Shown here: positions 1 through 64,000 of the stretch, piece by piece | Numbering within the stretch: position 1 is the stretch's first letter | How the letters are laid out: each line of letters begins with the position of its first letter | Origin: Chitinophaga sp. | Lineage (GTDB): Bacteria > Bacteroidota > Bacteroidia > Chitinophagales > Chitinophagaceae | DNA: 64,000 nucleotides | NCBI RefSeq assembly: GCF_017745275.1 | Contig: NZ_JAGHZS010000011.1 | Span: forward strand, 1-64,000 | Direction: 5' to 3' | Position numbers and translations under genes: made by a program | The notes under the pieces: model-generated | Told to the model about the DNA's origin: nothing | Database searches by the model: none | The model's input: the letters and a program-made list of their open reading frames with translations, nothing else

Positions 1-55
1 GCTCTGGTCATCCGCTTTAATAGCTTTTTGCTTTCTGCTTTCAGCTTTCTGCTCC
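1..55. repeat. Right arm of a heptad-armed inverted repeat, truncated by the window start
   Basis: GCTCTGGTCATCCGCTTTAATAGCTTTTTGCTTTCTGCTTTCAGCTTTCTGCT matches the right arms at 2497-2552 and 49604-49657. Confidence 0.75.
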
Positions 56-114
56 CCATTTGAGTTTAGTTTCTTACTTTTACAATCAACCATTCCTTTG
101 AAAATTAGTTTCTT

Positions 115-630
115 ATGAAAAAAATCTTCCTGTCATTTGCAACCATGCTATTGGTGATCTGTATCAGCACGCAATCATCACAGGCACAATTGAAGCGTTT
201 CAGCATCGGTCCTTTTGTAGAAGCAGGCTTCCCAACAGGCGACTTCAGCAACACTCATAACACCGGCTATGGTATTGGTTTGGGAGCTGACGTAAAACTG
301 GTAGCAGGTTTAACTGCCGTAGGTTCCGTAAGCTACTTCCATTTTGGTGGTAAAAGCGGTACTACTAACGGTGTAGGCTATGACTACAAAGATTTAAATA
401 CCGTGCCTATTCGCCTGGGCTTACGTTATAAGCTGATTTCGCTGTTGTATGTAAAAGTAGAAGGTGGTACTGTACAGTATACCGGAAAGAATTACAATGG
501 TGTAGGCGGACTGGTAGCACCAGGTTTGGGTATCCGTTTACTCGGTCTGGATGTGGAAGCCAAGTATGAAGCATGGTTCAAAGATGGTACCCGTGGCTTC
601 TTTGGCCTGAAAGCCGGATATAACTTTTAG
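115..630 (+). CDS. Outer membrane beta-barrel protein
   Basis: Signal peptide, Gly/aromatic alternating strands, C-terminal aromatic (GYNF). Confidence 0.75.
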   Translation: MKKIFLSFATMLLVICISTQSSQAQLKRFSIGPFVEAGFPTGDFSNTHNTGYGIGLGADVKLVAGLTAVGSVSYFHFGGKSGTTNGVGYDYKDLNTVPIRLGLRYKLISLLYVKVEGGTVQYTGKNYNGVGGLVAPGLGIRLLGLDVEAKYEAWFKDGTRGFFGLKAGYNF

Positions 631-733
631 AGCATTTAGCTGTTAGCTGTTAGCTATTGGCTATTGGCTATTAGCAAATGCAGCGAAGATCAACATAACA
701 TCATCTTCACTGCATTTGCTAACAGCTAAAGGC
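631..733. repeat. Heptad-armed inverted repeat (RGCnnnn units) between convergent genes
   Basis: Starts right after the TAG at 628-630: AGCATTT AGCTGTT AGCTGTT AGCTATT GGCTATT GGCTATT AGCAAAT, then hairpin AGCAAATGCAGCGAAGAT/ATCTTCACTGCATTTGCT; ends at the minus-strand stop (734). Confidence 0.75.
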
Positions 734-1603
734 TTAAAATATCGTCGCTGTCCAGGTTCTTTCAAAGCTGTTACCGGGCGCCAGCTGATTAATCCCCTCC
801 TTCTCTTCCAAAGCGCCTGTAGCCGCCACATTATCGGCAATACCGCACCAGGGTTCAATACATACAAAGTCGCCGTCTTTTGCTGCCCAGATGCCCATGT
901 ACGGGAATCCTTCAAACTCCATGGTTAGGCCATGCGGTGTGGCTTTGCTTTTAATACTGATAGCCGTAGATGCCAGGTTTTTAAATACCAGTGCATCGTG
1001 GTAAAACAATGATTTCTTAAGGGCCAGTTCATGGGTATGTTCCAGCATGGGCACGGGGGCCATTTCTATTTGTCCGCCGGCAGACAGGGGCCATACACCA
1101 GTGGTTTCTTCTTTATTGAAATAGAGGTAGTAGTCGTTGTAGCCGGTACCTTCCACCAATGGGATTTTAAATGCCGGGTGGGCGCCTACAGAGAAAAGCA
1201 ATGTTTTATTGTCTTTGTTAACTACGCGGTAGGTTACCTGTAGCTGATCGTCCTGCAGGAGGTATTCGATGATAAAATCGAAATGAAAAGGGTATACGGC
1301 AAGGGTAGCCGGATGATCTGTGAGATGGAGACTGACATGATCCGTTCCCTGCGTCATGATGCTGAACAGTTGTTCCCTGGCAAAGCCATGGCGACCGAGG
1401 GTATACGACTGACCATTATAGTGGTAGGTATTGTCTTTCAGTCCGCCTACAATAGGAAAAAGAACAGGACTTTTCTTGCCCCATACGGCAGGGTCTCCGC
1501 TCCATAAATATTCGAGTCCGTTGTCGTTGCGGATAATGCTTTGCAATTCTGCGCCCTGTGGATTTATTACCACAGTAAGTTTTTCATTGGAGATTGTGAT
1601 CAT
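734..1603 (-). CDS. Aldose 1-epimerase family protein
   Basis: Mutarotase-like motifs: GRHGFAR, GAHPAF, EPWCG. Confidence 0.85.
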   Translation of the reverse strand: MITISNEKLTVVINPQGAELQSIIRNDNGLEYLWSGDPAVWGKKSPVLFPIVGGLKDNTYHYNGQSYTLGRHGFAREQLFSIMTQGTDHVSLHLTDHPATLAVYPFHFDFIIEYLLQDDQLQVTYRVVNKDNKTLLFSVGAHPAFKIPLVEGTGYNDYYLYFNKEETTGVWPLSAGGQIEMAPVPMLEHTHELALKKSLFYHDALVFKNLASTAISIKSKATPHGLTMEFEGFPYMGIWAAKDGDFVCIEPWCGIADNVAATGALEEKEGINQLAPGNSFERTWTATIF

Positions 1604-1709
1604 TGTTGGGTACTGTTATATAGTGGATATAATGCGAAGATAATCTGTAAATGTAACAAAGGGTTGTACCTTTGCCAGGTATTTTTTGTCATTAAGAAAT
1701 GAATGCATT

Positions 1710-2426
1710 ATGGAATCTTTAAAAGGAAAGAAGGCCCTGATCACCGGTGGTGGTAAAGGCATTGGCCGTGCGCTGGCAGTGGCGCTGGCACAGGAAGGTG
1801 TAGATATCGCCCTGATGGGACGTAGTGCAGGTTCACTGGAAGAGGTGGCTGGAGAGCTCAAAGGCACGGGCGTAAAAGTGGCATATGCTACCGCAGACGT
1901 GAGCGATATGAACGCGGTAAATACCGCGGTTGCTCATCTCACAAAAGAAATAGGAGCAATAGATATCCTGATCAATAACGCCGGTATTGCAGCATTTGGC
2001 GGATTCCTGGAACTGGAGCCTGCCCAATGGGAACAAATCATCCAGGTAAACCTGATGGGCGTTTATTATGTTACCCGTGCAGTGTTGCCGGATATGATCA
2101 ACAGGAAAACAGGTGATATCATCAATATTTCCTCTACTGCCGGACAACGGGGTGCACCATTAACCAGCGCCTATAGCGCTTCTAAGTTCGGACTGCTGGG
2201 GTTAACAGAGTCCCTGATGCTGGAAGTAAGGAAACACAATATCCGGGTAAGTGCGTTAACACCGAGTACTATTGCTACTGATATGGCGAAAGACCTGAAA
2301 TTAACGGATGGCAACCCTGATAAGGTATTACAACCAGAAGACTTAGCTGAATTTGTAGTAGCGCAACTGAAGCTGAATAGAAGAGTGCTGGTGAAGTCAG
2401 CGGGGTTGTGGTCGACAAATCCGTAG
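1710..2426 (+). CDS. SDR family 3-oxoacyl-ACP reductase-like protein
   Basis: [19 protein letters not shown] motifs; ATG at 1710 preferred over the longer ORF. Confidence 0.88.
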
Positions 2427-2552
2427 AGCAGAAAGCTGAAAGCATAAAGCAAAAAGCTATTGTAGCGAATGATCAGAGCGAAGGATTAAATATCTATTCG
2501 CTCTGATCATTCGCTACAATAGCTTTTTGCTTTATGCTTTCAGCTTTCTGCT
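2427..2552. repeat. Perfect 56-bp inverted repeat with heptad arms, stop-to-stop
   Basis: 2427-2482 is the exact reverse complement of 2497-2552, with a 14-nt spacer; AGCAGAA AGCTGAA AGCATAA AGCAAAA AGCTATT ... Confidence 0.95.
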
Positions 2553-3325
2553 TACTTCTTAATGCGATAAGCATAACCGATAGATGCAGTAGCAGCACCG
2601 GTATTGTTTTTACCGTTAGCGGATCCTTTCTGGATGTTGAGGAAGCCATAGTTTCCACCGCCTTCAACAAATACCTGGTTACGTCCGAAGATATATGCCA
2701 GTCCAACGTTTCCACTTACACCAAAGTTGAAAGTATTCAGTTGATCTTTGATATCAACGGTTTGGTCGAAATTGCTGGAAGCACCCAACGGCGCTTTACC
2801 ATTTTCATCCATGTAAAGTGGTTGATTACCGCCGCTCATCACTTGTTTGCCGCTTAACAAAAATCCGAAGAACGGACCTGCATCAACGTACAGGCGTAAT
2901 GGAGATGTAGGCCCCAGGTTCCATCCAAATTTAGCGAGGATAGGCACCATCAGGTAGTTCAGTTTCGCCTGGCTTTTAAAATCAGCATATAGATATTTCG
3001 TTCCCGGAGGAAGTGATGTCGCATATGCCGCCGGAACAGGAAACGCTTGCATTCCGTCTTTTTTACCTCCCTGGGAAGAATAGCTGATCATCGCTTCCAC
3101 AGAAAAGAGTTTGCTAAAATGGTATTCTCCGAAGATACCGAAATCGGGTCCCTGGCGTGATTTGTAACCTTTATTGAGGGGATTTTCTTCACTGCCGCCG
3201 CCAGTGAGATTTGGAATACTGATGCCTCCTCTGGCACCGAGATCAATTTGCTGCGCACTGGCTTTTGTTGCACAAAACAGGACAATAGCAGGCAACAGCC
3301 ATTTCATAGAACGTTGGATTTTCAT
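2552..3325 (-). CDS. PorT-like outer membrane beta-barrel protein
   Basis: Signal peptide MKIQRSMKWLLPAIVLF, beta-barrel pattern. Confidence 0.75.
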   Translation of the reverse strand: MKIQRSMKWLLPAIVLFCATKASAQQIDLGARGGISIPNLTGGGSEENPLNKGYKSRQGPDFGIFGEYHFSKLFSVEAMISYSSQGGKKDGMQAFPVPAAYATSLPPGTKYLYADFKSQAKLNYLMVPILAKFGWNLGPTSPLRLYVDAGPFFGFLLSGKQVMSGGNQPLYMDENGKAPLGASSNFDQTVDIKDQLNTFNFGVSGNVGLAYIFGRNQVFVEGGGNYGFLNIQKGSANGKNNTGAATASIGYAYRIKK

Positions 3326-3353
3326 AATTGATAGAATTGTAACATCGAAATTA

Positions 3354-4175
3354 CTAATTTCTAACATTACTCAGCCAACCAGCTATAAACAATAAAACAT
3401 CACGGCTATCCGGTTCATTATGCATTTCGTGGTACATCCCATCCCATTCGCGGTAGGTAAGCAGTGTAGCAGGCGCTCTGCCGGCAAAAAGACGGGAACC
3501 TTCCACGGCAGTAAATTCATCGGCGTTGCCATGGATTAATAAGGCGGGCACTTTGAGTTCATCGGCGTGTAACAGGCACCAGGCCCCATTTTGAATCATA
3601 TCATTCGCCAGGCGTAAGCTCAGTTTTTCGTGTCGCAATGGATCTGCCCTGAACTTTTCTACGGCCTGCTTATCATGTGAAATTTTATTGATGTCCAGTC
3701 CCTGGTTTATCCGAAGATCAGGTACTAATGTACTGGCTACCTTCAGTATACCTTTGAGGAATGCACCGGGGCGCATGCCTATAATCAATGCTGGTGCAGA
3801 AACTACGGCTGCCTGGATATCCGGATGCCGCTTCAGTAAGAAGCCGGTTAACACCCCTCCTCCCATACTATGGCCATACATTACAACCGGTTGTTGCCAG
3901 GTGTCTTTTACATATTGTAAAAACGCCTGCAGGTAGTCGAACATAAAGGCAAAGCCTTTGGAACCACCTTTAGGGCCATCGCTTTTACCGTGGCCGTAGT
4001 GATCGATGCCTACTACGGCAAAGCCTTCTTTCATAAAAAATCCGGCCACGTGGTCATAACGTCCCACATGCTCGCCAATTCCGTGTACGATGATCATGAC
4101 ACGGTGATGCTGTGGGGGGATCCACTCAATACCATGAAACCTGGTTTGCTGATAATTCCAGTAAAATTCATTCAT
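3354..4175 (-). CDS. Alpha/beta hydrolase (monoacylglycerol lipase-like)
   Basis: HGIGEHVGRYDH, GHSMGG nucleophile elbow, GxDxxGHG. Confidence 0.88.
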   Translation of the reverse strand: MNEFYWNYQQTRFHGIEWIPPQHHRVMIIVHGIGEHVGRYDHVAGFFMKEGFAVVGIDHYGHGKSDGPKGGSKGFAFMFDYLQAFLQYVKDTWQQPVVMYGHSMGGGVLTGFLLKRHPDIQAAVVSAPALIIGMRPGAFLKGILKVASTLVPDLRINQGLDINKISHDKQAVEKFRADPLRHEKLSLRLANDMIQNGAWCLLHADELKVPALLIHGNADEFTAVEGSRLFAGRAPATLLTYREWDGMYHEMHNEPDSRDVLLFIAGWLSNVRN

Positions 4176-4260
4176 CGCCGGAGTTTTGCTGGTACAAAAC
4201 GAAGATAAAGAATATCTTTATCCCCTATTTCAACCAGGTAAAATTAACCGAACTACGCAC

Positions 4261-4674
4261 ATGAGCAAGCAAGCCACCACATCATCGGTATACAGTATTC
4301 CTTTGAGTTATCGTAAAATGGAAAACCTGCATATTGTTTTCTGGCTATTGAAAGATATCAGCTGGTGTATGATCTGGAAGCCTTTGGGCATTGCCATGAT
4401 TTTTCCTACCCTCATTATTTCTATTGTGATTGCCTGGCGCACCCGCCAGTACATGTCGGAATTATGCCATAATGTGGCTATTACCGTCTGGATTACGGCC
4501 AATTCCTATTGGATGATCAGTGAGTTCTTTCACTTTGATACGCAGGTGATCATGGGTGAAATAACCTATAAGCACCTGGCCCTGATTCCTTTTGTAACGG
4601 GTATCTTAATACTGGCATTTTACTATTTGTATTATCAACCCCGTCATAAAGAAGAGTCAGAAATTACTGAATAA
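4261..4674 (+). CDS. Conserved hypothetical membrane protein
   Basis: Three hydrophobic segments; ATG at 4261. Confidence 0.6.
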   Translation: MSKQATTSSVYSIPLSYRKMENLHIVFWLLKDISWCMIWKPLGIAMIFPTLIISIVIAWRTRQYMSELCHNVAITVWITANSYWMISEFFHFDTQVIMGEITYKHLALIPFVTGILILAFYYLYYQPRHKEESEITE

Positions 4675-6004
4675 GCCGCGCCGCTAATAATTCGCGGACT
4701 TTTTGTTCCAGTAAAGCCGGTTTTTCTACGGTGATATTCACGAGGTAATAGTGGCTCCCGTTGCGGAGAGCATCCCATCGCCATGCCAGTTGGCTGCTGC
4801 TGCGACAGGTACTGCTTTCATACCACCAGGCCGTATACAGGCGATCATTGCCTTTTTGCAAAGTAGCGGTATACATTTTTACGCCCTGTATGGTCCGTTC
4901 CTGTGCATTGGAAAATTCGAAACCACTGCCCTTCCAGCAAATCATCGGCTGATGATCTGTAAAGTAAAAACCCCGGATAGGTTTTACGTATAACAATGCA
5001 TCGGTAGTCGTTTGCTTAATGACGTGATCATCTTCATTGGTGCGCACATATCCGGGCAGGGTTTTCACCGACGAATCCATAGCATTGCCAGTCATCGCAG
5101 GATGCCATAGCCATACCTGGGCGGCAATAACGCCTACTAGTAACACACCCTGTAATACCGGCGCGTAGCGGCGGGGCGGCGGCGGAGAGGATACAACGAC
5201 TGTTTTTCCATAACGTTGCAGTAACCACCTGGTACCTGGTATCATGGGTAGTACTACATACGCCAGCAACGACAAAATACCAACACCATCATGCGCCGGT
5301 GTACCCGGTGGCAGCGCAAATTGCACCAGCAAAATAATACGAAACAGGTTGGCGATGATGTTCAGTCCTGCAATCGTTAGCAGCACGCATATCCCCCATA
5401 TCACGGGCAATGCTTTCTGGTAGCGGCGCTGATAAAAGGCGATCAGCATCACGCCACAAAGCAGCGATGTTAACATCATTTGCAACCCCATACAGGCCAC
5501 ATCTACTGTAAATGCCTGCTGCCCCAGTTGAATCATATTGCCGCTGGTGGTCACCGCCGGATTCACCGCTGCCAGTATATTCCCCGCAATACCGGTCAGC
5601 CACAGGCGTAGCGGAAAGCTAAATACATTCACTACATAGTCGATGACCGGGGTAATCAACAGGGCGGTGATAAAAGTGAGCCATTGTATACGGCCATAAA
5701 AATATTCTACCACAAAAAAAGCGGCGGACACTAATACCAGGTAACGTAATGTGAGCACCGGCATGCTATAGGAGAGCAACAAAAACAGCAACGCGGCCCA
5801 GCCACAGCGGGTACTTCCTTTTAATGCGGCATTTACCCGGAAGGTCATACCCATGGCCAATACCGACAATCCAAAAAAAGCGCTCCGCCACGCGAAATAA
5901 GTTTGTAATTCGTAGATGGCTACACAGCAATAGACTGCCAGCAACCAGGTTGCCGGCAGTTTTGCCCCTCTATTTGTACACCGTGTATACAATAACGTTA
6001 GCAT
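4664..6004 (-). CDS. xrtN: Exosortase N-like protein with C-terminal EpsI-like extension
   Basis: Multi-TM protein with DVACMGLQ (C171), NLFRI (R222), PAHDG (H238) matching the exosortase Cys/Arg/His triad; C-terminal CWKGSGFEF EpsI-like segment. Confidence 0.82.
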   Translation of the reverse strand: MLTLLYTRCTNRGAKLPATWLLAVYCCVAIYELQTYFAWRSAFFGLSVLAMGMTFRVNAALKGSTRCGWAALLFLLLSYSMPVLTLRYLVLVSAAFFVVEYFYGRIQWLTFITALLITPVIDYVVNVFSFPLRLWLTGIAGNILAAVNPAVTTSGNMIQLGQQAFTVDVACMGLQMMLTSLLCGVMLIAFYQRRYQKALPVIWGICVLLTIAGLNIIANLFRIILLVQFALPPGTPAHDGVGILSLLAYVVLPMIPGTRWLLQRYGKTVVVSSPPPPRRYAPVLQGVLLVGVIAAQVWLWHPAMTGNAMDSSVKTLPGYVRTNEDDHVIKQTTTDALLYVKPIRGFYFTDHQPMICWKGSGFEFSNAQERTIQGVKMYTATLQKGNDRLYTAWWYESSTCRSSSQLAWRWDALRNGSHYYLVNITVEKPALLEQKVRELLAARLIQ

Positions 6005-8514
6005 GCCTTTCCTTTTTTGCGGAACAGCAGTTTTTCAAATCTGACATAGAAAAGTAAACTTACTGCCACTATAAACAAGGCCCATTCATGCGGTTCCGGC
6101 ACGGCACCATGGCCATTCAGGGAAGCGTTCTTCAACGCATTGTTATCGTCTTTAATGCCAAACTGATCGTAGTCGGCCTGCGTTTCCAGTACAATCAAAC
6201 TGGATAGCGGCGATACCACATAAGCTTCCTTTGCTACCTGCACCAGGAGACTATCTTTGCCGGCGTCCGCAGCAGCTACCCGCGGACCCAGCTCCTGTAA
6301 AATGTAGTTGTAGGCAAACAGGCGGGCCAGGTGATCCGGACCTTGTGTTGGGGTGCTGTCCGCGCTACGGGCAATGCGGATACCAGATGACGCCATGATC
6401 AACTGACTGCTGCTTTCTTCCGGTTTCAGGAAACTGTTTTTGCTGATTTGAGACAACAACTGCTCCAGGCTTCCCTTTTCGTAGATCAGTGACCGTGACT
6501 CCTTCAACGTGGCAAGGTAAGGTGATAAGGTTTGGCCTATATCGTATAGTCGTATCCGTTGTTTATTAAAACAGCTGCGCAGGCTATTCTGAAATGTAGT
6601 TTCTCCTAAATCGCTTAGCTGTGGCGAGGTTTGACCGGAAGCCGTGATTACCATGGCAGTAGCGGGCTGTGGAATCAGATGAAAAGGAAACAGGGAGAAG
6701 TTGAGTTCCAGCAGATCTTCGAATAAGTTTTTCTTATTCAGTGCGTTTACGGCTGTCCATCCTTTTTGGGGATGAAATACCCACACTGGTTTATCTTTCA
6801 GCTTTGAGATTATTTCCAGGTAGTCGTTGTAATGCCAGCTTTGATTAACATCGAGATAATAATTGGCAGGCGTAAAGAATTCATAGGCTGGTGTATACGG
6901 CAGCAGCGTATATCGTTGCCCGTTAAAATTAAAAGCGGCGTTGTCGATCGTTTCATTGGGAATTTTTAATTCCCAGTTGGGATGATAGTTACCCAGGTAC
7001 GCCAGGCGGTTGTCATCGTGGAAGAACCCGGAAGGCGTGGCCATTTCTTTGGGCCATTGTTGCATGTTCAACGATACCTTATAGTCGGCATGCTCTGCGG
7101 ACGGACCTTCAAACCAGGTGGGTTGGTAGAGCAACTGTCCATCCTGTACTTTCAAAGGCGCCGTGATACCAATTTTGAATTGCCGTTTACCATGCGGCGG
7201 CACAGGGAATACGCGCACCACTACCCGGTTACCTTCCTGCCAGTGAACAACAGAAGGATCCCGGTATTGGTGACCAACAATTTCCTTATAGGCGCTATCT
7301 GCTTTTTGTTTGGTGGTTAATATTCCTTTTTCTTCCCTGTTGTTGATCCAAAGCGATAATGAAGTCACGACGCCTCCTTCCGGCAGGTGGAAAGTATAAA
7401 TGGCTTCTTCATTCCATAGCCGCCAGTCTTCCTCACCTTCATTGTTGACAACAATTGTATTCTCGGTATAAGCCAGGTGGTAATGTGGCCAGAGGTCCGC
7501 GCGGGTGTTCACATTAGTGGTCGCTAAATGTCGCCCGCCCCAAAGACGTTCTTCTGCAAAGTGGCGTTTATCATACGCCACGCTGAGGATTTTTACTCTA
7601 TCTTCTTCCGGGATAGAGGTGCGACCAAAGATAAAAGCCGACAGGACGAACAATGGGTCGTGTTTTACTTCGCTGTCATACTCGCGCTGCGATGGCATAT
7701 CGAAAAAACCAAATGCATCCATTTCCGGGGCCCTGTAAGTAATGCCGGTTCTTAAGATCATCTCTGTAACCGGTCCAAACATGGGCTCCTGTGCAACTCT
7801 TATCCAGCCGGGCATATCCGTTGTACCGGGTGTGGTTTGACCATAAATACGATCCATGGCATTTACTTTCGTCGCATACAAAAAAGCATAGGCAGCGATT
7901 ATCATTACTGCCAACCCCATAGCACACAGGTAGATAAAGCGGTAACGATATATGGGCCATACCAGCTTGCGTACCATCCTGGTATGGAACCAGATCACGA
8001 ATATGGGAGAAAAGGTAACCAGGGATATACCTATGGCGATCAATCCAATGATGCTGATGATATACATATTCAGCAGGTAACACGCCAAATACACCGGCGC
8101 CAGGAAAGTAAAACCCAGCAAAGCACACTGCAAACACTTCACCCATTCCGGGGACTCTTCAAACCAGGAGAATGCCAGGATGTTGGCGCCCATGAGCACC
8201 AAAATAATGGCAAACCAGGGAGTAGTAGCATCGAATACGGCCATGGAAGTGTTGACTGTATAAGCGTCTACCAGTAGTAATAATACAAATATGGCTACCA
8301 GCTTTCGCCGGTGTGGATTGCGTTTTAGGTGACCACTTAACCAGATGACAAAAAAATAAAGTAATAACATGAAATGTGTCAGCACAAAGCCGGTTTCTCT
8401 AATGCTGCGAGGCCCCATGTAAACGGCGAACGTTAGCACAATCAATGCAAGACATAGGCATGCCAGGCCGAATACAAAAATGCCCGGCAGGCGTTTGGAA
8501 ATTCCAGTTTCCAT
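5998..8514 (-). CDS. XrtN-system VIT domain protein with PEP-CTERM-like sorting tail
   Basis: N-terminal TM block, VIT-like segment (AIYTFHLPEGGVVTSLSLWINNREEKG...), C-terminal VPEPHEWALFIVAVSLLFYVRFEKLLFRKKG. Confidence 0.82.
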   Translation of the reverse strand: METGISKRLPGIFVFGLACLCLALIVLTFAVYMGPRSIRETGFVLTHFMLLLYFFVIWLSGHLKRNPHRRKLVAIFVLLLLVDAYTVNTSMAVFDATTPWFAIILVLMGANILAFSWFEESPEWVKCLQCALLGFTFLAPVYLACYLLNMYIISIIGLIAIGISLVTFSPIFVIWFHTRMVRKLVWPIYRYRFIYLCAMGLAVMIIAAYAFLYATKVNAMDRIYGQTTPGTTDMPGWIRVAQEPMFGPVTEMILRTGITYRAPEMDAFGFFDMPSQREYDSEVKHDPLFVLSAFIFGRTSIPEEDRVKILSVAYDKRHFAEERLWGGRHLATTNVNTRADLWPHYHLAYTENTIVVNNEGEEDWRLWNEEAIYTFHLPEGGVVTSLSLWINNREEKGILTTKQKADSAYKEIVGHQYRDPSVVHWQEGNRVVVRVFPVPPHGKRQFKIGITAPLKVQDGQLLYQPTWFEGPSAEHADYKVSLNMQQWPKEMATPSGFFHDDNRLAYLGNYHPNWELKIPNETIDNAAFNFNGQRYTLLPYTPAYEFFTPANYYLDVNQSWHYNDYLEIISKLKDKPVWVFHPQKGWTAVNALNKKNLFEDLLELNFSLFPFHLIPQPATAMVITASGQTSPQLSDLGETTFQNSLRSCFNKQRIRLYDIGQTLSPYLATLKESRSLIYEKGSLEQLLSQISKNSFLKPEESSSQLIMASSGIRIARSADSTPTQGPDHLARLFAYNYILQELGPRVAAADAGKDSLLVQVAKEAYVVSPLSSLIVLETQADYDQFGIKDDNNALKNASLNGHGAVPEPHEWALFIVAVSLLFYVRFEKLLFRKKGKAC

Positions 8515-8609
8515 AAATAGGTTTTGAATACAATGTAAAGTTATAAAATAAAAAGCACTTTGCAATACAAAGTATTATTTAAATATTCTTCACTTGTAAA
8601 GTTTGGCGG

Positions 8610-8656
8610 ACACGGAAAAGCGCAAAGAAGGTCATTTTCTTTGCGCTTTTCCGTGT
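8610..8656 (-). terminator. 20-bp hairpin, probable terminator region
   Basis: ACACGGAAAAGCGCAAAGAA / TTCTTTGCGCTTTTCCGTGT, 7-nt loop, downstream of the GH127 gene. Confidence 0.65.
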
Positions 8657-8692
8657 GCAGGCCGGCGATAGCTTATGATATGGACAACAGCA

Positions 8693-11128
8693 TTACTCCA
8701 CTATCCACTCATGTATGCCACTGGCATTTTCTACCGGTTGTTGCACTTCGAGTTTCAGTGCAGTGGTGGTGACTGGTTCAAAAGATACCAGGTTGTATTT
8801 ATCTTTCTCCGTGGGATACGGGGTGGTATTCTTTACCGGCACCCAATTGTCGCCTTGCCGGTAATATATTTTCCAGGCGGCAGGAACGCGGCAACCACCA
8901 AAAGGACCATCATCATACCAGTATACTTTAGCGGCATGCACCGTGTAGCTGCTGTCAAAGTCATACTGCACCCATTCTTTACTGCCTTTTGCAGGCCACC
9001 AGTGCAGGTAAAGTGCACTGTTATCTTTGGAGTCTTTGGGTTCATATTGGTCATTCAGTGCCAGGTACATCCGTTTATTTTTGATAGAAGCGCTGACCTT
9101 ACTTTTAGAAGCAATGGTGGGTGCCGGCTTAGGCTTGGCCACGGAGGCTTCAAACGGTATCCAGACGGTCATTTCAGATGGTCCGCGGTTAGCCCAGGCA
9201 TAATACGGTATAGCCGTTACCGTTTGATGGCTGGTGAGCAGGGAATCTGAATGCAGTTGCCTGCTGGCGGCAGTACCTTGCATTTGCAGTGTCATTACGC
9301 CATTGAGCAGGTCAGGTTGGAAAACAGTACGCACGGCGGCCTGTTTATCCACTACAATATTTTGCACAGTGGCCTCTTTATTATCGGGACCTTCGAGGCA
9401 AAACATCATAGGGCCGCGTTCCAGGGCAAAGCGGTATTGATCATCTTTTACGGGAGCAGCGGCCATTACTTTTTTCACCGGCATAGGAAAGTCTACCGTG
9501 ATTTTGTCGTTCGCCTTCCAGGTACGTGTTATCACGGCATATCCCTTATCCATGGTATATGTAACCGGCGCTCCATTCAACAGCACGGGAATATTCACAG
9601 TGGCGCTGTCGTCTTCAAAATACAGGTTGCCCGGTACAGGACGATTTTGCGCCCATCCGGGGATACGTATCCTGAGGCTGAAAGTCATTGGTTTAGCCGG
9701 ACGGATGGTAATGTCATCCTTACCGTTCCAGGGATACATGGTTTGCTGTACAATATTCACTTTACCTGCTTTCAACTGTATAGTAGCTGAATCGCCTACA
9801 AACAGGTTTACGTATACATCATTGTCTTTTTGTGCATACACATATCCAGGCATTGAAGGCAGGAAGCGGGTCATGTTGGAGATACAACATGCACAACCAA
9901 ACCAGGCACTCCGCTGATGTTGTCCCATAGAAGCCAGTGGGTTGGGATAGAAAAAACGGTCGCCGCTTAACGACACCCCGGATAGTAATCCGTTATACAG
10001 CGTACGTTCCAGTACATCTATATATTTGGCGTCGCCATGGAGCAAAAACATCCGGTTGTTCCAATACACATTGGCAATAGCAGCACAGGTTTCGGCGTAG
10101 GCCGACATATTAGGCAGTTCATACGCTGCTCCAAATGCTTCTCCTGCACCGGTAGCGCCAATACCTCCGGTAATATATAATTTACGGTTTACCACATCTT
10201 CCCAAATATCATCAATGGCTTTCAGGTATTGACGATCACCCGTCAATGCCGCCACATCTGCCATACCTGTATACATGTAGGTGGCACGCACGGCATGTCC
10301 TACTGCTTCGTGCTGATCAGTCACTTTCTTATAAGCCTGGTTATATTCGCTGCTATACTCCGATCCGGGCCCGCGTACATCCAGAAAAAATTTAGCCAGG
10401 TCCAGGTAAGCTTTGTTTCCGGTTACACGGTACAAGCGGGTCAGACCTGTTTCCACGATCTGGTGACCGGGATACTTTTCTTCCTTCCCCCAGCCAAACA
10501 CACGTACCAGCAGGTCTGCATTTTTGATGGCAATATTGAGCAATGTTTTCTTACCTGTAGCCTGGTAATGCGCTACCGCAGCTTCAAAGAGATGACCGGC
10601 ATTATATAGTTCATGGCTGAGATCTTCTTCTTTCTCCCAACGCCTGCTCCCCATCCATTCGTGAGGTTTGGCTGCTTTCACGGTACGGAAGGTATAGAGA
10701 TAGCCATCCTGCTCCTGGGCATCCCCGATAATAGCAATGAGGGTGTCCAGGTATTTCTCCAAACCGGGATTGGGCTGCATTTGCAGCCCGTAGGAAGCAC
10801 CCTCTATTATTTTATAGAGGTCGGTGTCATCAAAGGTATATTCCGTTAATTTATCTCCCGGCAGCTTACCAGCAGCCCGAAGGAAGTTATCTATTCTGCC
10901 CGTCTTCCTGCATTGATCCAATGTATATGGTATGGTTACGCTGGCATTGGTTTTAATTTTCGGCGCCCAGAAAAGATCGTTTACCCTGACCTGCGTAAAT
11001 GCTACAGGCTTTATAGGATAATCCTGCTTTAATTGTGCTTTCAGGGTGCTATTGGTGAACAATAGTCCGGCAGCCGCCACTGTTATCTTTCCAAAAAATG
11101 AAGTCATACCTGTTGTATTCATACGCAT
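8693..11128 (-). CDS. Glycoside hydrolase family 127 beta-L-arabinofuranosidase-like protein with C-terminal discoidin-like domain
   Basis: VNDLFWAPKI...PYTLDQCRKTGRIDNF, YAETCAAIANVYWN, CACCISNMTR. Confidence 0.85.
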   Translation of the reverse strand: MRMNTTGMTSFFGKITVAAAGLLFTNSTLKAQLKQDYPIKPVAFTQVRVNDLFWAPKIKTNASVTIPYTLDQCRKTGRIDNFLRAAGKLPGDKLTEYTFDDTDLYKIIEGASYGLQMQPNPGLEKYLDTLIAIIGDAQEQDGYLYTFRTVKAAKPHEWMGSRRWEKEEDLSHELYNAGHLFEAAVAHYQATGKKTLLNIAIKNADLLVRVFGWGKEEKYPGHQIVETGLTRLYRVTGNKAYLDLAKFFLDVRGPGSEYSSEYNQAYKKVTDQHEAVGHAVRATYMYTGMADVAALTGDRQYLKAIDDIWEDVVNRKLYITGGIGATGAGEAFGAAYELPNMSAYAETCAAIANVYWNNRMFLLHGDAKYIDVLERTLYNGLLSGVSLSGDRFFYPNPLASMGQHQRSAWFGCACCISNMTRFLPSMPGYVYAQKDNDVYVNLFVGDSATIQLKAGKVNIVQQTMYPWNGKDDITIRPAKPMTFSLRIRIPGWAQNRPVPGNLYFEDDSATVNIPVLLNGAPVTYTMDKGYAVITRTWKANDKITVDFPMPVKKVMAAAPVKDDQYRFALERGPMMFCLEGPDNKEATVQNIVVDKQAAVRTVFQPDLLNGVMTLQMQGTAASRQLHSDSLLTSHQTVTAIPYYAWANRGPSEMTVWIPFEASVAKPKPAPTIASKSKVSASIKNKRMYLALNDQYEPKDSKDNSALYLHWWPAKGSKEWVQYDFDSSYTVHAAKVYWYDDGPFGGCRVPAAWKIYYRQGDNWVPVKNTTPYPTEKDKYNLVSFEPVTTTALKLEVQQPVENASGIHEWIVE

Positions 11129-11144
11129 CTAATATAATAACTTA

Positions 11145-11165
11145 TAATTGTCTTTATTACAATTA
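11145..11165. promoter_or_regulatory. Operator-like palindrome TAATTGT-N7-ACAATTA
   Basis: TAATTGT CTTTATT ACAATTA, 17 bp upstream of the GH127 start. Confidence 0.6.
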
Positions 11166-11285
11166 TCAAAACTGCCGTCATTCTGCACGAGCAACGGGTT
11201 TTCACTCATTTCACCTCCCGCAATATATAACATCATTTAAAGCTGCACTCCCGGCGCAGGCCGAACGCGGTATGCGTTCCGCCTG

Positions 11286-12245
11286 TTACAACTTAGTTAC
11301 ATTGGGCAACCTCACGGTTACTTCATAAGTACCTTCAAATAATATCTGGAATCCAAAGCGGGGATTGGCCGCCCAGCCTTTGATGGGTCCTCCGTCCATT
11401 TTTATAAACCGGGCAGGAATACGATAATAGATCAGGTAGTTCACATACCCGGGAATTAGCTTAGCCGGGTATGGCGCAATAGCGAAATCGGTGATCAGCG
11501 CAGTATCGGTTACCACCACGGGGTTAAACCTCGCATAAGAAGCAAAAGATGGGCGGTCGCCCCGCACAATCACCTCTCCATTCCGCGGGTTAAAAAGCTT
11601 TCCATTTTTATCCACGATCTTCAACGATACCTTGGTGCCCTGTGCAGAAATGCGCTTTAACTCCATAGTACCTTTAGCCTCGCCGGGAAAAGTATTCGTA
11701 ACAGAGTCGTAACCAGGAATGACGGGGACCTCCGTCATGCGGATATATTCCGGATCCTGGATATGCAGACGTGCCAGATTTTTGTATATCCTGCTCCCAT
11801 TTACGTTGGTCGCTTTCACATCAAACTCGTATACCCCATTCGGTAAATTGGTGGCAGGAGCCTTAAATAAAAATCCACCGTTCACCGGGTTAAACTCAAA
11901 AGGTAATTCCTGCGAGCTATCCTGTTTGGCACGCAACAACGCAATAGTAGTATCCTTATCGGGATCGAAAGACATTTTATCTTTAAATGTCCATACCGGG
12001 TATTTGGTACTGAAAGCGGCGGGTAGCTTACCACCCTCTACCGGGCGCATATCCAATAATTCAAAATGTACAGGCGGTGTGGAACCATCAAATAAAATAC
12101 CCGGGTAGCGGGCTGTGATCCCTTTAGGAATATAAATTTCCGGGCTTTTATAACGCATGCCTTCACTCAAAAAACCATTCTCTACTTTGGTACAGGCTAT
12201 GATGAGTACAGTAAAGGCGAGGGCGGTGAACAAAATATATTTCAT
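11286..12245 (-). CDS. Lipoprotein, DUF5007-like
   Basis: Lipobox LIIACTK; position in SusCD-fasciclin operon. Confidence 0.6.
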   Translation of the reverse strand: MKYILFTALAFTVLIIACTKVENGFLSEGMRYKSPEIYIPKGITARYPGILFDGSTPPVHFELLDMRPVEGGKLPAAFSTKYPVWTFKDKMSFDPDKDTTIALLRAKQDSSQELPFEFNPVNGGFLFKAPATNLPNGVYEFDVKATNVNGSRIYKNLARLHIQDPEYIRMTEVPVIPGYDSVTNTFPGEAKGTMELKRISAQGTKVSLKIVDKNGKLFNPRNGEVIVRGDRPSFASYARFNPVVVTDTALITDFAIAPYPAKLIPGYVNYLIYYRIPARFIKMDGGPIKGWAANPRFGFQILFEGTYEVTVRLPNVTKL

Positions 12246-12256
12246 AGCTGCTTATT

Positions 12257-12928
12257 TTAGTTTTCTCTATAAATATAAAATCCAAGATTAGCGTTGGCTT
12301 CCAACACATGCACCATACCGGTGGCCGTACGTACCTCCGATGTTTGCACATAGGCATAGAAGTCCGGCGCTTTATTCTGTACGCCATCGGGCACGTCTTC
12401 ATCTGCCTGACCAAAAATGCGACGTAGCAATATCCGGTTAGTAGTAGACCGGATACCACTTACATCTATATAGTATTTTTCGAGATTCAGGTAATAGCTG
12501 CCTTCTCCGCTCTTATTCTGAAAAAGTTTCTTTGTATAACCCAGCGCCTTCTTGTCTATTACCCCGGCGAAGATGTGCCTGCGCAGGTAAAATTTAATGC
12601 TGTCGGTAACCAGGCTATCTAATGTAAACTTGATGTTTTCGTTATTATACTTTCTTTGCAGTGCTTTTGTTTGTTGCGCCAGGAAACTGTTAACACCGAA
12701 AGTGGTAGGAGAAAAAAAAGTGATATCGCCGTTTATCTCTTCTTTCATCCCGGCTTTGTCTATCAGGAGTACCACCGTGTCCAGGACCTTACTTTCCTTC
12801 AGGAAATCGTAGGTAGACATCTTCCTGATCCTTTCCAGGTTAGTACCTCCGTCATCTACCAGGTATTTATCTTTCTTACATCCGGTAATAAGAAGTATTA
12901 GCAGGATGCATGCTTGTAATATTTTCAT
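12257..12928 (-). CDS. Fasciclin-domain lipoprotein
   Basis: Lipobox LITGCKK; FFSPTTFGVNSFL, ATGMVHVLEA. Confidence 0.7.
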   Translation of the reverse strand: MKILQACILLILLITGCKKDKYLVDDGGTNLERIRKMSTYDFLKESKVLDTVVLLIDKAGMKEEINGDITFFSPTTFGVNSFLAQQTKALQRKYNNENIKFTLDSLVTDSIKFYLRRHIFAGVIDKKALGYTKKLFQNKSGEGSYYLNLEKYYIDVSGIRSTTNRILLRRIFGQADEDVPDGVQNKAPDFYAYVQTSEVRTATGMVHVLEANANLGFYIYREN

Positions 12929-12948
12929 GAAGATTATTTTTAGAGATC

Positions 12949-14517
12949 TTAAATTTTACCAGCCCAGTATTTGTTTTGCACCAGCATCCGGTTGTTATTG
13001 AACAGCGCAGGATCCAGCGGCATCAGGTATCCTTCCTGGTTATACCTGGCAGGTGTAAGCCAGGGAACAAACGTGCGTTTCATACGCACATCATCGAAAT
13101 ACAACTGTCCTTCCATAAACAATTCACACGCGCGTTCCGTCATAATTTCGTCCAGCATACGATTGTAGGAAAGCGGTGCATCGCTGACAAAAGCGGCGGA
13201 GTCTTGCTGCGGGCGGTTACGGGAACGGCGGAAGCTGCGCAGCTGTGAATAGGCATCGCCCAATTGTCCATTGTATACTGCTATCTCCATACGGGTTAAC
13301 AGCAAATCTGCATAGCGGATTAACGGCACATTGTTGTCGAGATAAGGATCCGCCTGCTGATTAGGATTGTTGTAAACGACATTGCTGAATTTTACAAAGA
13401 TGGGACTGGCACCATCTGCATCATATAAAAAAACTCTTCTTCGTATATCTGTATTCGTTACAGTATCTTCTTCCTCCGGCCCGGTTTGAATAACGCGTGG
13501 AAACAGGTTGTTCACATAACTGTTGCCTAACAATAAATTGCTGCGGGTTACTTTGGCCAGCACGGGTATGCGAAGAAATTTTTCAGGCATCAAATTACTG
13601 GACCCTTCGTTATTGATAAAGCGGGTATATAATTCAAAGAGGCTTTCACGGCTGTTGCCTGTAAATATCTTTGCATATTGCAGGCTGTCTACTTTTTCGC
13701 CGGCAGCAGCCACTCCATATAAACCACTGCTTACTACCTGTTCTACCAGTGCGGCAGCTTTATTAACATCTGCAAGGTCCGGTGTACCTTCAAAGGCCGG
13801 TTGTTTGATCACACAGGCACGCCACATATACACCTGTGCCTGTAGCGCCATGGCAGCTGCTTTGTTGGGTACTACGCCTCTATTGGATTCTACGTCATAT
13901 GCCATATCGAGACAATTAATAGCGGAGTCCAGGTCATTTAATATTTGCTGCGCCACTACTTTTTTATCGGTACGGGCCAATGGTGTATTGGCAATAGGAT
14001 TGGGATCCGGCGTAGTAATGAGGGGTACATCACCGAAGGTACGCAGCAGCTGAAAATATACATAGGAGCGGATAAACAGGGTTTGTCCTGCTATATTTTT
14101 TCGTCCTTTTTCCGGATCATCCAGGAAAGTATTATCAGGTACCAACGGTAGTTTTTCCAGTATCAGGTTAGTTTGCAGGATCGTGCTGTAAAACCTTGAC
14201 CAGTTACGGAATACGCCCAGGTAATTCATCTCAAATTTCCCCACCTGTATGTTCCAGTCGGCTCCGTAAAAATAAGGGGCATCCTGGATAACAATATACT
14301 GATCTCCCAGGGTAAGATCGCCGAGGTTATGCAGGTAATCCTGATCCAGCAAATTGGCCCGCAGCGAAGCATAGGCGCCTGCCAGCGCTTTTCTCATATC
14401 GGTTTCTGACTTCCAGAATTTCTCTTCGTAGGTGGTATCTTTCGGCGCCTGGTTGAGCATCTTTTTGCATCCGGATAAACAGGTTCCTATGAAGAGAATA
14501 AAAAGCAATCGTTTCAT
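12949..14517 (-). CDS. RagB/SusD family nutrient uptake outer membrane lipoprotein
   Basis: Lipobox, LNQAPKDTTYEEKFWKSETD, RSYVYFQLLRTFGDVPLI. Confidence 0.95.
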   Translation of the reverse strand: MKRLLFILFIGTCLSGCKKMLNQAPKDTTYEEKFWKSETDMRKALAGAYASLRANLLDQDYLHNLGDLTLGDQYIVIQDAPYFYGADWNIQVGKFEMNYLGVFRNWSRFYSTILQTNLILEKLPLVPDNTFLDDPEKGRKNIAGQTLFIRSYVYFQLLRTFGDVPLITTPDPNPIANTPLARTDKKVVAQQILNDLDSAINCLDMAYDVESNRGVVPNKAAAMALQAQVYMWRACVIKQPAFEGTPDLADVNKAAALVEQVVSSGLYGVAAAGEKVDSLQYAKIFTGNSRESLFELYTRFINNEGSSNLMPEKFLRIPVLAKVTRSNLLLGNSYVNNLFPRVIQTGPEEEDTVTNTDIRRRVFLYDADGASPIFVKFSNVVYNNPNQQADPYLDNNVPLIRYADLLLTRMEIAVYNGQLGDAYSQLRSFRRSRNRPQQDSAAFVSDAPLSYNRMLDEIMTERACELFMEGQLYFDDVRMKRTFVPWLTPARYNQEGYLMPLDPALFNNNRMLVQNKYWAGKI

Positions 14518-14536
14518 AAAATGTGTTTAGCTGTTT

Positions 14537-17500
14537 TTAAAATCCTACGTCAATACCCAGGGTGTACTTATGCGGACTAGGGTATCCTACTCCATTATAT
14601 TCTCCGTAGGGATTCACATTTTCCGCATCCGGCAATCTTTTCGATGCCTGGAAAATATAGACATTGTCCATTAGCCCGTAGAAGCGAAGCCTGCTCAAAT
14701 GCAGTGGCTTCAGTGCTTTTTCTTTCAATGTATATCCGAAGGATACATTTTTAATGCGGAAGTAATCTCCCTTCTCCAGGAAAAAGGTTTGATCGGCCCG
14801 ATAATAGTAGCGGTAAGTGCCGATATCCATGCGGGCATATTGTGCCTTGTCGCCGGGCTTTCTCCAGATATTCATCCCGGAAAGATCTGATACCGCATAT
14901 TTCGAGAACTCATTACCTGACTGGTCCCAGCCGTAACGGCCGTAGGTATCAGATTCATAGAGGTTCAGCACATCTCTTTTAAAGGTGAAGGTGCAGAGGA
15001 AACCAAAAGTGAAATTCTTCCAGTAGAAATTTTGTGTAATACCACCGGTTAAAAAGGGATTAGGATTGCCATAAGGAATCTTGTCGCCGGTAATACCACC
15101 GTTGAAAGCATCTATGATGCCATCACCATCCAGGTCTGCGAAAATAAACTCGCCTGCGCGGAAGGGGTTATTGGCGGAGGGATCATTAACGGCGCCCACC
15201 TGGAATTTTTTGCCGGTATATCTATCGGTAGGAATATCTGCATCGGTAGCGTATACACCTAATGTTTTCAGCAAATAGAAGGTATTCACTGCCTGGCCAC
15301 GGGAGAGGATATGGGTGGTATTGAACAGGTTGCCAAAAGTAATATCCCTGTTGTCGTTTGGCAGGCTTACCACCATATTTTTGTTCATGCTCACATTCCA
15401 TAGTATTTCCCAGCGAAGCGCGCTTTTTGCCGGCAATACATTACGAACCTGGAAATTAATATCTACGCCTGCGTTACGCAGTTGTGCACCGTTTGTTTTA
15501 GCTGTAGCTATACCGGTGGTGCTTTGCAGGTCCATATTGATCAAACCGGCTTTGCTGTTTTTCACATATACATCAGCGCTGAAATAATACTTACCGTTCA
15601 TCAATTCTGCTTCTATCCCACCATTCCAGCTGGTTGTTTTTTCCCAGCTGATATCCTTCTGCGCCACGCCACCGGAGCCGAATTGCGGAGTGATGGTTAC
15701 CGTTCCATTGTAAGTAGTAGGATTCAGGTTACTACCATTATACCAGGCACCGCCCACGTTGTACAAACTATATTGCAGGTAGTAGTCGCCAGGTAAATTT
15801 CCCAGCACTCCATAGCTACCGCGGAGTTTAAGCATAGACAACCAGTTGGAGTAGCGCCGCATAAAGGGTTCATTGCTGATGATCCACCCTGCCGAGATAG
15901 CGGGGAAATATCCCCATTTATTATTGGGACCAAAACTGGAGGCGGCATCACCACGCAGGGATGCGGAAAGCAGGTAGGTGCTTTTATAATCGTAGTTAAC
16001 GCGTGAAAACAGTGAAAGGATACCGAAGGCAGAATAGGAAGAGCTACCGGTCAGATATGGCCCCTGCGGGAAACCATTGACCACCTGTATCTGGTCGCTG
16101 GCGCCACGGTCACCACGTGCATAGGTATTCTGATAGGTACTGTATTGTACTTCCTGTCCTACAATGGCATTAATCGTATGTTCTTTCTGTTTGCCAAATA
16201 CGGCGTTCCAGTTCAGGTCGTTGGAGGTGGTATAACTTTGTTGCAGGCCACTGTTGGATGCAGCACTGTTGCCCAGGTCTGCATTCAGTTCTCCGGGTAC
16301 GGATATATCACGGCGGCTCATCACCATGGCTACAGAGTTACGGGAGCGGAACGACAGTTGCCTGGATAAACGCAATTGGAAGGAAATATCTCCATTTACC
16401 TGGTTATCGGTATTAATATCCATATTGCTGGAGTATCTGCCGAGTACTCTTTGCAGGCTATTCTCATCGGGTGCAAAGAGGGAGGATGGCATGCTCTGGC
16501 CAAGTGCACCGAACAGGTCGGTGCTGCTACCGGAGCCGCGCCCGCGCTCCATACGCGCCAGCCGGATATTGGGGATAACCTCCAGCGCACCATTTTTAGT
16601 ACGTATAGAAGATGAATAATTGAGTGTATACCGTTTAAACCCGGAAGCTTTCACGATCCCGTCTTCCATATAAAAACCAGCGGATAAGCGGTAAGTATTA
16701 TACTCCGATCCCCCGTATACGTTAAGATCAGCGTTGCGGATCATACCATTCCGGTAAAACAAACGTTGCCAGTCGGTGGCTTTGTTTAAGTCAGGATTCA
16801 GGCTATCGGTCATGATCAGGTTCTTGTGGACTAAGCGGTCCAGGTTACCTTCGAAGGCATCGTCATACAGGCGGATTTTTTCCCGGCGTTCAGCGGCGCC
16901 TACCAATACGGTACGGAGTTTAGGGATCTCCGTTAGTCCGGCGTAGGCGGAAAGGCTGAAGCGGGGAGCTCCTGTTTTGGCGCGTTTGGTTTTGATAATG
17001 ATCACACCATTGGCGCCACGGGAGCCGTATACTGCTGCTGCGGCGGCGTCCTTCAATACGTCTACCGATTCTATTTCATTGGGATTCAGTCCTGCAATAC
17101 TATTGGTACCGGTGCCGATGTTGGGCCCTATCATATCATCATTAAACTGTGGCACATCGTCAATAACATACAATGGCTTGTTTAATATCTTGTACTGATT
17201 ATCCTGGTAGGAGGTACTGATGGCCGTATTTCCTCTTACAGAAATGGTGGGTGCAGCACCGGGTTCGCCTGTAAAGTTCTGCACATTTACGCCCGACATG
17301 CGGCCCTGCAGCAACTGTTCGAAACTGCCGGCAGGAATGTTTTCAATGTCTTTCCCCCGGATGCTGGAAACGGCGGCCGTGGCTTTTCTACGACTAACGG
17401 TCTGGTAACCGATAACCACCACATCTTCCAGTGCGCCATTTTTCTGTGTCAGCACGATGTTTAAATGTGTGCGGCCTTTCAGCTTTTGTTCCTGCTTGAG

Positions 17501-17725
17501 ATAGCCAATAAAACTGATTTCCAGTGTGGCGTCAGGCAGGGCAGTAATCACGAATGTTCCTTTTTCATCTGTGACTACTCCCTGGGAATTTCCTTTGATT
17601 TTAACGGAGGCTCCGGGCAATGGCCCGTTTCTTTCATCTGTGATGGTGCCCGTCACTCTTACGTTTTGGGCAACAGATGGTAAGACCGCCCACAGGGCGA
17701 TAAAAGCCATGACAATTACTCGCAT
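14537..17725 (-). CDS. SusC/RagA family TonB-linked outer membrane protein
   Basis: Carboxypeptidase-like N-terminus, plug motif VDVLKDAAAAAVYGSRGANGVIIIKTK. Confidence 0.97.
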   Translation of the reverse strand: MRVIVMAFIALWAVLPSVAQNVRVTGTITDERNGPLPGASVKIKGNSQGVVTDEKGTFVITALPDATLEISFIGYLKQEQKLKGRTHLNIVLTQKNGALEDVVVIGYQTVSRRKATAAVSSIRGKDIENIPAGSFEQLLQGRMSGVNVQNFTGEPGAAPTISVRGNTAISTSYQDNQYKILNKPLYVIDDVPQFNDDMIGPNIGTGTNSIAGLNPNEIESVDVLKDAAAAAVYGSRGANGVIIIKTKRAKTGAPRFSLSAYAGLTEIPKLRTVLVGAAERREKIRLYDDAFEGNLDRLVHKNLIMTDSLNPDLNKATDWQRLFYRNGMIRNADLNVYGGSEYNTYRLSAGFYMEDGIVKASGFKRYTLNYSSSIRTKNGALEVIPNIRLARMERGRGSGSSTDLFGALGQSMPSSLFAPDENSLQRVLGRYSSNMDINTDNQVNGDISFQLRLSRQLSFRSRNSVAMVMSRRDISVPGELNADLGNSAASNSGLQQSYTTSNDLNWNAVFGKQKEHTINAIVGQEVQYSTYQNTYARGDRGASDQIQVVNGFPQGPYLTGSSSYSAFGILSLFSRVNYDYKSTYLLSASLRGDAASSFGPNNKWGYFPAISAGWIISNEPFMRRYSNWLSMLKLRGSYGVLGNLPGDYYLQYSLYNVGGAWYNGSNLNPTTYNGTVTITPQFGSGGVAQKDISWEKTTSWNGGIEAELMNGKYYFSADVYVKNSKAGLINMDLQSTTGIATAKTNGAQLRNAGVDINFQVRNVLPAKSALRWEILWNVSMNKNMVVSLPNDNRDITFGNLFNTTHILSRGQAVNTFYLLKTLGVYATDADIPTDRYTGKKFQVGAVNDPSANNPFRAGEFIFADLDGDGIIDAFNGGITGDKIPYGNPNPFLTGGITQNFYWKNFTFGFLCTFTFKRDVLNLYESDTYGRYGWDQSGNEFSKYAVSDLSGMNIWRKPGDKAQYARMDIGTYRYYYRADQTFFLEKGDYFRIKNVSFGYTLKEKALKPLHLSRLRFYGLMDNVYIFQASKRLPDAENVNPYGEYNGVGYPSPHKYTLGIDVGF

Positions 17726-17827
17726 GGGATAATGATTTAAGCGATGTTAAAAATTCTGGTTGATCTACATTGTTACAGGTTTACACAATACGTTAAACAA
17801 CGCAATGGACGCGAATTGGCTGATTTT

Positions 17828-17848
17828 TAATTGTTAATTTGACAATTA
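17828..17848. promoter_or_regulatory. Operator-like palindrome TAATTGT-N7-ACAATTA
   Basis: TAATTGT TAATTTG ACAATTA upstream of susC (17725). Confidence 0.6.
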
Positions 17849-17939
17849 TTACAACAAAACTATTTGAAAAGAGTGGATATTACTTCCCGGAAATTAACTG
17901 ATAGATTGCTGATTTTAACTGAATGGAAAGTCTGGGGCA

Positions 17940-17968
17940 ATAAAAAGCCGGTGCTGGAAAGCACCGGC
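17940..17968 (-). terminator. Intrinsic terminator of the peptidase operon
   Basis: GCCGGTGCT-ggaa-AGCACCGGC hairpin followed by TTTTTA on the minus strand. Confidence 0.85.
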
Positions 17969-17978
17969 GTATTCTCCG

Positions 17979-19700
17979 TTATAGCTTGTAAAAACGCCAA
18001 TTGGTGGCAAAATCTTTCGGTATCGGTTTATTAAGCAGAATGGCCCTGAGCATTTCAACAGGCATCATGTTCTCTCTTAATACGGCATCGTGGTATTGTT
18101 TGAATGTCATTTTCCCGCTGTCTACCAGCTCTTTTTTCAGCGCTTCGAACTGCAGGCCACCGATCATATAGGCGATCTGGTATAAGGGGCTATAACCGCC
18201 GGCAAAAGAGCGTCTTACTTCTCCTTCTGCATTGGCCCGTTCATGGCCAACCCGGTCTACCAGGAAGTCGATACATTGTTGCGGTGTCCATTTGCCGGTA
18301 TGATAATTAATAGAGAAGATAATTCTTGCGCAGCGATGTTTACGCCAGAACAGCATACCTATTTTATCTTCCGGTGTTTTGGCAAAGCCCTGATCCCACA
18401 GCAGCCGTTCCCAATAGAGGGCCCAGCCCTCAATCCAGAAAGGCGTTTCAAAATGGCGGTATGTTTTGTAGCGGTTCTGCATAAATTCCTGTAAAGCATG
18501 ACCGGCCAGGAGTTCATGGTGTACTGTGGCACGGGAGAAATGCGGGTTATTACCGCGCATACTCATCATTTTATCTTCCTGGCTCATACTGCTAACGGGG
18601 TAGGATACACTAAATTCTTCCCCGCCGGTAAAGAATGGGTTGACGAGTTGCCGTTCCGGCGTCATCATGATCATGCGCCAGGTTTCATCAGCAAGTGGTG
18701 GCAGCGTAATCAGGTTGTGCTCGCGGAGGAAGCCAACAGATTCCTCATACAACTTCATCATGGCGGCGGGCTGGTCTGCCGGCGGCACGTAGCTGTTTTT
18801 AACTTTTTCCAGTGCCGCCCGCCAATCGGTGCCCAATCCCATTTCGCGGGTGGCCTTCTCCATTTCCGCATCACACCAGGCAAATTCTTTGTTGGCGATC
18901 GCCAGTAATTCTTCCGGCGTATAAGGAATCATTTCTTCCTGCAGGCCCCGCACCAGTGCAGCGCGGCCAATAGGATGCCCTGCAATGCCGCTGCCATCGT
19001 CCGGTAGTTGTACCTTCTTCGTTTCCTGCCTGGCGAAAGCGGCACTGTAGTTTTTCAGGAGACTATCCAGTTGTTTATAAGGCGCGGGAATCCACCAGGA
19101 AAAAAGTGGGTCGTAGCCATTATAGAAAGTAAATACGCTGTTCAGCGCACTCCGCAGGTCTTTCACGGTAGCCATACCACAGCGCGTTTGTGCAAAAGAG
19201 AGGCTACTGTCCGTTGCCAGTTGCTGTTGTTGCCTGGCAACTTCTTTCGCTATTTCGCTGAGTTGTGCAGCCAGGGCGGGGGCATCCGGTTTGTCACCGC
19301 GACGGCGGTGCTGTTCGGCCTCATAAATTTTTTCGGCAAACGGAAACCAGCGCTTCACAGAGCTATACGTTTGCTGCGCCTCCTGCAGTTCTTCCGCAGC
19401 CGATTGCAGACGGCGTTTGAACAACGTATAGTCCACCTGCGCACCAACATTCAGGCGGTCATAATTCAACTGTTGTAACCGTTGCTGATAGCTCTTTATC
19501 AGCGTATTAAAGCGGGCAAAGTGCTCTGGTGAATTTTCTATAAAATAGAAGCGGTGAAGACTACCGGCATCTGCTTCATATTGCACCATAATATTATTGA
19601 CCTCACTGGTTTGTGCATAGAGGTCATTGTCGGTTGATTGTGCGGATACGCTGGCATAGTGCAGTAGTATCCCGGTAAGCAGGGGGAATATTTTTTTCAC
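17979..19700 (-). CDS. DUF885 family protein (peptidase-like)
   Basis: HHELLAGHALQEF metal-binding motif, FAGGYSPLYQIAYMIGG. Confidence 0.85.
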   Translation of the reverse strand: MKKIFPLLTGILLHYASVSAQSTDNDLYAQTSEVNNIMVQYEADAGSLHRFYFIENSPEHFARFNTLIKSYQQRLQQLNYDRLNVGAQVDYTLFKRRLQSAAEELQEAQQTYSSVKRWFPFAEKIYEAEQHRRRGDKPDAPALAAQLSEIAKEVARQQQQLATDSSLSFAQTRCGMATVKDLRSALNSVFTFYNGYDPLFSWWIPAPYKQLDSLLKNYSAAFARQETKKVQLPDDGSGIAGHPIGRAALVRGLQEEMIPYTPEELLAIANKEFAWCDAEMEKATREMGLGTDWRAALEKVKNSYVPPADQPAAMMKLYEESVGFLREHNLITLPPLADETWRMIMMTPERQLVNPFFTGGEEFSVSYPVSSMSQEDKMMSMRGNNPHFSRATVHHELLAGHALQEFMQNRYKTYRHFETPFWIEGWALYWERLLWDQGFAKTPEDKIGMLFWRKHRCARIIFSINYHTGKWTPQQCIDFLVDRVGHERANAEGEVRRSFAGGYSPLYQIAYMIGGLQFEALKKELVDSGKMTFKQYHDAVLRENMMPVEMLRAILLNKPIPKDFATNWRFYKL

Positions 19701-19711
19701 GGGAACAGGTT

Positions 19712-21850
19712 TTATTCGTTAATATTTCTATCCGGTGGTGTTGCCTTCAGCAGGTGCTGCACAAAAAAATCGCGGCGCTTTATACGGCCATAAGGGCCGC
19801 CATCACTATGTCCCATCCCGGGTACCGGTAAAAACTCAAAGGTTTTTCCTTTTTTGATGAGTGCGTCAATCACCCGGTAAGTAGATTCCGGCGGCACATT
19901 GGTATCCGCTTCTCCTACTATGAGTAGCAGGTTTCCCTGTAGCTTACCGGCATTGGTGATGTTGGATTGTTCTTCATAATGTTTGTCTAACGGGTATCCC
20001 ATCCATTGTTCATTCCACCATTGTTTATCTACCCGGTTATCATGACAGCCACAGGAGGCCACTGCAGCTTTATAAAACTCCGGATGAAAGAGGAGTCCGC
20101 CGAGGGCATTTTGTCCACCTGCAGAAGTGCCGTATAGCCCTACCCTGCTGGTATCCACGAAGGAGTACTGGCGGGCCAGGGCTTTGATCCATAGCATACG
20201 ATCCGGGAAGCCGGCGTCCACCAGGTTTTTCCAGCATACATCATGAAATGCTTTAGAGCGGTTGGCAGTGCCCATACCATCTATTTGCACCACAATAAAG
20301 CCCAGATCCGCGAGCGCCTGCATATCAGAATAATAGCTCATAAAGCTTTTGGGTACATAGGCATCCTGCGGACCTGCATAAATATTTTCTACTACCGGGT
20401 ATTGCTTGTTGGGATCCATGTTGGAAGGGCGGCACATGATGCCCCAGATATCTGTTTTGCCATCGCGCCCCTTTGCTGCAAATGGTACCGGGAAAGGTAC
20501 GCCGGTGGCCTGCCACGCGCTGACATCTGCTTTTTCCAACGTGGTAATCAGTTTTCCGTCGCCGGTACGGCGCAACTCATTTACCGGAGGCACATTTACC
20601 TGCGAATATTTATCTATATAAAATTTTTTATCGGGAGAAAAGAAAACGAGGTGATTACCGGTGGCCGGAGTAAGATCCAGCAGCTTACTGCCATCGAAGC
20701 GGATACGATAATAGTGGATGAAATAAGGATCTTCTCCATTGTTTCTGCCACTGCCACGGAACCATATTTCTCTTTTCACAGCATCTACGCTATCGATGTC
20801 CCGCACAACCCAATCACCTTTGGTCACTTCATTTTTTATTTCGCCGGTGAGCGTATTTACCAAGTAGAGATGCTGCCAGCCGTCTTTTTCAGAGGTCCAT
20901 AGCAGTTCGTTGGTTTCGGGAAGATAGTGTGTATATATCCGTGACTCATAAATAAAGGTGGTTGTTTTTTCCTCCAATACCGTACGGGTGTTACCGTTAG
21001 TAGCGTCCACTTCTATAATGCGGAAGCGCTGATGGCCGCGGTCTGGTTTCTCGTAAAGAAAATAACGGTTATCGGCATGGCGCCAGTGTAACACCGGGGT
21101 ATCAAAGAAATCGATGATAGGCGTATTGACTTTGATGGTGGTTTTGGCGACCGGGTTAAACACGTACATTTCGTAGGTGGTAAACGGGTCTCCTGGCTGC
21201 TTGTACGGTTGTGAGCGGAGTTGTCCGCGGGAGGTACCCGGCACACTTGTTAACACATAATATACAGCGGAATCTTCTACGGGGTGAATACGATAGCCTA
21301 CCAGGTGTTTGCTGTCGGGCGCCCAGGCGAGGGCGCCATAATAGTCTTTCGCTGTATCGCCATCATGTGTAAAAGGTGTCAGGCTGCCATCTTTCAGCGA
21401 CCTTATATATACATTCCCCTGGATGCTGGTGGCAACCCACTGCTTGTCGGGCGAAATACTGTCGGTGGCGAAGCTTTCCCAGCGACTGGGTTCCCGGTGC
21501 TGGAAAGGTCGGGGGCCGGTTGTTTTTCCTGATAAATTTGCAATTTTTGCAGTATCCGTTATTACCTCTTTTTTCCCGGTCAGGGCATTCACAAGATAAT
21601 AAGTTTTTGTGCTGTCTTTGTTATCGGCCCTATACCAAAATGCGTTACCATCCGGTAACCAGTTGGCATCTACGTTATGCCGGAACACCGTTCTACGGGT
21701 AATGGTATCCAGTCGCTGCATATTACGATAGCGCTGCAATATTTCCGCATGTGCAGGTAGGTAGGGAGTTGGCTGGCTTTGTTGCGCAGTAAGCATTACC
21801 GGTGCAAGACCTGGTAGTGCCAGAAAGAAAAGGAATTTCAGGTACCTCAT
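19712..21850 (-). CDS. S9 family peptidase (dipeptidyl peptidase IV-like)
   Basis: GLYGTSAGGQNALGG nucleophile motif, GEADTNVPPEST, GMGHSDGG. Confidence 0.92.
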   Translation of the reverse strand: MRYLKFLFFLALPGLAPVMLTAQQSQPTPYLPAHAEILQRYRNMQRLDTITRRTVFRHNVDANWLPDGNAFWYRADNKDSTKTYYLVNALTGKKEVITDTAKIANLSGKTTGPRPFQHREPSRWESFATDSISPDKQWVATSIQGNVYIRSLKDGSLTPFTHDGDTAKDYYGALAWAPDSKHLVGYRIHPVEDSAVYYVLTSVPGTSRGQLRSQPYKQPGDPFTTYEMYVFNPVAKTTIKVNTPIIDFFDTPVLHWRHADNRYFLYEKPDRGHQRFRIIEVDATNGNTRTVLEEKTTTFIYESRIYTHYLPETNELLWTSEKDGWQHLYLVNTLTGEIKNEVTKGDWVVRDIDSVDAVKREIWFRGSGRNNGEDPYFIHYYRIRFDGSKLLDLTPATGNHLVFFSPDKKFYIDKYSQVNVPPVNELRRTGDGKLITTLEKADVSAWQATGVPFPVPFAAKGRDGKTDIWGIMCRPSNMDPNKQYPVVENIYAGPQDAYVPKSFMSYYSDMQALADLGFIVVQIDGMGTANRSKAFHDVCWKNLVDAGFPDRMLWIKALARQYSFVDTSRVGLYGTSAGGQNALGGLLFHPEFYKAAVASCGCHDNRVDKQWWNEQWMGYPLDKHYEEQSNITNAGKLQGNLLLIVGEADTNVPPESTYRVIDALIKKGKTFEFLPVPGMGHSDGGPYGRIKRRDFFVQHLLKATPPDRNINE

Positions 21851-21873
21851 ATGTGATGCGGATCTGCTGTAAA

Positions 21874-21894
21874 TAAATGTATTATAGACAATTA
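21874..21894. promoter_or_regulatory. Imperfect operator-like palindrome TAAATGT-N7-ACAATTA
   Basis: One mismatch from the sites at 11145, 17828 and 42827; upstream of the S9 peptidase. Confidence 0.4.
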
Positions 21895-22043
21895 TAAAAA
21901 ACAGGTGCTGGTCTGTTTTTTTTTAAAAGTACTACGCACAAATCGGAGTTTTTAAACGATTTTTAATAACTTGTTCTCATATCTTCACCTAATTTCGGCG
22001 ATAAATCCCTGAAAGGTGTTAAAAAAAGAATAATGTAAAGTAC

Positions 22044-22952
22044 ATGAAAGTATTACAGTTTACAATACCTGTAGCGCACGACAAAACCATTATCACACAA
22101 AAAGATTCGCTGCCGGCTTTCTATCCGCACCTGCACCGGCATGAAGAAATCCAGCTCACCTGGATACAGCATGGCCATGGAACGTTAATAGTAGAGAACA
22201 ATATGCATGCATTCTGGTCAAATGAAATTTACTGGATAGGCAGTAATCAGCCCCATGTATTAAAGAGCGAGGAATTGCCGTTTGGAAGTAAGAACAAGAA
22301 GAATGTGCAGGCATTGACATTATTTTTTAACCCGGAGGGTAAACTGTCGCCGTTATTTGAATTACCGGAATTTAAGAAGATCAGGACGTTTGTAGAGCAG
22401 TCGCGCAACGGGTTTAAAGTTCCGGAAGCGCATATACTGGATATTTCCAGCCGTATGCTGAAGATTCACCAGTCGCAGGGCATTGCGCAGTTCCTGGCAT
22501 TTGTGGAGCTGATGAATTTCTTTCTGACCATCAAAGGGCTGGAGCCATTGATTACGGGGTCCCGCTTATCGGCGGTGAATGAGCAGGAAGGTATCCGCAT
22601 CGGGTATATCTATAATTATATTATGCAGCACTATGATACTGAAATAAAGCTGGAAGATATTGCCCGCGAGGCGCATATGACGCCACAGGCATTTTGCCGT
22701 TATTTCAAAAAACATACCCGCTTAACGTTCGTATCTTTCTTAAACGAGGTACGCATCAATGAAGCCTGCAAAAAGCTGGCGGGTGGCTCATTCGACAGCA
22801 TCGCCACGGTTGCTTACAATTGTGGCTTCAATAGTATCGCCAACTTCAACCGGGTATTTAAAAGTATTACCGGGAAATCACCCCGTAGTTATTTGCGGGA
22901 ATATGAACAATTGGATCATACTCCGGACGGAGCAACTACAAAATCTGCATAG
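22044..22952 (+). CDS. AraC family transcriptional regulator
   Basis: Cupin-like N-terminus; two C-terminal HTHs (IAREAHMTPQAFCRYFKKHT, VAYNCGFNSIANFNRVFK). Confidence 0.92.
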   Translation: MKVLQFTIPVAHDKTIITQKDSLPAFYPHLHRHEEIQLTWIQHGHGTLIVENNMHAFWSNEIYWIGSNQPHVLKSEELPFGSKNKKNVQALTLFFNPEGKLSPLFELPEFKKIRTFVEQSRNGFKVPEAHILDISSRMLKIHQSQGIAQFLAFVELMNFFLTIKGLEPLITGSRLSAVNEQEGIRIGYIYNYIMQHYDTEIKLEDIAREAHMTPQAFCRYFKKHTRLTFVSFLNEVRINEACKKLAGGSFDSIATVAYNCGFNSIANFNRVFKSITGKSPRSYLREYEQLDHTPDGATTKSA

Positions 22953-23032
22953 TATTGGTCAATAAGCGAATAGAATTGCCAGCAAAGTAACAGTAGATTT
23001 AAGGTGATATCAACCAAACTACTATCGTTACT

Positions 23033-24481
23033 ATGTCAGACATTCCTTCGTTCAAGCCGTCTATCAAGCTGCTGGATGCCACGATGATCGTGGCGGGCAG
23101 TATGATAGGCTCCGGAATTTTTATTGTTAGTGCCGACATTACCCGTCACACCGGCAGTGCCGGCTGGTTGCTGCTGGTATGGGCTATCACCGGCTTTATG
23201 ACACTCACCGCAGCATTAAGCTATGGTGAACTGAGCAGCATGTTTCCCCGTGCCGGCGGACAATATGTATACCTGAAAGAGGCATATAACCCTATGACGG
23301 CATTCTTATATGGCTGGAGCTTTTTCACCGTTATACAAACGGCCACCATAGCCGCCGTAGGTGTAGCCTTTGCCAAATTCACCGCTTATCTGCTACCGGT
23401 ATTCAGTGAAGAACATATATTAATGGACCTGGGATTTATCCAGGTAAGTGCTGCACAGTTACTTTCCATTATGGTGATTGTGCTGCTAACCTATATGAAT
23501 ACACGGGGTATTGAAGGAGGCAAAACGATTCAAACTACTTTTACGCTAACGAAGCTGGTAAGCCTGGCAGCATTAATCATTTGCGGATTGGTGGCATTAA
23601 AGCCGGCTGTATGGGCGGCCAACTGGGAGCATGCCTGGCACCTGCATCCGCTGATTGCCGGCGCCAGTGGTCCCTCCTATTCCCTTATGGCGGCATTGGG
23701 CGCTATCGCAGCAGCCATGGTAGGATCTGTATTCAGCAGTGACTCCTGGCATAATGTGGCTTTCGTAGCCGGTGAAATAAAAAATCCGCGACGTAACATC
23801 GGGTTGAGTCTTTTCCTGGGAACAGCCATTGTGACCTTGATTTACCTGCTCACCAATATCACCTATCTCGCGGTATTACCATTACCAGATATTGCCCAGG
23901 CGCCGAAAGACCGGGTAGCAGTGTCCGTATCACAGGCTGTACTCGGAAATGCCGGCACCGTTGTTATCGCTGCCATGATTATGATATCCACCTTTGGGTG
24001 CAACAACGGACTGATACTGGCGGGAGCGCGGGTGTATCATACGATGGCGAACGACGGTGTATTTTTCAAAAAAGCAGGCACGTTAAATAAGGCGGCCGTA
24101 CCGGCATTTGCATTGTGGATTCAATGTGTGCTGGCCTGTGTGTGGTGTTTAAGCGGCAGGTATGGCGACTTACTCGATATGATTTCTTTTGTAGTAGTGG
24201 CATTCTACATGCTAACGATTGCCGGAATTTTTGTGCTTCGCCGGCAACGTCCGGACGCAGACCGACCGTATAAAGCGGTTGGATATCCTGTATTGCCTGT
24301 GTTGTATATTTTGATGGGGCTGGCTTTTTGTAGTTTATTATTTATTTATAAACCACGGTTTACCTGGCCGGGAATGATTATTACGCTGGCAGGTATCCCG
24401 GTGTATTACCTGGCTAACAGGCGGCAACAGCATCAGGGGACACGGGTCTCCCCTCCAAAAGAAAAAGTACCTTCCAACTAA
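23033..24481 (+). CDS. APC family amino acid permease
   Basis: GSMIGSGIFIVSADI motif, 12 TM-like segments. Confidence 0.93.
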   Translation: MSDIPSFKPSIKLLDATMIVAGSMIGSGIFIVSADITRHTGSAGWLLLVWAITGFMTLTAALSYGELSSMFPRAGGQYVYLKEAYNPMTAFLYGWSFFTVIQTATIAAVGVAFAKFTAYLLPVFSEEHILMDLGFIQVSAAQLLSIMVIVLLTYMNTRGIEGGKTIQTTFTLTKLVSLAALIICGLVALKPAVWAANWEHAWHLHPLIAGASGPSYSLMAALGAIAAAMVGSVFSSDSWHNVAFVAGEIKNPRRNIGLSLFLGTAIVTLIYLLTNITYLAVLPLPDIAQAPKDRVAVSVSQAVLGNAGTVVIAAMIMISTFGCNNGLILAGARVYHTMANDGVFFKKAGTLNKAAVPAFALWIQCVLACVWCLSGRYGDLLDMISFVVVAFYMLTIAGIFVLRRQRPDADRPYKAVGYPVLPVLYILMGLAFCSLLFIYKPRFTWPGMIITLAGIPVYYLANRRQQHQGTRVSPPKEKVPSN

Positions 24482-24498
24482 TCTACCTACGTTTTTCA

Positions 24499-24528
24499 AG
24501 GGGCTGATAAATCAGCCCCTTTTTTATT
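24499..24528 (+). terminator. Intrinsic terminator after the APC permease
   Basis: AGGGGCTGA-taaa-TCAGCCCCT then T-tract. Confidence 0.9.
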
Positions 24529-24875
24529 TTGCCCGCCATAAGCGTCTGCCATACGCCTTCTCAACTGTTAATACATAATTAATCCACTATCAGTACCAGT
24601 TAAAAAACTATACTGCTACATTTGTAAAATTCATTACCTTTCTGGCCAAGTACGGTGTATGTAGTCATGTGAGTGAGCCAACCATTTTTTCATCATCATT
24701 TTTGCAGCCCAGTGAAAAACTAAAAAACAAACCTACAACAGGCAATATTGAAAAAACGATTTAGCAAAAATTATTCATTCACAACCAAAACCAGTAATTC
24801 AGTAAACAATCAACAGACAGGCCGTAATCTGTACAAATTCACGTTTATCTAATTCACTTCTTTATTCATCAAATT

Positions 24876-27800
24876 ATGAGGTATTCATTCACTGGAAAAT
24901 TATGCTTTCTAATGGTCTTCCTATTGGCAGTCACCAGCGCTGCAATAGCCCAGAAGACCATTACCGGAAAAGTTACCGGAGCGGCAGACGGCGCAGGTCT
25001 GCCTGGTGTAAATGTATTAGTGCCGGGCACCAGCAATGGCACCAGTACAGATGCAAAAGGGAACTATAGCCTTTCTTTACCGTCAGGTGCTAAATCGGTT
25101 TTGTTCTCGTTTATCGGCTACGAGCCGCAAACAATCACGGTCGGCGACAAGAGCGTGATTAACGTATCTCTGAATGCTACCACAAAAGGATTGGGAGAAG
25201 TTGTAGTAGTAGGTTACGGTACCCAAACCCGTCGCGACGTTACCGGAACCATCGCTTCCGTTAAAGGTTCCGACATCAAAAACCTGCCGGTACCCGACGC
25301 TGCTTCTGCCATACAGGGCCGCGTAACCGGCGTAGACATCGTTCGCTCTGATGGAGCACCCGGCAGCACCCCGTCTATTCGTATACGCGGTACCGGTACC
25401 ATCAACAACGCCGATCCACTCGTGATTATCGATGGTATCCCCGCCACCGGCCTGAATGATGTAAACCCTAACGACATCGCCTCCATGGAAATCCTGAAAG
25501 ATGCCTCTTCCTCTGCGATATATGGTACCCGTGCCGCCAATGGCGTGGTGATCATCACCACTAAAAAAGGCAACTACGGCGAAAAATTAAAAGCATCTGT
25601 CAATGTATACCGCGGTATTTCCAATACCATCCGCTATATTCCATTGCTCACCGCTCCTGACCTGGCTATGCTGAAACAGGAACGCGCTACCAACGATGGC
25701 GGCGCTGTAGACCCGATCTGGAAAGATCCTTACTACGCTACCCAACGGACCGACTGGCAACGCGCCCTCCTCCGCTCCGGTAACGTTACAAATGCAGACG
25801 TTAGCTTACGCGGTGGTAACGCCAGCTCCAACTACATGCTGAGCGCAGGTTACTACGATGAAAACGGTCTCATTGTTAACTCCTATTTCAAACGCTACTC
25901 TGTACGCATCAACTCAGAACACAAGCTGGGCAAACGTTTCAAAGTAGGTGAAAATATGCAGTTGACCTATAAACAAAACTCCGGCCCGGATACTTATTCT
26001 TCCCAGACTGGTCTTATCTTCAGCGCACTCCGCTTCAACCCTGCTATCCCGGTACACAACCCTGATGGCAGCTACGGTAGCTCCAAAGCCAGCAATGAAC
26101 TGGGTGATATCAACAACCCCGTATATACCGCTGAAACCACCGACCAGTGGGGTAAAACCTACCGCATGCTGGCCAGCGTATACGGAGAACTGGAAATTAC
26201 CGATGGTCTTACCCTCCGCGCCAACTACGGCTTCGATGGTAATATCTACAACGAGTATAACTTCGCTCCTAAAGTACTGGATCAAACCCGTGCCCGTGAC
26301 CATGCCGAATTATTCAACCGCAGCACTACGGAAAATAACCAGCTGAGCGAAATCTTCATGACGTATAACAAGTTCTTTAACCAGGTACACCACATCACGT
26401 TTACCGGTGGTTATTCCCAGCAAACCTACAATGGCTCTTTCTTCCGCGCTGACCGCTGGGGCTTCAACGACGAATCTCCTGATCAACGTGTACTGAGCAA
26501 TGGTAACGATATCCACGATGCACAAGGTAACTTCAAACCTGCCAACGCTATCGCTTCCGGCTTTGTAAGAGGCTTCTATGGCTATAAAGAAAAATACCTG
26601 CTGACCGTTACCTTCCGCGCAGATGGTTCCTCCCGGTTTGCACCTGATCAACGCTGGGGTTACTTCCCAGCTTTCTCTGCAGGATGGCGCGTTTCAGACG
26701 AAACCTTCTTCAAGGAAAACGTGAAAGTGGTCAGCAACCTGAAAATCACCGGTGGCTGGGGACAACTGGGTAACCAAAACGTGGCCGACTTCCAATACCT
26801 CGCACCTGTTCTCAAAGACAGACGATATAACTTCGGCGATATGCCGTTCACCGGTATCTGGAATGCCAGTCTCGCTAACCCTAACATCACCTGGGAAAAA
26901 GCGGCTATGACCAACATCAGCCTGGAAGCCGGTTTCTTCGACAACAAACTGAATACCACCATTACCTGGTTTAACAAGAACACCCGCGACATGCTGGTAC
27001 CCGCACCGGAAATGGATCTCCACGGTACTGCCACTATCCCCGATCGTAACATCGGTCAGTTGAACAACAAAGGCTGGGAAGTAGAAGTAGGCTACCAGGG
27101 CGGTAACCACGGTTTCCGCTACAATGTGAGCGCTAACGCTTCCTTCATCAAAAATGAAGTCACCAAATTATACGATCCTTCTTCTTACATCGGCTCTACA
27201 CCGTATGGCAGACAAGGAGTAGAAATTTCCCGCACTTATGTAGGTCAGCCGCTGGCATCTTACTATGGCTGGAAAACTGATGGTATCTATCAAACTGCCG
27301 CCGACATCCAGAACGATGCTAACGTGGCACATGATCCTAATAAAGATAAAATCAAACCAGGTGATGTTCGTTTCCTCGACATCAACGGCGATGGTATTGT
27401 AGACGACAAAGACCGTGTAAACCTGGGCAGCCCGAATCCTAAAATGGTATACGGTATCCAGGCCAGCGGCAGCTACAAAGGCTTTGACCTGAGCCTCTCC
27501 TTTGCCGGTGTAAGCGGTGTTAAACTGTACAACGCAGACAAAATGCAAGGCATGGACCCTACCTATTCCTACAACATGTATGCAGAAGCGTTAAACCGCT
27601 GGCATGGTGCAGGTACCAGCAACAGCGTACCACGTATGTCTAAAAACGATGACAATCGCAACGCCCGCGTATCTGACCGCTTTGTAGAAAATGGTAGTTA
27701 CTTCTCCCTGAAAAATGTTTCCCTGGGATATACTATTCCGTCTAAATTATGGGGTCGCAGCGGTATCTCCGATATCCATGTATACGTAGCCGCACAAAAC

Positions 27801-27944
27801 CTGTTTATCCTGACGCCTTATACAGGTTTGACTCCGCAGCTGGGATACAATGGTACACCGGATGGTAACAGACAACGTGGTGTAGACGTAGCCGCGTATC
27901 CACAGGCACGGACTTATACTTTCGGTGCTACCCTTAACTTTTAA
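24876..27944 (+). CDS. SusC/RagA family TonB-linked outer membrane protein
   Basis: Carboxypeptidase-like N-terminus, MEILKDASSSAIYGTRAANGVVIITTKKG. Confidence 0.97.
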   Translation: MRYSFTGKLCFLMVFLLAVTSAAIAQKTITGKVTGAADGAGLPGVNVLVPGTSNGTSTDAKGNYSLSLPSGAKSVLFSFIGYEPQTITVGDKSVINVSLNATTKGLGEVVVVGYGTQTRRDVTGTIASVKGSDIKNLPVPDAASAIQGRVTGVDIVRSDGAPGSTPSIRIRGTGTINNADPLVIIDGIPATGLNDVNPNDIASMEILKDASSSAIYGTRAANGVVIITTKKGNYGEKLKASVNVYRGISNTIRYIPLLTAPDLAMLKQERATNDGGAVDPIWKDPYYATQRTDWQRALLRSGNVTNADVSLRGGNASSNYMLSAGYYDENGLIVNSYFKRYSVRINSEHKLGKRFKVGENMQLTYKQNSGPDTYSSQTGLIFSALRFNPAIPVHNPDGSYGSSKASNELGDINNPVYTAETTDQWGKTYRMLASVYGELEITDGLTLRANYGFDGNIYNEYNFAPKVLDQTRARDHAELFNRSTTENNQLSEIFMTYNKFFNQVHHITFTGGYSQQTYNGSFFRADRWGFNDESPDQRVLSNGNDIHDAQGNFKPANAIASGFVRGFYGYKEKYLLTVTFRADGSSRFAPDQRWGYFPAFSAGWRVSDETFFKENVKVVSNLKITGGWGQLGNQNVADFQYLAPVLKDRRYNFGDMPFTGIWNASLANPNITWEKAAMTNISLEAGFFDNKLNTTITWFNKNTRDMLVPAPEMDLHGTATIPDRNIGQLNNKGWEVEVGYQGGNHGFRYNVSANASFIKNEVTKLYDPSSYIGSTPYGRQGVEISRTYVGQPLASYYGWKTDGIYQTAADIQNDANVAHDPNKDKIKPGDVRFLDINGDGIVDDKDRVNLGSPNPKMVYGIQASGSYKGFDLSLSFAGVSGVKLYNADKMQGMDPTYSYNMYAEALNRWHGAGTSNSVPRMSKNDDNRNARVSDRFVENGSYFSLKNVSLGYTIPSKLWGRSGISDIHVYVAAQNLFILTPYTGLTPQLGYNGTPDGNRQRGVDVAAYPQARTYTFGATLNF

Positions 27945-27965
27945 TTCACGGGAACTTTAAATTAA

Positions 27966-29441
27966 ATGACTATGCAACGGATGAAACATATATTTTTAGC
28001 AAGTGCCTTCCTGTTGGCAGGTTGTAAGAGTGTGCTGGATGTACAGCCCAAAGGTAACTACACCACCGGTAACTACTGGCGTAACCAGAGTGATGCCTTA
28101 GACGGCGTTACAGGTATGTATAATGTGCTGCTGGAAGAAGATTATACCGGCTTTAACGAGTTTGTATTCGATAACTGCTCCGATGACCAGGTACGCGGTG
28201 GTGACCACGGCTATGACGGTGCTATTGAAGATTTCTCCTACGATGCTACCACCTATAGTGTAAGAGTTGGCTGGAGATGGAAATATGAAACCATTAACCG
28301 CGCTAACAACGTATTGATCTACGTTCCCAAAATCACGGACATAGACCCGGCTATCAAAGCCCGTTGCCTCGGTGAAGCGCATTTCTTCCGAGCCTTTGCC
28401 TACTGGCGTTTGCTGCTCATCTATGGAGATGCCCCCATGGTAACCGAAGATGATGTACTGAAATCCAACTACAAAAAACCTAAAGTAAGCGCCGACGAAC
28501 TGCGCAAACAAATTGAAACAGACCTGCTGGCTGCGGCTGATCAACTGCCTGAATCTTACGGCGATGCCGACAAAGGCCGTGTAAGCAAAGGTACTGCCTG
28601 GGGGCTGCTGTGCAAGCTGTACATGAACTGGGAAAAGCTGGACAAAGCGATTGAAGTGGGTAGCAAAGTAGTTAGCAATGCAAACTATGCGTTAGCACCT
28701 AACTATGCCGACAATTTCAGCGTAGCTACCGGTAATAATTCAGAAATGCTGATGGCAGTTCAAACCGTAGATGGTAACGGCTACTCCGATTTCATTACCT
28801 ACCATGCTCCACGTAACTGGAATGGATGGAGCTTCTTCTATCCTACCAAAGGACTGGTAGATGAATTTGAAGCAGGTGACCCCCGCAAAAATATCTGCAT
28901 CATGCAACCCGGCGATAAAGTAAACATCGGTACCGGTATTGCTACTTACAATGCAGATGCTTCCTGGAGCGGTTATCACTATAAAAAATTCTGTTCCTGG
29001 AAACCTTCCGGTGGCCTGGATTATTCCCTGAAAACGCCGTTAATGCGTTCTTCAGATATCTACCTGCTGGTGGCGGAAGCCAAGATCCGCCTGAATGGTG
29101 CGGGTGCCGGTGATGTTGAAATCAATAAAGTACGCAGACGCGCCTCTGCTGCATTAAAGCCAGTTATTGGCGGTGGCATGAAAGAACTGATGCATGAGCG
29201 CCGCGTAGAATTATGTGGCGAAAACGAGCGTCACCAGGATTTAATCCGTTGGGATAAAGCGAAACTGGTAGATATTGTATCGCTATACAAACAACCTAAG
29301 CTGGCATATGATAATACTCAAATTATCAATGGAGGTGCTCCAAGAACGTTTGCACGTCCTAAGAACTACTACTTCCCAATGCCACAGCAGGAAATAGACA
29401 GAAGCCAGGGCTTGCTGATACAGAATCCGAATTTCAAGTAA
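27966..29441 (+). CDS. RagB/SusD family nutrient uptake outer membrane lipoprotein
   Basis: Lipobox LLAGCKS, LDVQPKGNYTTGNYW, AHFFRAFAYWRLLLIYGDAP. Confidence 0.95.
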   Translation: MTMQRMKHIFLASAFLLAGCKSVLDVQPKGNYTTGNYWRNQSDALDGVTGMYNVLLEEDYTGFNEFVFDNCSDDQVRGGDHGYDGAIEDFSYDATTYSVRVGWRWKYETINRANNVLIYVPKITDIDPAIKARCLGEAHFFRAFAYWRLLLIYGDAPMVTEDDVLKSNYKKPKVSADELRKQIETDLLAAADQLPESYGDADKGRVSKGTAWGLLCKLYMNWEKLDKAIEVGSKVVSNANYALAPNYADNFSVATGNNSEMLMAVQTVDGNGYSDFITYHAPRNWNGWSFFYPTKGLVDEFEAGDPRKNICIMQPGDKVNIGTGIATYNADASWSGYHYKKFCSWKPSGGLDYSLKTPLMRSSDIYLLVAEAKIRLNGAGAGDVEINKVRRRASAALKPVIGGGMKELMHERRVELCGENERHQDLIRWDKAKLVDIVSLYKQPKLAYDNTQIINGGAPRTFARPKNYYFPMPQQEIDRSQGLLIQNPNFK

Positions 29442-29559
29442 GCATAAAGCAGAAAGCTTAAAGCAAAAAGCTATTGAGGCGATTGACCATTGCGAATATT
29501 ATATACGCTTTGATCAATCGCCTCAATAGCTTTTTGCTTTAAGCTTTCTGCTTTATGCT
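29441..29559. repeat. Heptad-armed inverted repeat, stop-to-stop
   Basis: AGCATAA AGCAGAA AGCTTAA AGCAAAA AGCTATTGAGGCGATTGA exactly matches the reverse complement of the right arm; overlaps both flanking stop codons. Confidence 0.95.
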
Positions 29560-30715
29560 ATTTAGTAGAGAATTTGTACACTGTAGTCTGCGAAAACGTT
29601 TCTCCCGGTTTCAGGATTACATTCGGGAAAGATGGCTGATTAGGTGAATCAGGGAAATGTTGTGTTTCGAGGCAGAGCGCTGCATGTTGCACATATTTCT
29701 GGCCATTGCGTGTATTTGTCAGTTTACCATCCAGGAAATTGCCGGTATAAAACTGCATACCTGGCTGGGTGGTAGCAACTTCCATATAACGGCCGCTGGC
29801 AGGGTCATACAGTGTAGCCACTGTTTCCAGCACACCTTCTTTCTTATCCAATACCCAGTTGTGGTCATAGCCACCTTTTACCTTGTCGATATCCGCACCA
29901 ATTTTCTTTGGAGAAGTAAAATCCATCGGGGTTCCTTTCACTGCCTCCAGTTTACCGGTAGGAATCAGCTTATCAGTTACAGGGGTATACTGATTGGCTT
30001 TCAACGATAACTCATGTCCCAGGATGGTGCTGTCTTTACCGGCTGACAGGTTAAAGTAAGCGTGGTTGGTGAGGTTCACCGGGGTTGGTTTATCGGTGGT
30101 AGCTTTATAAGTAATCTGCAGTGCATTGTCTGGTGTGAGTGTATACACTACGGTTGCCTGTAAATTACCGGGATATCCTTCTTCCCCGTCTTTACTGTTA
30201 TACACCAGTTGCAGGCTGCTATCACCGGCTTGTGTAGCGGCCCATACCACTTTATCAAATCCTTTCAATCCACCATGGAGACTATTACCATTGTTGTTAG
30301 GTGCCAGGGTATATTCCTTACCATCCAGTTTAAATTTGGCATTGGCAATCCTGTTGGCATAGCGGCCAATCAGTGCGCCGAAGTATGGTTGTCCTTTTTG
30401 CTGGTAGCCGGACAGGGAGTCGTAAGATAATACCACGTTTCCTTTTTGTCCCTGTTTATCAGCGGTAATGATATCTGTGATGGTACCACCATAGTTCAGA
30501 ATTTTCACTTCCATGCCATTGGCATTCTTCAGGGTATATTGCAACACATCCTGACCATCCACCTGGCCGAAGTGAACAGCGCCTGATGCAGGCGTAGTAG
30601 TTACAGCAGTGGAGTCCTTACCTTCTTCATTCTTAGCAGCATTGTTGTTACAGGAAGCCAGCAGGGTTCCACCGGAAATTATTAGAGCAGTCATAGCCTT
30701 TAAATTCATGTCCAT
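29558..30715 (-). CDS. galM: Aldose 1-epimerase (galactose mutarotase), lipoprotein
   Basis: GRYANRIANAKF, NNNGNSLHGG, NLTNHAYFNLS, lipobox. Confidence 0.9.
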   Translation of the reverse strand: MDMNLKAMTALIISGGTLLASCNNNAAKNEEGKDSTAVTTTPASGAVHFGQVDGQDVLQYTLKNANGMEVKILNYGGTITDIITADKQGQKGNVVLSYDSLSGYQQKGQPYFGALIGRYANRIANAKFKLDGKEYTLAPNNNGNSLHGGLKGFDKVVWAATQAGDSSLQLVYNSKDGEEGYPGNLQATVVYTLTPDNALQITYKATTDKPTPVNLTNHAYFNLSAGKDSTILGHELSLKANQYTPVTDKLIPTGKLEAVKGTPMDFTSPKKIGADIDKVKGGYDHNWVLDKKEGVLETVATLYDPASGRYMEVATTQPGMQFYTGNFLDGKLTNTRNGQKYVQHAALCLETQHFPDSPNQPSFPNVILKPGETFSQTTVYKFSTK

Positions 30716-30912
30716 AACGTATTTTGATAGTTAAGTGAAAAGAGTTACTAAATATCGGGATAATCTTGTTAAAGTCAAATAATTTTATTTACTTTTTAGT
30801 GTCATTTAAACATTTAAAACAGCGATTGATTAAAATACGTTTACTATCTGTCAAAAAATAGAAAGTGACTATACCCGATGCCGGCTAGTTTTACCTCGTC
30901 AAATTTTTACAA

Positions 30913-33267
30913 ATGAAAAAATTAATTATCGCTTGTCTCGCACTGGCAGGGCACAGTAGCATCTATGCCCAATCCTATGTTCCAGGTTGGAAAGAGCCAA
31001 AAATGAAAGTGCAGCCGGCAGTGGATATAAAAGCATATCCCTTTCCGCAGGGTGCAGTCACCCTGTTGGATGGTCCTTTCAAAACAGCCATGCTGGCGGA
31101 TGCGCGCTATCTCTTAAAAATAGATCCTGACAGGTTGTTAGCTGCCTTTCGAAGCAATGCAGGATTAGTCCCTAAAGGCAAACAATATGGTGGCTGGGAA
31201 ACCGGCGGTCTTGCCGGTCATACCATGGGCCATTATTTATCTGCCTGTGCGTTGCAATATGCCGCCACGAAGGACACCGCCTATCTCAACCGCGTAAATT
31301 ATCTCGTAAGCGAACTGGCAGTTTGCCAGCAAAAACGCGGCAGTGGATATATTGGCGCCTTCCCCAACGATGATAAACTATGGACAGAAGTAGCTGCCGG
31401 TAATATCCGTTCCCGTGGCTTTGATCTCAACGGCGCCTGGTCTCCCTGGTACACTGTACACAAAATAATGGCCGGCCTGCTCGACGCCTGGTTGTACTGT
31501 AATAATGCACAGGCGCTGCAGGTCAATAAAGGCATCGCCGACTGGACCGGCAATGTGATTAAAAACCTGACGGAACAACAGATGCAGCAAATGTTGATTT
31601 GTGAGTACGGCGGCATGGCGGAAACACTCGTCAACACCTATGCGCTAAGCGGCAACAAAAAGTACCTGGACCTCTCCTATCGCTTCTATGATAAACGTAT
31701 TCTCGATTCATTGGCAATCGGGAAAGATATACTTCCCGGTAAGCATTCCAATACGCAAATCCCAAAAGTCATTGCCAGCATACGGAGATATGAACTGAAT
31801 AAAGACAGCAACGATGCTGCTATTGCAAAACACTTCTGGGAAATAGTTACCAGCGACCACTCCTATGCAAACGGCGGCAATAGCAACTACGAATATTTTG
31901 GTCCTGCCCGGCAACTCAACGATGCGCTGACAGATAATACCACTGAATCCTGCAATACCTATAATATGCTGAAGCTGACAAGGCACCTGTTTGCATTGTC
32001 TCCCCAGGCAAGATTGATGGACTATTACGAAAAAGCCCTGTACAACCATATCCTGGCTTCTCAAAATCATGAAACCGGTATGATGTGCTACTTCATTCCC
32101 CTTCGTATGGGTGGCCGTAAAGAATACAGCAATGAGTTTGAAACCTTCACCTGTTGCCTTGGTTCAGGTATGGAAAACCATGTGAAATATGGTGAAAGTA
32201 TTTATTACAAAGGAGAAGACGGCAGCCTGTATGTCAACCTCTTCATTCCTTCTATACTCCAATGGCAGGAAAAAGGTACTATCATCAAACAGGAAAATAA
32301 TTTGCCGGCCGACAATCGCACGACCCTCACCGTTAGTACCCGTCAACCCGTTTCCCTTACCATCCGCATCCGTAAGCCTGCCTGGGCAAGAGCAGGTATT
32401 ACCTTACGGGTAAATGGTACCACACAACCGCTTACAACAGATGCCGGCGGCTATTTCGTTATCCGCCGCAACTGGAAAAATAACGACAAAATTGAGTTAA
32501 CACTTCCGGCAGATGTTTACACAGAAGCCATACCCGATAATCAAAACCGGCAAGCGCTTTTTTACGGCCCGGTATTATTATCCGGTGTTCTGGGGGAGAA
32601 AGAACCCGATCCTGTTAGCGGTGTTCCCGTATTGGTAACAGCCAACCCTGCTCCGGATACCTGGATCAGGCGGACAGATGCCAGCACGCTCCAATTCCGC
32701 TCTGCCGGCACCGCGCAGCCACACGATGTTACACTGATACCTTTCTATCAAACTAAAAACGAATACTATACCGTTTACTGGGACGTATTTTCACCGGAAA
32801 GCTGGCAACAGCAACAGGTAGTATATGCAGCAGAAAAAAAGAAACAACAGGAACTGGATGCCCGCACTACCGACATCTTCCGCCCGGGTGAAATGCAACC
32901 GGAACGTGACCATGATTTCAGTGGTGAAAAAACCGGTACAGAAGAAGAACACGGCCGCAAATGGCGCATAGCATGGCCGGAAGGCTACTTTACTTTCCGG
33001 ATGAAAGTAGCCCCTGATAGCAAACACTCCCTGCAATGTACCTACTGGGGCATGGATAACCGTGGCCGGGCCTTCGATATTGTGGTAGAGGGAACCACCA
33101 TTGCTACAGAAGATCTCAACAAATTCAAAGAGAGCAGGTTCTATCACATCTCCTATGCTATACCGGAACATCTCACCAAAGGAAAAGAACACGTTAACAT
33201 ACGGTTTGTACCTAAAGCTAATAACAGCGCAGGTCCCCTGTATGGTTGCCGGATGATAAAAGAATAA
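30913..33267 (+). CDS. GH146/GH127-type beta-L-arabinofuranosidase-like glycoside hydrolase
   Basis: LLDGPFKTAMLADARYLL, GGWETGGLAGHTMGHYLSA, ETFTCCLGSGMENH. Confidence 0.87.
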   Translation: MKKLIIACLALAGHSSIYAQSYVPGWKEPKMKVQPAVDIKAYPFPQGAVTLLDGPFKTAMLADARYLLKIDPDRLLAAFRSNAGLVPKGKQYGGWETGGLAGHTMGHYLSACALQYAATKDTAYLNRVNYLVSELAVCQQKRGSGYIGAFPNDDKLWTEVAAGNIRSRGFDLNGAWSPWYTVHKIMAGLLDAWLYCNNAQALQVNKGIADWTGNVIKNLTEQQMQQMLICEYGGMAETLVNTYALSGNKKYLDLSYRFYDKRILDSLAIGKDILPGKHSNTQIPKVIASIRRYELNKDSNDAAIAKHFWEIVTSDHSYANGGNSNYEYFGPARQLNDALTDNTTESCNTYNMLKLTRHLFALSPQARLMDYYEKALYNHILASQNHETGMMCYFIPLRMGGRKEYSNEFETFTCCLGSGMENHVKYGESIYYKGEDGSLYVNLFIPSILQWQEKGTIIKQENNLPADNRTTLTVSTRQPVSLTIRIRKPAWARAGITLRVNGTTQPLTTDAGGYFVIRRNWKNNDKIELTLPADVYTEAIPDNQNRQALFYGPVLLSGVLGEKEPDPVSGVPVLVTANPAPDTWIRRTDASTLQFRSAGTAQPHDVTLIPFYQTKNEYYTVYWDVFSPESWQQQQVVYAAEKKKQQELDARTTDIFRPGEMQPERDHDFSGEKTGTEEEHGRKWRIAWPEGYFTFRMKVAPDSKHSLQCTYWGMDNRGRAFDIVVEGTTIATEDLNKFKESRFYHISYAIPEHLTKGKEHVNIRFVPKANNSAGPLYGCRMIKE

Positions 33268-33318
33268 TACCGGCGTACTGCTGTATCATTGACCAGGTGC
33301 AGCAGCACGCTTCTGAAC

Positions 33319-33370
33319 TAAAATAAAAAACCGTTGACAGCTACTATGCCGGCAACGGTTTTTATTTTAT
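33319..33370. terminator. Bidirectional intrinsic terminator
   Basis: AAATAAAAA-ACCGTTG ... CAACGGT-TTTTATTT between convergent genes. Confidence 0.85.
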
Positions 33371-33389
33371 ATAGAGACAGTTTGCTGAT

Positions 33390-35369
33390 TTACTTATTTA
33401 TCTTCGCCCGGATCACATAAAAAGACCAGGGCGCCATATTGGTTTGTATGGTTTTACCTTTTATATCGATATTTTGCGTTACCGGGGAAATATTGGTAGG
33501 CTGATCCAATGAATTAAGTCCCTGTAGCTGGTGATGCTGCAATGTTACCAACTGCCCTTTAGCTCCCGGTTTCACGCCCTGCACCGCTAATGTAACCGGC
33601 TTGGTAGCAGCAGATGTATTTACCAGTTTTACGACCAGTTCCCCCATCACCTGGTCAAGTACCGCAGACGCATATACGCTGTCCTGCCCACTGATGATAC
33701 TATTGTCTTTCAGTATAGGTACTACCTCGCTTCCTTTGTTGTTGGCATACAGTTTTTGTACATAATAGTTAGGAGTGCCATAAGCGCGGAGATTATCGAA
33801 CCAGATCAGGTCCGGCGCCCATTGCCATCCATCCACATGCGCCAGCAGCGGTGCGTACGAGGCCATGGCCACTACATCTGCATTGCGTTCCAGCCCGGTC
33901 ATGAAAGCAGCTTCTGCGAGGGCGCATTGCCAGGTATTTTTATTAGCGCCTTCCACTGCTTCCCTGGTATGGGCGGCATATTCGCCGGCGAAAATTTTAG
34001 GACCGTGGCGATCGTAGGTATCATAACGGGCTGCATTTTTCAGGAACCATTCCGGCGAGCTGTAATAGTGCTCATCCAGGATATCTGCATGCAGTTTCCG
34101 CAGCGTATCGTTCAGGAAATTAAACTGATCTCCACTGGGGCCCGGCCCCAGGCTGTTCACCAGTTGTATGGCCGGATACCGCGACTTAATAGCTTTCGCA
34201 AAAATGGTGTAGCGTTCTACGTATTGCGGTCCCCACTGTTCATTGCCTACACCCAGCATTTGCAGGTTAAAAGGCGCCGGGTGACCCATTTTAGCACGAA
34301 GCGCGCCCCAGGTAGTGTGTACATCTCCGTTAGCAAATTCTATCAAATCCAATGCATCCTGGATGTAAGGATCCAGTTCATCCACGGCTACCACTTCGCC
34401 GCTGTTATACTGGCAGGCCATGCCGCAATTGAGAATTGGCAGCGGCGTGGCACCGATATCTTCTGCCAGCTGGAAGTATTCAAAGAAGCCAAGCCCGAAC
34501 GACTGGAAGTAGTCCGGTGTGGCACGGTGGGCGAACTCATTATTCCAGCGGTTCATGATCAGCGTCCGTTCATTCACATCTCCAACCGTTTTCTTCCACT
34601 GGTAACGATTGCTTAGCTCTTTCCCTTCAACAATGCAGCCGCCGGGAAAGCGAAGGAACCCGGGATGCAGATCTGCCAGCAGTTGCACCAGGTCAGCGCG
34701 CAGGCCATTGGGGCGCTCTTTCCAGGTATGTTGTGGGAAAAGGGAGATCATGTCTGCGTCGATGATGCCAGGGCCGCTGTATTGTACCTGCAGCTTCGCT
34801 TTAGGAACGGTTGCAGTAGCAGTGAAACTGCCTTTGTATTGCTGCCAGCTACTGCCTTCCGGCGTAAGCGTGGTGCTGCCAATAGCATTTCCGTTTTCAT
34901 CCAGCAGGGTGGCTGTTACTTTCACCGCGGTGCTTCCCTGCTGACGGGCATACAGGGAGAAGTTGTATTGCTCTCCTGCTTTGATGCCCATGCCCCGAAA
35001 GCCCTCATTGACCAGTGCAAAACTACGTGTACCCGGCACTGTTATCCTCGCGAAGCGCGGATTAGCCGGATGATCGGCCTGGCGATTGACGATCAGTACC
35101 CGCCCGTTGCCTGCCACATCTTTCGGAATACTCCAACCCATCAACGGGCTACTGAATTCAAAAGAACGGTTCTTCACCAGCTCCGCGTAAATACCACCAT
35201 CTGCGCTGAGGTTGATATCTTCAAAAAAGATCCCCCACATATGAGGTGATACCCTCGCCTTTATTTCGTTGGCTTTAATGGTAAAATTCAATGGCTGTTG
35301 TGCTGCTAACGGCGAGGCATATACGCCGGTTAACAACAGGAAAGCTGTTACAATACGGTATGTTTTCAT
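33390..35369 (-). CDS. GH51 alpha-L-arabinofuranosidase with carbohydrate-binding module
   Basis: LGVGNEQWGPQY, SPHMWGIFFEDINLSADGGIYAELVKNRSFE. Confidence 0.92.
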   Translation of the reverse strand: MKTYRIVTAFLLLTGVYASPLAAQQPLNFTIKANEIKARVSPHMWGIFFEDINLSADGGIYAELVKNRSFEFSSPLMGWSIPKDVAGNGRVLIVNRQADHPANPRFARITVPGTRSFALVNEGFRGMGIKAGEQYNFSLYARQQGSTAVKVTATLLDENGNAIGSTTLTPEGSSWQQYKGSFTATATVPKAKLQVQYSGPGIIDADMISLFPQHTWKERPNGLRADLVQLLADLHPGFLRFPGGCIVEGKELSNRYQWKKTVGDVNERTLIMNRWNNEFAHRATPDYFQSFGLGFFEYFQLAEDIGATPLPILNCGMACQYNSGEVVAVDELDPYIQDALDLIEFANGDVHTTWGALRAKMGHPAPFNLQMLGVGNEQWGPQYVERYTIFAKAIKSRYPAIQLVNSLGPGPSGDQFNFLNDTLRKLHADILDEHYYSSPEWFLKNAARYDTYDRHGPKIFAGEYAAHTREAVEGANKNTWQCALAEAAFMTGLERNADVVAMASYAPLLAHVDGWQWAPDLIWFDNLRAYGTPNYYVQKLYANNKGSEVVPILKDNSIISGQDSVYASAVLDQVMGELVVKLVNTSAATKPVTLAVQGVKPGAKGQLVTLQHHQLQGLNSLDQPTNISPVTQNIDIKGKTIQTNMAPWSFYVIRAKINK

Positions 35370-35446
35370 TTTGTTATTCGTCTTTTTACAACGGGTAACC
35401 GTTTCATAAATTGTGTTATTGCTGTGCTAAGATAACTTGCTATACG

Positions 35447-37129
35447 TTACCAAAAGCGTATATACAGCGCAGATAACAGCAACAGGGTAATAACGATTAT
35501 CACCAGAGTAGCCGGGCTGATGCGGAACATACCTTTATCCAGGATGAATGCCTTTGGATTTACCTTAGGACCGGCCAGGCTAATGGCAATCATTACTATC
35601 ATGGTAAACATAAACGCCAGTCCCATACAGATAAGGAAGGGAATTTCATAACCTCCTTTCCCATTGGGATAAGCGGTATAGAACAGCGTTTCATGACCTA
35701 ATACCACCGGCGCAAACTGGTTAAAGAATACGCAGAGCGTGAAACCGGTAATGATACCGGCTATGGCAGCCGTGCCGGTAGTACGCTTCCAGAACATGCC
35801 CAGCAGGAACATCGCAAACACGCCCGGGCTGATGAAGCCTGTATACTTTTGAATAAAAGTAAAACCACCTTCTCCGCCGATGCCCAGCAAATCATTCCAG
35901 GTAAAAAGTATCGCCAATATCATCGCTACCACTACCGTGATACGACCTGTCCATACCAGTTTGGCTTCCTCCGCATCTTTGCGGATATACCTGCGGTATA
36001 TGTCCAGTGTGAAAATGGTGGAAATACTATTGGCTTTGCCCGCAAGCGAAGCAACTATTGCCGCAGTTAAAGCTGCGATAGACAAGCCTTTCAGGCCTGC
36101 CGGAAGAAAACCAAGGATAGCCGCATAGGCGCCGTCTTTACTGGCCAGCCCCGGCAGATGCCCATTTTTTTGCAGCACATAGGCCGCAATACCAGGTAAC
36201 ATCACAATTACGGGCATCATTATTTTCAGCAAACCGGCGAACAGGATTCCGTGACGGGCTGTCTGCAGGTTAGCTCCCAGCGCACGTTGTGTAATATACT
36301 GGTTACATCCCCAGTAGTTAAGGTTCACAATCCACTGACCCGCAGCATACATCAGTATACCCGGCAGCACCAGGTATTTATTGATATACTCCTGCGAGGA
36401 GCTTGCGTCTGGCTTGGCAAGTATCATATGAAAATGATCCGGCGCATCTTTCATCAGCGCACCAAAACCCGCCAGCGCATTATGTCCCAGGCCAAACTTT
36501 TCACTTACCAGCGTTAATGCCATGTAAGTGGTGGCCAGCCCGCCAATGATCAATACACTCACCTGTATTACATCTGTATAACCAATTACTTTCATACCCC
36601 CTAACGTAATGATCACCGCAAAAATGGAAAGGGCAATCATTACCACATGCAGGTATTCACCTCCCAGCAACCCATTGATGGCCAATGCCCCGAGATATAA
36701 AATAGAAGTGAGGTTAACAAACACATAGAGAAACAGCCAGAAAATTGCCATGATCAGCGCCACTGTTTCATTGTAGCGCGTTTTCAGGAACTGCGGCATG
36801 GTATAAATTTTATTCTTCAGGTAGATGGGAATAAACCACACTGCAATAATGATAAGGGCGATCGCCGCTATCCACTCATAGGCCGCCACCGCTATCCCAA
36901 CAAAATAACCATCTCCACTCATCCCGATAAACTGTTCAGCGGAAATATTGGAGGCAATCAGGGAAGCACCAATAGCCCACCAGGTAAGCGATCCTTCTGC
37001 AAGAAAGAAGTCTTTGGTATCCGTAGCGGCCTTTTTCTTCCGGCTGTATATCCAGTAACCATATGCAGATACGACAACGAAATAAATAATAAAGACGATA
37101 ATATCGCCTGTGGAGAGTACATTTTTCAT
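35447..37129 (-). CDS. Sodium:solute symporter (SSS family), probable arabinose transporter
   Basis: SGLT-like, multiple TMs, next to araA. Confidence 0.88.
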   Translation of the reverse strand: MKNVLSTGDIIVFIIYFVVVSAYGYWIYSRKKKAATDTKDFFLAEGSLTWWAIGASLIASNISAEQFIGMSGDGYFVGIAVAAYEWIAAIALIIIAVWFIPIYLKNKIYTMPQFLKTRYNETVALIMAIFWLFLYVFVNLTSILYLGALAINGLLGGEYLHVVMIALSIFAVIITLGGMKVIGYTDVIQVSVLIIGGLATTYMALTLVSEKFGLGHNALAGFGALMKDAPDHFHMILAKPDASSSQEYINKYLVLPGILMYAAGQWIVNLNYWGCNQYITQRALGANLQTARHGILFAGLLKIMMPVIVMLPGIAAYVLQKNGHLPGLASKDGAYAAILGFLPAGLKGLSIAALTAAIVASLAGKANSISTIFTLDIYRRYIRKDAEEAKLVWTGRITVVVAMILAILFTWNDLLGIGGEGGFTFIQKYTGFISPGVFAMFLLGMFWKRTTGTAAIAGIITGFTLCVFFNQFAPVVLGHETLFYTAYPNGKGGYEIPFLICMGLAFMFTMIVMIAISLAGPKVNPKAFILDKGMFRISPATLVIIVITLLLLSALYIRFW

Positions 37130-37158
37130 TTTGGCTGTTGGGTTTTTAGGGATCCCTT

Positions 37159-37206
37159 TTAGTACATGCAGTACGCGTTATGTCAATAACTTCCTGCATG
37201 TACTAA
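37159..37206. other. 13-bp inverted repeat in the araA-transporter gap
   Basis: TTAGTACATGCAG ... CTGCATGTACTAA, 22-nt spacer. Confidence 0.7.
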
Positions 37207-37217
37207 TAAGATGACTG

Positions 37218-38693
37218 CTAGTAAGCTATATCATTCCAGCGTAATTCATTCTTAAACTCACGCAAATCGGTGTTCCTACCTATCAGCGCCAGTTCTATGC
37301 CTGCCATCTCAGCGAAATCCTGCATATGAGTGGAAGTCAGATTTTGGCTGTAGCAGGTATGATGCGCGCCCCCCGCCAATATCCAGGCAGTGCATGCTTT
37401 CTTCATATCGGGGTATGGCTTCCAAAGCACACGGGCCACCGGAAGTTTAGGCAAGTCTTGTGGCGGCGTTACGGCTTCTACTTCATTCACCAGCAGGCGG
37501 AAACGATTGCCCATATCTACAAGGGAAGCATTGATAGCCGGGCCTGCGGCGGTGTTGAATACCAGTCGCACCGGGTCGGCCTTGCCTCCTATTCCCAGCG
37601 GGTGCTTCTCACAGGAAGGCTTTCCTTCTGCAATAGACTCACATATTTCCAGCATATGTGAACCCAGTACCATCGGGTTGGCGGGGTCAAAATGGTAGGT
37701 GTAGTCTTCCATAAAGGAGTTGCCTCCCGGTAAGCCGCTACCCATTACTTTCATGGCTCTCACCAGCGCGGCGGTTTTCCAGTCGCCTTCACCGGCAAAG
37801 CCGTAGCCGGCTTTCATGAGGCGTTGCACCGCAATACCGGGGAGTTGTATCATCCCGTGCAAGTCTTCAAATGTATCGGAGAAACCTTTGTAGTTGCCGG
37901 CTTCCAGGAATGCCTTTAATCCCAGTTCTATCCTGGCAGCGTCTTTCAGGGCCACATCAGCTAACAGCGCAGCGGAGATGCTGTAGCTGTCGGTATATTC
38001 CTGTACCAGTGTGGTTACTTCTTTATCAGAGATGCCGTTGATCACACTAACGAGATCGCCTATACCGTGGGTGTTGCAGGAGAAGCCGAACTTACTTTCT
38101 GCTTCTACTTTATCGCCATCTGTAACGGCAACAAAGCGCATGTTATCACCGAAGCGTACAAAGCGCGCACCTTGCCAGTCGTGCCAGCCGGCGGCTACCC
38201 GGGCCCAGGCGGCTAGTTCTTCCACTACTTCCGGATCCTGCCAATGGCCGGTGATCACTTTCCGGTTAATGCGCATGCGGCTCATCATAAACCCGAATTC
38301 ACGGTCGCCATGAGCGCTCTGGTTCAGGTTCATGAAGTCCATGTCTATTTCATTCCACGGAATATCACGGTTATATTGGGTATGCAGATGGCAGATCGGC
38401 TTGGATAACGCTTTCAGTCCGCGTATCCACATTTTTGCTGGTGAAAACGTATGCATCCACGTAACAACGCCAATACAGTTGGTAGCTGTGTTGGCTTCCA
38501 TGCAAACCGCATAAATCTCTTCCGGTGATTTGACAGTAGGCTTATATACTACGGTAACGGGTATACGCGAATTATTGTTAAGTGCGGCCGCGATCTCCTG
38601 GCTATGCAGCGCTACCTGTTTCAGGGTTTCTTCGCCGTACAGGTGCTGACTACCGGTGATGAACCAGATTTCGAATGTTTTCAGTTGAAGCAT
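37218..38693 (-). CDS. araA: L-arabinose isomerase
   Basis: [27 protein letters not shown]..., [17 protein letters not shown]; internal start preferred. Confidence 0.97.
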
Positions 38694-38703
38694 ATGATAG
38701 AAT

Positions 38704-39402
38704 TTATTGGCCGTAGTATGAATTGGGGCCATGTTTGCGTTCAAAATGTTTTTTAATCAGGGCATCTTTCAGCCGGGGCGCATTGCCATTGATCGACTCG
38801 GTGAGGTAAGCCATTTGGGCTACCGACTCCAATACTGCGCTGTTGTAGACGGCCTTCTCCGGTGTTTTACCCCAGGTAAAAGGCGCATGATTACCTACCA
38901 GGATCATTTCTATTTCTGCGTAGGTAAGGCCTCTGTCGATTAATGCCCGCATGATCTGGAAACCGGTCTGGTATTCATAATCGCCGGCAATCATGTCGTC
39001 AGACATGGGTGGTGCACAGGGAATATCTACCGTGTTATGGTCTGCGTGTGTAGTGCCGTAAATGGGAATATCGCGCTGACTCTGTGCCCATGCGGTGGCG
39101 TAGGTGGAATGGGTGTGTACAATTCCTCCGATGTGTTCCCAATGTTGATAGAGTACAGCATGGGTGAGCGTATCAGAAGAAGGGCGCAAATTGCCTTCTA
39201 CGGTTTTCCCTTCGAAGTCCACAATCACCATATTGCCTGGTGTGAGTTGGGTATATGGCACGCCGCTGGGCTTGATGGCAAATACGCCTTGGCTGCGGTC
39301 TACGGCGCTCACATTACCGAAGGTGAATATGACCAATCCCAGTGCGGGCAACTGCATATTGGCTTCGTAGGCGGCCTGCCGGATGTCCTGGTAGCGTTGC
39401 AT
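38704..39402 (-). CDS. araD: L-ribulose-5-phosphate 4-epimerase
   Basis: [36 protein letters not shown]. Confidence 0.96.
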
Positions 39403-39408
39403 ACAAAT

Positions 39409-41082
39409 TTAATCTATGGTGAGAGCGCTGGTGAAGGCGCCTAATGCTTTATACTTTTGATACCGGCTGGCGTATATGCCTGCCCGTTGGGGATCCGGTG
39501 TATATGTTTTTTCGAATCCCTGCCCCATGGCTTCCATGGCGTCTTCCACGCGGGTGAAGAGACCAGCCGCTGTGGCCGCAAACATGGCAGCACCGAGCGC
39601 GCAGGTTTGTTCGGAGCGGTGAATGCGGATCGGCATGTTCATCACATCAGCCATCATCTGCATAATAAAGGCAGATTTCTTGGCGACGCCGCCGATGCCT
39701 ATCAATCCTTTAACCGGCACCCCTTCCCGCTCGAAGCGGTCTACAATGGCTTTGGCGCCAAAGCAGGTGGATTCTGCCACGCTGCGGAACAGGCGCGGAG
39801 CGTCTGTAGCCAGGTGAAGGCCTGTCAGCGTACCTTTGAGCGACTGATCCGCATCAGGGGTACGGCGACCATTCAGCCAATCGATTCCCAGCTCACTGTG
39901 CTCGTCCGGGGCGATCAGTGCGGCCTGCCGCGATAATTCGGCAATTAATTTACTGCTGGTTTCTGCGGCCAGCTTCGCAGCAGTGTCGGCATCGATCAGC
40001 GACGAAGCCGGCAGCAGTTGTTGTAACGGCCACGCCAGTACGTTGCTGAACCAGGCATAGGCATCACCGAAGGCAGATTGCCCCGCCTCCATGCCCATCA
40101 TGCCGGGGATCACAGATCCGGGCACCTGACCGCAGATGCCTTTTACCAGCTTGTGTTGCATATCTTCCATAGGTGCTACCAGCATATCGCAGGTAGAGGT
40201 ACCCATTACTTTGCTAAGGTGATAAGGCGCTATTTGTCCGCCTACTGCACCCATGTGTGCATCGAAGGCGCCGATGCCAACAACTACGCTGGTAGATAAT
40301 CCCAGCCTTTCTGCCCACTCCGCACTGAGATGCCCTGCGGCTTCGCTGGCGGTATAAGTGCGGGTAAACAGTCGCTGTGTAAAACCCTGTAACAGTGGAT
40401 CCACCGCGGTAAAAAATGCATCCGGCGGCAGCCCGCCAAATTCTTCTGCAAACAGTGCTTTGTGTCCTGCGCTGCAAACGCCTCTCTTCAGTTGACTGAC
40501 ATGCGTGCCACCTGACAACAGGAAAGGTATCCAGTCGCAATGCTCTACCCAGGAATAAGTGGCTTTTCTAACGGGCTCGTCTACACGAAGTATATGCAGC
40601 AACTTAGCCCAGAACCATTCAGAGGAATAGATACCGCCCACAAAGCGGAGATAGTTTTCTTCAAAAGTGGCGGCAGTGGCGTTAATAGCAGCAGCTTCCT
40701 TCAGCGCAGTATGATCTTTCCAGAGTACAAACATGGCGTTTGGATTGTCGCGGAAGGCGGGCGTCAATGCCAGTGGTGTACCGGTTTCATCTACCGCTAC
40801 CGGGCTGGAGCCGGTGGTATCTACTGAAATGGCTTTAATGTGAGCGGCGATGTTACTGCCGGCTTGCTGCAGGCATTGTTTGATGGTGGTTTCCAACCCC
40901 TCGATATAGTCCAGTGGATGCTGGCGAAAGCGGCTTTCTGCGGCGTTGCAGTACAGTCCATCTTTCCAGCGGGGATAGTAAAATACCGCAGCAGTTACTT
41001 CCTGCCCGTTCCGTACATCTACAATAATGGAGCGTACTGAGTCGGTACCAAAATCTACACCTATTACATATGCTGAATTCAT
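39409..41082 (-). CDS. araB: Ribulokinase
   Basis: GVDFGTDSVRSIIVD, SVDTTGSSPVAVD, DWLNGRRTPDAD. Confidence 0.96.
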   Translation of the reverse strand: MNSAYVIGVDFGTDSVRSIIVDVRNGQEVTAAVFYYPRWKDGLYCNAAESRFRQHPLDYIEGLETTIKQCLQQAGSNIAAHIKAISVDTTGSSPVAVDETGTPLALTPAFRDNPNAMFVLWKDHTALKEAAAINATAATFEENYLRFVGGIYSSEWFWAKLLHILRVDEPVRKATYSWVEHCDWIPFLLSGGTHVSQLKRGVCSAGHKALFAEEFGGLPPDAFFTAVDPLLQGFTQRLFTRTYTASEAAGHLSAEWAERLGLSTSVVVGIGAFDAHMGAVGGQIAPYHLSKVMGTSTCDMLVAPMEDMQHKLVKGICGQVPGSVIPGMMGMEAGQSAFGDAYAWFSNVLAWPLQQLLPASSLIDADTAAKLAAETSSKLIAELSRQAALIAPDEHSELGIDWLNGRRTPDADQSLKGTLTGLHLATDAPRLFRSVAESTCFGAKAIVDRFEREGVPVKGLIGIGGVAKKSAFIMQMMADVMNMPIRIHRSEQTCALGAAMFAATAAGLFTRVEDAMEAMGQGFEKTYTPDPQRAGIYASRYQKYKALGAFTSALTID

Positions 41083-41227
41083 ATTACTGTAAAATTGACA
41101 CTTATAAAAATGTACAAAAAATTACGAATAACAGTGAGCGGAGAAAGTGTTTACTATAGCAGGTGGTACGCCTGTTATCGCATCATCATGTAAACAAGAT
41201 CCTCCACTGCACCATTATTCGTATTGG

Positions 41228-42763
41228 CTATTTCAATTCCAGTACTACCACGGAGAAAGGCGGCAGCTTTACACTGATGGTATTCTTTTTCAGTGTAGCG
41301 CCTTTAAAGTCGACCGGCTTAATGTTATCCGGTTTGGTAAAGCTGTTATAATCCTGCAGTTTGGCGGATGTAAGCACACTGCCACTGATGGACTTATAAC
41401 TTTCACTACGGGTATCCAGCGTAATTTCCTGGGCTTTATGAGCGTCTATGTTAACCAGTGAAATATGGGTAACGCCATTTTTATCTTTCGAAGCCGAAGC
41501 GGATACGGCGGAGAGCTTTTGGTTACCAAACGTATAGTCGTTGCTGTGAATATCTATAGGGATCAGGGTGGCGTCCTGGTGTACGCTGTACATCTCCATC
41601 ACATAGTAAGTGGGTGTGAGCACCATGATATCTCCCTTAGTAAGGATCACAGATTGCAACACATTGATGGCCTGCGCCAGGTTAGCCATGCGTACGCGGT
41701 CTGAGTGGTTGTTAAAGATATTCAGCGTAGATCCGGCAACCATGGCATCCCGCATAGTATTTTGCTGGAAAAGGAAACCAGGATTCGTGCCTCCTTCTAC
41801 GTTATACCATCCTCCCCATTCATCTACCACTAATGCTGTTTTCTTAGCCGGATCATATTTATCCATAATAGCAGCGTGCTTGCGGACAAGGGTATCCATA
41901 AACAGGGCCTGCTTCATAGTCGTGAAATATTGTTCTTCCGTGAAGTCAACTGCATCGCCTTTCCTGTTCCAGTCTATTACAGAATAGTGATGAAGGGCAA
42001 TACCATCCAGGAGAGAACCAGGAATATTTTTCATCAGTACTTCCGTCCAGTTATAATCAGAACTATTGGCACCGGAAGCGATTCTGAAAATGTGTCCCTG
42101 CATGAAGGTGGTAAATTTACGATACAGGTCTACATAGTATTCGGGGCGCATATTGCCTCCGCAGCCCCAGGCTTCATTACCAATTCCCCAGAAGCGCACC
42201 TTCCAGGGTTCGTCGCGGCCGTTCTGCCGGCGCAGGTCTGACATCGGGCTTTTACCGCCGAAGTTGGTGTATTGTACCCAATCGGCCAGTTCCTGCACGG
42301 TACCGCTGCCCACGTTGCCGGAGAGGTAAGGTTCTGCACCGAGTTCCTCGCACATATTCAGGAAGTCGTGTGTACCGAAGCTATTGTTTTCCGTAACATT
42401 TCCCCACCAGGTGTTCACGATGGTAGGCCTCTTATCTTTCGGGCCTATGCCGTCTTTCCAGTGGTAAGTATCCGCAAAACAGCCACCAGGCCAGCGTAAA
42501 TTAGGGATCTTCATTTTACGCAGGGCAGCAATAACATCCTTACGTACCCCGTTGGTATTGGGAATATGAGAGGTGTCGCCTACATAGAATCCACCATAGA
42601 TACAGTTACCGAGGTGCTCTGCAAAATGTCCGTAGATATTTCTGTTAATGGTTTGTGTAGGTGCATCCGGCTTAAAAGTAACCGTGTTTTGTGCCTGTAT
42701 GGCCTGCGTAGAAAGTAGTAACCCCAGGATACCCGTGCGGATATATTGATATTTTTTCTTCAT
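41228..42763 (-). CDS. GH51 alpha-N-arabinofuranosidase (secreted)
   Basis: Signal peptide, [30 protein letters not shown]. Confidence 0.95.
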
Positions 42764-42826
42764 AACGAGGATTTTAAAATACTGCCGGACAGCGATGATT
42801 TGCTGCGGACATTCAAAAAAACAAAA

Positions 42827-42847
42827 TAATTGTCAATTTTACAATTA
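42827..42847. promoter_or_regulatory. Operator-like palindrome TAATTGT-N7-ACAATTA
   Basis: TAATTGT CAATTTT ACAATTA upstream of the GH51/araBDA gene string. Confidence 0.6.
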
Positions 42848-43018
42848 AAAAAGAAAATATTTTACAAAACACATTACCATGGCCAGATACAGATCGTCCC
42901 ACCAGGAACCAATCGTTTTTTTTTCCAACCCATAAAACCACTATTCCGCAGTAGCTATCCCGCTGTACGGAATATATTTTAAGGAGATGACCTACATTTG
43001 CCGGGTAATTATTTGATC

Positions 43019-43726
43019 ATGAAGCATTTTATACTGGCGAGTACCTCCACTTTATTTGGAGAAACCTACCTGGCTTACCTGCAGCCTTCCATGAAGGTAT
43101 TGTTTGCGGGAGTGGAGGAAATCATCTTTATTCCTTTTGCACGGCCGGGTGGTATTTCGCACGATGATTATACCAGCAGGGCGGCGGAAGCCTTTGGTGC
43201 CATTGGCATCCAGGTACGCGGACTGCATACATTCGATGATCCGGCGGCGGCCATCAAAAACGCAAAAGGCTTTTTTACCGGGGGCGGGAATACCTTCCTG
43301 CTGGTGAAAACGCTGCATGAACTGGGCATTATGAACACCCTGCGGGATGCTGTTAACGGCGGAACGCCTTATATGGGATGCAGCGCCGGCAGCAATATAG
43401 GCGGCGTCACCATGCGCAATACCAACGATATGCCCATTGTATATCCTTCCAGTTTTGATACCATGGGGCTTATCCCTTTTAACCTGAATCCACATTACCA
43501 GGATCCCATTGAAGGTTCGCAGCATATGGGAGAAACCCGGGAAACCCGTATCAAAGAATACCTCACACAGAATACAGTGCCGGTATTGGGACTACGGGAA
43601 GGTAGCTGGGTGTATGCACACAACGGCACCTTAACCCTGCAAGGTAAGTTGACCGCCCGCGTTTTTGAAGCAGGCAAAGATCCCTACGAGCTTCCTGCGG
43701 GCAGTTCGCTGGATGGCCTGAAATAA
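43019..43726 (+). CDS. pepE: Dipeptidase E (peptidase S51)
   Basis: GGGNTFLL, YMGCSAGSNI; ATG at 43019, the upstream TTG is part of a TACATTTG -7 box. Confidence 0.92.
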   Translation: MKHFILASTSTLFGETYLAYLQPSMKVLFAGVEEIIFIPFARPGGISHDDYTSRAAEAFGAIGIQVRGLHTFDDPAAAIKNAKGFFTGGGNTFLLVKTLHELGIMNTLRDAVNGGTPYMGCSAGSNIGGVTMRNTNDMPIVYPSSFDTMGLIPFNLNPHYQDPIEGSQHMGETRETRIKEYLTQNTVPVLGLREGSWVYAHNGTLTLQGKLTARVFEAGKDPYELPAGSSLDGLK

Positions 43727-43744
43727 AAAATCTCCCGGAACGCT

Positions 43745-43766
43745 TAAAAGAACAATCATTCTTTTA
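43745..43766. promoter_or_regulatory. Palindrome overlapping the -7 box of a TetR gene, probable autoregulatory operator
   Basis: TAAAAGAA-caatca-TTCTTTTA; TATCTTTG -7 box at 43765-43772. Confidence 0.65.
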
Positions 43767-43776
43767 TCTTTGCGCC

Positions 43777-44367
43777 ATGCGCGCCAAAGATGAAAATAAA
43801 GCTATAGTAATCCGGGAGAAAGCCATGGAGATGATCGTTTCCCAGGGTTTTGACGGATTGAGTATGCATAAACTGGCCAAAGCGGCCGGGATATCTGTAT
43901 CTACCATCTATATTTATTTTAAGAACCGGGAAGATCTGCTGAACCAGCTTTATGCCGAAGCAACCGGCATTTTTGTGCAAACAATGCTGGATGGTTTCAG
44001 CGCGGACATGACTTTCGAACAAGGCCTCTGGCAGCAATGGCGCAACCGTTATCACCATATCCTGCGCCATCCGTTGCATCATCGTTTCTGGGAACAGTTC
44101 CGGAACTCCCCGCTCATTGAAAAACAAAACGATCCCTGCGAACAGCGTTTCAAACAAACCATGCGCGATTTTGTGGCTAACGCGGAAGAAAAGAAAGAAA
44201 TTGTAAAATTGCCGCCAGAAATTTTTTGGGCGATTGCCTATGGTACCTTCTATACACTCGTCAAATTCCACCTCGATAACTCTACCATGGCCGGCCTCCC
44301 CTTCACGCTCAGTGACGAATTACTGAAGCTCACCTTTGACCGGGTAATGCAGGCATTGCGTTTATAA
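43777..44367 (+). CDS. TetR/AcrR family transcriptional regulator
   Basis: N-terminal HTH: GFDGLSMHKLAKAAGISVSTIYIYFKNREDLLNQLY. Confidence 0.93.
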   Translation: MRAKDENKAIVIREKAMEMIVSQGFDGLSMHKLAKAAGISVSTIYIYFKNREDLLNQLYAEATGIFVQTMLDGFSADMTFEQGLWQQWRNRYHHILRHPLHHRFWEQFRNSPLIEKQNDPCEQRFKQTMRDFVANAEEKKEIVKLPPEIFWAIAYGTFYTLVKFHLDNSTMAGLPFTLSDELLKLTFDRVMQALRL

Positions 44368-44405
44368 CGGTAACGTATATACTTTTTTAGTATCTTCACA
44401 GCGGT

Positions 44406-44481
44406 AGAAGTGTAGCTCAGTTGGAAGAGCATTTACCATGCCAGTAAAGGGTCACCGGTTCGAGCCCGGTTGCTTCTACCA
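44406..44481 (+). tRNA. tRNA-like RNA 1, identity unclear; anticodon loop CATGCCA lacks U33
   Basis: Acceptor AGAAGTG/TGCTTCT, D-stem GCTC/GAGC, anticodon stem TTTAC/GTAAA, T-stem ACCGG/CCGGT with TTCGAGC loop, encoded ACCA; helix extends to 44403-44480. Confidence 0.6.
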
Positions 44482-44543
44482 TTTTCTCCTCTCACTCCAC
44501 TAACTACGGGAACGTATATATTTTTGATTACCTTTACGCCGGT

Positions 44544-44618
44544 AAAAGCGTAGTTCAGTTGGAAGAACACTTACCCCAAAGTTCGAGGTCACCGGTTCGA
44601 CTCCGGTCGCTTTTACCA
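44544..44618 (+). ncRNA. tRNA-like RNA 2 with degenerate anticodon arm
   Basis: Acceptor AAAAGCG/CGCTTTT (10 bp with flanks), D-stem GTTC/GAAC, T-stem ACCGG/CCGGT, encoded ACCA; no 5-bp anticodon stem. Confidence 0.5.
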
Positions 44619-44701
44619 TTTTTCTCTACCTGCTTCCCGGTATTTTTCACTGCTCCGTAAGGGTATTTTTCTGTTGAGGTGTGATAACAGAAAAACTGCA
44701 T

Positions 44702-45907
44702 ATGCCTATCATAAAACGACCAGCCAGTTCGATAATCCTCCTGTTTATTGCGACCGCCCTTCTGAATACAATATCCTGTAAAAAAGATCCCGTTGCCGCT
44801 CATCACGAAGAACCAGGTCCCAAACCGGGCCCCCATTCCAATGGGCCTCATCTGCCCGCTACATTATATGATTATGTAAGCACCATCAATAATATGCCTG
44901 CCTGGATGAAAGCACATATGAAAGCCCACCCGGAGCTGGATAATACACCCGCAGACAATCCCATCACCAATGCCGGTGCCACATTGGGAAGGGTACTATT
45001 TTATGATAAATCCCTGTCGGTGAATAATACTGTTGCCTGCGCTTCCTGTCATCATCAGGCCAATGCCTTTGCAGACATCACTGCATTATCGAAAGGATTT
45101 GATGGTGGTCACACACGGCGCAATGCCATGCCGGTAGTGAATATCCGCTTCTTCCCCGACCGCAAAATGTTCTGGGACTTCCGTGCAGGCGACATCGAAA
45201 CACAAACGCTGATGCCTATCGTGGATCATGTGGAAATGGGCATGCCTGATCTGGCTACTTTGGAAAAGAAGTTAAGTACGATAGATTATTACCCGGCCCT
45301 GTTCAAAGCTGCGTTCGGCACCACGGATATCACTGCTGCCAAAATAGGCAAAGCATTGTCGCAATTCCTGCGCTCCATCGTTTCCTTCAATTCAAAATAT
45401 GACCAGGGCGTTGAAAACAATTTCGCCAACTTTACGCCACAGGAATTAGAGGGCCTGCACATCATGCAGCGCGATTTCTGCACGGAATGCCATAGCGACC
45501 TGGGCACCAGTCAACTGGGCCAGAGATCCTCCTTTCTCACGCTGGAAAACACCGGTATCAACACCGGCGTTGGTTCCAACAACGGGCTGGAAACAGATTA
45601 TACCGACAAAGGCTATGGAGAAATTACGCATCAGGCAAAAGATCAGGGCACCTTTAAAATACCCAGTCTCCGTAACGTGGCGCTAACAGCCCCCTATATG
45701 CACGATGGCCGCTTCGCCACACTGGACCAGGTATTGGATCATTATGCCGCTGGAATTAAAGGTAACCCCAACCTCGGCATTCAACTGAGACCCGGTGGTA
45801 TTCCTTTGTCAGCCGATGAAAAAAAGAACCTGATCGCTTTCATGCATACCCTCACCGATGAATCGCTGCTAAAAGATGTAAAGTATGCGGATCCGTTTGT
45901 GAAATAA
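44702..45907 (+). CDS. Cytochrome-c peroxidase (MauG-like diheme) lipoprotein
   Basis: CASCHHQ and CTECHSD haem motifs, lipobox NTISCKK. Confidence 0.93.
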   Translation: MPIIKRPASSIILLFIATALLNTISCKKDPVAAHHEEPGPKPGPHSNGPHLPATLYDYVSTINNMPAWMKAHMKAHPELDNTPADNPITNAGATLGRVLFYDKSLSVNNTVACASCHHQANAFADITALSKGFDGGHTRRNAMPVVNIRFFPDRKMFWDFRAGDIETQTLMPIVDHVEMGMPDLATLEKKLSTIDYYPALFKAAFGTTDITAAKIGKALSQFLRSIVSFNSKYDQGVENNFANFTPQELEGLHIMQRDFCTECHSDLGTSQLGQRSSFLTLENTGINTGVGSNNGLETDYTDKGYGEITHQAKDQGTFKIPSLRNVALTAPYMHDGRFATLDQVLDHYAAGIKGNPNLGIQLRPGGIPLSADEKKNLIAFMHTLTDESLLKDVKYADPFVK

Positions 45908-45966
45908 CACGCACACAGCTGATAACTGTATCGTATACACGCTTAAATCATTACTTTTGCCGCGGC

Positions 45967-46043
45967 AGCAGCATGGACCAATGTTGGAAGGTCGCTTTCC
46001 TGCCAGGAAGGAAATACCAGTTCGAGCCTGGTTGTTGCTGCCA
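45967..46043 (+). tRNA. tRNA-like RNA 3, anticodon GCC (Gly) at 46002-46004
   Basis: Acceptor AGCAGCA/TGTTGCT (10 bp with flanks), D-stem GACC/GGTC, anticodon arm CTTTC-CTGCCAG-GAAGG, T-arm ACCAG-TTCGAGC-CTGGT, CCA encoded. Confidence 0.6.
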
Positions 46044-46067
46044 CCATTATATTTAAGCACCATCACT

Positions 46068-47414
46068 ATGCAGGAGTTCTCAACAGACGAATGGGATAAA
46101 TTTTATACCATATTACAGTTTCTCAGCAAACATCCATTTGACTCCCCTGATACCGAACGTTTAAAAGGATTAGTTACCAAAATATATAAAACGGCCCGTA
46201 AAGAAATCCGGCACACGGAGCTATCGCGCCGCGGAGAAGCTGACCAGCGCAAGATCGCCAACACCGTCGTGTTTCAGCAAGGGCTGCAATCTTCCGTCAG
46301 CCAGGTGGTAGCAGATACCATCTACCTGCCCATCCAACAGGAACTGGAAAGTGCCAGCATCTGCTACTCCTGCCGGGAGCGCTATACCACTGTGCACTTT
46401 CATTATCACCGGCTTTGTCCCCGTTGTGCGCAAATTCATATGGATAAGAAAGCACAGCGTGTATCCCTGACCGGTAGAACCGCCATTGTTACCGGCGCCC
46501 GTATGAAAATCGGGTATGTCACAGCTTTGCGCCTGCTCCGTGATGGCGCCACCGTGATTGCCACCACCCGCTTTCCCGCCGATGCCCTGCTGCAATACAC
46601 CCGGGAACCGGACTACGCCGAATGGAAAGACCGGCTCACCATATACGGTCTGGATCTGATCAGTATCCCGCAGGTAGAGCAATTCCTGCAATATTGTTAT
46701 CAAACTTTACCAGCGCTGGATATCCTCATCAACAACGCCGCACAAACCATTCACTATCCACCGGAATATTACCAGCCTTTAGTGGATAAGGCCGCACAGC
46801 TGCCCTTACTCCCCGCGGCAGACCAGGCAAGGATTGCAGGCACAGCGCCTACCGGTAGCCTCCTGATTGGCAATCCTGACTTATTTCCGCCCGGGCAACT
46901 GGATTACTTCAATCAGCCGTTAGACCTGCGAAGCAGTAATAGCTGGGTGATGCGCCTGGATGAAGTAGACACCACAGAAGTATTGTCGGCCAACCTGGTA
47001 AATAATATATCTCCCTTTATGCTGAACAGCCGCCTCAAAGCGCTGATGCTGCAATCGCCGTTCCCCAACCGGTTCATCATCAATGTAACTTCTTCAGAAG
47101 GGCAATTCAGCTATGCACAGAAAACCATTTACCACCCCCATACCAACATGACCAAAGCCGCACTGAATATGATGACGCGCACCAGTGCCGCCGACTATGC
47201 AACCGCGCATATTTACATGAACAGCGTAGATGTGGGATGGGTATCTACGGGCAACCCGATAGAGAAGAAGTCGAGGCTGGAACAAGATGGTTTCCTACCC
47301 CCGCTCATGCTCGACGATGCCGCCGCACGCATCTATGACCCTATTGTACAGGCCATAAATGGTACGCCGGCATTTGGAAAGCTGTATAAAAATTATGAAG
47401 AGGTAGCCTGGTAA
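46068..47414 (+). CDS. SDR-fold oxidoreductase with N-terminal zinc-ribbon-like domain
   Basis: CYSCRERYTTVHFHYHRLCPRCAQ; TGARMKIG, NNAA; start ATG 46068. Confidence 0.8.
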   Translation: MQEFSTDEWDKFYTILQFLSKHPFDSPDTERLKGLVTKIYKTARKEIRHTELSRRGEADQRKIANTVVFQQGLQSSVSQVVADTIYLPIQQELESASICYSCRERYTTVHFHYHRLCPRCAQIHMDKKAQRVSLTGRTAIVTGARMKIGYVTALRLLRDGATVIATTRFPADALLQYTREPDYAEWKDRLTIYGLDLISIPQVEQFLQYCYQTLPALDILINNAAQTIHYPPEYYQPLVDKAAQLPLLPAADQARIAGTAPTGSLLIGNPDLFPPGQLDYFNQPLDLRSSNSWVMRLDEVDTTEVLSANLVNNISPFMLNSRLKALMLQSPFPNRFIINVTSSEGQFSYAQKTIYHPHTNMTKAALNMMTRTSAADYATAHIYMNSVDVGWVSTGNPIEKKSRLEQDGFLPPLMLDDAAARIYDPIVQAINGTPAFGKLYKNYEEVAW

Positions 47415-47416
47415 GA

Positions 47417-48136
47417 TTACAGCGCTAAACCGCCGTCGCAACGTATTACCGTACCGGTTATATTGCCATTACGCATCAGGAAGCGGATCGTATCTGCTAC
47501 ATCATCAGGTTCTCCTACCCTGCCTACCGGCGTTTGGGCTGCATAGGCTTCAAAGGTAGCAGCCTTATCTGCTGCCGGCAGAAAATCCCACCAGCCGGTA
47601 TTTACCACACCAGGAGAAACAGCGTTGATACGTAAAGGTTGTATTTCTTTAGCTATAGAAGGAATCATTAACTCCAATGCACCGTTGATAGCGGCTAACC
47701 CGGATACACCCGGCGCTTGTGAAATAGCAGAAATAGCTGTAATCAGGGTGATACTGCCGCCTTTATTGATGTAAGGCAGGGCTGCCTGTAAAGTATTCAG
47801 CTGGGGCCAGAATTTGCCTTCAAAGCCTGCTCTCAAATCATCCAGCGATAACTCGGCAAATTTACCGGCTCCTTTTGCACCGCTTAGCGCAATCACCAGG
47901 TGATCAATACCGCCTTGTGTACTAAAAAATGTATCCAGTTCCGCGCGGTTATTACTATCCAGTATAGCGGTTTGTATGCCGGGATTTGCCGCCGCCGCGC
48001 TTTCCAGGCTGGCAGCAGAACGGCCGGTAACAGTTACGGTTGCTTTTTCTTTGGCCAATGAAACAGCGGTTGCCAAACCAATACCTGTGGAACCGCCTGC
48101 AATAACTACTTTCTTACTTTCAAATGTGGTAGACAT
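47417..48136 (-). CDS. SDR family oxidoreductase
   Basis: GGSTGIG, C-terminal GNITGTVIRCDGGLAL. Confidence 0.9.
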   Translation of the reverse strand: MSTTFESKKVVIAGGSTGIGLATAVSLAKEKATVTVTGRSAASLESAAAANPGIQTAILDSNNRAELDTFFSTQGGIDHLVIALSGAKGAGKFAELSLDDLRAGFEGKFWPQLNTLQAALPYINKGGSITLITAISAISQAPGVSGLAAINGALELMIPSIAKEIQPLRINAVSPGVVNTGWWDFLPAADKAATFEAYAAQTPVGRVGEPDDVADTIRFLMRNGNITGTVIRCDGGLAL

Positions 48137-48216
48137 ATCGTGATCTTTTATGTACACAAAGTTGGTCCATAAAAGCCGTTGTGTTGTTACCCGGATTATG
48201 CATTGTATTAACCCGA

Positions 48217-49149
48217 TTATGCATTTTTTCGATACGACAAAGGTGTTTGCCCGGTCTGTTCCCTAAAGAAACGGTTGAAACCTGCAGGATCGCTGAAGTT
48301 GAGCTGGTAAGAGATTTCCGATATGGCAGTATCCGTGTACCGCAATACTGCTTTAGCTTCCTGCACCAGCATATCCGCAATGGCGGCTGATGCGGTATGA
48401 CCAGTGACTTCCTTTACCGTGCGATTCAGGTGATTTGGCGTAACTCCCAGCAGCTCCGCATAGTCTGCCACTTTTTTCTTTGTGAGAAAATGCTGGCTCA
48501 CCAGTTTCTTAAACCGGGGCACCAGGTAAGTATTTCGTGTATCTGTAGCTGTTAGATGCAACTCCTGCGCGATATAACTTCGCTTCACCTCCAATAATAG
48601 CAGGTAAAGATACATTTGCACGGCCCGGTCACATCCGGGTTGATGGCGCCTCAATTCCTCGTTCATCTTACCCACAAAATCCGCTACAGCAGTAATAGCG
48701 GCTTTATCCAGCTGTATAAAGGGTACACCGGAATAATCGAAGAAGGGAAACTCAACGGGTATTCTGCCCGCAGGCAGCAGGTCTTCCAGGAAATTGGCGT
48801 TGAATAAAATATAATACCCGAAAGTATCGGCAGCGATATTGTCTTTACTAAATACCTGCCCGGGAAAAGTAAAACTCAGGGTGCCCGCCTGATGCCGGAA
48901 TTTTTCCAGCCCCAACTGCACATCCACACCGCCGCTTAAGGTAATGCTGATCCGGTAGAAATCAGATTTCAGTGGCCCTACTGCTGGGCGCAGGCCTTCA
49001 CTGGAGTATACTTCAAATCCCGGGATGCGTTTCTCCGCTTCCAGGTTATTGTATCCAAAATCGGAAGTATCATTTTCCTGACGGTGCAGGTGGCGGAAGT
49101 CGCCCAACACATATTGCGGGATCTCCGGTTGTTTGTTTTTAGTACTCAT
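48217..49149 (-). CDS. AraC family transcriptional regulator
   Basis: C-terminal HTH: VADYAELLGVTPNHLNRTVKEVTG, ISYQLNFSDPAGFNRFFREQTG. Confidence 0.92.
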   Translation of the reverse strand: MSTKNKQPEIPQYVLGDFRHLHRQENDTSDFGYNNLEAEKRIPGFEVYSSEGLRPAVGPLKSDFYRISITLSGGVDVQLGLEKFRHQAGTLSFTFPGQVFSKDNIAADTFGYYILFNANFLEDLLPAGRIPVEFPFFDYSGVPFIQLDKAAITAVADFVGKMNEELRRHQPGCDRAVQMYLYLLLLEVKRSYIAQELHLTATDTRNTYLVPRFKKLVSQHFLTKKKVADYAELLGVTPNHLNRTVKEVTGHTASAAIADMLVQEAKAVLRYTDTAISEISYQLNFSDPAGFNRFFREQTGQTPLSYRKNA

Positions 49150-49188
49150 TTGCCTAAATTCGTGATTAAAATTAGACAAAAATCAACA

Positions 49189-49545
49189 ATGGAGTTAACC
49201 ACCCTTTACCGCCCCGTAGGACCAGCAGAGCTGGAATTAATTAAACAATCCGGCTGGAAACGATTTCCACCCAGGCTCCCCGATCAGCCCATCTTCTATC
49301 CTGTAATGAATGAGGCATATGCCATACAAATCTCTGTGGAATGGAATGTGCCGGCGTATGGTGCCGGCTATGTGACCAAATTTGACGTAGATAGTAATTT
49401 TCTGAAACGATATAAAGTAGAAAATGTGGGTGGGGTGATACATAATGAATTATGGGTACCGGCGGAAGAACTGGCGGAATTCAATGATCATATTGTAGGG
49501 CTGATTGAAGTAACGCAGTCGTATTCTGCAAAGCAGAAAGCATAA
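49189..49545 (+). CDS. Conserved hypothetical protein
   Basis: ATG at 49189; LYRPVGPAELELIKQSGWKRFPPRLPDQPIFYP; stop codon lies inside the heptad repeat. Confidence 0.75.
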   Translation: MELTTLYRPVGPAELELIKQSGWKRFPPRLPDQPIFYPVMNEAYAIQISVEWNVPAYGAGYVTKFDVDSNFLKRYKVENVGGVIHNELWVPAEELAEFNDHIVGLIEVTQSYSAKQKA

Positions 49546-49664
49546 AGCAAAAAGCAAAAAGCTATTAAAGCGAATGACCAGAGCGATTATTAATTTACTC
49601 ATACGCTCTGGTCATTCGCTTTAATAGCTTTTTGCTTTTTGCTTTATGCTTTCTGCTTTCTGCT
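49532..49664. repeat. Heptad-armed inverted repeat between convergent genes
   Basis: Left arm 49532-49585 is the reverse complement of 49604-49657 (54 bp), plus an extra right-hand heptad. Confidence 0.95.
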
Positions 49665-49684
49665 TTACGGAATACGACTGCGTT

Positions 49685-51016
49685 TTATCTTGCTATTTCA
49701 ATCTTCACTTTCTTATTCTTAATCTTTTCATTTTTAATCTGCTCCAGCACGTGTCCTACTTTGGATTTCACCACTGCTACAAAGGAGAAGAAATCTTTTA
49801 CTTCGATTAAGCCGATATCTTCCTTTTTCAGGTTCGCTTTTTTAGAGAGGAAGCCTACAATATCTACTTTATTCACTTTATCTTTTTTACCGGCAGCAAT
49901 GAAAATGGTGGTCCATTTTGGTTTTTCCGGTATAGTAGCAGTAGCGGGCAGTTCAATGCTTTCGATGGTTTCATCTGCCAGGTAAGGCATCCGTTTTTCA
50001 TCGGGCGCCAGTATCACGATAGCGGTGCCACTGGCTTCCATGCGGGCAGTACGGCCGTTGCGGTGTGTCCAGCTATCTTCTGTATGCGGCAGGTGGAAAT
50101 GTATAATGTAGCGGATATTGGGAATATCCAGTCCACGTGCAGCCAGATCAGTGGTTACCAGTACGTTTACCGAGCCATTACGGAACTTACAGAGGGCCGC
50201 ATCGCGTTCCTGTTGTTCCATAGCACCGTGATAGAAGGTATTGATGATACTTTTTTCTGACAGCATTTTGCTGGTGCGTTCTACGGCATCGCGGTGATTA
50301 CAGAATACGATGGTGGAGCGGTTACCGAGGTAGCAAATGAGGCGGAACAGGGTGTCTACCTTATCATTTTCCGGCGACAATACTTCTTTGATAGTGAGTC
50401 GTGCAGCCGGTGTCCCTTCTTCCGGCAGGAAGTTCAGCTTCTGCGGCTCGTTGAGCGCCAGGAATTCCGGTATTTCCACGGCTTCAGTAGCCGAGGTCAG
50501 GATACGTTTCTTCACATTGGGCAATGATTCCACGATGAAAGACACTTCCTCCTGGAAGCCCAGTTCCAGTGTTTTATCGAATTCGTCCAGTACCAGCGTT
50601 TCGATGGCTGCTACAGTGATGTTTTCGCGGCGGATATGATCTCCCAGGCGGCCGGGTGTTCCCACAATCACTGCCGGCGGCTGAATCAGGTTGTTTTCTT
50701 CTGTTTCCCTCAGGTGGCCACCATAGCAGGCAGTAATTTTGTAGCCGGTTCCCATGAGTTTAAACACCTTCTCTATCTGAAGGGCCAGCTCGCGGGAAGG
50801 CACTACGATCAGGGCCTGTGTATTTTTATTGGCAGGGTCCAGTCGCTCCAGTATAGGCAGCAGGAATGCCAGCGTTTTACCGGAACCTGTGGCCGACAAC
50901 AGGATTACATCAGCGTGTTGCTTGTTTGCGTCCACCGATGCCTGTTGCATGTCATTGAGTGAATCGATCTTGAGATTGGTAAGAATATTACCTAATGAGT
51001 ACTTTTCTTTTTGCAT
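49685..51016 (-). CDS. DEAD/DEAH-box ATP-dependent RNA helicase
   Basis: SATGSGKT, VLDEFDK (DEAD variant), SATEAVE (SAT), HRNGRTARM. Confidence 0.93.
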   Translation of the reverse strand: MQKEKYSLGNILTNLKIDSLNDMQQASVDANKQHADVILLSATGSGKTLAFLLPILERLDPANKNTQALIVVPSRELALQIEKVFKLMGTGYKITACYGGHLRETEENNLIQPPAVIVGTPGRLGDHIRRENITVAAIETLVLDEFDKTLELGFQEEVSFIVESLPNVKKRILTSATEAVEIPEFLALNEPQKLNFLPEEGTPAARLTIKEVLSPENDKVDTLFRLICYLGNRSTIVFCNHRDAVERTSKMLSEKSIINTFYHGAMEQQERDAALCKFRNGSVNVLVTTDLAARGLDIPNIRYIIHFHLPHTEDSWTHRNGRTARMEASGTAIVILAPDEKRMPYLADETIESIELPATATIPEKPKWTTIFIAAGKKDKVNKVDIVGFLSKKANLKKEDIGLIEVKDFFSFVAVVKSKVGHVLEQIKNEKIKNKKVKIEIAR

Positions 51017-51051
51017 TTGCTGGCAAAAGTACGAAGAATCAGCGAAGCGGG

Positions 51052-51157
51052 AGCAGAAAGCAGAAAGCATAAAGCAAAAAGCCATTGAAGCGAATGATTA
51101 ACGCATATATAATATCCACTCTAATGGCTTTCTGCCTTATGCTTTATGCTTTCTGCT
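51052..51157. repeat. Imperfect heptad-armed inverted repeat
   Basis: AGCAGAA AGCAGAA AGCATAA AGCAAAA AGCCATT ... AATGGCT TTCTGCC TTATGCT TTATGCT TTCTGCT; ends in the TAG of the 51156 gene. Confidence 0.88.
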
Positions 51158-52130
51158 ATTTACAAAGATGCACCTGGTCGTTGGCCGGATAGCTGAAGGT
51201 ATTGGGCACTACCCATCTTGCTTTATAAATTTTCCAGCCTTTATGGGAGAAGACACTATTCCCGCTGGCATCCAGTACTTCGTCTGTCCACCAGGATACT
51301 TTAGGCCTGACCATTAGTACCGGCAGCCCGTTGCCGGCTGAGGATACACTCTTGATATTGGCCTGTAATACATTGGCCTGCGTGAGTTGCTTACTGATCA
51401 CATTAAATGTGTATACGTTGGTGGTGTTGGTGAGCCATAGATTGCTTTCACCATATACCGGGAACAGGTCGTGGGCTTCCGTACCGGGGAGATGAATCAC
51501 CGTATCAGGGATGAGGTCCGGTGCTGCACAGTTGAAATTGTACTTAAAGCTATGCATGGTAGCCATGGCAGCAGACCAAAGTCTTTGCTGCCCGGCATCC
51601 CAAACTACGTTGTGGCCGAAATCGATGGACACTTTTTTCGTATATACGCCATCAGGGAATTGAAGCGTATCTGTTTTAAATAGCATCAGGTAGTTGCCTG
51701 TGCTGGAAGCGCTGACAATATTACCATCTGGTAATAGTTCAACAGAGTGGGTATTTCCACCGGCATAGGCATAGAACACCGCTTTTTTATCTGCGATCCT
51801 GATCAGGGCCACGCCTCCACCGGAGGCGTTTGTCAGGATATATTGATTATTGTATACGGGTTTAGCGTCGCTGGGGTTGCTAAACCATTTAAAATGTTCC
51901 GGTTTTATGTTGGAATTTTCCGGTTTCCATTCCCAAATGAGCGCGCCGGTAGGCACATCTACAATTACAAGCCGGTGCTGCGACTGCTCCGCCAACACCA
52001 TACATTTGCTGCAATCCGCTACGGTGGCAGGTGTATCAACTGCCACCTGTGCTACGGCACTTTTACTGAAACAAGCCATGGCGATGCCACTCACGATGGA
52101 AAGTATAAATCCTGTTTTTTTCATCATCAA
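51156..52130 (-). CDS. Secreted beta-propeller-like protein (DUF6528-like)
   Basis: Signal peptide; repeated strand motifs such as HRLVIVDVPTGALIWEW. Confidence 0.65.
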   Translation of the reverse strand: MMMKKTGFILSIVSGIAMACFSKSAVAQVAVDTPATVADCSKCMVLAEQSQHRLVIVDVPTGALIWEWKPENSNIKPEHFKWFSNPSDAKPVYNNQYILTNASGGGVALIRIADKKAVFYAYAGGNTHSVELLPDGNIVSASSTGNYLMLFKTDTLQFPDGVYTKKVSIDFGHNVVWDAGQQRLWSAAMATMHSFKYNFNCAAPDLIPDTVIHLPGTEAHDLFPVYGESNLWLTNTTNVYTFNVISKQLTQANVLQANIKSVSSAGNGLPVLMVRPKVSWWTDEVLDASGNSVFSHKGWKIYKARWVVPNTFSYPANDQVHLCK

Positions 52131-52245
52131 TAGTTATCATTATGTTCCGGACCAAACTACATGATCCCTTGCTGCATGCCTCAATAATACATCAGCAAAC
52201 CGGATATCTATAACGTTTTTGCTACTTTTTGTTTAATTTAAGGTT

Positions 52246-52707
52246 ATGAAAACACCTTATATCGTACTGGCGCTGGGAACCGGCATCCTCGCCTCCTGCC
52301 ATCAACAAGGGCAGCAACAAACTACTGCAGTCACAGATTCCTTACCGGCAGAAACGGAAAAAAAGGTCAACTGCTATGAAAAGACCCTGGGTAAAGATAC
52401 TGTTCTGCTTACCCTTACCTACCAGGATAGCGTAGCTACCGGCAAACTGGTGTATAACTTCTTTGAGAAAGATAAAAATACCGGTGACTTCAACGGCATC
52501 GTTCACCAGGGCATTATCCGTGGTAAATACACATTTTACAGCGAAGGCGTGGAAAGCAGCAGGCCAGTGATTTTTAAAGTAACGAAAGAACAGGCTTTTG
52601 AAGCGGTGCCTGAAAGCTTCGACAAGCAAGGTATCCCGGTGTTTCCGGCAGATGACAACCAGTTGAAGTTTGATAGTGTGCCGTTGGAAGCCGGCGCTTG
52701 TAAGTAA
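52246..52707 (+). CDS. Hypothetical lipoprotein
   Basis: Lipobox GILASCHQQ. Confidence 0.65.
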   Translation: MKTPYIVLALGTGILASCHQQGQQQTTAVTDSLPAETEKKVNCYEKTLGKDTVLLTLTYQDSVATGKLVYNFFEKDKNTGDFNGIVHQGIIRGKYTFYSEGVESSRPVIFKVTKEQAFEAVPESFDKQGIPVFPADDNQLKFDSVPLEAGACK

Positions 52708-52751
52708 AGCCGAAAGCAAAAAGCTATCATAGCGAATGATCAACGCGAATT
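52705..52751. repeat. Half copy (left arm only) of the heptad repeat family
   Basis: AGCCGAA AGCAAAA AGCTATCATAGCGAATGATCAACGCGAA directly at the stop codon. Confidence 0.7.
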
Positions 52752-52792
52752 TTTATCTTGATTAAACTAATTTTTATTTTTTGATAGAAAGA

Positions 52793-52840
52793 ATAAAATA
52801 GACGAGCCGCGCTCAAATGAGCGCGGCTCGTCTATTTTAT
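52793..52840. terminator. 23-bp perfect hairpin, bidirectional terminator
   Basis: ATAAAATAGACGAGCCGCGCTCA-aa-TGAGCGCGGCTCGTCTATTTTAT. Confidence 0.9.
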
Positions 52841-52857
52841 TTATAACACGACAATTT

Positions 52858-55257
52858 TTAGAATTTGTAAGATACCGTTCCGGTAAATTGGGTAGGCGGT
52901 ATTGGGTTAACGCTATAATTTTCGTGTACGTAGTAGTTGTAAGTATTGGTAACGTTAGACACTTTCGCCATTACACCAAAACGTTTGAAATTGTAACCCG
53001 CACTCAGGTCGAGGGTGGAGTAACCTGGCACAGAGATAAGGCGGTTATAGGTTTGCGTTTGTTGAACGGTGTTGTTCCAACCTGCAAAGCGTTGACCCAG
53101 GTAGTAAAAACCAGCACCCACTTTCAGCCCCTTCAATTTGGTTTGCTGCAGGGTATAGAATACGCTGGCATTTGCCGTGTGATTAGGGTTTCCTACTAAA
53201 CGTTCTCCTGCTATAGAACTACCTTTCTCACCTGGTGTTTTTTCAATGGTCATACTATTGTAGCTGTAACCAGCAATCACATCCAGACCTGGCAAAGGAT
53301 GACCAGCAATATCCACTTCCACGCCCTGGCTGAGGGTTTCACCTACCAGCGTTTTGATGTTGGTATTATTATTTTGTGTGGTACCATCTTTAAGGAAAGG
53401 CGCTGTTTGCGCATAGTTGTTATTGCGGATACGGTAAGCGGTTACGTTTACAGACAACAATCCTTTCAGGAAGTCGTTCTTCACACCTGCTTCATATTGG
53501 GAAATAATGGAAGGCTTCAGATTTTGGCCATAAATATCCTGGCCGCTGTTTGGCGTAAAGGAAGTAGAGTAGCTCGCAAATAAAGCAGTAGTGGCAACTG
53601 GCTTATATACTAATCCGAAACGGGGAGAAAATGCCTGATCGTACCTGGATTTTCCTACTGTTTTACCACCTTTAAAATCATATACTACCGGAGATTCCGT
53701 TTGCAGATATGAATAACGGATACCTGCCATCACTTTCACTTTTTCTGAGATGCTGATCAGGTCCTGCACATAAACACCAACTCTATTCACTGGTGCATTA
53801 GATACAGATTTCAGCGTATCTACCGGCTTGTCTGTACGACGTGGATACATGGTAGGATCAAATACGTTGATGCTATCATAAATACCGGTAGTTTTATTGA
53901 TAGATGGTACTCCATAAGCATAGGTACCAGTAAGATATCTGTCCGCATCAACACCAGCCAGGATGGTGTGTTCCAGGACACCGGTTTTCAATGTACCTGT
54001 CAGATCTACCTGTCCTGAGAAGTAATCTTCATTGGTAGCATTTGCGCCCAGCGGACGTAAGAAGTTACCATTTCCTTTTGCCTGTATTCTTTCCAGTGAG
54101 TAATAATCACGTTGATATTTAGAATAAGAAACAATACCGTTCAGGGTCCAGTTATTGCTCAGTTTATGTCTGATATTGGCGGAGGTGGTGGTTTGCTGTG
54201 TATGAGCATAGTTCCATCCTTCCCCGTAGAAAGTGTTGCGGGAGGCTTTGTTGTTAATAGCGGTATCTCCTACTGATCCAATACCAAAATCAGGTGTAAA
54301 ATCATGTTTCAGGTAATCTGCCTGTACCAGCAATTCCGTACGGTCGCTGAGTTTGAACAGGAAGGAAGGATTGATATAATAACGTTTGGAGTGTACCTGG
54401 TCGCGATAGCTGTCTGCTGTTTCGAAGGTACCGTTTACGCGGTAAGCGATTTTAGAAGACAATGGTCCATACACATCGAAGGTGGGTTTTAATAAACCGA
54501 AGCTACCTGCGCGAACGCTTACTTCTCCACCAAAATTAAATTTAGGTTGCTTAGTAACCATGTTCAGGATGGCACCGGGAGAAACGTTACCATACAGGAT
54601 AGCAGCGCTGCCTTTCAGTACTTCTACCCTTTCCAGGGAGCTCATTTCTGGCATAGCGCCGGAGTTAACGCGGGCGCCATTTTTAAAGGTGTTGGTGCTG
54701 GAGAAACCATAACCACGGGCGTTGAAGGTTTCCTGGGTACCGGCTCTTGTAGAGGCCATATATACACCATTGATATTTTTCACCACATCGCTCATGCGTT
54801 GTGCCTGTTGATTCTCTATTACTTCATGACCAATCAGGGCTACTGCCTGCGGTAAGTCCATTGCCGGTACTGGTAATTTACCGATGGTTACCGGTCTTTT
54901 ATTGATGGTTCTTGTTTTTGTACCATCTACCACCACTTCGTTCAACTGGCTGGAAGTAGCTTCCAGTGCAAAGTTCACTGCGGTAACCTGGTCTGCTGCC
55001 ACCGTTACGGTGTTGTTGATGGTTTTGGTACCAGTGCAGGAAATCACTAATACATAATTACCCGGTTTCACATTTTTCAAAGCAAATTCCCCGTCTTCAT
55101 TAGTGAGGGTACCTTTTTTGATGTCCTTCAGTCCAATGGTCACAAATGCTGCCGGCTGTCCGTCTGCTGAGCTAATCTTCCCCTTAATACTACCTGTTTG
55201 AGCAAGTACTGTGAGATTTACTAAAATGAGTCCGATGATTAAGTATAAATGTTTCAA
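52858..55257 (-). CDS. TonB-dependent siderophore receptor
   Basis: Carboxypeptidase-like N-terminus, plug RVEVLKGSAAILYGNVSPGAILNMVTKQP, C-terminal SYKF. Confidence 0.95.
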   Translation of the reverse strand: MKHLYLIIGLILVNLTVLAQTGSIKGKISSADGQPAAFVTIGLKDIKKGTLTNEDGEFALKNVKPGNYVLVISCTGTKTINNTVTVAADQVTAVNFALEATSSQLNEVVVDGTKTRTINKRPVTIGKLPVPAMDLPQAVALIGHEVIENQQAQRMSDVVKNINGVYMASTRAGTQETFNARGYGFSSTNTFKNGARVNSGAMPEMSSLERVEVLKGSAAILYGNVSPGAILNMVTKQPKFNFGGEVSVRAGSFGLLKPTFDVYGPLSSKIAYRVNGTFETADSYRDQVHSKRYYINPSFLFKLSDRTELLVQADYLKHDFTPDFGIGSVGDTAINNKASRNTFYGEGWNYAHTQQTTTSANIRHKLSNNWTLNGIVSYSKYQRDYYSLERIQAKGNGNFLRPLGANATNEDYFSGQVDLTGTLKTGVLEHTILAGVDADRYLTGTYAYGVPSINKTTGIYDSINVFDPTMYPRRTDKPVDTLKSVSNAPVNRVGVYVQDLISISEKVKVMAGIRYSYLQTESPVVYDFKGGKTVGKSRYDQAFSPRFGLVYKPVATTALFASYSTSFTPNSGQDIYGQNLKPSIISQYEAGVKNDFLKGLLSVNVTAYRIRNNNYAQTAPFLKDGTTQNNNTNIKTLVGETLSQGVEVDIAGHPLPGLDVIAGYSYNSMTIEKTPGEKGSSIAGERLVGNPNHTANASVFYTLQQTKLKGLKVGAGFYYLGQRFAGWNNTVQQTQTYNRLISVPGYSTLDLSAGYNFKRFGVMAKVSNVTNTYNYYVHENYSVNPIPPTQFTGTVSYKF

Positions 55258-55409
55258 CTACTGATAATTTTGCGCAAATGTCAGGCAAAGCGAACCGATA
55301 CGGAGATCGAATCGGGAAATTGATTTACGCAATCCGGAAAAAATGAAACGGGAATCGGAGTTCCTGACAGGATCATTTGAGCGCCATCTCCATTAATTAC
55401 ATAAAAAAC

Positions 55410-55442
55410 AAACAGGTATATATTAAAAATATATACCTGTTT
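55410..55442. terminator. 15-bp perfect hairpin downstream of the diheme cytochrome operon
   Basis: AAACAGGTATATATT-aaa-AATATATACCTGTTT. Confidence 0.7.
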
Positions 55443-55488
55443 CATAATTTATCAAAAAGGGAAAAGATCCCTCCGGGAAATGCTCCCT

Positions 55489-56544
55489 TTATTTCTTCAT
55501 TTCATTAATCCATTGTTTAATCAATGCCACCCCTTCCTTATGCACCACGGTACGCGCCAGTTCTGGCATCGCGGTACCCGGTTCCACGCTATTCATACGG
55601 TACGCCAGGATAGAGTGCAGGGCATCACCGGGAATCACGTCATAGTCGAGGCCACCGGCGCCGCCACCAGCGGAAACCGGCGACTTCCGGATGCCCAGGT
55701 TATCCGGGCCGGTTTGCTCATATTCCAGGAAAAGGCCCGTATTGTAGGCATCTCCTCCCTTGGTATGGCAATGTGCACAATTCACATCCAGGTAGGCCCT
55801 CGCCCTTTGATTAACGGTGAAGTGCACACTATCTTTCCAGTTAGGCAACTGCGCTACCTTATCCATGGCCGGTAACCCGCTGAGCTGACCACCGCTGGCC
55901 CACTGCTGCAGCTGATTTTCTGCCTGGCCGGCACGGGTATAGTTCAGGTTGCGCGCCTTGGGCCCAATGGGTGTAAGGACACTGTTATTGATATGACAAC
56001 GCTTACAATCGTTGGTATTCGGCATCTGGTATACGGTCGACTGTTGCTGGCCGCTATCATCCAGGAAGGTAATGGGGATCTTTTTACCAAGGATCCACTT
56101 TTCCGCATCCTGCTGTTCCTTGTTCCAGAGATAATTCATCACCTTCCATTGCTTATCTGCCGGATCTTTGAAGAGGATCCGGGTTTCGATCATGATCTTT
56201 TCATGCGCCGGGTTGATATAGGCAAAATTCTTTACGATGAATGTCGAATCCGGAAAATCCAGCGGACCATGGTCCGTATACTGCATGGACTTCCCTTCCG
56301 GTAACACAATGAAACGGTCTTTAACGGAATAGTCCGTGAACAACGGCGTAGCCAGTTCATAGTTCAGGACACCTTTGCGGGGTATCAACGATTTCAGCGC
56401 ACCGGTAAAGAATCCATAATCCGACAATTTCGCTTTAAACTGAAACGGGCCTGCCGCCGCAGCAGGCGCCGGTTTCTGCTGACAGCTCTGCGTGGCAGCG
56501 ATCCAACATAAAAAACACACAATTATTAAGCAAGGCTTCCTCAT
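55489..56544 (-). CDS. Diheme c-type cytochrome lipoprotein (SO2930/HNE_0200-like)
   Basis: CKRCHINN and CAHCHTKGG haem motifs, lipobox TQSCQQ. Confidence 0.8.
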   Translation of the reverse strand: MRKPCLIIVCFLCWIAATQSCQQKPAPAAAAGPFQFKAKLSDYGFFTGALKSLIPRKGVLNYELATPLFTDYSVKDRFIVLPEGKSMQYTDHGPLDFPDSTFIVKNFAYINPAHEKIMIETRILFKDPADKQWKVMNYLWNKEQQDAEKWILGKKIPITFLDDSGQQQSTVYQMPNTNDCKRCHINNSVLTPIGPKARNLNYTRAGQAENQLQQWASGGQLSGLPAMDKVAQLPNWKDSVHFTVNQRARAYLDVNCAHCHTKGGDAYNTGLFLEYEQTGPDNLGIRKSPVSAGGGAGGLDYDVIPGDALHSILAYRMNSVEPGTAMPELARTVVHKEGVALIKQWINEMKK

Positions 56545-56567
56545 CTCCCTATAAAAATTTTATAACA

Positions 56568-57845
56568 CTATTTACAAACATATGGCGTCACATCAGTGCT
56601 GGGATGCCATTTCTTAGACGTCATATTCAGGGCGTCTACATTGACGAATAAATTGGAACCAGTTTGTTTAATACACAGCGAATCCGGGTTTACCGCTGTG
56701 CCTTTAGTCAGGATATTCGTGGTAATACCATCATAGGTAATGAAAGGCAGGCGCGCATTTTTGCGGGAAGGATCCATCGCGTTGAGCTGCTGCTCAATAC
56801 CCACGAGGATTTTACCCGTATGATGTTCGTATACTGCCGGTGGAAACGCAGGCCCTACTTCCATCACGTTATCATGGATGTGTACATTTTTAGGAATCGG
56901 GAAATAGTGATCATTGATTTTTGACCCTGCGCTTTCATCGATAAAAAATCCGGATACCACAGAAATGGCGCTGGAGTTGTTATTGATGATGCGGTTGTTA
57001 TACAGCTCAATATCTGAAGCCGCCAAAATCACTACCCCACTGCCTGGCGCTGCATTGCCCACACCCCAGGTAGAACCGAAGCTGCCGGATTTGGCAAAGT
57101 TCCTTTCGTTGTTATCGTGGAAATAGTTGTTGTACGCTTTTACGAAACCACCGCGTTTAGATAAGTCTGGCAGATCGAAAATGAGGAAGCCGGCGGTATT
57201 GCCCCAAAACTCATTATCATATACCTGTGCATGCGACGTATTTTCAATTTCGCAACCCGCCACATTCTTAAACGCTTTACACTTGCGCACAATAGCACTG
57301 TCGGTTTGCCCTACGTAAATGCCTGCATCGGAAGCTCCCTGTGCATAGCAGTTTTCCACCAATACATTTTTACACATCACCGGGTAAATGGCATAGCCTC
57401 CACTGGTAGAATCGGATACCGACCAGATGGCGTGCAGGTTGGTGATCACTACATTTTCACTTTTGTTGATCTTAATCAGGTCGCCTTTGGAGTCGCGCAG
57501 GGTCAATCCATCGATGGTGAAGCCTTTTACATCGGTAACGCGGATGCCTTCCCCACCCTGGCTTTGGGACGAAAAGTCGAGGATGGTTTTATCCGCCCCG
57601 GCACCCTGTATCAGGATATGCTTTAACTGCGCAATGCTCAGGTTATCGAACTTATAAAGTCCTTCTTTCAGCGTAATGGCGCTGCTATCGGTAAGCGACA
57701 ATAGCGCTTCCGCAATTTTTGTTTCCTCGCCGGGGCCAAAATTCAGGCGGGTTTTATATCCCTGCGGGTCTCTGGCAGGTTCCGGGTTATTATGACAGGC
57801 CGCCAACAGGGCAATCATGAATAAGCAGATATGATATCGTTTCAT
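56568..57845 (-). CDS. Parallel beta-helix domain lipoprotein
   Basis: Repeated beta-helix rungs; lipobox LLAACHN. Confidence 0.85.
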   Translation of the reverse strand: MKRYHICLFMIALLAACHNNPEPARDPQGYKTRLNFGPGEETKIAEALLSLTDSSAITLKEGLYKFDNLSIAQLKHILIQGAGADKTILDFSSQSQGGEGIRVTDVKGFTIDGLTLRDSKGDLIKINKSENVVITNLHAIWSVSDSTSGGYAIYPVMCKNVLVENCYAQGASDAGIYVGQTDSAIVRKCKAFKNVAGCEIENTSHAQVYDNEFWGNTAGFLIFDLPDLSKRGGFVKAYNNYFHDNNERNFAKSGSFGSTWGVGNAAPGSGVVILAASDIELYNNRIINNNSSAISVVSGFFIDESAGSKINDHYFPIPKNVHIHDNVMEVGPAFPPAVYEHHTGKILVGIEQQLNAMDPSRKNARLPFITYDGITTNILTKGTAVNPDSLCIKQTGSNLFVNVDALNMTSKKWHPSTDVTPYVCK

Positions 57846-57866
57846 ATATGGGTTTGTTTTTTAACC

Positions 57867-60617
57867 TTAGAAAACATTGTATGCAAAAGTGACATAGTAC
57901 ATACCGCCAATAGCGGGGCTACCAAAACCGTTCCTGTAGTAGGTATTGGTTAAATTTACCCCGCCCAGTTTAATAGTAGAATGCGCCTGCAGCAAGCGAT
58001 AGCTTACCTGCGCATCTATCACCGCCGATGCAGGTACGGTACCGCTGCCAAAGCCAATCTGGTAGAAGTAAGCCGGACGATAGCGGAAAGTGGTGTTAAA
58101 AGAAAACCGTTCTTTCTTACCAAATCCGGTGTTACCAAAATCTATGTTGAATTTATAATTCGGCGTATTAAAATTATTCACCTGGCTGTTGTTACGGTTC
58201 TTCAGGAAGTCGGAAGAGAAGTTCACCTTGGCCAGGAAATGATGCGACAGGTCCACGCTCACGCTGGCGGCATAGCCGTAAGTATTTACTTTCTCTGCCC
58301 CGTTGTAGGCAATATTGTATTGCACATATTTACTGTGGTCAAGGAAGTCGTTCGGATCCTTGCTACCTGGTGTATTCGCCACGTTCACATACCCGATAAA
58401 GTTTTTCCAGGTGGAATAATAGCCTAATACATCGATGAGCACACAACCGCCGATCAGGGAAGAATAACCTAACTCGAATGCATCTACGGATTGCGGCTTG
58501 ATATCATTAAGCTGAAAGGTTTTCAGGTCTGCCGGATTTTTGGTGCGTTTGAAAGTATCCACGCTGGCCAGCGTATAAGCCGGGTATTGATCAAAATGAT
58601 AAACGCCGTTGAGCAGCCGGTCGGAGCCGCCGGAAGCAAAACTGTTATAGTCCACCGGTGTGCTTTGCAGCGATTGAATATTAGACGGGAAGCTGTATGC
58701 GTTCTGGTAAGAGAAGCGGATAAAGCTTTCCTTATTTACTTCCAGTACGGCGGACGCCCGGGTAGTAATGCGTGGTTTGGCGAACAGGGTATTTTTATCA
58801 TACCGGAAAGCGGTAGCCAGGCTCAGTTTCTCGTGTATTACTTTTTTAGTGAGATGAGCATAAGCGCTGTACTCTGCCACATCAATCGGTGCGTCATTGT
58901 CGGGGAAGAGCGTGCCTTTTGAATCGAGGCGGTAGAGGCGATAATTCAGCCCTGCAATCAATTCCGCAAATTTTATGAGGTGAGTAAAATTGTATTGGGT
59001 TTCTGCGTTAAACAAGCGGCTTTTGTCGGTGAACAGGGTACCACCTTTAGAGGTGGGGATACCGGAGATGCTGTCTTTCAGGTGCAGGAACAGTGCGCTG
59101 CCGGCATCGGGGCGGCCTTTATCCGCAAATGTTCTGGCCAGTGCGCTGGCATCGAGGTAGCTTTTTCCCTGCGACATTGCTTCCAGTAATGCGCTGGTAT
59201 ACTGCGGGTACCAGCCATCGCCGGTGTTGCCGTCGTAGCTGGGCTTCCAGGCTTCGTTGACCAGCTGGGCGGTGGGCATCGCAATAATAGTACGACCGGA
59301 ATTTTCCCGGCTGGTATAAGCGCGCACAAACCAGTGTTCTGCTTTCAGTTCTGCGCGGTATTGCCCGAGGTGAAAACCTTTCAGTGCGTAACGGGTATCA
59401 TTGCTGTATACCGCATCGCCTTGTCCGTAGGTGCCGGAGAGAATGGCTTCCAACTTGGGTTTTATCTTATAGCGCAGTTCTACGTTGGCTTTAAACATTT
59501 TGGCATCACTGCTGAGGTATCCATATTCAGGGTACCCGGTGCGTGCTACGTAGTGGTTGCCTTCTGCCAGCATGGGATTGATGATAGGCGCCAGTTCAGG
59601 CACCTGTTGCAGTGCGCCTTCCAGGAAAGGATTGATATCTACCGAGGTTTTGCTACCGTACATATTTACCCCGTTGTAATTAGGGTCCTGCAATGGGCCA
59701 CCGGGACCGTTGGTGTTGGTGGTATCGTTGGCCATCCAGTCTTTGGCCTGGGTGTATTGCATATTTATTTTGAAGGCAAATTTGTCGCTTACTTTTTTGG
59801 CCCAGCGAACGGTCCAGTCGTAATACGGTGATGGTCCAAGCGGGTCATTTGACTTTCCTTTTTTCACGTGATTAACGCCCTGTGTGATCTGGGCGCTGAG
59901 GCCCTGGTATTTGAACGGATCTTTCCCGGTCATGACCATGGTACCATTGAGGCCGCGGGAGCCGTAGAGGGCCGACGAAGCACCGGAGAGTACTTCGAGG
60001 TTGTCCACGTCCAGCTCAGTGAGCCCGATGATGGCGCCGATGGGGAAGTTCAGGCCTGGGGCCTGGTTATCCATTCCATCTACGATCTGGGTGAAGTTGG
60101 TGTTGCCGCTGGTATTAAAACCGCGGGTGGTGATAGTGGTGAACAGCAAACTGGAGGTGGTTACATCTACGCCTTTGAGGCCCTGTATCATGTTATAATA
60201 GCTGGGCTGCGGGGAGTTGATGATGTCTTTGGTACCAATCCTTTCGATGGTTACCGGTGATTCAATTTTCTTTTGTACAAAGCGGCTGGCTGAAACCACC
60301 ACTTCCTTACCGAGTACCGAAGCAGGTGCAAGCTCTATGCGTTGGAAACCGGGGCCGGAAATGATGATTTCTTTTGTTTCAAAGCCTACCGATGACAGTA
60401 TAAGGGTAACAGGATAATTTTTGCGTGTAGAGAATTTAAAGTTGCCCTGATCATTGGTATAATCTCCATTGGGTGCTTCCTTCATGGTAACAGACACAAC
60501 GGGGACTACTTCCTTGGTGGAACTGTTCCTGACATTTCCCGAAATGACAATTTGAGCCTTTGCGCTAAACTGTAACAGCAAGCAGCAAACCAATCCTATG
60601 AAAATGGATCTTAACAT
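57867..60617 (-). CDS. TonB-dependent receptor
   Basis: Carboxypeptidase-like N-terminus, plug VDNLEVLSGASSALYGSRGLNGTMVMTGK. Confidence 0.95.
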   Translation of the reverse strand: MLRSIFIGLVCCLLLQFSAKAQIVISGNVRNSSTKEVVPVVSVTMKEAPNGDYTNDQGNFKFSTRKNYPVTLILSSVGFETKEIIISGPGFQRIELAPASVLGKEVVVSASRFVQKKIESPVTIERIGTKDIINSPQPSYYNMIQGLKGVDVTTSSLLFTTITTRGFNTSGNTNFTQIVDGMDNQAPGLNFPIGAIIGLTELDVDNLEVLSGASSALYGSRGLNGTMVMTGKDPFKYQGLSAQITQGVNHVKKGKSNDPLGPSPYYDWTVRWAKKVSDKFAFKINMQYTQAKDWMANDTTNTNGPGGPLQDPNYNGVNMYGSKTSVDINPFLEGALQQVPELAPIINPMLAEGNHYVARTGYPEYGYLSSDAKMFKANVELRYKIKPKLEAILSGTYGQGDAVYSNDTRYALKGFHLGQYRAELKAEHWFVRAYTSRENSGRTIIAMPTAQLVNEAWKPSYDGNTGDGWYPQYTSALLEAMSQGKSYLDASALARTFADKGRPDAGSALFLHLKDSISGIPTSKGGTLFTDKSRLFNAETQYNFTHLIKFAELIAGLNYRLYRLDSKGTLFPDNDAPIDVAEYSAYAHLTKKVIHEKLSLATAFRYDKNTLFAKPRITTRASAVLEVNKESFIRFSYQNAYSFPSNIQSLQSTPVDYNSFASGGSDRLLNGVYHFDQYPAYTLASVDTFKRTKNPADLKTFQLNDIKPQSVDAFELGYSSLIGGCVLIDVLGYYSTWKNFIGYVNVANTPGSKDPNDFLDHSKYVQYNIAYNGAEKVNTYGYAASVSVDLSHHFLAKVNFSSDFLKNRNNSQVNNFNTPNYKFNIDFGNTGFGKKERFSFNTTFRYRPAYFYQIGFGSGTVPASAVIDAQVSYRLLQAHSTIKLGGVNLTNTYYRNGFGSPAIGGMYYVTFAYNVF

Positions 60618-60759
60618 CGGCAGGGAGATTTAGATGGTTTGGTGGTGGATTTTTACTCGTAATAATGGCCATGTGATATAGCGATATTACCAAAATCCCC
60701 TGATCGAAAACGGCAGTGGTGGTGTATTTGGGGCGAAATAAACGCTATTGGGGGTAAAA

Positions 60760-61656
60760 TCAGGCAACGGGGGCGAAACGATCCTGTAGTGTGGGCAAAC
60801 AGGTAGCTGATACCGGTACCGTGATGTCGTCTATCCCTTCCAATTGCAGGTAGTAACCTTTTGCATTTTTCTTAAAAAGCACCACTTTGGTGAGGTTGAT
60901 CATATAAGAACGGTGCGCGCGCACGAAGGTACCGGCAGGTAAACAGGCTTCCATTTTTTTCATGGAAGTTCTGATCAGTTCTTTGGCAATGGTATTACCG
61001 GATAGATAAAATACCTGCACATAATTATCTTCTGCCTTCATGAGCAACAATTTATTTGGATGCAGAGTCAGCACCGGCTTATCATGTTCATCGCGGAGTA
61101 GCAGGCAGGTGTCGTCTGTTTTCACGATGGGCTCCGGCTGTTGTTCCCGCGCCAGCTCCAGGCTTTTCAGCTGGGCTATTTTTTCCCGGGTAAAAAACCA
61201 CAGCAGCGCAATGCAGTAGGGCAAAGGCAGGATCAGGGCGGTATAACGGAGGGTATTGATAAATTCGCTCCAGGTAAAGAAGAACGTATCGGTGATGGAC
61301 ACGTTCACAATAGTCACCATCAGTGCTACAAGGATAATTTCCCCGAGGAACCAGCAGCCGTAAGTGGCGTTGGTGAGTTTACGGCGCCATTTTAAATTGG
61401 CCAGCAAAAACTGGGTGATGCTTAATACCGCTACCCCACATAAAGTAAAAATAAGGAATAAAGGCATCAGGGCCAGGTGTTGCCCTTCATACCAGATATT
61501 GATATTAAAGGGCAGGAAAATATACATGAAAAGAAAGCTGAACACACTGCAAAAAGCGATCAGTGAAATTCTGTTAGCTACTGAGTCCAGTAAGGTAAAG
61601 CGGGGTTGCTCTGCGGCATATTTTGAGATAAGTGGCAAAGTGTGCATGCTTTTCAT
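60760..61656 (-). CDS. LytTR DNA-binding protein with N-terminal membrane domain
   Basis: Four TM-like segments, then LLLMKAEDNYVQVFYLSG...FVRAHRSYMINLTKV. Confidence 0.92.
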   Translation of the reverse strand: MKSMHTLPLISKYAAEQPRFTLLDSVANRISLIAFCSVFSFLFMYIFLPFNINIWYEGQHLALMPLFLIFTLCGVAVLSITQFLLANLKWRRKLTNATYGCWFLGEIILVALMVTIVNVSITDTFFFTWSEFINTLRYTALILPLPYCIALLWFFTREKIAQLKSLELAREQQPEPIVKTDDTCLLLRDEHDKPVLTLHPNKLLLMKAEDNYVQVFYLSGNTIAKELIRTSMKKMEACLPAGTFVRAHRSYMINLTKVVLFKKNAKGYYLQLEGIDDITVPVSATCLPTLQDRFAPVA

Positions 61657-61712
61657 ATCATGGATGATTTTCTATATTCAAGATATGTAAAAAAAGCCGG
61701 ATTAACCATAGC

Positions 61713-62099
61713 TTACCATTCCCGCCACAGATCAGTGATTCCGTCGCCATCAGCATAATCTTCCGGTTCCAGTCCAGCGGCCACGGTGATCATATCGAAA
61801 AGATCACAGAGGTCCTCGCGTTCTGCTGTCTCTATAAAACCAGCTATTTCTTCATTCATTCCATTGTATGCTTTCACGGCCGTTTCAAACAGGGCCAGTT
61901 TGGTGGCTTCTTCCGCATTTTCACCGGCCCTTTGCAGGCCGTCAATCAGCTCATTAATAATATCGGTCGCGGCTTCACAATTTTCAGGACTGTATTGGTC
62001 TAATCCCCCAATGTCATTTTCATCAGGATAAAATTTTTCGCTCCACTCTTCAAACGGGTAATGTGATTTTACCGCTGCTAATCTGTCCGCGTAGGTCAT
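61713..62099 (-). CDS. Hypothetical acidic protein
   Basis: Intact 128-aa ORF with strongly acidic composition. Confidence 0.6.
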   Translation of the reverse strand: MTYADRLAAVKSHYPFEEWSEKFYPDENDIGGLDQYSPENCEAATDIINELIDGLQRAGENAEEATKLALFETAVKAYNGMNEEIAGFIETAEREDLCDLFDMITVAAGLEPEDYADGDGITDLWREW

Positions 62100-62145
62100 T
62101 GTTCCTTTTTTTGAGGGGGCAAATATAGGGGATATTCTGTTGGTG

Positions 62146-62964
62146 TTACTGTTTATCGTTATAAAGTCTGGCTACGATCCCCATACTACATCCTGCGCAG
62201 GTAACCACTGGTGCATTTCTTTGCCGGATATACCTGTATAACTTATCATTGAAGCTGTCTATAGTCACTCCTTTTTCAATAAGCATATCAATAGCTGCGA
62301 CGCCCAAAGCCTGCTCTTCACAGCATAGGCTTTGCAGCATTCCCCTAATTTCCGGTAGAGGGTCTGCTTTAGCTACCAGTTCCTCAATATTTTTTCTACC
62401 GTCTGTTTTGAGATCAAAAAAGCCACATCTCATCCCGTATACTCTATCAGCAGAGATCTCAACGGCAATATCGCTTATCGTCTTTCGCGAGCGGTAAAAT
62501 TTATTTCGTATATCCAGGAAGTCTTGCACAGCAGCATCATTATAATGAATGGCCTTTACGGTGCTATCTGCCTCCAGAAATCCGGGGCCTTGCGCAAATG
62601 CACTTTCCGTAAAACAAACGGCACTGAACAGGATACTATCGTTCCGGGTTAATAAGTTAATAAAAAAGTTGTTGGGATACAATCGTAGCACAATCCGCTG
62701 ATGATAAACATCTCCGTGAAGTTGCCGGTTTAATGGCGTTCCTACTCCACTGTTGGACATTAATATTCCATTGCGGCTATTGATATTGACTAACGGATCA
62801 TTCTTCAACAATCCATTCAATAGTTGCATTAAACCAGTTTTAGTGTCCGCCTTCCACACCGCCATATTCACCACATCAAAATCTTTCTTAGCAAAGTGTT
62901 GGCTATAGGCAGACACACACAACGCCAGCATTAAGTTGGCCAGTATAAGGATACGGGATAACAT
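62146..62964 (-). CDS. Hypothetical secreted protein
   Basis: Signal peptide MLSRILILANLMLALCVSAYS. Confidence 0.6.
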   Translation of the reverse strand: MLSRILILANLMLALCVSAYSQHFAKKDFDVVNMAVWKADTKTGLMQLLNGLLKNDPLVNINSRNGILMSNSGVGTPLNRQLHGDVYHQRIVLRLYPNNFFINLLTRNDSILFSAVCFTESAFAQGPGFLEADSTVKAIHYNDAAVQDFLDIRNKFYRSRKTISDIAVEISADRVYGMRCGFFDLKTDGRKNIEELVAKADPLPEIRGMLQSLCCEEQALGVAAIDMLIEKGVTIDSFNDKLYRYIRQRNAPVVTCAGCSMGIVARLYNDKQ

Positions 62965-62971
62965 ATCAGTA

Positions 62972-63490
62972 CTATTTAAAATCAGGTATTTCTCCCGGCT
63001 TCAATTCTCTTCCCCGCCGCTGCTCTGCTGCAGCCATCGCTTCTGCAGATAATGGCTTAAATCCTTTGGGTGCTTTATTTGCCGGGCCTTTATAAATGCC
63101 AATAAAGGATTTTGATATATTGCGTCGTGTAACGGGGTCGGTGGTACGAAAATATTGAGGATACCAACCCTGCACCTGCCTTGTATCCGGTAATGGCTTC
63201 TTTGCTGCCTTTTCCCGGTTGGCTAATATTTTTTCCAGGGAGATGTGACTGATATCAGTTGCTGAAAAGAAATATACTTTTCGCCCCCTGAGCGATTGGC
63301 CAGCACTACTCTTAAACACGCCGGCATGGTGCCATTCCCTTGCAAATATTTCCAGCTCTTTTGCCGTGATTTTTGTATTGAACTGCTTCGATAGCAAAGT
63401 TGCTACCTCACCGGCTTTCAGCAAACCCTTATCTTCTGCGTCCTGGTAATTTTCAGACTTCCCCTGCCGTAGGTAATCACTCATTTTCAT
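62972..63490 (-). CDS. Hypothetical protein
   Basis: Intact ORF; internal start MKMSDYLRQG plausible. Confidence 0.6.
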   Translation of the reverse strand: MKMSDYLRQGKSENYQDAEDKGLLKAGEVATLLSKQFNTKITAKELEIFAREWHHAGVFKSSAGQSLRGRKVYFFSATDISHISLEKILANREKAAKKPLPDTRQVQGWYPQYFRTTDPVTRRNISKSFIGIYKGPANKAPKGFKPLSAEAMAAAEQRRGRELKPGEIPDFK

Positions 63491-63517
63491 GCCGGCAAGA
63501 TACAATTTATTTGCCCA

Positions 63518-64000
63518 CTACAACTGCTCCAGCTTCATGATCAAAATTTCTTCTTCTATGTCTATCAGCTCATGATACTTCCTGATCAGTTCATATTCGG
63601 TATGCGGATTTTTATTGAGCTCGTGTAATACTTTTCGTTGATGCGCTAACATCTTCAGGTATACTTTCTTATACACTTTATGATCTACCGGCTCCGTTTG
63701 ATTGTGCATGGATACCGATTTACGATGTTCCAGGTCTTCCCGCAGTTGCCGCAATGCCGCATTGTCAGCCAGCTCCTTTGCATGATAAGTATCCAGGAAA
63801 TGAATACTCTCCTGTATCAACGCCTCGCGGATGTTGCGTTCCTGTTCCGCCCGCGGCAAATGTTTATCCGGATCTTCCATCTTTACCCACCTGATGAGCA
63901 ACGGCAGGGTAAGTCCCTGTACCACCAGGGTCATTAATATCACCGTGAAAGTGATAAACAACACCAGGTTACGCTGGGGGAATAAAGCACCATTATCCAT
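63518..64000 (-). CDS. Na+/H+ antiporter, C-terminal part (truncated by window end)
   Basis: LVVQGLTLPLLIRWVKM then soluble helical tail, typical of CPA1 antiporters. Confidence 0.8.
   Translation of the reverse strand: MDNGALFPQRNLVLFITFTVILMTLVVQGLTLPLLIRWVKMEDPDKHLPRAEQERNIREALIQESIHFLDTYHAKELADNAALRQLREDLEHRKSVSMHNQTEPVDHKVYKKVYLKMLAHQRKVLHELNKNPHTEYELIRKYHELIDIEEEILIMKLEQL

Follow-up and report, generated by a model that had tools for sequence, protein, structure and literature searches.

Long palindromic repeats at gene ends in Chitinophaga: putative bidirectional terminators with matched arms

The gap between two convergent genes near the start of the window (the whole stretch of 64,000 nt analysed here) is occupied by a long, perfect inverted repeat, one member of a family of dispersed palindromic repeats that we call family A. 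On balance, we consider it probable that this element acts as the bidirectional terminator of both genes, that its arms have been homogenized by copying from arm to arm at the level of DNA, and that copies of the family enter existing terminator hairpins. The family itself is real and functional-looking, and its anatomy is unusual; it does not amount to a new category.

The palindrome at the SDR/OMP junction

The junction comprises the following features:

1710-2426, + strand: left convergent gene, short-chain dehydrogenase (SDR; PF00106), with its stop codon TAG at 2424-2426
2427-2482, + strand: left arm of the family-A palindrome, made up of four heptads (AGCAGAA, AGCTGAA, AGCATAA and AGCAAAA), the fixed unit AGCTATT (2455-2461) and the core GTAGCGAATGATCAGAGCGAA (2462-2482)
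2483-2496, no strand: 14-nt spacer (hairpin loop)
2497-2552, - strand: right arm, the exact reverse complement of the left arm, its outer part T-rich on the + strand
2552-3325, - strand: right convergent gene, outer-membrane beta-barrel protein (OMP; PF13568; PorT-like in the preliminary description), with its stop codon read from 2552-2554 (TTA on the + strand)

The two arms (2427-2482 and 2497-2552; 56 nt each) are 100% complementary, with zero mismatches across a 14-nt spacer, and the preliminary description was equally correct that they exactly fill the space between the stop codons: the left arm starts one base after the TAG of the SDR gene, and the last base of the right arm is the first base of the TTA. 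Its reading of the arm as eight 7-nt units applies only to the outer part, where five units (2427-2461) are strict AGC heptads; further in, the remaining 21 nt form a conserved core that is not heptadic. At 2427-2552, this is the longest gapless inverted repeat of the window, tied with the copy at 49530-49659. The computed RNA folds of the two strands have energies of -105.1 and -102.7 kcal/mol, against about -32 kcal/mol for shuffled sequences (z about -21), which excludes a chance origin. A scan with a terminator-like consensus, which accepts only loops of 3-8 nt, did not list 2427-2552, where the loop has 14. The element has the features of an intrinsic bidirectional terminator, namely a stem-loop directly after the stops and a T-rich 3' side on both strands. 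Transcription arriving from either side would allow the GC-richer core to fold and would then be followed by the T-rich heptad arm, such that the one element would serve as the 3'-end element of both convergent genes.

Abundance, anatomy and genomic position of family A

According to the preliminary description, absence of the element from the rest of the genome would have counted against it; this argument fails because the genome-wide search for heptad arrays that it proposed was positive, with 327 + 320 matches to a general heptad pattern in the 7.94-Mb genome (G000) and 0 + 6 for the reversed control. A strict pattern for the core gave 57 + 57 matches (reversed control, 0), and, of the 384 first-look candidates from a blast-type search, 40 were scored, yielding 80 strand-wise matches. 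In an unbiased survey of 864 kb, which covered the window and 800 kb of contig C11, there are 37 family-A palindromes, or about 340 per genome by extrapolation. AGC heptads are present in many Bacteroidia, often as plain tandem repeats, and hence the heptad count alone is not diagnostic. The strict core is carried by five of 79 Chitinophaga genomes: G000, C. eiseniae Ak56, C. polysaccharea 1209, C. hostae 2R12 and Chitinophaga sp. Ak27.

From the outside inwards, a family-A arm presents three to five heptads of the form AGCNNAA, the fixed unit AGCTATT and a GC-richer core, and the spacer is mostly 14-45 nt; the arms measure 34-58 bp in most copies and the elements about 100-140 bp. Within the heptads, AGC and the closing AA hardly ever change and letters 4 and 5 are variable, which suggests constraint on each heptad unit as well as on pairing. 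The outer heptads differ among copies in both number and letters, and the conserved portion is internal. In many copies in G018, G019 and G090, there is a fixed asymmetry, with GATC at the end of one arm and GACC at that of the other, which may be a trace of how the element was originally oriented; this asymmetry is mostly missing in G000. Further palindromes of the window are:

19-53, - strand: lone heptad arm of family A where the contig begins, the contig breaking inside the element
626-739, no strand: degenerate family-B palindrome with TTAGC-type heptads and a AAATGCAGCG core
29441-29559, no strand: second family-A copy, between convergent genes, with 46-bp perfect arms
49512-49684, no strand: the 49530 palindrome with its extension into the unique sequence on either side, the left gene's coding end AACGCAGTCGTATTC being inverted on the right
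49530-49659, no strand: third family-A copy, with 56-bp perfect arms, the left gene's stop codon being supplied by the heptads
51052-51157, no strand: fourth family-A copy, which has imperfect arms and follows the 3' end of one gene of a tandem pair

Additionally, the inverted repeat at 52792-52841 (AATAAAATAGACGAGCCGCGCTCA), which has perfect 24-bp arms and a loop of 2 nt, looks like an ordinary bidirectional terminator.

Draft contigs C2, C3, C18 and C21 start inside or next to family-A elements, as does the window (1-53); long palindromes may have broken the assembly. The same contig ends could be cited in favour of an assembly artefact, whereby read-through of a hairpin makes a false inverted copy, and the preliminary description had named such an artefact as a possible refutation. 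We regard this as barely credible: the family is carried by five assemblies, in four of which, from other species, related elements lie at orthologous sites with differing, species-specific sequences, and some of the arms are imperfect.

The copies show a marked preference for the 3' ends of genes. Of the 133 copies classified in the five genomes, 59 are in convergent gaps, compared with 394 of 2114 adjacent gene pairs (OR 3.9, p=1.8e-12), where gene calls follow a simple longest-ORF rule, the loci of the four relatives were selected for carrying the core and the background pairs were drawn from those same stretches. In the unbiased G000 survey alone, the corresponding values are 21 of 36 intergenic copies and 90 of 570 pairs. 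Convergent copies are within 25 bp of both stops in 54 of 59 cases; between tandem genes, all 65 copies in the five genomes start no more than 38 bp past the upstream stop, and for 55 of these 65 the upstream stop is nearer than the next gene.

Three further palindrome families were distinguished. Family B consists of AGCTNTT-type (TTAGC-type) heptads around a AAATGCAGCG core, with 12 copies in the C11 survey; other Chitinophaga genomes are very rich in such heptad arrays (152 + 151 matches in G020, 138 + 178 in G024). Family C comprises TTGTCTnnnnCAGGATT palindromes, with 37-124 matches per strand in G002, G004, G027, G034 and G102, and they were also noted at loci L123, L125 and L132; a universal 7-nt period was rejected, since its units are of 9 nt. 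Members of family C are often nested in other palindromes. Family D palindromes are built from AATTACG heptads and occur at C11:172398, 350630 and 358504, and at L092 in G027.

Neither Rfam nor the open-access papers searched contain an earlier description of family A, and nothing on point was found in the open-access literature on Chitinophaga palindromes or bidirectional-terminator repeats. A known structured RNA family was ruled out, as all Rfam matches fell below the gathering score, being confined to long-hairpin miRNA models and other weak matches. Phage or plasmid cargo was likewise ruled out, similar DNA being absent from both collections searched.

Orthologous slots and the matching of the arms

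At orthologous junctions in sister species, the place of a family-A copy is taken by ordinary short terminators or by unrelated palindromes of families B, C and D. The SDR/OMP slot holds ordinary 14-20-bp hairpins in G002, G004, C. eiseniae and C. polysaccharea, a family-A variant with other heptads in C. hostae and a family-D palindrome in G027. The 29441 slot is filled by a textbook bidirectional terminator in C. eiseniae and C. polysaccharea, and by family-C palindromes in G002, C. hostae and G027, the last of which (L131) has 145-bp arms. At the 51052 slot, there is a family-C palindrome in C. hostae and a short gap free of any element in four other relatives. At three sites (elements 47, 50 and 72) with flanks that are 91-96% identical, Chitinophaga sp. 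Ak27 has family-A copies where C. polysaccharea has ordinary terminators, the direction of the change not being polarised. These comparisons indicate that palindromes unrelated to one another replace each other in a single functional slot, and it is chiefly on this exchange that the proposed terminator role rests: judged by their position and by the other occupants of their slots, the family-A copies are most likely two-way transcription stop signals.

A separate question is how the arms remain identical. Going outward from the core, 104/109, 67/88, 49/74 and 28/53 heptads are identical between the arms of a copy, where 46, 13.5, 11.4 and 15 would be expected, and the arm pairs of family C are identical at nine variable positions in 17 of 19 cases in G004 and 11 of 17 in G027 (0.6 and 0.8 expected). 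The variable letters are equal within a copy, different between copies and co-changing between orthologs. In orthologs with flanks that are at least 90% identical, both arms have changed alike at 21 core positions, both have changed but unlike at 3 and one arm has changed at 42, although some pairs share a member and the events are not independent. At two orthologous sites, the spacer is inverted; in one of these, it matches at 25 of 26 letters only once inverted, and recombination between the arms could produce such inversions. In three copies, the symmetry extends into unique flanks by 12-18 nt, where about 0.14 would be expected at 12 nt or more (the remaining long matches are heptad runs). 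In the window, at 49512-49684, the conserved coding end of the left gene, AACGCAGTCGTATTC, recurs inverted beyond the right arm; the relatives do not have it there.

Selection for RNA pairing, in a terminator or an mRNA-stabilizing hairpin, would lead to compensatory mutation with no copying of DNA, and both the position of the elements after stops and the double changes between orthologs would fit with this. It accounts poorly for multi-letter changes in both arms, for the spacer inversions and for the inverted copy of a unique flank; moreover, the residual arm mismatches do not show the G.U preference in the sense RNA that it would predict (15 versus 13, albeit small numbers), and we consider it unlikely. 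Taken together, the concerted changes, spacer inversions, copied flank and lack of G.U bias favour DNA-level copying between the arms, as read from the sequence comparisons. One arm would be copied onto the other by replication template switching at the hairpin, the switching step being presumed, and each locus would consequently carry its own heptad 'word' in duplicate. Of the explanations offered for such mismatch-free arms in the preliminary description, gene conversion is, therefore, supported in the form of arm-to-arm copying by the concerted ortholog changes, the two spacer inversions and the copied flank. Recent formation need not be invoked: several family-A copies predate the split of close species, and their arms have stayed matched while diverging between species. 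Template switching at quasipalindromes is reported to make arms identical and to invert spacers in Escherichia coli and yeast (PMC7202029, PMC8604942), and the likeness lies in this homogenization of arms and inversion of spacers by a polymerase switching between them; the process has been described at single short sites, whereas here it would span a family of long, dispersed elements.

Spread of the copies and comparison with known systems

Two loci illustrate how copies may be gained. At C11:677206, an ordinary terminator stem, AAAAACCGGCATCGTAGG...CCTACGATGCCGGTTTTTATTT, encloses a family-A element, and the C. hostae slot holds a related plain hairpin; at C11:553753, a family-C element sits in the spacer of a family-A element to give 82-bp perfect arms. 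The nested loci, together with the exchanged slots, imply that both tip insertion and replacement occur, and new copies would, according to such a scheme, replace existing terminator hairpins or land in hairpin tips.

The agent of this movement could conceivably be a DDE transposase for which, as for IS1272, stem-loops are what is replaced or targeted, so that the elements would be MITEs and their position after stops would reflect the location of hairpin targets rather than function. Dispersed copies, complete replacement of ordinary hairpins between close relatives, tip insertion and nesting are all in keeping with this, and there is a precedent in IS1272, which replaces stem-loops (PMC5678879): in both cases, a palindrome gives way to an element that has inverted repeats at its ends, which IS1272 achieves with no duplication of the target. 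The substitution seen between C. polysaccharea (ordinary hairpin) and Chitinophaga sp. Ak27 (family A) resembles the stem-loop replacement of IS1182/IS1272-type elements, although its direction is not polarised, and comparison of orthologous slots by eye revealed no clear target-site duplication, the slots being mostly filled by another hairpin. However, IS1272 is a full transposon, whereas family-A elements contain no transposase. They also have no fixed terminal repeat, their outer ends varying in heptad number and sequence, and transposition by itself leaves unexplained both the matching of the arms at variable letters and the spacer inversion. An IS1182-type transposase was rejected, since PF05598 (DUF772) has no match in G000 or in three other carriers (G018, G034 and G090), with a weak, broken and truncated match in G019. 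We view the MITE explanation as doubtful, if the least improbable of the alternatives.

Mobilization as REP/BIME elements by a RAYT (Y1) transposase is highly improbable. REPs are palindromes of 20-40 bp with a GTAG/CGTC foot, associated with RAYT and located mostly in convergent or tandem gaps (PMC3733652), and family A resembles them in being palindromic, dispersed in high copy number, intergenic and downstream of genes, mostly in gaps of the same two kinds. It differs in its size (about 100-140 bp, with arms far exceeding such elements), its periodic arms and the lack of any G.U excess, and, in place of the unpaired GTAG/CGTC foot, it has a variable heptad. Moreover, PF01797 (RAYT/IS200) has no match in G000, whereas the control search in E. 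coli was positive, and RAYT/IS200 mobilization was rejected on this result.

More speculatively, and with a rather low likelihood in our estimation, terminators may spread without any transposase, if replication forks stalled at one hairpin were to switch template to another, so that terminators would copy themselves into the tips of other terminators or take their place. If true, this would explain the nested palindromes, variable ends, arm identity at each locus, spacer inversion and exchange between terminator families. More generally, the findings on family A suggest that, in parts of Chitinophaga, the terminators of convergent genes are DNA of a kind that is rapidly exchanged and possibly selfish, which would have consequences for operon boundaries, draft assembly and the annotation of 3' ends. 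With its several hundred copies in related species that are in culture, the family also provides natural replicates for the problem of how perfect inverted repeats stay perfect, and, at this scale, the predictions of template switching, RNA-pairing selection and transposition differ.

Two other repeats invite comparison. The BrickBuilt MITE of Porphyromonas gingivalis (PMC4596501) is likewise an intergenic element of the Bacteroidota composed of tandem short units, but these are 23-nt direct repeats, present in 19 copies, with promoter activity and at 49-591 nt from genes, and it forms no stop-to-stop palindrome. The TAACTGA heptamer repeats (PMC4679880) share the 7-nt intergenic unit, and some are found in Bacteroidetes; they are direct and mostly precede start codons, whereas the heptads of family A are inverted, follow stops and have variable letters that are matched between the arms.

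Follow-up and report, generated by a model that had tools for sequence, protein, structure and literature searches.

Three tRNA-like elements in a Chitinophaga sp. genome (NCBI RefSeq assembly GCF_017745275.1, contig NZ_JAGHZS010000011.1; the whole stretch of 64,000 nucleotides analyzed is here called the window) belong to a group of tRNA-likes that is linked across phyla to a gene for an SDR-fold protein. These SDR-linked tRNA-likes almost certainly have no role in protein synthesis, and we lean, by somewhat more than an even chance, toward their being dedicated, trans-acting, non-decoding tRNA-mimic partners of the SDR, loosely like Ro60-YrlA. No family described so far has all of the features tested here. 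The elements lie where a preliminary description of this DNA had placed them, and their 10-bp helices are as quoted there; the shared promoter and the linked SDR gene had been overlooked.

All three elements are on the forward strand. Element 1 (44403-44481) forms a 10-bp helix (GGTAGAAGTG/TGCTTCTACC), ends in ACCA followed by TTTT, and has the D-loop GTTGGAA, the anticodon loop CATGCCA (A33, UGC) and the T-loop TTCGAGC. Element 2 (44541-44618; helix GGTAAAAGCG/CGCTTTTACC; ACCA, then TTTTT) has two broken pairs in its anticodon stem and a 6-nt loop, CCCAAA. Element 3 (45964-46043; helix GGCAGCAGCA/TGTTGCTGCC; GCCA end) carries the anticodon loop CTGCCAG (GCC) and has the U33 that element 1 lacks. 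They share a 10+5 layout with a 5-bp T-stem and a 5-nt variable loop, and acceptor pairing runs over 10 bp from the 5' GGY to position 75 (RCC). ARAGORN called element 1 Ala(tgc), element 2 "???" and element 3 Gly(gcc), while the Rfam tRNA model matched elements 1 and 2 (48.9 and 45.9 bits) and gave no match to element 3. The Val and Gly tRNA genes read in the same genome do not encode CCA, so the ACC:GGT pairing is no accident of a CCA-encoding tRNA set. Elements 2 and 3 are separated by a di-haem cytochrome c peroxidase/MauG gene (44702-45907, forward strand; Pfam PF03150), probably an unrelated insertion, and no such gene is present between the tandem elements of the syntenic locus in genome G074 (compare L148). 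A further ARAGORN call, tRNA-Stop(tta) at 58765-58842, was taken as false, there being no TTCRA T-loop motif at that place.

Each element follows a promoter of its own on the forward strand. For element 1 it spans 44374-44402, with CGTATA at 44374-44379 and the -7 motif TATCTTCACAGC at 44391-44402 abutting GG; the corresponding positions are 44513-44540 for element 2 (CGTATA, 44513-44518; TACCTTTACGCC, 44529-44540) and 45932-45963 for element 3 (CGTATA, 45932-45937; TACTTTTGCCGC, 45952-45963). A Bacteroidota promoter motif is common to the three, with the element starting 4 nt 3' of it; the consensus reads TAnnTTnRCnnC and runs at once into GG, and CGTATA stands about 28 to 32 nt 5' of this GG. 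The layout is kept in 11 aligned relatives (invariants TA..TT..C..C.G) and suggests that transcription starts at or beside the acceptor helix, the predicted position being its first G.

In the three window copies, all 30 acceptor cells are paired; both partners vary at pairs 3, 5, 6 and 10, and just one partner at pairs 8 and 9. The preliminary description had listed pairs 3, 5, 6, 9 and 10 as varying, which stands for the four double-changed pairs, while pair 9 is one-sided and pair 8 had been omitted. When 11 copies were aligned without a model, double changes occurred in 18 of 24 pairs and the covariation score was 0.617, against 0.244 for shuffles and at most 0.214 for slid controls. Alignment of 33 Chitinophaga elements to model R2 (promoter plus element) gave 0.865 versus 0.288 for shuffled alignments (reached by none of 500), with double changes in 23 of 24 pairs, including all ten acceptor pairs; the four tRNA helices covary. 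Since the larger alignment was fitted to the structure, the 11-copy alignment is the more independent test. Because the wider family covaries, chance is excluded for the pairing in the three copies, and the earlier proposal of selection on RNA structure rather than decay is borne out by both alignments. GG in the D-loop and GTTCGA in the T-loop are invariant in the 11 copies, as in the cloverleaf of canonical tRNA.

Covariance model R1, built from the three window copies along the lines proposed with the preliminary description, scored these copies at 92 to 98 bits (98.1 for element 1) and other tRNAs of the genome at no more than 60, but in a search across the genus its top ranks went mostly to tRNA-Phe, Val and Ala of the ordinary kind. 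Searching 60 relatives by DNA similarity yielded T-arm fragments and one weak match only. It was a strict pattern search that returned locus L059, where an element lies directly 5' of an orthologue of the gene after element 3, and that led to the SDR link. The end of element 3 is 24 nt from the SDR start codon, which places the element within the SDR 5' leader, and its position is orthologous in 7 species; all seven close SDR orthologues (64 to 72% identity) have an element in the same place behind the same promoter, widely diverged in sequence. With R2 we found a second Chitinophaga group of 15 further genomes, in which a distant SDR is accompanied by elements; in the fully read loci these number one to four in tandem and are convergent to the 3' end of an SDR-LRR operon. 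All 23 Chitinophaga genomes with the SDR gene also carry elements, although in genome G031 the three-element array is 16 kb from it.

Two genomes depart from this pairing. In G076, three tRNA-likes, one with an extended acceptor (L283, 6371-6630; G076:C1, about 3016.4-3016.6 kb), are enclosed by the ankyrin/LysR-like genes that in other species border SDR-LRR loci, and the SDR gene was not found in the G076 genome despite this syntenic position. In G007, a lone extra element (L160, 7457-7550) has no SDR at its site, and the syntenic L153 has element and SDR together.

For the comparison across phyla, loci were picked by SDR similarity alone and then scanned for tRNAs. Among SDRs with the N-terminal domain described below, tRNA-likes were found within 700 nt in 24 of 27 loci, versus 7 of 66 loci without the domain (Fisher p = 6e-12, computed on 23 of 27 versus 7 of 66, before L174 was restored, its element having been dropped as a duplicate). 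The seven hits among loci lacking the domain comprise four apparent ordinary tRNAs, near the gene by coincidence, and three tRNA-likes of actinobacteria. As for the negatives, L183 is the G031 species, i.e., the 16-kb case, and Nostoc L178 and Thiomargarita L181 have no element within 5 kb. Single or tandem tRNA-likes lie within a few hundred nucleotides of the SDR in Desulfobacterales, Parabeggiatoa, cyanobacteria, Flavobacterium, Mucilaginibacter, Crocinitomix and Chryseobacterium, and also in Sphingobacterium, Campylobacteraceae, Tannerellaceae, SAR324, Armatimonadota, Variovorax and three actinobacteria; a Deinococcus plasmid has the same arrangement. As a number of these records come from metagenome binning, individual taxon labels could be mistaken.

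The SDR-adjacent copies depart from decoding tRNAs in several respects. We compared 85 readable copies with 107 other tRNAs of the same loci, a convenience sample in which Val, Gly and Ala are over-represented: U33 was present in 53% versus 96%, C73 in 26/85 versus 4/107 and an encoded CCA in 5% versus 16%, and synthetase identity elements were mostly missing, with G3:U70 in 4/22 Ala-type copies versus 12/14 others, C2:G71 in 0/13 Gly-type copies versus 25/26 others, and G73 in none of 12 Asp-type copies. These features agree with the earlier statement that the elements are not normal elongator tRNAs and act outside decoding; the encoded NCCA noted at the same time is present in the three window copies but is not typical of the family. 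An outer helix of at least 4 bp, by a measure that allows one bulge, was found in 26% of the SDR-adjacent copies and 3.5% of the others, and in 7% (maximum, 15%) when leaders and trailers were randomly re-paired. In Chitinophaga arrays the first copies have a strong outer helix, often with a bulge at position 73, whereas other copies have a weaker one; for elements next to this gene in other phyla, the acceptor often has 7 bp plus 0 to 3. Because many copies outside Chitinophaga have a weak outer helix or none, the long acceptor is a lineage elaboration, chiefly of Chitinophaga, and does not define the family as first thought. Homologues with a 7-bp acceptor, named at the outset as counterevidence if they were ordinary tRNAs, do occur to some extent outside Chitinophaga, but these are non-canonical tRNA-likes.

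The linked gene (46068-47414, forward strand; Pfam PF00106/PF13561) encodes a 448-amino-acid protein composed of an N-terminal helical domain (residues 6 to 64; helices 6-21 and 29-64), a zinc ribbon (C99, C102, C117 and C120) and a Rossmann fold. The AlphaFold2 model (pLDDT 89, pTM 0.86) retrieved classical SDRs in Foldseek, and Pfam and NCBIfam gave generic SDR matches only. A TGxxxGxG-type cofactor motif and the NNA motif place the protein in the SDR superfamily; the catalytic YxxxK is absent. The catalytic Tyr is replaced by T359 (TxxxK363) in the window protein and by Thr in all 34 aligned homologues, with the Lys kept; in the same alignment HPHTNM is invariant and a TG(G/A)RxKIG-like motif and NNAAQT are aligned. 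Phage and viral collections held no useful homologue, but phrog_3142 of PHROG matches the C-terminal half (window 46068-47411; E, 2e-38), and a relative that tblastn missed may therefore exist in some phages. In one clade of Chitinophaga, in two cyanobacteria and in an armatimonad, the SDR is directly followed by an LRR gene. These LRR genes (L141-L147, L155-L158, L177, L185 and L195) are ribonuclease-inhibitor-like, and a C-terminal AIKSVYR is invariant in the eight Chitinophaga copies that were aligned.

The position of the elements varies: they precede or follow the SDR, converge on it or lie at a distance, in Chitinophaga usually behind their own promoter. An RNA partner that acts in trans is the most economical reading of this variety. 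Small RNAs would be transcribed from these promoters, beginning with the G that opens the long acceptor helix, and the N-terminal Lys/Arg-rich helical domain and the zinc ribbon may hold the tRNA-like body by its elbow and lengthened acceptor helix. The SDR core, with its NAD(P)-binding Lys kept and its catalytic Tyr lost, would serve as scaffold or effector. The RNA could act in trans whether co-transcribed with the SDR (5' or 3' of it), encoded in a convergent array or located kilobases away, and one genome may carry several copies with different anticodon arms. As a more speculative extension, to which we attach a rather low probability, interchangeable tRNA-mimics might gate or address this NAD(P)-binding, catalytically altered SDR, with anticodon arms that sense, for example, tRNA-attacking toxins or the state of tRNA.

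The orphan arrays of G076 and G007 and the leader placement in some loci keep other explanations alive, and an element located upstream of the SDR also belongs to its mRNA leader, which leaves room for a role in cis. The main rival, unlikely in our estimate, is a 5' UTR tRNA-like that autoregulates or is processed, either bound by the SDR or cut by RNase P/RNase Z, and in this way controls SDR expression. It would suit element 3 and its seven orthologues, located 20 to 45 nt 5' of the SDR start, where no promoter is visible other than the one preceding the element, and the comparably placed copies in Desulfobacterales, cyanobacterial, SAR324, Variovorax and actinobacterial loci. It fits poorly with Flavobacterium, where elements follow the SDR stop codon, with the ten fully read Chitinophaga loci that are convergent to the operon and with the 16-kb distance in G031, and tandem arrays of two to six copies, which do occur, are not expected of a leader.

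The variation of the anticodon loop on a common body within one locus (copies of L196 and L179) would also be explained if the RNAs were sentinels or decoys for tRNA-cutting ribotoxins, the loops being bait and the cut RNAs inactivating the toxin or signaling via the SDR, with RNA repair alongside. An Rnl1-type RNA ligase, PNKP and TatD are encoded near the SDR in three Flavobacterium species (L179, L182 and L184), DUF434-DUF5616 genes occur in other loci, and RNA repair operons under the control of damaged tRNAs exist (PMC7790460). No repair gene was recognized in the Chitinophaga loci or most others, however, and there was no evident toxin gene and no match of SDR or LRR to PADLOC-DB defense models at 0.01; we regard this explanation as improbable. 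Of the options raised in the preliminary description, a regulatory decoy and a tRNA-mimic small RNA may both still apply.

Its remaining option, a non-proteinogenic aminoacyl carrier, has lost ground. Charged tRNA-likes, mostly for amino acids of GNN codons, would present an aminoacyl group on which the SDR acts. The anticodons are varied; about 61% of the readable ones end in C, with Ala, Gly and Asp prominent, and RCCA is encoded in all three copies of the window. Since the comparison set is equally C36-rich, little weight attaches to the anticodon bias. Canonical identity elements and an encoded CCA are mostly missing, most first copies in Chitinophaga have their 3' end engaged in the longer helix, and the SDR has lost its catalytic Tyr throughout the alignment, which makes a dedicated carrier very unlikely.

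Integration commonly takes place at tRNA genes. That the elements are tRNA genes in decay, or remnants of attachment sites, which flank an SDR island by chance is nevertheless the least credible explanation, even with the damaged anticodon stem of element 2 and a Bacillus cereus pseudo-tRNA that flanks an island (PMC3399842), since every helix covaries with compensation, the elements have conserved promoters of their own, and they are multiplied in tandem, placed on either side of the gene and found again across phyla.

Returning to the trans-acting partner of the SDR, the closest parallel is YrlA with Rsr/Ro60, in which a non-decoding RNA combines a tRNA-like module with pairing between its 5' and 3' ends and has one protein partner, sometimes beside RNA repair genes (PMC8394870). 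The tRNA-like module, paired ends, tie to one protein and occasional RNA repair neighbors recur here, the tie being a linkage seen in genomes, but in the present case the protein is an SDR and the RNA has the fold of a full cloverleaf. Membership in YrlA was rejected: the Rfam model RF02553 matched neither window 42500-47500 (E up to 1) nor L142-L144 (E up to 0.1), and neither the window's genome (G000) nor G074 has a TROVE (Ro60/Rsr) gene. TROVE loci do occur separately in sister species of Chitinophaga, in some cases with weak matches to YrlA nearby (L284, 3863-4948, in G010; L285; L291). L284 also contains one complete tRNA-like, whose D-loop has GGAA, and pieces of tRNA with other sequence in between.

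Allo-tRNAs (8/4, 9/3) and irregular tRNA polycistrons, whose irregular tandem tRNAs are not charged by E. coli synthetases (PMC7609411), resemble the present elements in their longer acceptor arm, diverse anticodons and tandem irregular tRNAs. The elements described here differ in that the T-stem has 5 bp, the extra pairs lie outside the 7-bp acceptor, between the leader and the 73-75 region, and an SDR gene is linked, of which the review makes no mention (the word "dehydrogenase" is absent; PMC7609411). Assignment as tRNASec or allo-tRNA, with a 12- to 13-bp branch (8/4, 9/3 or 8/5) and a long variable arm, was rejected on the 10+5 layout and 5-nt variable loop of the window copies, and assignment as canonical elongator tRNA on the 10-bp helix to position 75, A33 in element 1 and the mostly absent identity elements. 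Bacillus cereus tRNA-Other is likewise a tRNA-like outside translation, proposed to be part of a regulatory RNA; it lies within a larger regulatory transcript at an island border, and its abstract describes no SDR partner (PMC3399842).

For the protein, human mitochondrial RNase P offers a precedent by analogy: in TRMT10C-SDR5C1 an SDR is the scaffold of a tRNA-binding complex and its dehydrogenase activity is not needed (PMC10941002), much as an SDR-fold scaffold might act here. That complex is eukaryotic and handles real tRNAs via TRMT10C, while RNA binding is not detectable for SDR5C1 by itself; the comparison drawn here is at the level of the SDR fold.

The open-licence literature yielded no description of SDR-linked tRNA-likes; irregular tRNA polycistrons were found (PMC7609411). 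If the proposed partnership is true, what is now annotated as odd tRNAs next to a generic "SDR family oxidoreductase" would be mis-annotated and would represent a widespread class of tRNA-mimic non-coding RNA with a dedicated SDR-fold partner. It would be a second bacterial tRNA-mimic RNP beside Ro-YrlA, would show that bacteria, too, have recruited an SDR to RNA, and would account for a number of non-canonical tRNA predictions that have been puzzling.

Some minor features of individual loci were also recorded. DUF434-DUF5616 genes are near the SDR in L180, L184 and L188, and a gene for 228 amino acids lies directly 5' of the SDR in L179, L182 and L184. Within each of L179, L182, L184, L188 and L196, the copies have the same acceptor and T-stem and a different anticodon arm, and many second copies in these loci have self-complementary loops such as TTTGCTAAA.
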